Assembly: GCA_026225115.1 (NCBI GenBank)
Contig: JAMFSE010000060.1
Coordinates: 1-37,981 of the forward strand
From: Rhodovastum atsumiense
GTDB taxonomy: Bacteria; Pseudomonadota; Alphaproteobacteria; Acetobacterales; Acetobacteraceae
DNA length: 37,981 bases
Direction: 5' to 3'
The notes under the pieces were generated by a model, which saw only the letters and a program-made list of their open reading frames with translations, made no database searches and was not told where the DNA came from. Every line of letters begins with the position of its first letter. Within the stretch, counting starts at the first letter, position 1. Made by a program: the position numbers and the translations under genes. Below, in pieces: positions 1 to 37,981 of this stretch.

Positions 1-637
1 AACTCGCCCCCCCGCCGATCATCACCACGCCGATCGCCGCCAGCCGCAGCGGCCAGTTCTTCAGCCCGAACAAAATCGGCGCCGCCAGAAAAATCGCGAA
101 GCTGCCGAATAATTCTATCCGCATCGTCCAAAGCGGTGAGTCGAAATTGGAGCTGCCGGACCAAAACACCCGGTACAGCCCCTCGCGCAGTGCGGCCATC
201 CAGGAAATGTCCTGGCCTTGCAACGGCGCGTTGAAATGCGCTGCCATCCAGGCATTGCCGGTCACCGCCGCCGCCCGCGTATAATTATCCTGGCCCAATA
301 CAATCAGCCCCCAGGAGAACAGGCAGGCGATCGTGGTTAACGCCGCCAGCCTGGGCCAGCGTTTCAACAGCGCGGTCAGCACCCGTATCCGGCTGCGGTC
401 CTTCGCGAAGGGCAGGCTCAGAATAAAGCCGGAAAGCACAAAAAATATCGAGACCGCGGCCCCGCCATTCAGCACCCATCGATGCACCTGGTGCAGCCCA
501 TGCCATTTTTCATCGTCAGGCGGCACCAGCCCCCGCACCATATGCCCCAGCATCACAATCACGGCGGCAATGCCGCGCAGACCTTCCAGAGGCACCAGTT
601 TGCCAATTTTCTCCTGCACCGGCTTCTCGCAGTACAT
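1..637 (-). CDS. Acyltransferase 3 family membrane protein, N-terminal part (cut by window edge)
   Basis: Reading the minus strand from the ATG at 637 gives an open frame that runs off the left edge after about 212 codons without a stop. The start of the protein contains PLEGLRGIAAVIVMLGH (about residues 15-31), the usual first-helix signature of the acyltransferase 3 (OafA/NodX/YrhL) family with its catalytic His. A second helix reads SIFFVLSGFILSL, and LWTMRIELFGSF lies near residue 170, where family members have an LWSLxxExxFY-like segment. These integral membrane enzymes move acetyl or succinyl groups onto sugars or lipids; the acceptor cannot be told here. The ATG overlaps the stop of the COQ10-like gene by one base (TGATG), so the two are probably translated together. 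The C-terminal helices lie outside the window. Confidence 0.85.
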   Translation of the reverse strand, partial: MYCEKPVQEKIGKLVPLEGLRGIAAVIVMLGHMVRGLVPPDDEKWHGLHQVHRWVLNGGAAVSIFFVLSGFILSLPFAKDRSRIRVLTALLKRWPRLAALTTIACLFSWGLIVLGQDNYTRAAAVTGNAWMAAHFNAPLQGQDISWMAALREGLYRVFWSGSSNFDSPLWTMRIELFGSFAIFLAAPILFGLKNWPLRLAAIGVVMIGGGAS

Positions 638-1134
638 CAAGCTTCCGCCTTCGATTCCCCATTTACCGGCAGCGCCGGCGCCACGACCGGCGGCCCGTAA
701 ACCGCCCGCGCCCGCTTCAAAAACGCATTCACCATCATCCGCACAGCCTCGGTAAAAACCGCGCCGATGGCCTTCTGCAGAATAAAACTGCGAAACTCAA
801 AATCCACGTAAAAATCCACCACGCACCCATGTGCATCCGGCGTGAACTTCCACTGATTATGCAAATATTTGAACGGCCCGTTCTCGTACTTCACCTTGAT
901 CGCGCAAAATCCCGAAGCATCTGCATGCTGCAGACTAACCCGGCTGGTGAAACTTTCCCGAAACGGCCCAAACCCAATCGTCAGATCCGCAACCAGCTCA
1001 CTCTCGCTGCGCGACCGTATCCGCGCCCCCACGCACCACGGCAAAAAACTCGGATATTTCGCCACATCCGCCACCAGATCGAACAGCTGCTTCGGCGCGT
1101 AGGGCACCAGCTTGCGTTCGCTGTACGTCGTCAT
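637..1134 (-). CDS. COQ10/RatA-type ubiquinone-binding START-domain protein
   Basis: This 165-residue protein is a single SRPBCC/START-like domain. It begins with the family's conserved pattern (RKLVPYAPKQLFDLVADV, then KYPSFLPWC near residue 30) and ends with the long C-terminal helix (FTEAVRMMVNAFLKRA). Mitochondrial and alphaproteobacterial relatives bind coenzyme Q or its precursors and help deliver it to the respiratory chain; the E. coli relative RatA was described as a toxin acting on ribosomes. In alphaproteobacteria the gene is commonly found just after lipA, as here (2 bp gap), which favours the COQ10-like role. That role is inferred from context. About 25 C-terminal residues, rich in Pro and Ala, extend past the domain. 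Confidence 0.85.
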   Translation of the reverse strand: MTTYSERKLVPYAPKQLFDLVADVAKYPSFLPWCVGARIRSRSESELVADLTIGFGPFRESFTSRVSLQHADASGFCAIKVKYENGPFKYLHNQWKFTPDAHGCVVDFYVDFEFRSFILQKAIGAVFTEAVRMMVNAFLKRARAVYGPPVVAPALPVNGESKAEA

Positions 1135-1136
1135 GG

Positions 1137-2087
1137 TTACGCAGCCAAAAACTTCGCGCGAGCATCGCGCAAGGCGGCAAAATCCTCATCCGCGTGATAG
1201 GAACTGCGCGTCAACGGCGTCGCGGATACCTGCAAAAACCCCTTCGCCCGCGCCAGCATTGCGTAATCGGAAAACTCATCCGGGGTCACAAACCGATCCA
1301 CCGCAGCATGCTTCACCGAAGGCTGTAAATACTGCCCGATGGTCAGAAAATCCACATCGGCAATCCGCAGATCATCCATCACCTGACCAATCTCCGGCCG
1401 TGTCTCACCCAGCCCGACCATCAACCCGGATTTCGTGAATATCGTCGGATCAATCCGCTTCACCATATCCAGCAGCCGCAGCGACTGATAATACCGCGCC
1501 CCCGGCCGGATCGTCGGATACAGCCGCGGCACCGTCTCCAGATTATGATTGAACACATCCGGCTTCGCCGCCACCACAACCTCAACAGCGCCTGGCTTGC
1601 GCAGAAAATCCGGCGTCAAAATCTCAATCGTCGTGCTCGGCGTCGCCGCCCGTATCGCGCCGATCACCGCCGCAAAATGCGCCGCCCCGCCATCCGCCAC
1701 GTCATCCCGGTCTACCGAGGTGATCACCACGTGCCGCAGCCCGAGTGTCGCCACCGCATCGGCCACTCGCGCCGGTTCGGTCGCATCCAACGGCAACGGC
1801 ACCCCGGTCGAGACGTTACAGAACGCGCAAGCCCGCGTGCAGATCTCTCCCATGATCATCATGGTGGCATGCCGTTGCGACCAGCATTCCCCAATATTCG
1901 GGCAAGCCGCCTCCTCGCAAACCGTGACCAGTTTCTTGCTCCGCATCAAATCGCGGGTCTCAACATAAACCGGATGCGTCGGCGCCTTAACCCGTATCCA
2001 GTCCGGCTTGCGCTGGATCGGATTGTCCGGCCGGTTCTGCTTCTCCGGGTGGCGAACTCGGTGATCGATCTCTATGCGCGTGCTCAT
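1137..2087 (-). CDS. lipA: Lipoyl synthase (radical SAM)
   Basis: LipA inserts two sulfur atoms into protein-bound octanoyl groups to form the lipoyl cofactor, using S-adenosylmethionine radical chemistry. Both Fe-S cluster motifs are present: the auxiliary cluster [12 protein letters not shown] (C57, C62, C68) and the radical-SAM CxxxCxxC motif CTRACAFC (C83, C87, C90). The C-terminal RSSYHA segment (about 294-299) supplies the serine that ligates the auxiliary cluster. The length of 316 residues is normal. The gene lies 3 bp after lpdA and 2 bp before the COQ10-like gene. It therefore sits in the same transcription unit as its likely substrates, the lipoyl domains of PdhB and PdhC. Confidence 0.97.
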
Positions 2088-2090
2088 GGT

Positions 2091-3491
2091 CTAGAAATGT
2101 ATAACCTGACCATAGGCGTCAAGGACAGACTCATGCATCGTCTCCGAGACGGTGGGATGCGGGAACACGGTCTCCATCAACTCCCGCTCCGTCGTCTCCA
2201 GCGTCCGCGCGATCACATAGCCTTGAATCATCTCGGTTACTTCGGCGCCGACCATATGCGCCCCCAGCATTTCCCCGGTTTTGGCGTCGAAAATCGTCTT
2301 TACGAACCCTTCCGGCTCGCCCATCGCAATCGCCTTGCCATTGCCGATAAACGGAAACCGCCCAACCTTGATTTCCCTGCCGCTTTCCTTGGCTTTCGCC
2401 TCGGTCAGCCCGACGGACGCCACCTGCGGCCGGCAATAGGTGCAGCCCGGGATATTATGCGTCTCGAACGGATGCGGCTTCAGCCCCGCAATCGCCTCAA
2501 CGCAGACCACCCCCTCATGGCTGGCCTTATGCGCAAGCCAGGGCGGCCCGGCCAGATCGCCGATGGCATAAATCCCCGGCTCACCGGTCTGCCCAAAGCC
2601 ATCCACCACCACATGGGTCCGCTCAACCTTAACTGCAGTGCCTTCCAGCCCGATATTCTCCGTATTCCCGACAATCCCCACAGCAGAAATCACCCGATCA
2701 ACGGTAATTTTCTCTTCCTTCCCACCAACCTCGATCGTGACGGTCACATTATTGCTACCCTTGGAAACGCCCTTAACGGTCGCCGAGGTAAAAATCTTCA
2801 TCCCCTGCTTCTCAAACGCCTTGCGAGCAAAGGCCGAAACCTCGGCATCCTCCACCGGCAGCACCCGGTCCAGCATCTCCACCACGGTCACCGCGGCGCC
2901 CATATTCTGGTAAAAACTGGCGAACTCGATCCCAATCGCGCCGGACCCGATCACCAGCAGCGATTTCGGCATCTCCGCCGGCACCATCGCCTCAAAATAG
3001 CTCCAGATCAGCTTCCCATCGACCTCGATGCCAGGGACCTGCCGCGGCCTGGCGCCCGTCGCCAAAATAATATGCTTGGCCGTGAGCGTAGCGACCTTCT
3101 TATCATCCTTAGAAACATCGAGCTTGCCGCCGCCCGCAAGCTTGGCGAAACCGTCGAACACCGTAATCTTGTTCTTCTTCATCAAATGCGCGATGCCCGA
3201 GGACAGCTGCTTCGCCACCCCGCGCGAGCGCTTGACGATCTTATCCAGCTCAAACGAAATATTATCCGCCTTGAACCCGAACTCATCCAGATGATGCAGC
3301 AGATGATTGATCTCGGAACTCCGCAGCAGCGCCTTGGTCGGAATGCACCCCCAATTGAGGCAGATCCCGCCAAGATACTTGCCCTCGACGATCGCCACCT
3401 TCATCTTCAACTGCGCCGCCCGAATGGCTGCGACATAACCGCCGGGCCCGCTGCCGACAACAATCAAATCAAAATTCTGCTCATCCGCCAT
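2091..3491 (-). CDS. lpdA: Dihydrolipoamide dehydrogenase (E3)
   Basis: This is the FAD/NAD-dependent E3 subunit that reoxidises dihydrolipoyl groups of 2-oxoacid dehydrogenase complexes. The N-terminal FAD motif is GSGPGGY (13-19). The redox-active disulfide sits in GGICLNWGCIPTK (C44 and C49). The NAD-binding motif is GSGAIGIEF, the second FAD motif is YAIGDLAGPPWLAHKA, and the catalytic His-Glu pair lies in HPTVSE (H445, E450). The length of 466 residues is standard. A clear ribosome-binding site (AGGAG, 6 bases before ATG) overlaps the end of the GNAT gene. Its position in the pdh cluster points to the pyruvate complex, although the protein could be shared with other complexes. Confidence 0.96.
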   Translation of the reverse strand: MADEQNFDLIVVGSGPGGYVAAIRAAQLKMKVAIVEGKYLGGICLNWGCIPTKALLRSSEINHLLHHLDEFGFKADNISFELDKIVKRSRGVAKQLSSGIAHLMKKNKITVFDGFAKLAGGGKLDVSKDDKKVATLTAKHIILATGARPRQVPGIEVDGKLIWSYFEAMVPAEMPKSLLVIGSGAIGIEFASFYQNMGAAVTVVEMLDRVLPVEDAEVSAFARKAFEKQGMKIFTSATVKGVSKGSNNVTVTIEVGGKEEKITVDRVISAVGIVGNTENIGLEGTAVKVERTHVVVDGFGQTGEPGIYAIGDLAGPPWLAHKASHEGVVCVEAIAGLKPHPFETHNIPGCTYCRPQVASVGLTEAKAKESGREIKVGRFPFIGNGKAIAMGEPEGFVKTIFDAKTGEMLGAHMVGAEVTEMIQGYVIARTLETTERELMETVFPHPTVSETMHESVLDAYGQVIHF

Positions 3492-3500
3492 GTCTCGCTC

Positions 3501-3986
3501 CTAATGGCTTGCAGCCGCAGCCAACGCATCGCCGCTCAGCCGGTATTTCGTCCAATCCGATTGCGCTTCCGCGCCAAGCCCAACGTAAAACTTGATCGCC
3601 GGTTCATTCCAATCCAGCACCGACCATTCAAACCGCTGGTAATCTCGCGCAACTGCCAATTTCGCGAGATGCGCAAAAATCTTCCTGCCGATCCCTTGTT
3701 TGCGTACCGCAGGCCGCACGTAAATATCTTCCAGGTAAAGGCTCGGCCTGCCGGTCCAGGTATTGAAACTCTCAAACCATATCGCGAAACCGACAGGCCC
3801 ATCCTCGGTTTCAGCCAATAATGCCTCGGCTCTTGGCTTCGTACCGAACAATGCGTCCTGCAGCTGAGCCTCGGTCATCTTCACCGCATCCGGCTCGCGT
3901 TCAAAGATCGCCAATTCCCGAATAAACCCAAGAATCACCGGCACATCCGCAGCCTCGGCTGCCCGCAGCAGGCAGCCCTGCGCCAT
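3501..3986 (-). CDS. GNAT-family N-acetyltransferase (SSAT/thialysine acetyltransferase-like)
   Basis: A 161-residue single-domain GNAT protein. The acetyl-CoA-binding loop is RKQGIGRK, preceded by LYLEDIYVRP, and followed by FEWSVLDWNEPAIKFY. That pattern (LED-x-V, then RGxGIG, then W-S-V-LDWN, FY) is typical of the diamine/thialysine N-acetyltransferase subgroup, so the substrate may be a small amine or amino acid; this is inference. A GTG at 3989 is in frame, but the ATG at 3986 overlaps the pdhC stop by one base (TGATG) and is the better start. The gene sits between pdhC and lpdA, an unusual place for a GNAT, and lpdA follows after 9 bp, so it is co-transcribed with the pyruvate dehydrogenase genes. 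Confidence 0.88.
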   Translation of the reverse strand: MAQGCLLRAAEAADVPVILGFIRELAIFEREPDAVKMTEAQLQDALFGTKPRAEALLAETEDGPVGFAIWFESFNTWTGRPSLYLEDIYVRPAVRKQGIGRKIFAHLAKLAVARDYQRFEWSVLDWNEPAIKFYVGLGAEAQSDWTKYRLSGDALAAAASH

Positions 3987-5329
3987 CACAGCATCAGGCT
4001 CAGCGGGTCTTCAATAATGCGCTTCAACGTCGCCATGAACTCCGCACCCAGCGCGCCGTCCACCACCCGGTGATCGCAGGACAATGTGCAGGTCATCACC
4101 GTCGCAATCGCCAGCGCGTCATTCTTCACAACCGCGCGCCTCTCGCCCGCCCCCACCGCCAGAATGCAAGCCTGCGGCGGATTGATAATCGCCGAGAATT
4201 CCGGCGTCCCGAACATCCCAAGATTGGAGATCGAGAAGCCGCCGCCCTGAAACTCCTCCGGCTTCAACTTGCCCGATTTCGCACGGGCGCCCAGATCCTT
4301 CATCTGGCTGCTAATCGATGCCAGACCCTGCGCGTCGGCCTTGCGGATAATCGGCGTGATCAGCCCGTCCGGAATGGCAACCGCAATCGAGATATCGACG
4401 TCATCATATTGAATGATCGCCTCCTCGGTATAGCTCGCATTCACATTGGGATGCCGCCGCAACGCTACCGCGCAAGCCTTGATCACCAGATCATTCACCG
4501 AAAGCTTAAACGCCCCCGGCCCATCCTTGGCGGACTTCGCATTCAAATCGGCCCGCAATTTCAGCAGCGCGTCGATCTCAAAATGCCCGACCACATAGAA
4601 ATGCGGAACGGTCTGCTTGGATTCCAACAAGCGCCTGGCGATAACTTTCCGCATCGAGGAGTTCGGAATTTTTTTATGCGGCGCCGTAATAGGTGCCATT
4701 GCCGGCGCCTTCGCCGGCGCAGCTTTCGCCTCCACAGGCGCTGCGGCAGGTGCCGTCGCCGAAGTTTCCGGTGCCGGTGCGGCCCCTGCCCTACCCGAGG
4801 CTTCGATATCCGCCTTCACAATCCTGCCGTTCGGACCTGAGCCTTTCAAAGACGCCAAATCAATGCCCGACTGTTTTGCCATCCGGCGCGCCAAGGGCGA
4901 CGCAAAAATCCGCTCGCCATGATCTTCTTCCACAGGCTTCGCTTCCGGCTTAGCCGGCGGCGCCACCGGTTTTGCCTCGGCTTTCGGCTCCGGCTTGGCC
5001 TCAGGTTTCGCCTCCGGCGCGGGTGTTTCAGCCTCCGGCTTCGCCGGTTCAGCGGCCTTCTGGGCAGGCGCGTCAACCTTCTCCCCGGCCTGCTCAGTCA
5101 AAATCCCGATCACCGCATTCACGGCAACCCCATCGGTCCCATCCGGCACGACGATCTTGGCCAAAAATCCCTCATCGACCGCTTCAACTTCCATCGTCGC
5201 CTTATCGGTCTCGATCTCCGCCAGCACATCGCCGGACTTTACCTCATCGCCCTCTTTTTTCAGCCATTTGGAAAGCTTTCCTTCCGTCATGGTCGGGGAA
5301 AGTGCGGGCATCAGAATATTGGTTGCCAT
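3986..5329 (-). CDS. pdhC: Pyruvate dehydrogenase E2, dihydrolipoamide acetyltransferase
   Basis: The E2 core transfers acetyl groups from E1 to coenzyme A. There is one N-terminal lipoyl domain (1-78) with lipoyl lysine K43 in [11 protein letters not shown]. Next comes a long Ala/Pro/Lys/Glu-rich flexible linker, then a peripheral subunit-binding domain (about 141-177, beginning IFASPLARRMAKQ). A second linker leads to the catalytic domain (220-447) with the active-site motif DHRVVDG (H420, D424). A strong ribosome-binding site (GAGGAGG) overlaps the pdhB stop region, 15 bp upstream. The linker is low-complexity with several near-repeats of the type EAKPEAKPE. The lipoyl domain is almost identical to that of PdhB. 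Confidence 0.96.
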   Translation of the reverse strand: MATNILMPALSPTMTEGKLSKWLKKEGDEVKSGDVLAEIETDKATMEVEAVDEGFLAKIVVPDGTDGVAVNAVIGILTEQAGEKVDAPAQKAAEPAKPEAETPAPEAKPEAKPEPKAEAKPVAPPAKPEAKPVEEDHGERIFASPLARRMAKQSGIDLASLKGSGPNGRIVKADIEASGRAGAAPAPETSATAPAAAPVEAKAAPAKAPAMAPITAPHKKIPNSSMRKVIARRLLESKQTVPHFYVVGHFEIDALLKLRADLNAKSAKDGPGAFKLSVNDLVIKACAVALRRHPNVNASYTEEAIIQYDDVDISIAVAIPDGLITPIIRKADAQGLASISSQMKDLGARAKSGKLKPEEFQGGGFSISNLGMFGTPEFSAIINPPQACILAVGAGERRAVVKNDALAIATVMTCTLSCDHRVVDGALGAEFMATLKRIIEDPLSLML

Positions 5330-5344
5330 TTTTTCGACCCCTCC

Positions 5345-6760
5345 TCAGACGATTTTCTTCACGGCATCAACCACCCAATTCGGCTGCGGCAGCGCCAGCT
5401 TTTCCAAATTCGCCGCATACGGCATCGGCACATCGAGCCCGGCCACCCGCACCGGCGGCGCATCCAGCCAATCGAAACATTGCTCCGTCACCGTCATGGC
5501 AATCTCAGCGCCGATACCGGCAAACGGCCAGCCTTCTTCGACGCTCACAACGCGATTGGTCTTCTTCACGCTCTTCACGATCGTCTCAACATCGAGCGGC
5601 CGGATGGTCCGCAAATTAATCACTTCGGCGCTGATCCCATCCGCCGCCAGCGTCTCCGCCGCCTTCAACGCGACATCCACCATCATCGAAAATGCCACCA
5701 AAGTTACGTCGGTCCCTTCCCGCTCAACCTTGGCCTTGCCGATGGGCAGCAGAAAATCCTCCGATGTCGGACAATCAAAAATATGCCCGTAGAGAATTTC
5801 ATTCTCGAGAAAAATCACCGGATTAGGATCGCGAATGGCAGACCGCAGCAGCCCTTTGGCATCGGCGGCAGACCAGGGCGCCACCACCTTCAACCCCGGG
5901 CAATGCGCGTACCATGAGGCATAGCACTGGCTATGCTGCGCCCCCACCCGCGCCGCCGCCCCATTGGGACCGCGCAGCACGATCGGGCAGCCCATCTGCC
6001 CGCCCGACATATACAAGGTTTTCGCGGCAGAATTAATGATCTGGTCAATCGCCTGCATCGCAAAATTGAATGTCATGAACTCGACGATCGGTTTCAACCC
6101 GTTCATCGCAGCACCCACGGCCATGCCGGTAAACCCATGCTCGGTAATCGGCGTATCGATCACCCGCCTTGCCCCAAACTCATCCAGCATGCCCTGGCTG
6201 ATCTTATAGGCGCCCTGATATTGCGCGACTTCCTCGCCCATCAGGAACACATCCTTATCGGCCCGCATTTCCAGCGTCATCGCCTCACGCAGCGCCTCGC
6301 GCACCGTCATCGGCTTGGTCTCGCCCCAATCCGGATCGGCAATTTCCTGCACGGTTGTGGCTTTCGCCGGTGCCTTCTTTTCAGCCGGCGCCTCCTCTTT
6401 GGCCTCCGCGGCCGGCGGCTCCTTCGGTTGCGCCGGCGCGGCGGCTACCGGCGCCTCGGTTGGCTCAGGCTGCGCAGCCGGCTGGGCCGCGTCAGATTTA
6501 CCCGCCGCAACGGACTCACCCTCGGCCCCCAACGTTGCGATCACGGTGTTTACGGCAACGCCCTCACTGCCTTCCTCGACCAGGATTTGCAAAATCTTGC
6601 CCTCGTCGACCGCTTCCACTTCCATGGTCGCCTTATCGGTCTCGATCTCGGCAATCACGTCGCCGGATTTCACCTCATCGCCGACTTTTTTCAGCCATTT
6701 GGAAAGCTTGCCCTCGGTCATCGTGGGCGACAGCGCCGGCATCAAAATCTCGGTTGCCAT
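5345..6760 (-). CDS. pdhB: Pyruvate dehydrogenase E1 beta subunit with N-terminal lipoyl domain
   Basis: E1 beta pairs with PdhA to decarboxylate pyruvate with thiamine diphosphate. Residues 1-78 form a lipoyl domain with K43 in [12 protein letters not shown] linker of about 65 residues rich in Ala, Pro and Glu follows, and the transketolase-like E1 beta body starts near residue 148 ([11 protein letters not shown]). A typical E1 beta segment, [16 protein letters not shown], is present. A lipoyl domain on E1 beta is known from several alphaproteobacteria and explains the length of 471 residues against about 330 for a plain E1 beta. The gene follows pdhA after 3 bp and precedes pdhC by 15 bp. 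Confidence 0.96.
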
Positions 6761-6763
6761 GGC

Positions 6764-7777
6764 CTAAATCTCCACCAGAATATCGGTCCAGATCTCGGAT
6801 GGATCCGGCTCCGGCGAGCTCTGCGCGAAATCCGCCGCCTCCTGCACCCGGGCCTTGATGCCGTCATCCAGTTTCTTCAAATCGGCCTCGCTGACTCCCT
6901 GGTCTTCCAGAATCTTCTTGGCGCTATCGATACAATCATGCTCGGCCCGCATCTTCTGCACTTCCTCGCGCGTGCGATACTTCGCCGGATCGGACATCGA
7001 ATGCCCGCGATAGCGATAGGTTTTCATCTCCAGCAAAAACGGTCCCTTGCCGGCCCGGCAATGTGCCACCGCCTGAACGCCCGCCGCCTTCACCGCCATC
7101 ACATCCATCCCGTCCACCACCAGGCTCGGCATTCCCCAGGGCACGCCGTTATGCGACAAATCCCGGGATGCCGAAGAACGCTCGATATTAGTCCCCATAC
7201 TGTAACGATTATTCTCAATAATATAAATCACCGGCAGCTTCATCAGGCTGGAGAGGTTGAAACTCTCGTAAACTTGGCCCTGGTTCGAAGCGCCCTCGCC
7301 GAAATAGGTCAGGCACACCCGGTCGCTCTCCCGGTACCAATTGGAAAACCCAAGCCCGGTGCCAAGGCTCACCTGCGCCCCTACAATGCCGTGGCCCCCA
7401 AAAAATCCCTTTTCCTTACTAAACATATGCATGGAGCCGCCCTTGCCATGCGAATAGCCGGTCGCCCGGCCTGTAAGCTCCGCCATCACGCCTTTGGGGT
7501 CCATGTCACAGGCCAGCATATGCCCGTGATCGCGGTAGGAGGTGATCACCTCATCGCCGGTATCGATGCAGGCTTGCATCCCCACCACCACCGCCTCCTG
7601 GCCGATATATAAATGGCAAAACCCGGCAATCAGCCCCATCCCGTAAAGCTGCCCGGCTTTCTCTTCAAACCGCCGGATCAGGAGCATTTTGCCGTAAGCC
7701 TTCAGCAGTTCTTCCTGATCCATCGAGGGTTCGGCTTTTTTCGATTTTTTCGCTGATTTGTCCTGAGTGGCGGCCAT
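6764..7777 (-). CDS. pdhA: Pyruvate dehydrogenase E1 alpha subunit
   Basis: The alpha subunit binds thiamine diphosphate and carries the regulatory/active-site loops of E1. The cofactor motif runs from GEGASNQG to the paired asparagines of IIENNRYSMGT. The E1 alpha loop appears as YRYRGHSMSDPAKYR. The frame is open further upstream to 7876, but the ATG at 7777 is preferred because GGAG lies 8 bases before it and the protein then starts with a short Lys-rich tail before the domain (337 residues). This is the first gene of the pdh-lpd-lipA run. The 231 bases between it and ftsB hold a perfect dyad at 7891-7909 that may be an operator. Confidence 0.95.
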   Translation of the reverse strand: MAATQDKSAKKSKKAEPSMDQEELLKAYGKMLLIRRFEEKAGQLYGMGLIAGFCHLYIGQEAVVVGMQACIDTGDEVITSYRDHGHMLACDMDPKGVMAELTGRATGYSHGKGGSMHMFSKEKGFFGGHGIVGAQVSLGTGLGFSNWYRESDRVCLTYFGEGASNQGQVYESFNLSSLMKLPVIYIIENNRYSMGTNIERSSASRDLSHNGVPWGMPSLVVDGMDVMAVKAAGVQAVAHCRAGKGPFLLEMKTYRYRGHSMSDPAKYRTREEVQKMRAEHDCIDSAKKILEDQGVSEADLKKLDDGIKARVQEAADFAQSSPEPDPSEIWTDILVEI

Positions 7778-7890
7778 TGCTGAAGCTCCATCGTCATGCG
7801 GGATCGGTCCAAACATGAGTAGGCCCGTCGGCCAGCTACCTGCAAGATGTGGAAACACAAACTCGCTATGCGGCACTGCAACAATTACAA

Positions 7891-7909
7891 TTAACCAGAA
7901 TTTGGTTAA
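7891..7909. promoter_or_regulatory. Perfect dyad upstream of pdhA (possible operator)
   Basis: The 19-base stretch TTAACCA-GAATT-TGGTTAA has two perfect 7-base arms around a 5-base centre. It lies about 115 bases upstream of the pdhA start in an AT-rich part of an otherwise GC-rich intergenic region, a reasonable place for a transcription-factor site. The arms read ACCA...TGGT, the reverse arrangement of the PdhR/FadR consensus (TGGT...ACCA), so it is not a PdhR box. The factor is unknown. The rest of 7778-8008 shows no gene. Confidence 0.4.
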
Positions 7910-8008
7910 GCTACCTGCCGCTGCAACGGCAATGCATTGACGAAGTTACAATATTTCTGAGGCGAGGCGGTCCACGCAATAAACGCAAACTTATGACGCG
8001 AATTTCGC

Positions 8009-8356
8009 CTAATTATTAGGGGCCGGCGCCGAGCCGTCGGCCGGCTGCGTCTTCGGTAACTGCACCACCAAATCCGCGGGATCCGCCAAATTCAGCACCA
8101 GTCTGGACTCATCGTCCAGCATGTCGCGGGCCACCGACTGCCCGCTCAGCGTCGCAATTTTGGTCTCCCAAAGGCTCCGCTGCGCATCGATGGAAGTAAA
8201 CGCTGTCTGCGCCTGCGAGAGTTCGGTGCGCTGCACATGCTGCGCTTCGAGCCCACGCGTGCCGTGCACCGCATTCCAGGCAAAATACCAGGTAATCCCC
8301 AAAAAAATCAGCGGCGGCATGATCGCCCGCAAACGGTTTTTGAAAGCTCGAAGCAA
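8009..8356 (-). CDS. ftsB: FtsB/DivIC-type septum formation initiator
   Basis: A 115-residue bitopic membrane protein. It has a short basic cytoplasmic start, one membrane segment (about 14-32, PPLIFLGITWYFAWNAVHG) and then an amphipathic region (about 35-75) likely to form the coiled coil of this family. The last 30 residues are polar and Pro/Ala-rich. FtsB-type proteins join FtsL and FtsQ in the divisome. The start is TTG at 8356: it has a good ribosome-binding site (AAAGGA) 7 bases upstream, whereas the next ATG (residue 13) would remove the basic lead-in. The gene commonly lies upstream of pdhA in alphaproteobacteria, which supports the call. Confidence 0.85.
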   Translation of the reverse strand: MLRAFKNRLRAIMPPLIFLGITWYFAWNAVHGTRGLEAQHVQRTELSQAQTAFTSIDAQRSLWETKIATLSGQSVARDMLDDESRLVLNLADPADLVVQLPKTQPADGSAPAPNN

Positions 8357-8484
8357 GCCGGGTCCTTTAATTCATCAACGCGCCTGCAACTCTGTAGCAA
8401 GGCAATTGCGTTTCGCAAGAGATAAATCAGGTATCATCATGATTTTTAATGATTATCCCGCGCCTGCCGCTGGTCTGCCCGAGT

Positions 8485-10260
8485 CTAATCCGGGCTCTGG
8501 TCGGATTCGAACAAGTCCAACAGCTCGTCCCTCGCCTCCTGATTGGTCTGAATCAGCCGCTGCTCATCCTGGGCAATGGCAAAAGTCTCTGTCAGCAGCC
8601 GCTCATCATGTTCCCGGAACAGCCCAATCGCCCGCTCCGCCTGAGCCGCCGGCACATCAAGCTTTTCCAATAGCAATTCGGTCAGCCGCAGGCTGGAGAA
8701 AAACGTTTCCCGCACAATCGCCTCAACGCCGGCTCCCATCAGCAAATGCACATGGCGGCGATTGCGCGCCCGCGCCAGCACATGCAAATGCGGAAATTTA
8801 ACCCGCACCATCCGCGCCACCTCCAGCGAGGCCTCCATGTCATCCAGCGCAATCACCAGAACCTTCGCCTGTTCGGCGCCGGCGGCGCGCATCACCTGTT
8901 CGCGGCTCGGATCGCCGTAAAACACCCGATTGCCGAACCGCCGCACGATATCCACCTGCTCCTGGCTTTTATCCAGCGCCACATAAGCGATCCGCTGCAT
9001 ATTGAGCACCCGGCCGATAATCTGCCCAAACCGCCCAAACCCGCAGATAATCACCGCCTCGCTATCCGCCTGTTCTAACTGCGCATCGAAAGCGGGGACA
9101 GATCGCTCCTTGGCCCGGACGATGCGTGGCAAAATAAACCGCTCGGATCCGGCAAATAAAATCGGCGTCAGCATCATCGACAGCGCCACAACCAGCGTCG
9201 CAATACCGGCCAGGGGCTTATCCAGCGCGCCGCTGGCAACCGCCGCCGCAAACAGCACGAAACTGAACTCGCTGCCTTCCGGCAGCGCCAAGGCAAAACG
9301 AATGGCCGGCCCCAGCATCCGCCGCCGGGTATAGCTGACCAAAAATGCAATGCCCGATTTAAGGCCGATCAGCGCCAGCACCAGTGCCAAAATCAATCCG
9401 GGATGATGCAGCCCAAGCGACAGATCCGCCGACATCCCGACGGACATGAAGAAAAACCCCAGCAGCAATCCCTCGAAAGGCGCAATATCGGCCTGCAGCT
9501 CGTGCCGGTACTCGGAATCCGATACCAGCACCCCCGCCATGAACGCCCCAAGCGAAGCTGAAAGCCCAGCCCAATTCGCCAAGGCGGCGGTGCCGACAAC
9601 CAGCAGCAGCGCGGTCGCCGTAAACACCTCCGGCGATTTCGCATGCCCGACCATGCGGAATAACGGCCGCACCAGATACCCGCCGCCCACCAATATGGCG
9701 GCAATGACAACCACAGCCCGGACGAACTCCACCAGTGCCGCGTGCCCGGAAACGCTGCCGCCGCTCAACAGCGGAACAAGCGCCAGCACCGGGATCGCCG
9801 CCATATCCTGAAATAGCAGCACGGCAAAACTATCCCGGCCCGCAACCGAGGGCAGCAGGTTACGCTCGGTCAGCATCGGCAGCACAATTGCCGTGGAGGA
9901 AAGCGCCAGGCCAATCCCAAGCACAATCGCGGAAGGCCAACCCGTTCCCGCCAGATGCACCAACACGGCAATCAGCAGCGCCGTCGGCAGCATCTGGCCA
10001 ATGCCCATTCCGAGCACGGTTTTGCGCAGCACCCATAGCCGGTGCGGCCGCAATTCCAGCCCGATAAGAAACAACAGCATCGTCACGCCAAGCGCGGCAA
10101 CATCGCCGATCTCACCGACATTGGTGATAAACCCGAACCCCGACGGCCCAATCACTGCCCCCGCCACCAGATAGCCGAGTATGCTGCCCAGCCCGAGATA
10201 GCGCGAAGCCGGCACGGCAACCGCAATCGCCGCCAGCAAGATCACTAAGGTAACGAACAT
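8485..10260 (-). CDS. Kef-type K+/H+ antiporter (CPA2 family) with RCK domain
   Basis: The first roughly 380 residues are a 12-13 helix CPA2 transporter domain. It includes the conserved start GLGSILGYLVAGAVIGPSG and the unwound-helix region around LGAFMAGVLVSDSEYRHEL. From residue 401 a Rossmann RCK/TrkA-N domain follows, with nucleotide motif GFGRFG (407-412) and the acidic end of strand 2 (ALD, 428-430). KefB/KefC proteins release K+ in exchange for protons and are usually gated by glutathione adducts and NAD(H). Whether this one is KefB, KefC or a YbaL-like relative cannot be told; no KefF/KefG partner gene is adjacent. The ATG at 10260 has GGGAG 6 bases upstream. In an acidophile this could serve pH homeostasis, which is inference. 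Confidence 0.92.
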   Translation of the reverse strand: MFVTLVILLAAIAVAVPASRYLGLGSILGYLVAGAVIGPSGFGFITNVGEIGDVAALGVTMLLFLIGLELRPHRLWVLRKTVLGMGIGQMLPTALLIAVLVHLAGTGWPSAIVLGIGLALSSTAIVLPMLTERNLLPSVAGRDSFAVLLFQDMAAIPVLALVPLLSGGSVSGHAALVEFVRAVVVIAAILVGGGYLVRPLFRMVGHAKSPEVFTATALLLVVGTAALANWAGLSASLGAFMAGVLVSDSEYRHELQADIAPFEGLLLGFFFMSVGMSADLSLGLHHPGLILALVLALIGLKSGIAFLVSYTRRRMLGPAIRFALALPEGSEFSFVLFAAAVASGALDKPLAGIATLVVALSMMLTPILFAGSERFILPRIVRAKERSVPAFDAQLEQADSEAVIICGFGRFGQIIGRVLNMQRIAYVALDKSQEQVDIVRRFGNRVFYGDPSREQVMRAAGAEQAKVLVIALDDMEASLEVARMVRVKFPHLHVLARARNRRHVHLLMGAGVEAIVRETFFSSLRLTELLLEKLDVPAAQAERAIGLFREHDERLLTETFAIAQDEQRLIQTNQEARDELLDLFESDQSPD

Positions 10261-10280
10261 TCAGGCTCCCAGTGCAAGTC

Positions 10281-10440
10281 CGCCAAGCCAAGCGGTTCTT
10301 TTTTGGAAAAAAGAACCAAAAAACTTCTGCTATGCTGGGCATGGGCTCTGGCCTGCCAACGCCCATGCCCAGCAAACAAAAGTCTTTTTGCTTCGCCCCG
10401 AGCGTCTTTCGGTTTTTCTTCAGAAAAAGAAGTGCTTACC
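10281..10440. repeat. Composite inverted intergenic repeat (copy 1 of a structured family)
   Basis: This gap between the Kef-like gene and the small membrane protein is almost entirely inverted repeat. A perfect hairpin with 11-base arms and a GG loop sits at 10294-10317. A second perfect inverted repeat has 13-base arms GCTGGGCATGGGC at 10334-10346 and its complement at 10361-10373. The right part (10374-10435), read on the other strand, resembles the left part (AAGC...CTTCTTTTT...GAAGCAAAAAGACTTTTG). The whole therefore looks like two copies of one unit facing each other. The core GGGCATGGGC...GCCAACGCC recurs at 18171-18250 and 33975-34085. Confidence 0.75.
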
Positions 10441-10444
10441 TTTG

Positions 10445-10762
10445 CTAGAGCTGCTGCCCTGACTGCTGCGCGGGCAGCGACAAATTCGCATGCGGCGCCT
10501 GCAGCCCCGGCACCACCCGATGCACAACCAGCAGGATCAGCAGAATAATCAGCAACACGCCAAATACCCCGCCCAGCACCCGGATCGCAAAAATAATCAA
10601 TAATATTGCAACAACAATCAGGACAATGACCTGAAGGTTCGGCGGCAACCCCGCCGAGGTCATCAGCCCCGCCAACGCGCCGTCAATGACTCCGATCACC
10701 TCCATGACCAGCCCGAACAGCGTCATGATGATGGCCGTAATGGTATCGATCGCATGCGTCAT
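10445..10762 (-). CDS. Small membrane protein of unknown function
   Basis: I do not recognise this 105-residue protein. It has a hydrophobic, Gly-containing first half (ITAIIMTLFGLVMEVIGVI, about 8-26) and a very hydrophobic second half (about 45-84, rich in Ile, Leu and Val). It probably crosses the membrane two or three times, and it ends in a polar Gln/Ser-rich tail. AAAGGA 8 bases before the ATG at 10762 makes translation likely. It is separated from the hydrolase gene upstream by 75 bases and followed by the composite repeat at 10281-10440. No function is proposed. Confidence 0.65.
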   Translation of the reverse strand: MTHAIDTITAIIMTLFGLVMEVIGVIDGALAGLMTSAGLPPNLQVIVLIVVAILLIIFAIRVLGGVFGVLLIILLILLVVHRVVPGLQAPHANLSLPAQQSGQQL

Positions 10763-10837
10763 GTTCGGTCCTTTCAGTTGTGATTAAAGTCTTTTAAAGC
10801 CAGGAACGACGCTCAGATGGCTACCCAGGTAGAATTT

Positions 10838-11491
10838 TCAAACAGATTCGGCGGAAATTTCCGTCAATAAAGCTTGAGTCGAAATCTGCCGGCAATAGCC
10901 GGAGTTATTGGCGAGGGAATTCTCATGCCGCACCCGGCTCTGCGTCGCACAGGCATCGGTCGGCACGGTCACCAGATAGCCAAGGTCACAGGCATCGCGC
11001 ACCGCGGAATCGACACATTGATCGGTCAACGCGCCAACGATGATCAACTGCTTGATCCCGAGATTGCCCAAAATGTAATGAATATTGGTTGAGATAAACA
11101 CCGAGGATGACGTCTTCGGCAGCACAATCTCATCCCCCTGCGGCGCGATCTCTTCCAATACCTGCGCATCGAAGGAATCCTTCTGGCAGAACATGCCTGA
11201 GATTTTGTAATCCAGGCTCAGATCGCGGCCATCCAGCGTATGGCTGGCAATCACCGTGTAGATCACCTCGATCTTGGCTTTGCGTGCGGCGGCCTGCAGA
11301 GTTTGAATATTCGGAATGGTCCGGCTGCGCATCTCCCGAAAAAAATAGCCGTATTTCCGTTCCTTCTCGCTGGCATCCATGCCGGCATATTCGCCGCCAT
11401 CTTCCATGTTGTAATTCTGCACGTCGATCACCAGCAAAGCGGTCTGCTTTGCAATTACCGGCACATTTCGATTCAACCCGAAACTCTTCAT
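10838..11491 (-). CDS. Isochorismatase-family cysteine hydrolase
   Basis: A 217-residue alpha/beta hydrolase of the isochorismatase-like superfamily. The catalytic triad can be placed: D23 in LLVIDVQN, K126 in VLPKTSSSVF and C159 in TDQCVDSAVRDACD; a cis-peptide typical of the family precedes the cysteine (VGAL-T). Members include nicotinamidase, N-carbamoylsarcosine amidase and ureidoacrylate amidohydrolase. The sequence around Lys and Cys looks most like the ureidoacrylate/biuret amidase side, but that is only a guess. It follows the N-formylglutamate amidohydrolase gene by 22 bp in the same direction, so both may act in breakdown of small amides. Confidence 0.88.
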   Translation of the reverse strand: MKSFGLNRNVPVIAKQTALLVIDVQNYNMEDGGEYAGMDASEKERKYGYFFREMRSRTIPNIQTLQAAARKAKIEVIYTVIASHTLDGRDLSLDYKISGMFCQKDSFDAQVLEEIAPQGDEIVLPKTSSSVFISTNIHYILGNLGIKQLIIVGALTDQCVDSAVRDACDLGYLVTVPTDACATQSRVRHENSLANNSGYCRQISTQALLTEISAESV

Positions 11492-11513
11492 CGTTCAAAT
11501 CCGTCCAATATCT

Positions 11514-12305
11514 TCAACGCAGTTTTTCTATCCCAAGCTTTTCAATCGCCAGTTTTTCAATCGCCAGCTTTCTAATCGCAAGTGGCAACAGCCGCGCCAG
11601 TCGCTCAGCCCACGCCGCCTGTCCGGCCGCATCGGCAATCAAATCCTGGCGAATTTCAATTTCCAGATAGTCCAGCCCACTGCGCTCGGCATGCACCGGC
11701 ACCCCGTAATCGGTCTCGTCCGAGACTTGATACGGTAGATTTTCCGCCACCGCCAGATCACCCTCTTCGCGCAATAACCCAGCCAGAATCGCCGACAATC
11801 TGGGGTTGCGGTTGTACAGCAGCGCCACCTGCATCTGCCGCTCCACCCCCAGATAAACCGGTGTGAAACTATGCATCGCGATGTAGATCTTCTGCCCCTT
11901 CAATGCCTCGATTTCCGCATGATAGGGGTCGAAAATCGCCTGCCGGCGCAGCAATTTCTCCGCCGGCGTCAAGCCGGCATTACCGGGCACCGGCGTCGCC
12001 TCGCTGATCGTCGGGTACGCGTCCGGCACATCGGGATCCCGGTTACAGTCCATCACCAGGCGTGAATAGGTTTGAAAAATCGCAGTCGCGTCCAGCAGTT
12101 TCGCCAAACGCGCGGTTGTGCCGTCGATGCCGATATCCCAGGCGATATGCCGCTCCAAATCCGCCGCCCGCAGCCCAAGATCATTCAGCGCCCTGGGTAT
12201 CCGTCTTCCCGCATGATCGGCGGTAAACAATATTCCGGCCGAACCATCCGCATTCTCAACCCGGAACGGCGCCGGCTCATCCGCCGCCAGCAACGCCTCG
12301 CTCAT
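11514..12305 (-). CDS. N-formylglutamate amidohydrolase family protein
   Basis: A 263-residue member of the N-formylglutamate amidohydrolase (HutG-type, PF05013) family. The N-terminal metal-site region FTADHAGRRIP is near residue 32, SRLVMDCNRDP near 85, and the later histidine in AMHSFTPVYLG near 145. Classic members release formate from N-formyl-L-glutamate at the end of histidine degradation, but no hut genes are nearby, so the true substrate is open. A GTG at 12314 is in frame. The ATG at 12305 is preferred because it overlaps the stop of the phosphatase gene in an ATGA junction. The C-terminus carries a five-residue tandem repeat, KL(A/G)IE. Confidence 0.85.
   Translation of the reverse strand: MSEALLAADEPAPFRVENADGSAGILFTADHAGRRIPRALNDLGLRAADLERHIAWDIGIDGTTARLAKLLDATAIFQTYSRLVMDCNRDPDVPDAYPTISEATPVPGNAGLTPAEKLLRRQAIFDPYHAEIEALKGQKIYIAMHSFTPVYLGVERQMQVALLYNRNPRLSAILAGLLREEGDLAVAENLPYQVSDETDYGVPVHAERSGLDYLEIEIRQDLIADAAGQAAWAERLARLLPLAIRKLAIEKLAIEKLGIEKLR
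11517..11579 (-). repeat. 15-base in-frame tandem repeat at the 3' end of the amidohydrolase gene
   Basis: On the coding strand three to four units of the form AA(A/G)CTGGCGATTGAA follow each other in frame and encode KLAIE-KLAIE-KLGIE-KLR just before the stop. The copies differ by a few bases, so the repeat is not brand new. It adds a short amphipathic tail beyond the conserved domain. Confidence 0.8.
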
Positions 12306-12856
12306 TTGCGCCACACAATCTCATCCGGCGCCGGGCTGTGCGGGTCATATTCCAACACCTCGCCATTTTCGGCCGAATAGCCGGTCAGTGCCAAAATAAA
12401 GGCCCAATGGCTCACCAGCAGTGTTGTCACCTGGTCGGCGCGTCCCGCCATCAGCGCCCGGAACGAGCCCGCCCGCGCCAGCGCATCCTCCAGGCTCTCG
12501 CGCTCCTCGGGCCACCAGCGATCCGGCAGATGATCGAACGCGTGATGCGGGAAGCGCTCAGCCAGTAAATCCCGATGACTGCCGATATCGCAGGCAAAGG
12601 CGTAACGTTCCCGCACCTCGTGCATCACCTCAACCGGCACATTAAGGCGCTCCAGCACCGGCTGCGCGGTTTGCAGTGCCCGCGTATAGGGTGAAACGAT
12701 AATTCGGGTGATATCCTTGCCCGCCAGCAATTCCGCCGCCGCCTCGGCCTGCGCCCGGCCAAGCGGGGTCAGCACCGGGTCTTCAATCCCAGGGTCTTTC
12801 CGGGTTTCGGTATAATGCAGGTTGAAAAGACTCTGCCCATGGCGCAGCAGATACAT
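12302..12856 (-). CDS. Histidine phosphatase family protein (phosphoglycerate mutase-like)
   Basis: A 184-residue protein with the branch-defining LRHGQS motif at the very start (catalytic H6). The second conserved histidine is in LLVSHWAF near residue 150, with the usual arginine in SPYTRALQTA. These enzymes remove phosphate from small molecules or proteins through a phosphohistidine intermediate; the substrate cannot be inferred. The gene ends in an ATGA overlap with the amidohydrolase gene and stands divergent from timA across 91 bases. A WW-containing insert (DRWWPEERESLEDAL) lies between the two catalytic histidines. Confidence 0.88.
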   Translation of the reverse strand: MYLLRHGQSLFNLHYTETRKDPGIEDPVLTPLGRAQAEAAAELLAGKDITRIIVSPYTRALQTAQPVLERLNVPVEVMHEVRERYAFACDIGSHRDLLAERFPHHAFDHLPDRWWPEERESLEDALARAGSFRALMAGRADQVTTLLVSHWAFILALTGYSAENGEVLEYDPHSPAPDEIVWRK

Positions 12857-12947
12857 GAAGGCTCCTTAACGTTGTGGCGCGGCCAGTTGCCGGTTTGGGC
12901 CGCGCGACGTATGTCGTGGCCTTGGTGTAAATGCGCTAGGGGGTAGA

Positions 12948-13631
12948 GTGCAAACCAGTGTCTTCCAAAACGGGTCCGGATTCGAAATCGGCCTGGTCCT
13001 GTTCGGCGCAATCGCCTTGTTCCTCGTGCTGCGCCTGCGCAGCGTGCTGGGCAAGCGCGTCGGTTTCGAAAAGCCGCCCGCCGCTCCCGGCCAGATGCCC
13101 GGCTTCGGCGGCCAGGCCGGCCCGATCATCAACGGCCAGGCAACGCCGGTAAAAGCCGGCCGGGCAGTGCCGGATCCCAAATCCGCGCTAGGCGAGCGGC
13201 TGATGCGGATCGTCAACGCCGACGCCAATTTCGACCCGCCAAAATTTCTTGAAGGTGCGGAGACCGCTTTCCGCACCATCGTCACCGCATTCGCCGCCGG
13301 CGACCGCGCGACGTTGAAGAACCTGTTGAACGAGAACGTCTACCAGACCTTCGAATCCGCCATCTCGAGCCGCGAAGCCGCCGGCGAGCGGCATCGCACC
13401 GAGATCAAATCCATCCTCTCCGCAGTGATCGAGGACGCTGAACTGCTCGGCAACCAGGCGGCGGTCATCGTCCGCTTCACCTCCGACCAGGTCAACCTGA
13501 GCTTGGATACCGCCGGCAATCCGGTCGTCGGCACCGAAGCGGTAACCGAACTGGTCGATTTATGGACGTTCGAGCATGTGGTGGGATCGAAGGATACCAT
13601 CTGGCGCCTGGGCGCGGCGCGCAGCGGTTGA
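12948..13631 (+). CDS. timA: Tim44/TimA-family inner-membrane protein
   Basis: The protein has one N-terminal membrane helix (about 10-28), a Gly/Pro/Ala-rich stretch, and then a C-terminal Tim44-like domain (about 70-225) starting NADANFDPPKFLEGAETAFR. This layout matches alphaproteobacterial TimA, the bacterial relative of mitochondrial Tim44. The start is GTG at 12948, supported by AGGGGG a few bases upstream; the next candidate starts would remove the membrane helix. A TimA gene followed by mltA is a common alphaproteobacterial order. Its role in bacteria is not settled. The name is given by family and position. Confidence 0.85.
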   Translation: MQTSVFQNGSGFEIGLVLFGAIALFLVLRLRSVLGKRVGFEKPPAAPGQMPGFGGQAGPIINGQATPVKAGRAVPDPKSALGERLMRIVNADANFDPPKFLEGAETAFRTIVTAFAAGDRATLKNLLNENVYQTFESAISSREAAGERHRTEIKSILSAVIEDAELLGNQAAVIVRFTSDQVNLSLDTAGNPVVGTEAVTELVDLWTFEHVVGSKDTIWRLGAARSG

Positions 13632-13647
13632 AAAGGGGCTGTCCAGA

Positions 13648-14754
13648 TTGAAGCATTGGCTAATCGTCGCGGCACTCGCCGTTCTGGCCGGCTGCGCGCC
13701 GGCCGGCCCGGCGCTCATCCCGCAAACCCCCGGCGCACCGCCGCTGGTACAGGTTCCCGTCACCACCCTTCCCGGCTGGGCAAGCGAGGATACCTCCGCG
13801 GCACTCACCGCCTTTATGCGCAGCTGCAAATCCATCGTCCTGATGCCGCCCGACCAGGTGCTCGGCGGCATCGGCCTCAGCGCGCAAATCGGTGGCCAGG
13901 CCATCATGTGGCAGAATAATTGCGCCGTAGGGGCGCAAGTCGCACCCGGCGATGAGGCCGGCTCCAGATCCTTCTTCGAACATTATTTCAACGCCTATCA
14001 GATCGACCAGAGCGCGCTGATCACCGGCTATTTCGAACCGGAATACCCGGGCTCGAAAAACCTAGCGCCGGGCTATGACGTGCCGCTCTATGCCAAACCG
14101 GCAGATGCAACCTTAGCCTCCTTGCCGCGCGCGGAAATCGATCAGGGGGCCCTGCACCGCAAAGCCCCGGTCACCGCCTATCTGGCCGACCCGGTCGATG
14201 CATTCATGCTGCAAATCCAGGGATCCGGCCGTATCCTGCTGCAGAACGGCAATATCCTGCGCGTCGGCTTCGACGGCCAGAACGGCCAGCCCTATACGCC
14301 GATCGGCCGCATCCTGGTCCAAAACGGCGATCTGCCGGCAAACGGGGTGAGTTTCCAGACCATCAGCGCCTGGTTGAAGAATAACCCCGGTCAGGCGCAA
14401 TCCATCATGGAACAAAACGCGCGCTATGTTTTCATGCGCCCGCTAGGGCCGTTACCGGATGATCAGGGTGCGCCCGGCGCACTGGGCGTGGCGGTAACTG
14501 CCGGCCGCACCTTGGCGGTTGACCGCGGCGACATCCCCCTCGGCACGCCGGTCTTCGTCGCCACCACCGACCCGCTGACCAACGCGCCGCTCAACCGCCT
14601 GACCATCGCCCAGGATACCGGCGGCGGCATTCACGGCGCGGAGGCTGCGGATCTGTTCTTCGGCACCGGCCCGCAAGCCGAAGCCATCGCCGGACGCATG
14701 CAACAGCCGGGGACGCTCTACCTCCTCCTGCCCAGGCCGGCCCCGAATACATGA
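13648..14754 (+). CDS. mltA: Membrane-bound lytic transglycosylase A (lipoprotein)
   Basis: MltA cleaves peptidoglycan glycan strands to leave 1,6-anhydro ends, from the periplasmic side of the outer membrane. The frame is open from 13576, but the TTG at 13648 is chosen. AGGGG lies 9 bases before it, and translation from there gives a short basic start, a hydrophobic stretch and the lipobox LAGC, an ideal lipoprotein signal; longer versions would bury it. Conserved parts include SALITGYFEPEY, DAFMLQIQGSGR and the C-terminal DTGGGIHGAEAADLFFGTG with the catalytic aspartate. The length is 368 residues. The gene begins 16 bp after timA and ends in an ATGA overlap with the next gene. Confidence 0.93.
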   Translation: MKHWLIVAALAVLAGCAPAGPALIPQTPGAPPLVQVPVTTLPGWASEDTSAALTAFMRSCKSIVLMPPDQVLGGIGLSAQIGGQAIMWQNNCAVGAQVAPGDEAGSRSFFEHYFNAYQIDQSALITGYFEPEYPGSKNLAPGYDVPLYAKPADATLASLPRAEIDQGALHRKAPVTAYLADPVDAFMLQIQGSGRILLQNGNILRVGFDGQNGQPYTPIGRILVQNGDLPANGVSFQTISAWLKNNPGQAQSIMEQNARYVFMRPLGPLPDDQGAPGALGVAVTAGRTLAVDRGDIPLGTPVFVATTDPLTNAPLNRLTIAQDTGGGIHGAEAADLFFGTGPQAEAIAGRMQQPGTLYLLLPRPAPNT

Positions 14755-15569
14755 AGCCGCCACGGGTGGCCGCGCCACGGGTCGCGCTTTTCGTCACCTG
14801 CCTGGTGGATCTCCACCGCCCCAGCGTCGGCTTCGCCGCAATCTCCCTCCTCGAAGCCGCCGGCTGCACCGTCGAAGTGCCGCGCAACCAGACCTGCTGC
14901 GGCCAGCCCGCATATAATTCCGGCGACCGGGCCACCACCCGCGAAATCGCGGCCGGCATCCTCACGGCCTTCGCCGCCTACGACTATGTCGTCGTCCCCT
15001 CCGGCTCCTGTGCCGGCATGCTGAGCCGGCATCTGCCGCATCTCTTCGACGACGACCCGAATCGGCGCGCCGGCGCCAATGCGCTCGCGGAAAAAACCTT
15101 CGAGCTGACGGCATTTCTACGCGATGTCATGCACTTCACCCCGCCGGCGGCACCCCTTCGCGTCACCGCCACCTATCACGATTCCTGCGCCGGCCTGCGC
15201 GAACTCGGCGTCAAAACCCAGCCCCGCGAATTGCTCGCGGCCGTTCCCGGCCTCACCCTGACCGAAATGGCCGACCCCGAACTTTGCTGCGGCTTCGGCG
15301 GCACGTTCTGTGTCAAATACCCGGAAATCTCGACCAAGATGGTCACCGACAAAACCGCCGATATCAAATCCACCAGCGCGGCGCTTTTATTGGCCGGCGA
15401 TATGGGCTGCCTGCTCAACATGGCGGGCCGATTATCGCGGCAGGGATCTAAGATCCAGGTCCGGCATGTGGCGGAAGTACTCGCCGGCATCACCGCGCAA
15501 ACCCCGTCCATCGGCGAGACAGCTGCCCCCAGGACCAACCGCTTGCCGGCCACCGGTCAAACAGGTTAA
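14751..15569 (+). CDS. LutA/YkgE-type (Fe-S)-binding oxidoreductase subunit
   Basis: A 272-residue protein with two CCG domains, the cysteine-rich module found in LutA, GlpC, GlcF and heterodisulfide reductase subunits. The motifs are NQTCCGQP (C49-C50) with C17 and C87, and PELCCGFGG (C179-C180) with C146. LutA works with LutB and LutC to oxidise L-lactate, but neither partner is nearby. The gene overlaps mltA by four bases (ATGA), so it is translated with a cell-wall enzyme, an odd pairing. It may act with partners encoded elsewhere. About 25 Thr/Pro-rich residues extend beyond the second domain. Confidence 0.88.
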   Translation: MKPPRVAAPRVALFVTCLVDLHRPSVGFAAISLLEAAGCTVEVPRNQTCCGQPAYNSGDRATTREIAAGILTAFAAYDYVVVPSGSCAGMLSRHLPHLFDDDPNRRAGANALAEKTFELTAFLRDVMHFTPPAAPLRVTATYHDSCAGLRELGVKTQPRELLAAVPGLTLTEMADPELCCGFGGTFCVKYPEISTKMVTDKTADIKSTSAALLLAGDMGCLLNMAGRLSRQGSKIQVRHVAEVLAGITAQTPSIGETAAPRTNRLPATGQTG

Positions 15570-15644
15570 AGCCTCGTAACATGGCGAAGCTTGCATGACG
15601 TTGACCATAGGCAAATCCTCGCTTTGGCGCCCCGGGCGTAACCC

Positions 15645-17531
15645 ATGAGCAACCAAGGGCATGGCGACACCAAATCGCGCCTCCGCGTCAGTGCGCTGGT
15701 CGGTGTTCTAGGCGTCGTCTACGGCGACATCGGCACCAGCCCGCTTTACGCACTCCAGGCGTCGCTCGGATATTTCCAGAAATCCGGCCTTAAATATGCC
15801 GACATCTTCGGCATCCTGTCCCTGATCTTCTGGGCGCTCATCATCGTCGTCACCCTGAAATACGTCACCTTTATCATGCGCGCCGATAACAATGGCGAAG
15901 GCGGCACGCTCTCGCTCATGGCACTCGCCAGCCGCGTCGCCCGCAGCGACCGCACCAAGGGCGCGCTCGGCATCATCGGCATCGTTGGCGCCGGCCTGTT
16001 TTTTGGCGACGGCGTCATCACCCCGGCGATTTCCATCCTCTCGGCGGTCGAAGGCATCACCGTTATTTCGCCGCACCTCAGCAACCTCGTGCTGCCGATC
16101 GCTCTGGTCGTCATCGCCGTGCTGTTCCTGGTGCAGCGCCACGGCACCAACGCCGTCGGCCGCGCCTTCGGACCGATCATGGTCATCTGGTTCCTGACAC
16201 TCGGCCTGCTTGGCTTGGCGCAGATCATCCAGCACCCTTTCGTCCTGGAAGCGCTTAGTCCGTATTACAGCATCGCCTTCATGATCCGGCACGACCGCAT
16301 CGCCTTTATCGCACTGGGCGCCGTGGTGCTGGCCGTCACCGGCGCCGAAGCCCTGTACGCCGATATGAGCCATTTCGGCCGCCGCCCGATCCGCGCAAGC
16401 TGGATCTTTTTCGTTCTCCCCTGCCTGGTGCTGAACTATTTTGGCCAGGGTGCGCTCGTCATCGCCAACCCCTCCACCGTCGACAACCCCTTCTACAAGC
16501 TGGCGCCGCATGTCCTGCGGGTTCCCATGATCATCCTGGCGACCATGGCGACCGTCATCGCCAGCCAGGCCGTCATCACCGGCGCCTTTTCGGTCGCCCG
16601 CATGTGCATCCAGCTCGGCCTGCTGCCGCGCATGGAAGTCCGGCACACCAGCGAACAGGAACAAGGCCAGATCTACGTGCCACAGATCAACGCCATCCTC
16701 GCCGTCGGCGTCGTCCTGCTCGTTCTCACATTCCGTTCCAGCAATGCCCTCGCCTCGGCCTATGGCATCGCCGTCACCGGCACGTTCCTTTGCGACAATA
16801 CATTGGCGGCCTTCGTCTACCGCCGCCAATTCGGCTGGCCCCGCTGGGCCACTTTCGCGCTCTTCGGCGCCTTCGGCATTATCGATTTCGCATTCTTCTC
16901 GGCAAATTCGCTGAAGATCTTCGAAGGCGGCTGGGTGCCGCTGGCCATCGGCTTCACCATCATCCTGATCATGACGACCTGGCGGCGCGGCCGCAATCTG
17001 GTCGTCGCCCGCTGGCAACAGGACAGTCTGCCGCTGGCCTCCTTCCTCTCCCGCCTGCCGCAATCGCGCATCATCCGGGTGCCCGGCACCGCGGTGTTCC
17101 TGACCAGCAATCTCGAATTCGTCCCCAACGCCTTGCTGCACAACCTCAAACACAACAAAGTGCTGCACGAACAGGTCTTCTTCGTGCACGTCCGCACCCT
17201 CGCCTTCCCTCAGGCCAGCCCGCAGGAACGCGCCACCGCCGAGCAAGTGGCGCCCGGCATCTTCAAAGTGACACTTTGCTACGGCTTCATGGAAAGCCCG
17301 AACGTGCCGCGCGCGCTGGAGAGCCTGGCGACCCACGGCGTGGAATTCAAACCCATGCAAACCAGCTATTTCCTGGGCCGCGAAACCGTGGTCACCGCCT
17401 CGCTGCCGAAACTGCGCTTCATCCGCCGCTGGATGTTCCTGTTCATGGCGCGCAACGCGGTCTCCGCCACCGAATTCTTCCGCATCCCCAGCGATCGCGT
17501 CGTCGAACTCGGCGTCCGCATCGCCATCTAG
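15645..17531 (+). CDS. kup: Kup-type potassium uptake protein
   Basis: A 628-residue KUP/HAK/KT transporter: proton-coupled K+ import across the inner membrane. The family signature [15 protein letters not shown] sits in the first helix (about residues 21-35). [19 protein letters not shown] follows in helix 3, then [13 protein letters not shown], and the C-terminal cytoplasmic domain ends in [15 protein letters not shown], typical of the family. About 12 hydrophobic helices occupy residues 10-455. Kup works well at low external pH, fitting an acidophile (inference). The TMEM175-like channel gene follows after only 12 bases, so the two are probably co-transcribed. Confidence 0.95.
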
Positions 17532-17543
17532 CCCCCGCGCGCG

Positions 17544-18170
17544 ATGGGGAAATACAACCAATTCGCCGGCCAAAACCTCGATCGCCTCGCCGCCATAAGC
17601 GACGGCATATTCGCCGTCGGCATGACCCTGCTGGTCCTCGATTTGCACACCCCGGCCGCCACCCTCATCCACAGCGATTCCGACCTTTGGCGAAACCTCG
17701 CCGAACTCGCCCCGAACCTCGCCGTCTACGTCATGAGCTTCCTCACCTTGGGAATCTTCTGGGTCGGCCGGCAAACGCAGCTCAATCTGCTAATCCGCGC
17801 CGACCGCAACCTCGCCTGGCTGCATCTGGGCTTTCTGTTCTGTGTCACGCTGATGCCCTTCTCGACCCAGCTGATCGGCAGCTTCATCCAATACCGCGCC
17901 GCTCTGCTGATCTACTGGGCCAACATCCTGCTGCTGGGCATCGGTCTGCTCGGCGCCTGGCGCTATGCCTTGCACGCCAAACTGGTCCCCGAAGACCTGC
18001 CCGTCGTCACCCATAAGGGCGTTGAGCGCCGCATCATCACCGCCCAGGCCCTCTACGCCGCCGGCGCCGCCCTATGCATCATCAACACATACTGGAGCCT
18101 CGGCTTCATCGTCCTGGTCCAACTAAACTACGTCATCGCCCCGAAGATCGGCTTCCTGCGAAAACTTTAA
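17544..18170 (+). CDS. TMEM175-family (DUF1211) potassium channel-like protein
   Basis: A 208-residue protein with six predicted membrane helices. The first carries RLAAISDGIFAVGMTLLVL (about 14-32), which matches the family's FSDxxFAIxxTLLxL pore motif except that the first position is Ile instead of Phe. Bacterial members have one such repeat per chain and form tetrameric K+-permeable channels. The gene begins 12 bases after kup on the same strand, which suggests a shared K+ role. It could also be an unrelated small membrane protein of the DUF1211 group, but the motif is strong. An intergenic repeat follows immediately. Confidence 0.85.
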   Translation: MGKYNQFAGQNLDRLAAISDGIFAVGMTLLVLDLHTPAATLIHSDSDLWRNLAELAPNLAVYVMSFLTLGIFWVGRQTQLNLLIRADRNLAWLHLGFLFCVTLMPFSTQLIGSFIQYRAALLIYWANILLLGIGLLGAWRYALHAKLVPEDLPVVTHKGVERRIITAQALYAAGAALCIINTYWSLGFIVLVQLNYVIAPKIGFLRKL

Positions 18171-18250
18171 GCCAAGCAGCCGCTTTTTGAAAGAAGCGGC
18201 GCAAAAACTTTTGTGAATCCGGGCAATGGGCTGTGGCGGCGCCAACGCCG
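18171..18250. repeat. Structured intergenic repeat (copy 2)
   Basis: A hairpin at 18179-18200 (arms GCCGCTTTTT and AAGAAGCGGC, one mismatch) is followed by GCAAAAACTTTTG. Then comes the core GGGCAATGGGC, and GCCAACGCC at 18241-18249. The order and spacing match copies at 10281-10440 and 33975-34085, while the hairpin arm sequence differs but still pairs. It abuts the end of the TMEM175-like gene and may act as a transcription end signal, although there is no clean U-tract after the stem. Confidence 0.65.
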
Positions 18251-18284
18251 TCATCGCGAGCGAAGCGCAGCAATCCATCTTTAT
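18250..18284. repeat. Dispersed GTCATYGCGAG...GCAATCCATCTTT repeat (copy A)
   Basis: The element begins GTCATCGCGAGCGAAGCG and ends GCAATCCATCTTTAT. A second copy lies at 22457-22500. Repeats of this general form are common between genes of many proteobacteria. The stop codon of the CorC-like gene (18285-18287 on the minus strand) directly abuts this copy. Confidence 0.75.
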
Positions 18285-19595
18285 CTAGCCGACTCTATCT
18301 TTCTCAACCCCGACGCGGTCGACCCGCCGTCCATCCATCGCCAGCACCTCAAACCGCCAACCCCCAAAAATAATCGCATCCCCCTTTCGCGGCGGCCGCT
18401 GCAACAACGCCAAAATCAACCCGCCCAGCGTGTGATAACTCCCCGCATTGGGTAAATCCGGCAAATGCAGCCGCGCCTTAGTCTCATCCACCGGCATCAA
18501 CCCATCGAACTCAAAACTCGTCTGATCCGCCTGCGTGCTGCCGTCCTTAGGCTGCTGCGGGTCCTCGGCATCCCCCACAATCGCCTCCAGCACATCGGCC
18601 GCGGTAATCATGCCCTCAAAACTGCCGTACTCATCCAGCACGATGGCAATCCCCAGCGTATCCGACTTCAACCGCTCTAAAGCTTCCAGCGCCGAAACGG
18701 AGTCAGGTATCGCCATCGGCTGCCGTATCGCCGCGGCGAGGGAAAAATCCTTCCCATCCAGCACCCGGTCCAGAATATCCTTCGCCTGCACAATCCCGGC
18801 GACATTATCGATTGAACCATCGCACACAACAAAGCGCGAATGCGGCGCGTTCCGCAGCGTCGCGATGATGGTGCTGCGCGACGCTGTCCGGTCGATCCAG
18901 TCGATCTCCGTGCGCGGCGTCATTATCGCCCGCACCGGCTTGTCGGCCAGCCGCAGAACCCGCTCGATAATATCCCGCTCCTCGTTCTCCAGCACGCCGG
19001 TCTCCGCCCCCTCCACCAGCATGGCCTTCAGCTCTTCCTCGCTCATCGCCCGCCGGTCATCCCCCGGTGGCCCGAACAGTTTCAAAACCAGCTTGGTCGA
19101 AACCCCCAGCAGCCACACCACCGGCGTCGCCACGGTGGCGAGAATGGAAAGCGGCTGCGCCACAATGGCGGCCAGCCGCTCCGGATGCCGCAACGCCAGC
19201 TGCTTGGGCACCAACTCGCCAAACACCAGCGTCAAAAACGTGATGATCAGCACGGTAATCGCCAGCGCCAGCGAGTTGGTATAATGCCCGAGCCAATGGA
19301 TACGCCCCAAAGGCACCGCCAGCCTCGTCCCAAGCTGCGCCCCGCCGAACACCCCGGTCAGAATGCCGATCAGCGTAATCCCGAACTGCGACGCCGGCAG
19401 ATAGGCCTGCGGGTTATCCGCCAGCGCCCTGGCCCGTGCCGCCCCGCGCACCTGCCGCCGCTCCATCAGCGTCAGCATCGCGCGCCGCGCCGAGACCAGC
19501 GCCAACTCGCTTAAGGCAAAAACCCCGTTGAGAAGAATAAGGATGGCAAGAATGAACAGCTGTAACGCGAGAGGCATGTCGCATTGTAACTGCAT
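18285..19595 (-). CDS. CorC/HlyC-type CNNM transporter-associated CBS protein
   Basis: A 436-residue protein with the order CNNM membrane domain (DUF21, about 7-195, three or four helices), a CBS pair (about 215-340, with MTPRTEIDWID and DEYGSFEGMITAADVLEAIVGD) and a C-terminal CorC_HlyC domain (about 350-430). Such proteins are linked to Mg2+ and Co2+ resistance or efflux, and older names call them hemolysins. The ATG at 19595 is used; another at 19577 is in frame and neither has a clear ribosome-binding site. The last codons sit next to repeat copy A, so the C-terminal KDRVG may be shaped by it. The gene is divergent from the glucan synthase. Confidence 0.9.
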   Translation of the reverse strand: MQLQCDMPLALQLFILAILILLNGVFALSELALVSARRAMLTLMERRQVRGAARARALADNPQAYLPASQFGITLIGILTGVFGGAQLGTRLAVPLGRIHWLGHYTNSLALAITVLIITFLTLVFGELVPKQLALRHPERLAAIVAQPLSILATVATPVVWLLGVSTKLVLKLFGPPGDDRRAMSEEELKAMLVEGAETGVLENEERDIIERVLRLADKPVRAIMTPRTEIDWIDRTASRSTIIATLRNAPHSRFVVCDGSIDNVAGIVQAKDILDRVLDGKDFSLAAAIRQPMAIPDSVSALEALERLKSDTLGIAIVLDEYGSFEGMITAADVLEAIVGDAEDPQQPKDGSTQADQTSFEFDGLMPVDETKARLHLPDLPNAGSYHTLGGLILALLQRPPRKGDAIIFGGWRFEVLAMDGRRVDRVGVEKDRVG

Positions 19596-19737
19596 TTTCG
19601 TTTAAAAAATACGCCGCTCCACCGCCGATTCATTACGTTTGCCTTAATCGCGACACAATCCGGCCCAGCGCCCGCCGCACTGTAATTTTAAGTGACGATC
19701 CGACGGGGATAATCCCGTAAGATTTTGGATCATAAAG

Positions 19738-22449
19738 ATGACGTTCCAGGCTCAAATTCGCCGCCAGACCGCCCAGCTCTCCACCCAGGATTTGCAGCGC
19801 AAAACCCGCAAGGGCTGGCTAAGTGTTTCCTCCTGGGGCGCTGCTCTGGGCGCCGCGGTCATCGCTTTTGGCATCTGGGCCGGCGTCAACCGCCCGGTCA
19901 CCGACATTACCCCCTATAACGGCGCCATCGGCGGCTTCGCCTTCTCCCCCTTCCACGCCGGCGAAAGCCCGGAGAAGAACCAGTACCCGACGACCGCGCA
20001 GATCAAATCCGACCTGCAGCTGGTCTCCCAGCACACCAAAAACATCCGTACCTACACGGTTGAGGGCGATCTCGGCACGATCCCGGCGCTTGCCGAAAAC
20101 ATGGGCTTGAACGTCACTCTGGGCGCCTGGCTGGACCGCCACCCGGACGCCAACGCGACTGAGATCGCTAAAGTCATCCAGATCGCCAACGCCAATGCCG
20201 ACGTGAAGCAGATCATGGTCGGCAACGAGACCGTGCTGCGCGGCGACGTGCCGGTGCCCGAGCTGATCCGTGACATCAACCAAGTTAAATCCGCAACGCA
20301 TGTGCCGGTTTCCACCGCCGAGCCCTGGCACGTCTGGCTGAAATACCCGAACCTTGGGAACTCCGTGGACTTCATCACCGTCCATCTGCTGCCCTACTGG
20401 GAAGGCGTGCCGGAAAGCTACGCCTTGCAGGATGCGATGAACCGCCTCGCCGCCGTGCATAAAGCCTTCCCCGACAAGCGCATCGTGATCGGTGAAATCG
20501 GCTGGCCGTCGGATGGTATCGACATCGGCGCCGCCCGCGCCAGCACCGTCAACCAGGCCCGCTTCATGCGCGACTTCTTCAACCTCGCGCAAAAGCAGCA
20601 CATCCAGTATTTTGTGATGGAAGCCTTCGACCAGCCCTGGAAAACCAGCTTTGAGGGCCGCGCCGCCGGCTATTGGGGCATGTTCACCCTCGACCGCGCC
20701 CAGAAATGGTCGCTGACGGGTGCGGTTGAAAACCACCCGGACTGGATCTTCTACGCTTTGGGCAGCATCCTGCTCACGCTGGTCGCCACCATGACCCTGC
20801 TGTCGCGCCGTCCGGACATGCGCCTGCCCGGCAAGCTCATCTTTGCCGGCCTGGTTGAAGGCTTCGCCGCCACGCTGGCGCTGCTGCTGATGACCATGGG
20901 CCAGACCTATCTCTCGCTCGGCGCCGCCGCGGTCTGGGGCGTGCTCGCCGCCGGCCAGGGCCTGCTGCTCTTCCTGCTGATTGCCGACAGTTTTGATCTC
21001 GCGGAAACCATCTTCGGTCGCGTCCGCAACCGCCATTTTGAACCGGTCCCGGCTTTGTCCGGCACGAAACTGCCGAAAGTCTCGCTGCATCTGCCGATCT
21101 GCAACGAACCCCCGCACATGGTCCGCCAGACCTTGGACGCCCTGGCAGCCCTCGACTACGAGGACTACGAAGTCCTGGTGATCGACAACAACACCATGGA
21201 CCCGCATATCTGGGAGCCGGTTGCCGAACATTGCGCCCGCCTCGGCCCGAAATTCCGCTTCTTCACGCTCGGCAAGTACAAAGGCTACAAGGCCGGCGCG
21301 CTGAACTTCGCGCTCCGCGAAACCGCCCCCGACGCCACCATCATCGGCGTGCTGGACAGCGACTACATCGTCGAGCCCGACTGGCTGCGCTGCATGGCGC
21401 CGGCCTTCGACAACCCGAACGTCGGCTTCACCCAATCCCCGCAGGACTACCGCGACAACGACGGCAGCTTCTTCAAGCGCCTGATGTTCTGGGAATACGC
21501 CGGCTTCTTCCACGCCGGCATGGTGACCCGCAACGAGCGTAACGCCATCATCCAGCACGGCACCATGACCCTGGTCCGCCGCGAAGCTTTGGCCAACGAA
21601 AACGGCTGGGCCGAATGGTGCATCACCGAGGACAGCCAGCTCGGCCTGCGCCTGTTCCGCGCCGGCTATGAAGCCGTCTACTCCAAGAAGAGCTTCGGCA
21701 AGGGCGTCATGCCGGACGACTTCAACGCCTTCCGCAAACAGCGCTACCGCTGGGCCTATGGTGCGATGCGCATCGTCCGTGCCAACTGGCGCGCGCTGTT
21801 CTCGCCCTTCAACCACGACCTGACGCTCGGCCAACGCTGGCACTTCATCACCGGCTGGCTGCCGTGGATGGGCGACGCTTTAGGCCTGGTGTTCCTGGTG
21901 ATGGGCCTCGCCTGGTCGGCCGGCCTGATCCTGGATCCGGTGCGCTTCGAATTCCCGATCGCTTTGTTCATGCTGCCCTCGATCGGCCTGTTCGTCTTCA
22001 AGATCGTGCAGATCCTGGCGCTCTACGCCGCCCGCGTGCCCTGCGGTTTCAAAGACCGCCTGGGCGCCGCAATCGGCGGGCTGGCACTCTCGCACAGCAT
22101 CGGCAAGGCCGTCTGGAAAGGCCTGTTCACCAACTCGCTGCCGTTCCTGCGCACCCCGAAGATGAAAAACGCCCCGGCTCTGGTGCAAGGCCTGGTCATG
22201 GCCCGCGAGGAATTCGGCCTGCTGGCGCTCACCTGGACCGCCCTACTGCTGGTCGGCTTCGGCCATCACTGGGCAACCATCGAGACCATCCTGTGGTGCG
22301 TGGTACTGTTCACCCAGTCCCTGCCGTACCTGGCCTCGGTGACTGTCTCGATCCTGGCTTCCATGCCTGCCCCCGCAACCCGCAAGGTTGCGGCCCCGGC
22401 CCGCGAGCCGGTACGGATGGGCTCCATGCACCCGGCCGCTGGCGACTAA
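19738..22449 (+). CDS. GH17-GT2 fusion, NdvB-like beta-glucan synthase
   Basis: A 903-residue membrane protein with two enzymes in one chain. After a membrane helix (about 32-50), residues 60-330 form a GH17-like beta-1,3-glucanase/transglycosylase domain in the periplasm. It has both catalytic glutamates: E164 in VGNETVLRG and E253 in VIGEIGWPSDG. Helices follow (about 337-415), then a cytoplasmic GT2 domain (445-690) with DSD (540-542), TED (630-632) and QRYRW (668-672), the processive synthase motifs. Several more helices complete the protein. The layout resembles proteins that make beta-(1,3)/(1,6) glucans in Bradyrhizobium and Pseudomonas (NdvB/NdvC), where the GH17 part may branch or cyclise the product. 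Codon choice is strongly C/G-ending and regular, unlike the next two genes. Confidence 0.9.
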   Translation: MTFQAQIRRQTAQLSTQDLQRKTRKGWLSVSSWGAALGAAVIAFGIWAGVNRPVTDITPYNGAIGGFAFSPFHAGESPEKNQYPTTAQIKSDLQLVSQHTKNIRTYTVEGDLGTIPALAENMGLNVTLGAWLDRHPDANATEIAKVIQIANANADVKQIMVGNETVLRGDVPVPELIRDINQVKSATHVPVSTAEPWHVWLKYPNLGNSVDFITVHLLPYWEGVPESYALQDAMNRLAAVHKAFPDKRIVIGEIGWPSDGIDIGAARASTVNQARFMRDFFNLAQKQHIQYFVMEAFDQPWKTSFEGRAAGYWGMFTLDRAQKWSLTGAVENHPDWIFYALGSILLTLVATMTLLSRRPDMRLPGKLIFAGLVEGFAATLALLLMTMGQTYLSLGAAAVWGVLAAGQGLLLFLLIADSFDLAETIFGRVRNRHFEPVPALSGTKLPKVSLHLPICNEPPHMVRQTLDALAALDYEDYEVLVIDNNTMDPHIWEPVAEHCARLGPKFRFFTLGKYKGYKAGALNFALRETAPDATIIGVLDSDYIVEPDWLRCMAPAFDNPNVGFTQSPQDYRDNDGSFFKRLMFWEYAGFFHAGMVTRNERNAIIQHGTMTLVRREALANENGWAEWCITEDSQLGLRLFRAGYEAVYSKKSFGKGVMPDDFNAFRKQRYRWAYGAMRIVRANWRALFSPFNHDLTLGQRWHFITGWLPWMGDALGLVFLVMGLAWSAGLILDPVRFEFPIALFMLPSIGLFVFKIVQILALYAARVPCGFKDRLGAAIGGLALSHSIGKAVWKGLFTNSLPFLRTPKMKNAPALVQGLVMAREEFGLLALTWTALLLVGFGHHWATIETILWCVVLFTQSLPYLASVTVSILASMPAPATRKVAAPAREPVRMGSMHPAAGD

Positions 22450-22456
22450 GACAGAC

Positions 22457-22500
22457 GTCATTGCGAGGCGGCGCAGCCGCCGAAGCAATCCATCTTTCTC
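22457..22500. repeat. Dispersed GTCATYGCGAG...GCAATCCATCTTT repeat (copy B)
   Basis: This copy starts GTCATTGCGAG, continues through a GC-rich palindrome GGCGGCGCAGCCGCC, and ends GAAGCAATCCATCTTTCTC. It lies 7 bases after the glucan synthase stop and directly before a terminator hairpin. Compared with copy A, the ends are conserved and the middle palindrome differs. Confidence 0.8.
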
Positions 22501-22501
22501 A

Positions 22502-22535
22502 AAAACGGGCGTCACCGCAACGTGACGCCCGTTTT
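22502..22535 (+). terminator. Intrinsic terminator after the glucan synthase gene
   Basis: A perfect 10-base stem (CGGGCGTCAC at 22506-22515 paired with GTGACGCCCG at 22522-22531) closes a 6-base loop. It is followed by TTTTCT and preceded by five A residues, so it can stop transcription in either direction. It separates the glucan synthase from the CmcJ-like gene. Confidence 0.85.
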
Positions 22536-22573
22536 CTATGTCTTACCCAAAACAAACCGTTTCGCGCCGTAAA

Positions 22574-22601
22574 TTGACTCCCGGGCAGAATCAAATACGC
22601 T
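22574..22601 (+). promoter_or_regulatory. Candidate sigma-70-type promoter for the CmcJ/NvfI-like gene
   Basis: TTGACT and TACGCT are spaced by 16 bases, ending 39 bases before the ATG at 22641. They lie after the terminator at 22502-22535, so the gene needs its own promoter about here. The assignment rests on sequence resemblance only. Confidence 0.35.
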
Positions 22602-22640
22602 CGCCGGCAATAAACATCATAAACTGGGAAGGAGACTGTG

Positions 22641-23486
22641 ATGGGAGTTCCTCCGCACAGCATTCGCGCCAAAATCCCCTATCTGCGCAGCGATCTCGAC
22701 ACCTTGTTCGTCGACTATTCCGCCCGCATCCTGGGCGAGGAAACCCTCGACCGCCAGCCGCTCACCATCCGCAACGGCCGCGAAGCGGCGATCCCGCCAT
22801 CCCTGGAACAGGAGGGCTTCGAACTAACCCATTGCCACAGCCGCGTCGTCCAAACCCGCCTGACGGAGCTAACCGCGGAGCGCACCCCGCTCAAAACCTC
22901 ACCGGCGATGAAGGCCTATTGGGACGAAACAACCCCCTTCATCCAATGCCTGACCGGCGCCCGCGCGGTCTACCCCATCAACGCCTCGGCCGTGCGATTC
23001 AGCACCCAAAACACCCGCCAGAAGATGATGACCCCCGCCGGCTGGGTGCATCTCGATTACGATCCCGAGGAGGCCGAACAACAACTCCGCGAAACGCTGG
23101 AGCTGCACGCCGTCACCCCCGCCCCCTACAGCCGCCACGTCCTGTACCAAAGCTGGCGCGTCCTCTCCGACCCGCCGCAGGATTTCCCGCTCGCAATCTG
23201 CGACGGCCGCACCGTCCGCGGCGAAGACATCGTCCCCATCGAATACCACATGAAAACCGAGGCCCGCGAAGTCACCTACCGCTCGCGCGGCAGCCGCTAC
23301 AGCCCCCGTCACCAATGGTGGTATTTCCCCGACATGACACCGGACGAAATGATCATCTTCAAAGGCTTCGACTCCCGCCACCCCGACCAATCCAAAACCC
23401 TCCACGTCGCCTTCCACGACGAAACCGCGGAGCACCCCATCCCCCGCTCCAGCATAGAAACCCGCTACTTCGCGCTGTTCGATTAA
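22641..23486 (+). CDS. CmcJ/NvfI-family oxidoreductase (putative Fe/2-oxoglutarate-type oxygenase)
   Basis: A 281-residue protein of the CmcJ/NvfI family. Features seen: WVHLDYDPEEA with an HxD pair (H137, D139) as a possible metal site, YQSWRVLSDPPQDFPLAICD, HQWWYFPDMTPDEMIIFKGFDS, a downstream His in LHVAFHDE, and the closing RSSIETRYFALFD. Family members include the cephamycin 7-alpha-hydroxylation component CmcJ and fungal oxygenases (NvfI, AsaB, GA4 desaturase-like), so a hydroxylation or desaturation is likely; the substrate is unknown. A strong ribosome-binding site (GGAAGGAG) lies 6 bases before the ATG at 22641; an adjacent GTG at 22638 is less likely. It stands alone between a terminator and a repeat and looks like a single acquired gene. 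Confidence 0.82.
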   Translation: MGVPPHSIRAKIPYLRSDLDTLFVDYSARILGEETLDRQPLTIRNGREAAIPPSLEQEGFELTHCHSRVVQTRLTELTAERTPLKTSPAMKAYWDETTPFIQCLTGARAVYPINASAVRFSTQNTRQKMMTPAGWVHLDYDPEEAEQQLRETLELHAVTPAPYSRHVLYQSWRVLSDPPQDFPLAICDGRTVRGEDIVPIEYHMKTEAREVTYRSRGSRYSPRHQWWYFPDMTPDEMIIFKGFDSRHPDQSKTLHVAFHDETAEHPIPRSSIETRYFALFD

Positions 23487-23498
23487 TCCGCTATCGCC

Positions 23499-23533
23499 GT
23501 AGGATGGGTAAGCGCAGCGTCACCCATCGCTAA
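23499..23533. repeat. Dispersed GTAGGATGGGT...ACCCATC palindromic repeat
   Basis: The arms GATGGGT (23503-23509) and ACCCATC (23522-23528) flank a central AAGCGCAGCG-like segment. Elements of this form (GGATGGGT-AAGCG...-ACCCATC) are common between genes in many bacteria. It lies 12 bases after the CmcJ-like gene and is the only feature in the 97-base gap before the helicase gene. Confidence 0.65.
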
Positions 23534-23583
23534 TTCATTTCACTTCCATTGCATTCAGAACCGTACCCTGCAACTGTCGACCC

Positions 23584-25590
23584 GTGAATGAATCTCCGGT
23601 CGCGCCTCAAATAACCCCGCAAGCCTGGTGGTCAGGAACCCTGGCCGACTTCAACAGCAACACAGATTCCAGCATCATCGGACGCCTGGCATTCCGGGCG
23701 ATCGAAACCCACCCGCTGAACCACGATCAGCAATTGCGCGCCTGGCACCAGCAAATCGCAATTCTACGTTCTGCACTCCACAGCCTGCCAAACCACTGGC
23801 GGCTACTCTTCGAATACCCTTTGCTTCGCCTCGGACGCCGGCTAGACGCCGTTTTAATCTCCGACCGCGCAATCTTTCTCTTCGAATTCAAAATCGGCTC
23901 GACCGTCTTCGACCGGGCCGCACGCAACCAAACCGAAGACTACGCGCTCGACCTACAGGATTTCCATAGCGAAAGCCGAACCGCAACAATCGTACCGATA
24001 CTCGTCGCAAGCGAAGCACATGCGCCCGAACCCATCTGGCCACTCTACTGGCACGGCGTCACCGATCCGATCTTTTTAGCTTCGGCCAAGTCACTGCCCA
24101 ACCTCCTAAACCTACTCGTCTCAGCTGTTCCTCACCGAAACATCAAAATCGAGAAATGGGAGCACGCACCGTATCGCCCGGTGCCAACCATCATCGAAGC
24201 AGCGACAATGCTTTACCGAAAACATGGTGTCGCGGAGATCGCCGCCGCCCGCGCCGACATCAGCAACCTGACCCGCACAACCAGCGTCATCATGCAGGCC
24301 GTTGCAGATGCAAAAAACAATGGCCAATACGTCATCGTATTCGTCACCGGCATTCCCGGCGCCGGCAAAACCCTCTGCGGATTGAACGCCGTCTTCGGCG
24401 CCGATACCGGCGCCGCCTTTCTCACCGGCAACCTACCTTTAGTCCACGTGCTCCGCGAGGCTCTAGCCCGCGATGCCGCATCCCTGCCCGGCGGATCAAT
24501 CCGCCAGGCCAGGCAGAAAACCGAGAGCGCTGTCCAAGGTCTGACCGGATTTGTCCGCGACAACGTCGACCGCCTTGACCCCCCGCACGAGCACGTCGTG
24601 GTTTTCGACGAAGCACAACGCGCCTGGGACGCCGCCTACGGCGCACGAAAATTCCAATTAAACGATAGCGAAGCCGCGCTGTTCCTGGAAATCATGGGAA
24701 AGCACAAGGATTACGCCGTAGTGATCGCACTCGTCGGCAACGGCCAGGAAATAAACACCGGCGAAGCCGGCCTCGGCGAATGGGGCCGCGCATTGGCGAG
24801 CCGCCCGGAATGGCAAATCCACGCGGCGCCCTCAGTGCTGACAACCATTGAGCCAAGACAGCGCCTCTTCACCGCAATCCCCGCCGGCATCACGATCAAT
24901 CCCGCATTGCATCTCGACATTCCGGTCAGGTCCATTCGCACATCTTCCGGCGCGCCATGGGTGGATGCCGTGCTGCGCGGAAACTTGGCCGAAGCCAAAG
25001 CCCACGCGGAAGACGGCGTCCCGTTCATCGTCACAAGATCGCTGCCGCTAATGCGCACAGCGTTACGCAGCATGGCGCGCGGTGAACGCCGCGCCGGCTT
25101 GGTGTGCAGCACCGGCGCCAGGCGATTGGTGGCTGACGGCATCTGGCCCGACTTTCCGCATCTAGACCAGGACGCTATCGCAAACTGGTTTCTAAACAAC
25201 TGGCCAGACGTGCGCGCCTCCGACGCGCTTGAAATCCCGGCCACGCAATTTGCCTGCCAGGGCCTGGAACTAGATCTCGTGGGCCTCTGCTGGGGCGGCG
25301 ATCTGCTGTGGAACGGCGCTTGGCAAATCCGCAAATTCGTCGGCACAAAATGGCAAAACCCAAAGCGTCAGGACGCAAAGGATTTTCGTCTTAACACTTA
25401 TCGCGTCCTACTTACCCGCGCCCGCTATGAGACGATCATCTGGCTACCAAAAGGCGACATCGCCGACCGCACCCGCGAACCAGAATTTTTTGATAGAACC
25501 GCCGATTTTCTGATCGAATGCGGCGCCACATTATTGCAAGACCTGCCCACCGAACCACCACTATCGGAACTCGAACCCCAATTACTTTAG
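23584..25590 (+). CDS. Predicted nuclease-helicase (PD-(D/E)xK-like domain plus DUF2075/SLFN-g3 helicase)
   Basis: A 668-residue protein. The N-terminal part has a pattern fitting a PD-(D/E)xK nuclease: E77, then RRLDAVLISD with D88, then LFEFKIG with E101 and K103. From about residue 245 there is a superfamily I-type helicase of the DUF2075 (PF09848) group. Its motifs are Walker A GIPGAGKT (256-263), Walker B VVFDEAQRAWD (DEAQ 342-345), VGNGQEINTGEAG (384-396), QGLELD (559-564) and YRVLLTRAR (606-614). Proteins like this often occur in defence islands, and a nuclease joined to a helicase fits a role against foreign DNA; this is inference. The start is GTG at 23584 with no good ribosome-binding site. 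The gene is less GC-rich than its neighbours and stands alone, which suggests transfer. Confidence 0.85.
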   Translation: MNESPVAPQITPQAWWSGTLADFNSNTDSSIIGRLAFRAIETHPLNHDQQLRAWHQQIAILRSALHSLPNHWRLLFEYPLLRLGRRLDAVLISDRAIFLFEFKIGSTVFDRAARNQTEDYALDLQDFHSESRTATIVPILVASEAHAPEPIWPLYWHGVTDPIFLASAKSLPNLLNLLVSAVPHRNIKIEKWEHAPYRPVPTIIEAATMLYRKHGVAEIAAARADISNLTRTTSVIMQAVADAKNNGQYVIVFVTGIPGAGKTLCGLNAVFGADTGAAFLTGNLPLVHVLREALARDAASLPGGSIRQARQKTESAVQGLTGFVRDNVDRLDPPHEHVVVFDEAQRAWDAAYGARKFQLNDSEAALFLEIMGKHKDYAVVIALVGNGQEINTGEAGLGEWGRALASRPEWQIHAAPSVLTTIEPRQRLFTAIPAGITINPALHLDIPVRSIRTSSGAPWVDAVLRGNLAEAKAHAEDGVPFIVTRSLPLMRTALRSMARGERRAGLVCSTGARRLVADGIWPDFPHLDQDAIANWFLNNWPDVRASDALEIPATQFACQGLELDLVGLCWGGDLLWNGAWQIRKFVGTKWQNPKRQDAKDFRLNTYRVLLTRARYETIIWLPKGDIADRTREPEFFDRTADFLIECGATLLQDLPTEPPLSELEPQLL

Positions 25591-26655
25591 CAACCCAAAC
25601 ACTACCACGCTCTCCAAATTCTCCGAATACGGAAATTGATCAATCGGCGTGGCTGCCAGCAACCCATACCCAGCCTTCTTCAGCGCATAGGCATCCATCG
25701 CCAGCGCCTTCGGGTTACAACTCACGTAAATCACCCGCGGCACCCCGGCGGCCACCAAAAACCGCATCTGATTGGCCGCCCCCGCATAAGGCGGGTCCAG
25801 CACCACCGCTGCACAGCCCTTCAAATCAGCCGCCTGCAACGGCCGGCGCGCCAAATCCCGCAGCTCCAGTTTAATCCGCCCCGCCAGATTACTCCGGCGT
25901 ATGGCAATCTCCAGCGCCGCAACCGCGTCCGCCGACCCCTCATACGCTTCCACCCGCGCCGCTTGCACCAACGCAAAGGTCAGCGTCCCAATCCCGGCGT
26001 AAAGCTCGGCAATCCGCGATTTCGCATTCAGCTTCGGCAGCCCGGCCAGCACCGCCGCAATAATCGCGGCCTCCCCTTGGCCGCTCGCCTGCATGAACGC
26101 CCCCGGCGCCGGCTCAACCGCAACACCCGACAGCGTGATCACCGGCTGATCAAGAATAATGATAGGCTCAGCCTCAGATTTTTCCTTCGCCTGGCTGATC
26201 CGCAGCACCTGATGCGCCCGCGCAAACGCAATGATGTTCCGGCGATCCGCCGTGGTCACCTCGGCATCGGTCCGGATCAGAACATCCGCGCCGCGATCAA
26301 GATAATTGATAATCACCGAGCCGGTTCGCCGAAACGCCTCCAACCTGCGCAGCAACCCCCGCAAATGCGGCAGCAAGGACAGAATGCGCGGATCCACCAG
26401 CACGCATTCCAGCATATCCACCGCCTCGGCACTGCGCGCTTTGTGCAGCCCCAGCGTGATCACGGCGCCATCGCGCACCGCCGCCAGATCAACATGCCGG
26501 CGTGTCCGCAGCGGAATTTCCACTAACGGTGCCACCGCCGGATTCTCATACCCAGCCCGGATCAGCGCCTCCCGCAAGACCCCCGATTTATCGACCGCGG
26601 CGCGATCCTCAAACGCACAACCGCCGCAGATGCCGTAATGCTGGCAATGGCTCAT
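25582..26655 (-). CDS. RlmD/TrmA-class RNA (uracil-5-) methyltransferase
   Basis: A 357-residue SAM-dependent methyltransferase likely to form 5-methyluridine in 23S rRNA. The N-terminus carries the [4Fe-4S] motif CQHYGICGGC (C4, C10, C13) with a likely fourth ligand C84. SAM motif I is ELYAGIGTLTFAL, the DPPY motif is present, the catalytic Cys is C313 in VSCNP, and the final Glu is in FPYSENLESVV. There is no N-terminal TRAM domain, so it is shorter than E. coli RlmD. The frame is open upstream to 26736, but the ATG at 26655 lies 1 base after the upstream gene's stop and starts just before the cluster motif. Its 3' end overlaps the helicase gene on the other strand by 9 bases. Confidence 0.88.
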   Translation of the reverse strand: MSHCQHYGICGGCAFEDRAAVDKSGVLREALIRAGYENPAVAPLVEIPLRTRRHVDLAAVRDGAVITLGLHKARSAEAVDMLECVLVDPRILSLLPHLRGLLRRLEAFRRTGSVIINYLDRGADVLIRTDAEVTTADRRNIIAFARAHQVLRISQAKEKSEAEPIIILDQPVITLSGVAVEPAPGAFMQASGQGEAAIIAAVLAGLPKLNAKSRIAELYAGIGTLTFALVQAARVEAYEGSADAVAALEIAIRRSNLAGRIKLELRDLARRPLQAADLKGCAAVVLDPPYAGAANQMRFLVAAGVPRVIYVSCNPKALAMDAYALKKAGYGLLAATPIDQFPYSENLESVVVFGLLK

Positions 26656-26656
26656 C

Positions 26657-28333
26657 TCAATCCGGCAATTCAATGGGCGCAATCCGATCGAACAAATCCC
26701 CGGGCCCAGGATTTTCCGCAGCACTCTTGCCGCCAAAATGATGCATAATCCCCCAAACCGCGTTCAGCGCGGTCTGCACGGCGCCTTCAGCCCAGGCCGG
26801 AGTCCAGGAGATGTCATCCCCCGCCAAAAAAATCCCTCGTTCCGCAGGCGGCAGCGATTCCTGCATGAACTGGCAATACATCCGCCGATTATACCGGTAA
26901 TGCCCGGGCAGCGCGCCTTTAAACGCCCCTAGGAACCCCGGATCATTTTCCCAGGACACGGTAATCGGATCACCGATGATATGCTTGGCCAGATCAAGAT
27001 CCGGGTAAATCGCCTTCAACGCATTCAGCATCAAATTCACGCGCTGATCCGCGGATAACGGCAGCACCTTCATCGCATCCGACATCCAGGAATAGGACAG
27101 GCAGATAACCCCAGGCCGATCCGCGCCATTATCAAACAAATAGGTCCCCCGCGTCAGCCGGTCCGAAAGCGTGGTGCTCATCCGATACCGGTTGGTTATC
27201 GGATCCCGCTCCCGCCAAAACGGCCGATCCACCATCACGAAGGTTTTCGAAGACTGCATATAACGCGTCCGATCCAGCGCCATCCACAGCTTTTGCGAAA
27301 ACAAATCCTCGCCGGTGGAAATCGACGTCGTCAGCAGCCAGGACTGGCAGGTCGCCAGCACCGCCGGATAAAGCCGCGTATCCCCCCACCGGTCGGTCAC
27401 CGCAATCCGATCGGTCGAGGCCCGCGCCAGCCGCACCACCCCGGGCCGGGGCGCGCCCCCATGCAGCCCATTCAGCGACGTCCCCTTCGGCCAATGCGCG
27501 ATTTGTCCGGGAGCGTCAGCCCACAACCGCCGCGGCAATTGCTCAACGCCGCCCATAATCAGCTGCTGGTCCTCATCAAGCCCGGTCGCAACAACGCGCA
27601 AAATCTCCAGCATCGAGTTGGGAAAATCACTATCCCATCCACCCGTACCAAACCCGACTTGCCCGAAAACCTCCCGATGCCGGAACGAGAGTTTTTGAAA
27701 AGCCGGCGCACTTGCAACAAAATCATAAAACGTGCGCTCATCCCAAAGCGGCACCAGCCGATTCCATATCTGCTTCAAAACCGCCGTATCGCGTTCACGG
27801 ATCGCACGCTGCAGCGCCCCAAAATCAGCCCCGGCCTCCAGTGCCGCGGCCCATGCCTGCTGCACCTCGCGCAGCAACGGCGGCAGATCGTCCGGCGTTT
27901 CGATATAGGAAATCTCGCCCTCCAGATCGATCATCGTGCTGGGCGAGGCCGGGTCAAGCGGATTAGGAAAAGGCGTCCGCTCCAACCCGGTCAAATCGGC
28001 ATAATGATAGAAACTGGTTGAAGATTTTGGAAACCGCATGCCGCCAAGCTCGGCGACGATCCCCTCAGCGCCCTGAAACACCTGGCTTCGCAACCGCCCG
28101 CCAAGCCGGCCCTGCTCATAAACCACCGGCTTCAGCCCAAGCTTCATCAGCTCATAGGCAGCCACAATCCCGGAAAGGCCGCCGCCGATAACGGCAACCT
28201 CCGCGCCATGATTGAGCGCAGGAATACTGCCAAGCCCGGCCTTATGATTCAGCCAGTCATCATAGGCAAAAGGGAAATCGGGCCCGAAGCCCGTAATCGG
28301 TTTTGCCGCCGCAGCGCTCCGGCGTGTACTCAG
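26657..28333 (-). CDS. davB: Flavin amine oxidase, probable L-lysine 2-monooxygenase (CTG start)
   Basis: A flavoenzyme of the tryptophan/lysine 2-monooxygenase group. Read from CTG at 28333 it has 558 residues, near the roughly 560 of Pseudomonas DavB. It opens with [18 protein letters not shown] and the FAD motif [17 protein letters not shown]. Later come [55 protein letters not shown] and the C-terminal [17 protein letters not shown]. The first segment and the [14 protein letters not shown] end match my memory of DavB rather than tryptophan oxygenases. DavB converts lysine to 5-aminovaleramide. No ATG, GTG or TTG lies in frame between the upstream stop at 28384 and the FAD motif; the CTG overlaps the gcdH stop as CTGA. 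The first conventional start (GTG 28165) would remove the FAD motif. Confidence 0.82.
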
Positions 28334-29526
28334 AACGCGGAAAGCCCAGTAATGCCCCGTCCCAAAATCAACGCATGCACGTCATGCGCACCTTCATAGG
28401 TATTCACGGTCTCAAGGTTCATCATATGGCGGATCACATGATACTCATCGGCAATCCCATTGCCGCCATGCATATCGCGGGCAAGCCGCGCAATATCCAG
28501 CGCCTTGCCGCAGGAATTGCGTTTACAAAGCGAAATCATCTCCAGCGCCGCCTCGCCTTTGTCCATCAACCGCCCAAGCTGCAAAACAGATTGCAGCCCC
28601 AGCGTAATCTCGGTCAGCATGTCGGCCAGCTTCTTCTGCACCAGCTGCGTATTGGCCAGCGGCCGCCCGAACATTTTTCGGTCCAGCGTATAGCTGCGCG
28701 CTGCCGACAGACAGAATTCCGCCGCCCCCAAAGCGCCCCAGGCAATCCCGTAGCGCGCATTATTAAGGCATGAAAACGGCCCCTTCAGCCCCTTCACCTT
28801 CGGGAGCATATTCTCCGCCGGCACGAACACATCCTGCATCATGATCATGCCGGTAATCGAAGCCCGCAGCGAGAACTTGCCCTCAATCTTCGGCGTCTCC
28901 AGCCCGGCAAACCCGCGTTCCAGAATAAACCCGCGGATATCCCCGGCATCATCCTTCGCCCAGACCACCAGCGTATCGGCAATCGGCGAATTGGTAATCC
29001 AGGTTTTCGCCCCATTCAGCAAAAACCCGCCATCCACCACCTTTGCCCGGCTGCGCATGGAAGCCGGATCAGACCCCGCATCCGGCTCCGTCAGCCCAAA
29101 ACAGCCGACATGCTCGCCGCTCCGCAATTTTGGCAGATATTTATCCTTCTGCGCCTCGGAGCCAAACGCCCAGATCGGATACATCACCAGCGAGGATTGC
29201 ACCGAAAACGCGCTCCGGTAGCCGCTGTCCACCCGCTCGATCTCGCGCGAAATCAGCCCGTAGGAAACATAGGAAATATCCGCGCAGCCATGGCTATCCA
29301 GCGTCGCGCCAAGAAAACCAAGCTCGCCCATTTCAGACAAAATCGCGCGATCATAATGCTCATCGCGAAACGCCATCAGCACCCGCGGCTGCAATTTCTC
29401 CTGCGCATATTGATGCGCGACATCCCTTATTGCCCGCTCGTCTTCCGTCAGCTGGGAATCAAACCGCAGCGCATCGTCCCAGGCAAAGCCAGCGAACTTA
29501 CCCTTAAGACGCGCCGCCTCGCTCAC
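28330..29526 (-). CDS. gcdH: Glutaryl-CoA dehydrogenase
   Basis: A 398-residue acyl-CoA dehydrogenase. The catalytic base E378 lies in [19 protein letters not shown], a sequence pattern typical of glutaryl-CoA dehydrogenase. [16 protein letters not shown] carries the arginine that holds the substrate's free carboxylate. FAD-binding segments [15 protein letters not shown] and [15 protein letters not shown] are normal. The enzyme oxidises and decarboxylates glutaryl-CoA to crotonyl-CoA, the last special step of lysine and tryptophan breakdown. The start is GTG at 29526, overlapping the helicase stop (GTGA). Its own stop overlaps the CTG of the DavB-like gene. Together they mark both ends of the 5-aminovalerate route. 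Confidence 0.92.
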
Positions 29527-31331
29527 GCCGCGATTTCGCCGCCGTTGTCTTCATCCGGCAGATCGGCATCGCTATCATTGAAAACCTCCAGAGCTTCCAC
29601 CGCAGCGGGCCGCTTGCGGATCAACATGAAAGCCGGAACATCGGCGCCAAATCCAACCACGCTCGGCCCGTTATCCTGGTTCCGATCCGGGTAGCGATTG
29701 TCGCGGCGCCGATACTCCTCGCGCGCCGGCGCTTCCGCCGATTCATCGCGCCGTTTGTCATTACGCGGCGCACGCGTTGCATCGTCGCGCGGAAAACGTG
29801 TTGCATCGTCGCGAACAGCGCGTGAGGATTCTTCACGTGAAACACGCGAAGTATCTACCTGAACAACCGGCTTAGCATCATCCCGCGGCGCCCGCTCAGC
29901 ATTCCGGCGCGAACCACGCTCACCCGAAGCTTTCGCACGCGCAGGCCTCGGCTCGTCCTCTTTCGGTGCCGCCTCAGTCTTGGCGACTTTGGCCGGTGCC
30001 TTAGCCGCCGGCTTCGAACGCCCCCGGCCACGGCCACGCCGGCCATCATCTTCCGCCCATTCCACCGCATCCAAACCAGGGATCTCGATGCGCGGAATCG
30101 GCGCCGCAACCAGCTTCTCAATCGCCTCCACGGCCAACCGGTCTTCCGGGCAAGCGATGGTAAACGCCTTCCCATCCCGCCCAGCGCGGCCCGTGCGGCC
30201 AATCCGGTGCACATAATCCTCGGCATGATGCGGCACGTCGAAATTGAACACATGGCTCAACCCGCCGATATCGATCCCGCGGGCCGCCACATCCGAGCAC
30301 ACCAGCAGCCGGATCTCATTCGCCTTGAATTTCTCCAGCGTCGAGAACCGGACAGACTGCGCCAGATCGCCATGCAAGGCGCCGGCGTCAAAATTATGCT
30401 TGATCAGCGATTTCAGCAGAATATCCACATCGCGCTTCCGATTGCAGAAGATCAGCGCATTCTGCACATCTTCAGACCGGATCAACCGCCGCAGCGCCTC
30501 GCGCTTGTCATGCTGCGCCACCAGCGCCAGTCCGGCCGTAATGGTCGTCGCAACCGAAGCTGGTTTGGATACCGTGATCTCTTTCGGATTTTGCAAAAAT
30601 GCATCCGCCAGCCGGCGAATTTCCGGCGCCATGGTGGCCGAGAAAAACAGCGTCTGCCGAGTCCGCGGCAGCATCGCCACAATACGCTCGATATCCGGGA
30701 TGAATCCCATATCCAGCATGCGGTCCGCCTCGTCGATCACCAGCACCCGCACATCGGTCAGCAACAATCCGCCACGCTCGAACAGATCGATCAACCGGCC
30801 GGGCGTCGCAATCAAAACATCCACACCCTTGGCGAGCGTCTCCTTCTGATCCGACATGCTCTCGCCGCCAATCAGCAACGCATGATTGAGTTTCAAATAT
30901 TTCCCATAGGCGACGAAATTCTCCGCCACCTGCAACGCAAGTTCCCGCGTCGGCTCCAAAATCAACGACCGCGGCATCCGCGCCCGCGACCGCGAGCCGG
31001 AAAGAATATCCAACAGCGGCAGCGTAAACCCGGCGGTCTTGCCGGTCCCGGTCTGCGCGCAGCCAAGCACGTCGCGGCCCATCAGCACGGTGGGGATCGC
31101 CTGCGCCTGAATCGGCGTCGGCCGCAAATAACCCTTGTCATGCAGCGCCCGCAAAATCGGCTCCGACAACCCAAGCGGCCCGAAACCATCCACATCCTCA
31201 GCCGACTCCAACTCCTCATCGCCTTCGGACGACCCCATCACAGCCGCCTCTTCCGCTTCCGGGAATGCGTCTGTCGGGTCGGAATCGACCTGTGCGGGAA
31301 AAACCGCTTCGTCGTGCTGGCTATCGGACAA
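29523..31331 (-). CDS. DEAD-box RNA helicase (RhlE-like) with long basic tail
   Basis: A 602-residue ATP-dependent RNA helicase. After an acidic N-terminus (1-48) come the Q motif region ([14 protein letters not shown]), AQTGTGKT (92-99), PTRELA, TPGR, DEAD (200-203), SAT (231-233), ARGID and [11 protein letters not shown]. Residues 425-602 are a disordered, Arg/Asp/Ala-rich tail with repeats of the form RDDATR, a likely RNA-binding extension. Such helicases help ribosome assembly and RNA decay, often in the cold. The start appears to be TTG at 31331 with only a weak AGG 8 bases upstream; the next ATG is at residue 32 and would still leave the helicase core intact. It heads a four-gene run with overlapping junctions. 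Confidence 0.92.
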
Positions 31332-31358
31332 TCAAAAAACCTATTCGTAAAGGAATAA

Positions 31359-31376
31359 CGCACGCTCAAGCGTGCG
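31359..31376 (-). terminator. Hairpin between cueR and the DEAD-box helicase gene (possible weak terminator)
   Basis: CGCACGC and GCGTGCG form a 7-base perfect stem with a 4-base loop, 28 bases before the helicase start. Read on the minus strand it is followed by TTATTCC, a poor U-tract, so it could end the copA-cueR transcript weakly or be a structured leader of the helicase mRNA. The rest of 31332-31455 has no gene. Confidence 0.4.
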
Positions 31377-31455
31377 GGAGCGCATTTGCGCTTATCGCCC
31401 CTGCCCTATCCGGAAAAACAACGCAAAAGTCAAGAAATGCCAGCCTGCGCGCTGG

Positions 31456-31860
31456 TCAACGCAGCGTATCCAAAGCGTCGAGGATCGGGCAATCCGGCCG
31501 ATTATCCCCATGACAATGCGCCGCCAGATGCCGCAATGTCTCACTCATCGCATGCAAGGCAGCCGCTTTCTCCTCCAAGGCCGCAATATGGCGTAACGCA
31601 ATTGTCTTTACTTCCGCCGAGCTCCGGCTGCGATCCCGCCACAAAGCCAACAGATGCCGTATATCGTCGATCGAAAACCCCAAATCTCGCGCCCGGCGAA
31701 TAAACCCCAGCTCATGCAGATCCCGCGCCGCATAATGCCGGTACCGATTCTCCGTCCGGACCGGCGCCGCAATCAGCCCGATGCTCTCATAATGCCGGAT
31801 CATCTTTGCCGACACACCGGTCGCCATCGACGCCTCATGAATGGTGACGAGATCGTTCAT
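31456..31860 (-). CDS. cueR: CueR-type copper-responsive MerR regulator
   Basis: A 134-residue MerR-family activator. The winged-helix part is at the start (VTIHEASMATGVSAKMIRHYE, split as helix-turn-helix about 5-25). A long dimerisation helix follows, then the metal-binding loop CHGDNRPDC with C116 and C124, eight residues apart as in CueR, which binds Cu(I), Ag(I) or Au(I). The ATG at 31860 overlaps the copA stop as ATGA; a start at 31872 would add four residues and lacks this junction. The regulator is thus co-transcribed with the pump it should control, and probably controls its own level through the promoter upstream of copA. Confidence 0.92.
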   Translation of the reverse strand: MNDLVTIHEASMATGVSAKMIRHYESIGLIAAPVRTENRYRHYAARDLHELGFIRRARDLGFSIDDIRHLLALWRDRSRSSAEVKTIALRHIAALEEKAAALHAMSETLRHLAAHCHGDNRPDCPILDALDTLR

Positions 31861-33929
31861 GCCGGCTTCCAACTGCGCAGCCGCAGCGCATTGGCCAGCA
31901 CCGAGACCGAAGACGCCGCCATCGCCAGCGCCGCCACCATCGGACTCAATATTCCGGAAGCCGCCAACGGAATACCGATTAAATTATACACCATCGCCCA
32001 GAACAGCCCTTGTTTCAGCACCGCCTCACTGCGCCTGCACAACGCCAGCGCATCCGGCACCAGGCCGAGCACCGGCCGCAGCAGCGAAATATCCGCGGTC
32101 TCAATCGCCACATCCGCCGCATTCCCGATCGCAATGCCGATATCGGCTTCGGCCATCGCCGCGGCATCGTTTATGCCATCGCCCACCATCGCCACCACAA
32201 GCCCGGCTTCGCGCTTAGCCTGAATAACTTCGCGTTTCCGCTCCGGCGTGGCGCCTGCCACGACCTCGCCAATCCCAAGCTCCCGGCCAACCGCATTCGC
32301 AGCCAGCGCCCCATCACCGGACAGCAACATCACCGCGCAGCCCATCCTGCGCAACCGCGCCACGGCAACCTTCGCATCCGCCCGTACCCGATCGGCAAAC
32401 GCGAAACCCGCAAGCAGCGTTCCATCGGCATAGCCGAGATAAGAACGCGACGCCTCCTCCGCCGGCGCAATCCCCCCGGCATCGGCAATCAACGCGGCCG
32501 ATCCCAGAATATACCGCACGCCATCCACGCTACCCTCAACCCCACGTCCCGGCAGGCTACGAAGATTTGTCGCATTCCGCGCCCCGTCCAGCCGCAACGC
32601 CGCCGATAACGGATGATTATCCCCCGCAGCCAAAGCCGCAGCTACAGCCAGTATCTCATCGCGCGGCAGATCGCCCAGAACCTCCACGCCCGTCAACATT
32701 GGCGACCCCTCGGTCAGCGTTCCGGTCTTATCGAACACCACCAGATCCAGCCTGACCGCCTGCTCCAACACGCCGGCATTCCGAATCAAGATCCCGCGCG
32801 ACGCTGCAGCCCCCGTACCCGCCAGAATCGCCGCCGGCGTCGCCAACCCCAACGCACAGGGGCAGGCGATCACCAGCACGGAAACCGCATTGATCATCGC
32901 CGCGGCAGCAGGCGCGCCGGCCAGCATCCAACCAACAAAAGTAACCACAGCTATAAAAACCACCACCGGCACGAACACCGCCGAAACCCGGTCCGCCAAC
33001 CGCTGAATCTCCGGCTTCGACCCCTGAGCCGCGTCAATCAACCGCCCCATCCGGTCGAGGAAACTCTCCCCCGGCGCGCTCACCACCCGCAAACGCAACA
33101 CCGCGTCCCGGTTCAACGCCCCCGCCAGAATTTTATCGCCCACCGCCCGCAACACCGGCAGGCTCTCCCCAGTCAGGTGAGATTCATCAACATAACCGGC
33201 GCCGCTGACCACAATCCCATCCACCGGCACAAGCTCGCCGGCGCGCACTTCAAGCACATCGCCAACGGCAACCCGCGCCAGCGCCACATCCCCCGCCGCG
33301 CCATGCGCCAAAGCCGGCCGCAACTTCGCCAACCCCGCGACCGACTTCACCGCCTCACGCTTCGCCCGACCCTCCAGATATTTGCCCAGCCGCACCAGCG
33401 TAATCACCACCGCCGAGCTCTCGAAATAAAGCGGCCCAGACCCCTGAGCAAAATCCACCACCGACAAAAAATACGCAGCCGATGTCCCAAGCGCCACCAG
33501 CAAATCCATATTGCCGGTCCCGGCGCGCAAGGCTTTGAACCCGGCCACATAAAACCGCGCCCCCAGCCAGAACTGCACCGGCGTCGCCAAAACCAACTCC
33601 AGCCAGCCAGGCAGGCGCAAAACCATGCCAATCAACAAAGGCACGGACAGAACCACCGCCGCGGCCAGCTCCACCAGCTCGCGGCGCGACTCCCGCGGCC
33701 GCGCGCCGCGCTCACTCGCCGTATAGCCCGCCCTGCCAACGCCGGAGATCAGCGCCGCCAAATCAGTGCCCACCGCCTCTACATGCGCGGTCTCACTGGC
33801 AAGATTGACGCTCACACGCTGGACGCCCGGCACCCGGTATAAGGATTTCTCAACCCTGGCCGCACAGCTGGCACAGCTCATCCCACCAATGGCGAGCTCA
33901 AAATCCGTAACGGCAACAGCCTGATCCAT
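31857..33929 (-). CDS. copA: Cu(I)-exporting P1B-type ATPase
   Basis: A 690-residue copper pump of the inner membrane. There is one N-terminal heavy-metal-binding domain with GMSCASC (C19, C22). The actuator TGES is at 253-256, and the transmembrane CPC at 356-358. The phosphorylated aspartate is D400 in DKTGT, followed by the HP pair in GDNHPLSA, and GDGIND begins near 583. The membrane residues YN (648-649) and MxxSS (670-674) mark the P1B-1, Cu(I)/Ag(I) group. It forms an operon with cueR. No ribosome-binding site precedes the ATG, and a promoter lies so close upstream that the mRNA may be leaderless. Confidence 0.96.
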   Translation of the reverse strand: MDQAVAVTDFELAIGGMSCASCAARVEKSLYRVPGVQRVSVNLASETAHVEAVGTDLAALISGVGRAGYTASERGARPRESRRELVELAAAVVLSVPLLIGMVLRLPGWLELVLATPVQFWLGARFYVAGFKALRAGTGNMDLLVALGTSAAYFLSVVDFAQGSGPLYFESSAVVITLVRLGKYLEGRAKREAVKSVAGLAKLRPALAHGAAGDVALARVAVGDVLEVRAGELVPVDGIVVSGAGYVDESHLTGESLPVLRAVGDKILAGALNRDAVLRLRVVSAPGESFLDRMGRLIDAAQGSKPEIQRLADRVSAVFVPVVVFIAVVTFVGWMLAGAPAAAAMINAVSVLVIACPCALGLATPAAILAGTGAAASRGILIRNAGVLEQAVRLDLVVFDKTGTLTEGSPMLTGVEVLGDLPRDEILAVAAALAAGDNHPLSAALRLDGARNATNLRSLPGRGVEGSVDGVRYILGSAALIADAGGIAPAEEASRSYLGYADGTLLAGFAFADRVRADAKVAVARLRRMGCAVMLLSGDGALAANAVGRELGIGEVVAGATPERKREVIQAKREAGLVVAMVGDGINDAAAMAEADIGIAIGNAADVAIETADISLLRPVLGLVPDALALCRRSEAVLKQGLFWAMVYNLIGIPLAASGILSPMVAALAMAASSVSVLANALRLRSWKPA

Positions 33930-33934
33930 AAAGC

Positions 33935-33966
33935 AGGATATAAGTATCCCATCATAGGAAGGTCAA
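33935..33966 (-). promoter_or_regulatory. Candidate CueR-controlled promoter of copA
   Basis: On the minus strand TTGACC (33966-33961) is followed after 20 bases by TATCCT (33940-33935), a long spacer as in MerR-type promoters. Inside it ACCTTCC (33963-33957), then 7 bases, then GGATACT give an imperfect copy of the CueR operator (ACCTTCC-N7-GGAAGGT): the first half is perfect, the second matches 4 of 7. The predicted transcription start falls at or within a base or two of the copA ATG (33929). Confidence 0.65.
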
Positions 33967-33974
33967 GATAAGTA

Positions 33975-34085
33975 AGGCAGGTCGCCTTTTTTGAAAAAAG
34001 CGGCGCAAAAACTTTTTGAACCTCGACCTGCGGCGTTGGCGAACTCGCGCCCATGGCCCGCATTCAAAAAAGAAGCGCTTCCTTC
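33975..34085. repeat. Structured intergenic repeat (copy 3)
   Basis: The gap between copA and the DUF3429 gene holds a hairpin rich in T and A (around 33982-34006: GTCGCC, TTTTTTGAAAAAA, GCGGCGC) followed by AAAAACTTTTTG. An 8-base inverted repeat GCAGGTCG (33977-33984)/CGACCTGC (34024-34031) encloses it. Read on the minus strand, the right half gives GAAGCGCTTCTTTTTTGAATG, then GGGCCATGGGC and GCCAACGCC, the core also seen at 10281-10440 and 18171-18250. Confidence 0.65.
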
Positions 34086-34086
34086 C

Positions 34087-34593
34087 CTAACCAACCCGCA
34101 TCCCGGAAAGCACCGCAAACAGCACCACCAGCAGCGTGATCAGCACCACGATCGAAACCGCCCAGCGCAGCGCCAGATAATTGCTGGCAACAATCCCCCG
34201 CCCCTTGCCGATGGTCTCCACCACGATCGTAATAAAAAACCCTGCCAGCAGCAGGAAAATCGACAAGCCCGGTGCGTTGAAATGGATCATGGCCAGCAAA
34301 GCCACCCAGCCGATCAGCGCCGGCACAACACCGAAGCCAAGCAGCTGGCGCTCCGCCCCCAGCACTGCCGGCGTCAGCGGCTCGCCGGTCACGGGATGGG
34401 CCACATCGCGCAAGGCAAACCCCCAATGCACGGCGCCGATGAACGACAACACGACGGCGCCATAGGAAATCAAAACCTCAATCGCGGTTTGCGAGGCCAG
34501 CGGATCAAACAGGATCACCAGGGCAATCAGCAGAAAGGGGATGAGCCCGCTTACACTCAACAGCACGGCAACGGTAAATGGCTGGCGCGGCAT
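34087..34593 (-). CDS. DUF3429 family membrane protein
   Basis: A 168-residue integral membrane protein with five predicted helices. The first is near residues 7-27, and SYGAVVLSFIGAVHWGFAL near 45-65 is characteristic of the DUF3429 family. No function is established for the family; mitochondrial relatives include TMEM69. The frame is open to 34680, but the ATG at 34593 has a near-perfect ribosome-binding site (GGAGG, 6 bases upstream) and starts just before the first helix. It follows the sulfotransferase gene by 22 bases and is probably co-transcribed with it. Confidence 0.82.
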   Translation of the reverse strand: MPRQPFTVAVLLSVSGLIPFLLIALVILFDPLASQTAIEVLISYGAVVLSFIGAVHWGFALRDVAHPVTGEPLTPAVLGAERQLLGFGVVPALIGWVALLAMIHFNAPGLSIFLLLAGFFITIVVETIGKGRGIVASNYLALRWAVSIVVLITLLVVLFAVLSGMRVG

Positions 34594-34615
34594 GTATTTC
34601 CTCCATTGTCGCCGG

Positions 34616-36478
34616 TCAGGCGATGCGCCGGCTGAGGCGCTCTTCGCTCGCGTCATCGACCGAATAGCCCAGCCGGTCAATCACCGGCCCAAGCATTTCC
34701 AGAACCGGCCGCAAATGCTCAACGTAATGCCGATAGCGAAGCCGCGACCTGCCGTATAATTTCTCCGTCACCTGGGCGTAGCTGGCCGTGCGGGCATAGC
34801 GGGTGTTCTGCTCGAAGCGCAGGCATTCCGCGTCATATTCAACGCCGATAAACCCGAGAATCTTGCGTACACTCCTCTCCTGGTCCGTCACCATATCCTC
34901 GTAGCGCACCGGCAGATAACGCATCGCAAGATTGTCCTTGTAATGCGCAATTAAATCCGCAGTCAGAACGTAATGCTGGGCGATGCTCTCCATCTCGGCT
35001 GCGCAAAAAAATCCATGCGTCAAATGATTGGCATAGACCGATAGCAAAACATCCAGCGGGTGCCTGACAACATGAATAATCGGCGATTCCGGAAACAGCA
35101 GAGAGATCAAACCAAGATGGGTTTCGTTCAACGGCATTTTATCGGTGAACCAATCGGCGCCGTCCTCGATGAACCCGCTTTTGGCGGCGCGATTCAGATA
35201 ATAATCGCGCAGCTCATCCAGCCCGTCCCGCTGGTCCCCCATCCATAATTCCGCCAGCGCCTCGGGATAGCTCAGCGGGCTCGCAAGCAGACGCGGCATG
35301 ATCTGCGTCACATCATTGATAAACGGCAACTCATCCCCGGCCGAAATCCGCGGATGCACGCTCAGCGTCTGTTCGATCAGCGTGGTCCCGGAGCGCGGAA
35401 ATCCGACAATAAAAATCGGCTGCGCCATGCCGGGCCGCACCGATGCACGCGGCAGCGTGGTCAGCCGGCGCGACGTAAAAAACCCCATATTCCGCACCGT
35501 CAGATCACGCGCGGCGTCGCTGAGATAGCGTCGCGCCCCCATCTCCAGCGCGCGTTTCTTGCCCGCGTCATAGGCGGCAAACGCCTCGTCATGCCGGCCA
35601 AGCCGGTCCAGCAACCTGCCCTTCTCGGAAAGCTCCGCCGGCCCAAGCTGCGCCCGCCCGGCATCGCCGGCACCAGGACCGCCCTCTCCCAAAAGCGCTA
35701 ACGCCGCCTCCGGCCGGTTCAACCGCGCCAGAACGGTCGCGCGCGTCAGCCCGACGCTAGGATTATTCGGCTCGATCGCTTCGGCCTTGTCCAGCAAATC
35801 CAGCGCCGCCTCAAATTTCCGATCAGCTTCCTCCAGCCGCGCCCAACCCAGAACGGTCTGTAGAATATCGGGCTTAAGCCGGATGGATTCGCCATACAGC
35901 CGGCGCGCCTCTTCCATCCTTCCCTGGGTCTTCAAATTCCAGGCCAGATTGGCCAGGGTAATCGGCTCATCGCCGTCGGCCAGCGCCAGCACCTGCCGAT
36001 AATGATATTCGCCAATTTGCGGCCGGTTCGCTTCCGTCAGCACCAGCCCCATCAAATTATGCGCCTGCGGGCTTTTCGGCGCGATGCGCACGGCATTGCG
36101 CGCATGCAGCTCCGCCTCCGGCAGCGCCCCCTTGCCGAGCAGCAGCAAGGTAAGCTCGTTGGTCGCCCAGAAATTATTCGGATTTATCGCAACCACGCGC
36201 CGGATCAGCGCTTCGGCCGCCGCCCAGCGCCCAGCCTCGCGCGAAATCCGATACAGCAAAATCAGCGCATCCTCGCGTCCCGGCGCCAGCTCGAGCAATT
36301 GGCGGATCTGCGCCTCCGCCCCAGCCTTATCCCCCGCGTCCAGCGCCGCCGACGCTGCCGCCGCCATCGGCGACAACACCGCGGACGCCTCAGCCGGACT
36401 AATCCCCGCCAGATCCAGCCCGCAGCAGCGCAGGCGCCGAAGCCCCGATCCGCAACCGCAGAATGTAAGATCGATCAT
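34616..36478 (-). CDS. TPR-repeat sulfotransferase with an N-terminal SEC-C-like motif
   Basis: A 620-residue protein. Residues 7-19 read CGCGSGLRRLRCC, closely like the zinc-binding SEC-C motif (CxCGSGxxxxxCC) usually found at the end of SecA. Residues 40-330 hold about seven tetratricopeptide-type helix pairs (for example EAELHARNAVRIAPKSPQA and EEARRLYGESIRLKPD). From about 350 comes a sulfotransferase domain. It has the PAPS-binding loop PIFIVGFPRSGTTLIEQ (354-370) and the second PAPS site VVRHPLDVLLSVYAN. TPR-sulfotransferase fusions are widespread in alphaproteobacteria and are assumed to sulfate cell-surface or small molecules; the acceptor here is unknown. No clear ribosome-binding site precedes the ATG at 36478, but this start keeps the cysteine motif intact. 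Confidence 0.88.
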   Translation of the reverse strand: MIDLTFCGCGSGLRRLRCCGLDLAGISPAEASAVLSPMAAAASAALDAGDKAGAEAQIRQLLELAPGREDALILLYRISREAGRWAAAEALIRRVVAINPNNFWATNELTLLLLGKGALPEAELHARNAVRIAPKSPQAHNLMGLVLTEANRPQIGEYHYRQVLALADGDEPITLANLAWNLKTQGRMEEARRLYGESIRLKPDILQTVLGWARLEEADRKFEAALDLLDKAEAIEPNNPSVGLTRATVLARLNRPEAALALLGEGGPGAGDAGRAQLGPAELSEKGRLLDRLGRHDEAFAAYDAGKKRALEMGARRYLSDAARDLTVRNMGFFTSRRLTTLPRASVRPGMAQPIFIVGFPRSGTTLIEQTLSVHPRISAGDELPFINDVTQIMPRLLASPLSYPEALAELWMGDQRDGLDELRDYYLNRAAKSGFIEDGADWFTDKMPLNETHLGLISLLFPESPIIHVVRHPLDVLLSVYANHLTHGFFCAAEMESIAQHYVLTADLIAHYKDNLAMRYLPVRYEDMVTDQERSVRKILGFIGVEYDAECLRFEQNTRYARTASYAQVTEKLYGRSRLRYRHYVEHLRPVLEMLGPVIDRLGYSVDDASEERLSRRIA

Positions 36479-36528
36479 GCATCAATTCTGCGGCGAGCAC
36501 GCGTATTAGGCAAGTTGACCGCAAAAGG

Positions 36529-36561
36529 ATAAGGCCGGGAGAGCAATTCCCCCGGCCTTAT
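36529..36561 (-). terminator. Terminator hairpin after clpA
   Basis: Perfect 11-base arms ATAAGGCCGGG (36529-36539) and CCCGGCCTTAT (36551-36561) enclose an 11-base loop. On the minus strand the stem is followed by CCTTTTGC, a short U-tract. It lies 34 bases after the clpA stop, in the 116-base gap before the sulfotransferase gene. Confidence 0.75.
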
Positions 36562-36594
36562 GTCTACGAATTAAAGCTTAATAATGATTGTTTC

Positions 36595-37981
36595 CTACTG
36601 AACTTCCTCGGGCAATTTCTCGCCGCTCGGATCGTCGCCTTCGGATTCCGGCCGCGGCAACGCGGGAAGCGCTGCCTCGGTAACATCGAAAGCCAGCTTG
36701 CCGTCTTTCAGCGTGACCTTGACCGCGCCGCCTTTCACCAGCTTGCCGAACAGCAGTTCCTCGGCGAGCGGCTTCTTGATCAGCTCCTGGATCACCCGGG
36801 CCAGCGGCCGCGCGCCATAAAGCGGCTCGTACCCGCGCTCGGCCAGGAACTCCTTGGCGGCCGAGGACAGCTCGATCGTCACATTCCGATCCGCCAGCTG
36901 AGCTTCCAGCTGCATCACGAATTTTTCCACCACCTGGGCGACGATTTCGGTCGTCAACGGCGCGAAGGGGATGACCGCGTCCAGCCGGTTCCGGAATTCC
37001 GGCGTGAACATCCGCTTGATCGCTTCCTGATCCTCACCGACCCTTACCTCACGGCCAAACCCGATTCCGGCTTTCGCCATGTCGGAAGCGCCCGCATTGG
37101 TCGTCATGATCAGAATGACATTACGGAAATCGATCTTCTTGCCGTTGTGATCGGTAAGCTTGCCGTGATCCATGATCTGCAACAAAATATTGAACAGATC
37201 CGGATGCGCTTTTTCGATCTCATCCAGCAACAACACGCAATGCGGATGCTGGTCGATGGCGTCGGTCAACAACCCGCCCTGATCAAACCCGACATAGCCC
37301 GGCGGCGCGCCAATCAGGCGCGAAACCGAATGCCGTTCCATATATTCACTCATGTCAAACCGCGTCAGCTCAATCCCAAGCGTCGCGGCAAGCTGCCGCG
37401 CAACCTCGGTCTTACCAACGCCGGTCGGACCGGAGAACAGATAATTCCCAATCGGCTTTTCGGAATCCCGCAGGCCGGCCCTTGAGAGTTTGATGGCAGC
37501 CGAGAGCGCCTCGATCGCCTCATTCTGCCCGAACACCATCGACTTCAGATCGCGCTCCAGCGTCCGCAGCACTTCCTTGTCGTCGGCGGAAACCGATTTG
37601 GGCGGAATGCGCGCAATCTTGGAGACCATCTCCTCGACATCCTTGAGTGTCACAGTTTTCCGCCGCTTGCCTTCGGGTTGCAGCATCCGCGCCGCTCCGG
37701 CCTCATCGATCACGTCGATCGCCTTATCCGGAAGCTTGCGGTCGTTGATATATTTCGCCGCCAACTCCACCGCACCGCGAATCGCATCATCGGTGTAGCG
37801 CACCTTGTGATGCTTCTCATACGCGCCCTTCAGGCCGCGCAGAATTTTAATCGCATCCTCGACCGACGGCTCATTGACGTCGATCTTCTGGAAACGCCGC
37901 ACCAGCGCGCGATCTTTCTCGAAGTAGTTGCGGAACTCCTTATAGGTGGTGGAACCGATGCAACGCAGGCTGCCCTGCGCC
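36595..37981 (-). CDS. clpA: ATP-dependent Clp protease ATP-binding subunit ClpA, C-terminal part (cut by window edge)
   Basis: The frame is open from the right edge with no start inside the window (the first residues read GAQGSLRCIGSTTYKEFRNY), so this is the C-terminal 461 residues or so. It contains the end of the first AAA+ module (RDRALVRRFQKIDV-like arginine-finger region) and the whole second module. That module has Walker A SGPTGVGKT, GAPPGYVGFDQGG, Walker B LLLDEIEKAH, TTNAG, FTPEFRNRLD, and GYEPLYGARPLARVIQ (sensor 2). There is no ClpB-type middle domain between the modules, which fits ClpA. ClpA unfolds substrates for ClpP. The acidic Pro/Glu-rich last 20 residues follow the second module. 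Confidence 0.95.
   Translation of the reverse strand, partial: AQGSLRCIGSTTYKEFRNYFEKDRALVRRFQKIDVNEPSVEDAIKILRGLKGAYEKHHKVRYTDDAIRGAVELAAKYINDRKLPDKAIDVIDEAGAARMLQPEGKRRKTVTLKDVEEMVSKIARIPPKSVSADDKEVLRTLERDLKSMVFGQNEAIEALSAAIKLSRAGLRDSEKPIGNYLFSGPTGVGKTEVARQLAATLGIELTRFDMSEYMERHSVSRLIGAPPGYVGFDQGGLLTDAIDQHPHCVLLLDEIEKAHPDLFNILLQIMDHGKLTDHNGKKIDFRNVILIMTTNAGASDMAKAGIGFGREVRVGEDQEAIKRMFTPEFRNRLDAVIPFAPLTTEIVAQVVEKFVMQLEAQLADRNVTIELSSAAKEFLAERGYEPLYGARPLARVIQELIKKPLAEELLFGKLVKGGAVKVTLKDGKLAFDVTEAALPALPRPESEGDDPSGEKLPEEVQ

Follow-up and report, generated by a model that had tools for sequence, protein, structure and literature searches.

A conserved davB-like gene of Rhodovastum atsumiense, lying on the minus strand directly behind gcdH, lacks an ordinary start codon ahead of its FAD-binding motif, and the best candidate in its place is a CTG that overlaps the gcdH stop codon. 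The window—the whole stretch of DNA analysed, 37,981 nucleotides of contig JAMFSE010000060.1—carries this gene in a tight minus-strand row (deaD, gcdH, davB and a methyltransferase gene). Weak reinitiation at the CTG is the single mechanism that we favour, with a probability somewhat below even; loss of the start codon and a fault in the sequence, taken together, are nearly or about as likely. The features concerned are as follows.

29523–31331, minus strand: DEAD-box helicase gene (deaD-like; Pfam), upstream in the same operon-like row
28330–29526, minus strand: gcdH-like acyl-CoA dehydrogenase gene (Pfam acyl-CoA dehydrogenase domains), its GTG start overlapping the deaD stop
26657–28333, minus strand: gene for a davB-like L-lysine monooxygenase/oxidase, of 558 aa plus stop if started at CTG 28333 (matches to 3WE0 and Pfam)
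28358–28360, minus strand: ACG, rival near-cognate within gcdH (in-frame codon scan)
28331–28333, minus strand: CTG, putative start, forming CTGA with the gcdH stop
28307–28309, minus strand: GCG, aligned with the ATG that starts MTKPIT in the closest orthologue, L031/G024 (codon alignment; GGAG 7 nt upstream)
28295–28297, minus strand: ATT, rival near-cognate that would cut into the conserved PIT (in-frame codon scan)
28292–28294, minus strand: ACG, rival near-cognate right after the ATT (in-frame codon scan)
28163–28165, minus strand: GTG, first canonical start, right after IGGGLSGI (502-aa product without the FAD-binding start)
25582–26655, minus strand: RNA (uracil-5-)methyltransferase-like gene, downstream, its ATG one base past the davB stop

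The names gcdH and deaD are those of the first-pass annotation; the Pfam matches are to acyl-CoA dehydrogenase and DEAD-box helicase domains.

The davB-like frame is open for 574 codons (28381–26660), from a TGA at 28384–28382 to the stop at 26659–26657. The first-pass annotation was right that no ATG, GTG or TTG precedes the FAD motif: a scan from the upstream TGA found no canonical codon in frame before GTG 28165, which sits directly 3' of the codons for IGGGLSGI. It was also right that CTG 28333 overlaps the gcdH TGA (28332–28330) as CTGA and that reading from this codon gives 558 residues. Its statement that ATT is the only other near-cognate was wrong: the frame holds ACG 28360, CTG 28333, ATT 28297 and ACG 28294. 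As far as the reading frame and the aligned homologues can tell, the CTG is the best of these four, fitting in length and place, because no other stands just ahead of a conserved P[IV]T segment with a leader of the usual length; the arguments originally offered for it proved weaker than claimed. The other genes of the window are ordinary in this respect, a canonical start lying upstream of the first Pfam domain stretch in 23 of the 23 other window ORFs with a Pfam match (24 window ORFs scanned, counting families over the Pfam cut-off; one ORF, at about 22526–23533, matched none).

The proposed identity of the product as a DavB-like flavoenzyme is supported by two matches: Pfam Amino_oxidase (135.2 bits, residues 69–545 of the 574-codon frame) and the Pseudomonas sp. 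AIU 813 L-amino acid oxidase/monooxygenase, 3WE0, which is the closest relative in sequence to have a solved structure (about 940 bits along almost the entire protein). A homologue from Pseudomonas otitidis (L034) is 70% identical to the window protein. The GxGxxG FAD motif, IGGGLSG, occupies residues 49–55 of the CTG form. Translation from GTG 28165, the first canonical start in frame and the one that the mechanical ORF list picks, would yield a 502-aa protein without the first Rossmann strand and without this motif, since the GTG follows IGGGLSGI; the loss of the FAD site had been foreseen correctly. Such a start would be wrong for an active enzyme, whether or not the CTG is used. The codons upstream of the GTG are moreover conserved at the protein level (dN/dS 0.129, see below), and we consider translation from GTG 28165 scarcely credible.

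Two sets of comparisons bear on whether the gene is under constraint. Firstly, dN/dS against L031, the copy in Acidocella sp. MAG RAIPG19, comes to 0.107 for the whole gene and to 0.129 for the 46 aligned codons that separate KPIT from GTG 28165, both being rough values with synonymous sites near saturation. Secondly, in an alignment of 79 sequences (the window plus 78), 151 columns do not vary among the other 78, and the window protein departs from none of them; at the 97% level it departs from 2 of 187. Some repeats of one gene among the 78 (for example L002 and L138) slightly inflate this apparent invariance. Where the window copy and L031 differ, the window is derived at 5 positions and L031 at 12 under an 80% consensus, and at 15 and 29, respectively, under a 50% consensus; that the window copy is derived less often than L031 speaks against decay. 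On these comparisons the davB-like gene is real and constrained, with no sign of relaxed selection, and conservation begins upstream of GTG 28165. Any loss of the start would thus have to be recent or not silencing.

Left out of the alignment as partial or duplicate were L001, L003, L005, L006, L030, L073, L094, L096, L114, L118, L119, L122 and L139. A further 48 loci were left out as having no 450-codon frame with GPDF; these were mostly weak matches or gcdH loci, and the true homologues L080, L081, L084, L092 and L106 were lost with them. In L094 and L096, from two MAGs, the davB homologues match in two pieces in different frames, and are thus frameshifted or misassembled.

The homologues start in the ordinary way. 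Each of the 73 homologous loci that differ from one another across 120 bases around the GPDF segment has a canonical in-frame start within 60 codons upstream of that segment (the count required at least 6 codons before GPDF). It is an ATG in 72 of them, the nearest lying 7–25 codons before GPDF; the remaining locus, L060, has a GTG only, 12 codons before. The starts of L080, L081, L084 and L106 were left out of this count, and L092 and L030 have an ATG. The test is a loose one, since a canonical start occurs by chance in 28 of 54 control junctions. The CTG form has 16 residues before GPDF, inside the 7–25 of the homologues, so that the leader length is usual; the ATG of the closest relative, however, aligns not to the CTG but to GCG 28309.

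The same alignment weighs against initiation at ATT 28297 (or ACG 28294), from which the protein would begin (M)TGF-GPDF or (M)GF-GPDF. In 74 of 78 loci (a set that includes repeats) an [IV]T pair precedes GPDF at the same distance, making a start after it less likely. A start at the ATT removes the conserved P-[IV], a start at either codon would give a shorter leader before GPDF than in any of the homologues counted, and no homologue's nearest ATG lies fewer than 7 codons from GPDF (with the required minimum of 6). The ATT does not overlap the gcdH stop, and the efficiency of ATT is put at about 0.3% that of ATG (quoted in PMC10666635). In its favour are a pairing with the anti-Shine–Dalgarno sequence of about −5.0 kcal/mol and a product that could fold: in a predicted model of the CTG form (mean pLDDT 74.5, 15 sequences), residues 1–9 have pLDDT below 50 and confident order sets in at about residue 20. 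Taken together, these points leave initiation at the ATT very improbable.

Both same-genus relatives with davB behind gcdH—L031/G024, and G004 on contig 202—start MTKPIT with an ATG, and a CTG start is common to no relative found. The copy in Acidocella sp. MAG RAIPG19 (L031, the same as G024 over the stretch compared) is 82–83% identical to the window copy and shares its neighbours, gcdH and the methyltransferase gene. It differs from the window copy in its ATG start and in a 68-nt spacer after gcdH: the L031 ATG lies 68 nt past the gcdH stop, whereas the aligned window codon, GCG 28309, lies only 20 nt past. Where L031 reads ATG ACC at its start, the window reads GCG GCA, a difference of several bases. 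At the other end of davB, the gap to the methyltransferase gene is 1 nt in the window versus about 42 nt in L031 (measured to the TTG where the match begins). In L030 (G004 contig 202) the gcdH–davB spacer exceeds 200 nt and contains two N flanked on both sides by a repeated GCATGCGCTGGCATGACGGGGTG motif, which suggests a repeat element or a scaffold join.

These differences raise the possibility of a start-lost allele, in which the gene lost its ATG, perhaps as the spacer shrank, and is now untranslated or barely translated; a second davB would make the loss tolerable, and the CTGA would be a coincidence. In line with this reading, a GCG stands where the closest relative has its ATG, with a GGAG still 7 nt upstream: the best Shine–Dalgarno-like site of the junction is placed for the lost ATG position, not for the CTG. 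Predicted anti-Shine–Dalgarno pairing is −5.8 kcal/mol at the lost ATG site and −2.4 kcal/mol at the CTG, the latter being weak and within the spread of nine other window starts (+0.2 to −12.6). The second davB (58% identical) lies on contig 144 of the same genome (L138, 5948–8385), where its GTG overlaps the stop of a carbon-nitrogen hydrolase (davA-like) gene as GTGA and the next codon is an ATG. Going by gene content and order, the contig 144 genes are an ordinary davAB-like pair, and given this second davB beside a davA-like gene the window copy may be dispensable. Furthermore, davB stands behind gcdH in 3 of 38 genus genomes (its own, G024 and G004; several genomes are incomplete, and the G004 contig ends within davB), which indicates that the genus can do without this copy. 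Against a lost start stand the constraint described above—no other lesion in 1.67 kb, no invariant column changed, dN/dS of about 0.1—by which the loss would be recent, and an in-frame CTGA at the stop that has a background of 2 in 54 only. On its own, we take start loss to be a serious possibility, though not a likely one.

How much weight the CTGA can bear was gauged from control junctions: 18 gcdH 3' ends from the genus, each read in three frames (54 junctions). The 18 ends come from 20 junction-query loci minus the window and G024, and one of them (L122, from G004) has davB. No canonical start is present in the open frame of 26 of the 54, so that its bare absence from such a stretch is ordinary; what is unusual is the conserved N-terminus that follows the start-less stretch. 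A near-cognate codon occurs in 34 of the controls, a CTG in 11, and an in-frame CTGA at the stop in 2. The CTGA overlap is therefore modest evidence, with a coincidence rate of roughly 4%. It is weakened by the fact that the conserved C-terminal Phe of GcdH (TTC) followed by TGA itself spells CTGA; TTCTGA ends gcdH without a davB behind it in three of the 18 genus loci (L124, L131 and L137). The first-pass annotation had further pointed to NTGA junctions elsewhere in the window. The GTGA at deaD/gcdH and the ATGA ending copA are indeed there, but the gene after copA was not identified as cueR.

An alternative is that the draft is wrong between gcdH and KPIT, and that a true canonical start exists. 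The assembly is a draft of 149 contigs, and a single sequence covers the junction: a 701-base junction query against 38 genus genomes found no other genome of this species. The best other match to that query is 73% over 659 query bases (G024); partial matches cover 240–370 bases, mostly of the gcdH part, at up to 83%, and a few cover 25–28 bases at 93–96%. On the other side, no internal stop occurs in 21 of 21 acyl-CoA-dehydrogenase-type matches or in either davB copy, and the aligned start codons differ at several bases rather than one. A sequence or assembly fault is improbable.

At the junction, davB is read in the −1 frame with respect to gcdH, as would suit a frameshift at the gcdH end that fuses GcdH to DavB. 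Slippery sites for −1 frameshifting follow the heptamer pattern X XXY YYZ. The junction, GCG TTC TGA, contains no such heptamer; the predicted fold of the junction RNA (101 nt) is no better than that of shuffled sequences (z 0.81); and spacers part gcdH from davB in the two further genomes where these genes are neighbours, L031 and G004. A fusion is the least probable of the explanations weighed here.

CTG starts in bacteria and stop–start coupling are both already known. Published CTG strengths disagree: CUG is quoted as initiating at about 0.86% of AUG (PMC11497404), while an E. coli reporter study places CTG among codons at 31–74% of ATG strength (PMC6925171). Among annotated genes, 0.024% are given a CUG start (a figure quoted by PMC11497404 and PMC11983097). 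The misplaced start of the ORF list has a close parallel in the rep genes of FIB replicons in F-like plasmids, which are described as starting at a CTG, supported by N-terminal analysis and mutation, and as often being misannotated at a GTG 14 codons downstream (PMC11983097). The FIB rep CTG has a good ribosome-binding site and experimental proof, whereas the window CTG is a candidate without a clear Shine–Dalgarno sequence. Two reports urge caution: in the alphaproteobacterium Caulobacter, a CUG seen by toeprint is reported as not used in vivo (PMC8443254), and an AUA in a stop-overlapping junction is reported not to have served as a start in E. coli (PMC9955659). As to coupling, described termination–reinitiation pairs with a stop–start overlap of −4 nt have the same NTGA geometry as gcdH/davB (PMC10666635). 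Those pairs use canonical starts; the window CTG falls outside the usual set.

The ATG used by the closest relatives (MTKPIT) is absent from this sequence, and the gcdH–davB spacer up to that position is shorter (20 versus 68 nt). In the mechanism that we favour, ribosomes that have terminated at the gcdH TGA would move one base backwards and start anew, with fMet-tRNA, on the overlapping CTG 28333; the 558-aa protein would result, probably at a low level. The stronger version—that the enzyme is made only by stop–start reinitiation at a CUG without a clear Shine–Dalgarno sequence, the stop overlap relaxing the choice of start and coupling rescuing an ATG-less gene—is offered tentatively, being rather more apt to fail than to hold. 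If the CTG is used, the gene would be a rare case of chromosomal CUG initiation, in which termination–reinitiation tolerates a start codon that is poor by itself, and one where starting at the first canonical codon cuts the FAD motif off a conserved enzyme. Otherwise, the locus would be a snapshot of a freshly start-lost duplicate.

Ten positions were checked against 3WE0. R102, W235, D238, Y416, W418, F473 and W516 are the same here and in 73 of 73 homologues (aligned proteins distinct over the last 500 residues), and Q258 and A515 are also the same in the window protein. Asp238, described as a lysine pocket residue in L-AAO/MOG (PMC5832979), corresponds to D236 here and is Asp in all 73 distinct homologues. 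The remaining position, Cys254 of 3WE0, is Leu252 in the window protein (codon 27578–27580, minus strand). L031 also has Leu at this site; Cys is found in 51 of the 73 homologues and Ala in the contig 144 paralogue. A C254I mutant is described as having no detectable monooxygenase activity and fivefold oxidase activity (PMC5832979), so that the window copy, with Leu at this position, may act chiefly as a lysine oxidase rather than as a true DavB monooxygenase. Yet Cys254 is maybe not needed for a DavB role, since the paralogue beside the davA-like gene has Ala. Homology to DavB is not in doubt; to judge by residue identities, monooxygenase activity is.

The surroundings of the window copy also differ from those of DavB-type systems, which have a davA amidase gene as neighbour: no CN_hydrolase domain was found by Pfam among the 24 window ORFs scanned. 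Two annotated plasmid regions have davB adjoining a carbon-nitrogen hydrolase gene and have no bearing on the CTG; in total, 197 plasmid records contain a match, the best at 67%. A 4-aminobutyrate-type aminotransferase (TIGR00700, over cut-off) is encoded on contig 64 of the same genome as the window. In 4 of 18 genus gcdH loci (G006, G010, G018 and G032) gcdH is followed directly by the methyltransferase gene, without davB, indicating that davB was either inserted in one lineage or lost from others. The gap between the two genes in these davB-less loci (L120, L121, L124 and L136) is 2 nt in three of the four.

Elsewhere in the window, three observations were made. Firstly, at positions 15645–18170 (plus strand), a gene for a K+ transporter (K_trans) precedes one whose product carries a TMEM175 potassium-channel domain. 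Secondly, the region 22538–25590 (plus strand) holds the ORF without a Pfam match (about 22526–23533) and, after it, a gene whose product has approximately 270 unmatched N-terminal residues and a Schlafen group 3 helicase domain (PF09848). Thirdly, a Clp-type AAA gene at about 36595–37980 (minus strand) lies in a frame that is open to the window end (37981 bases), and its 5' end may be cut.
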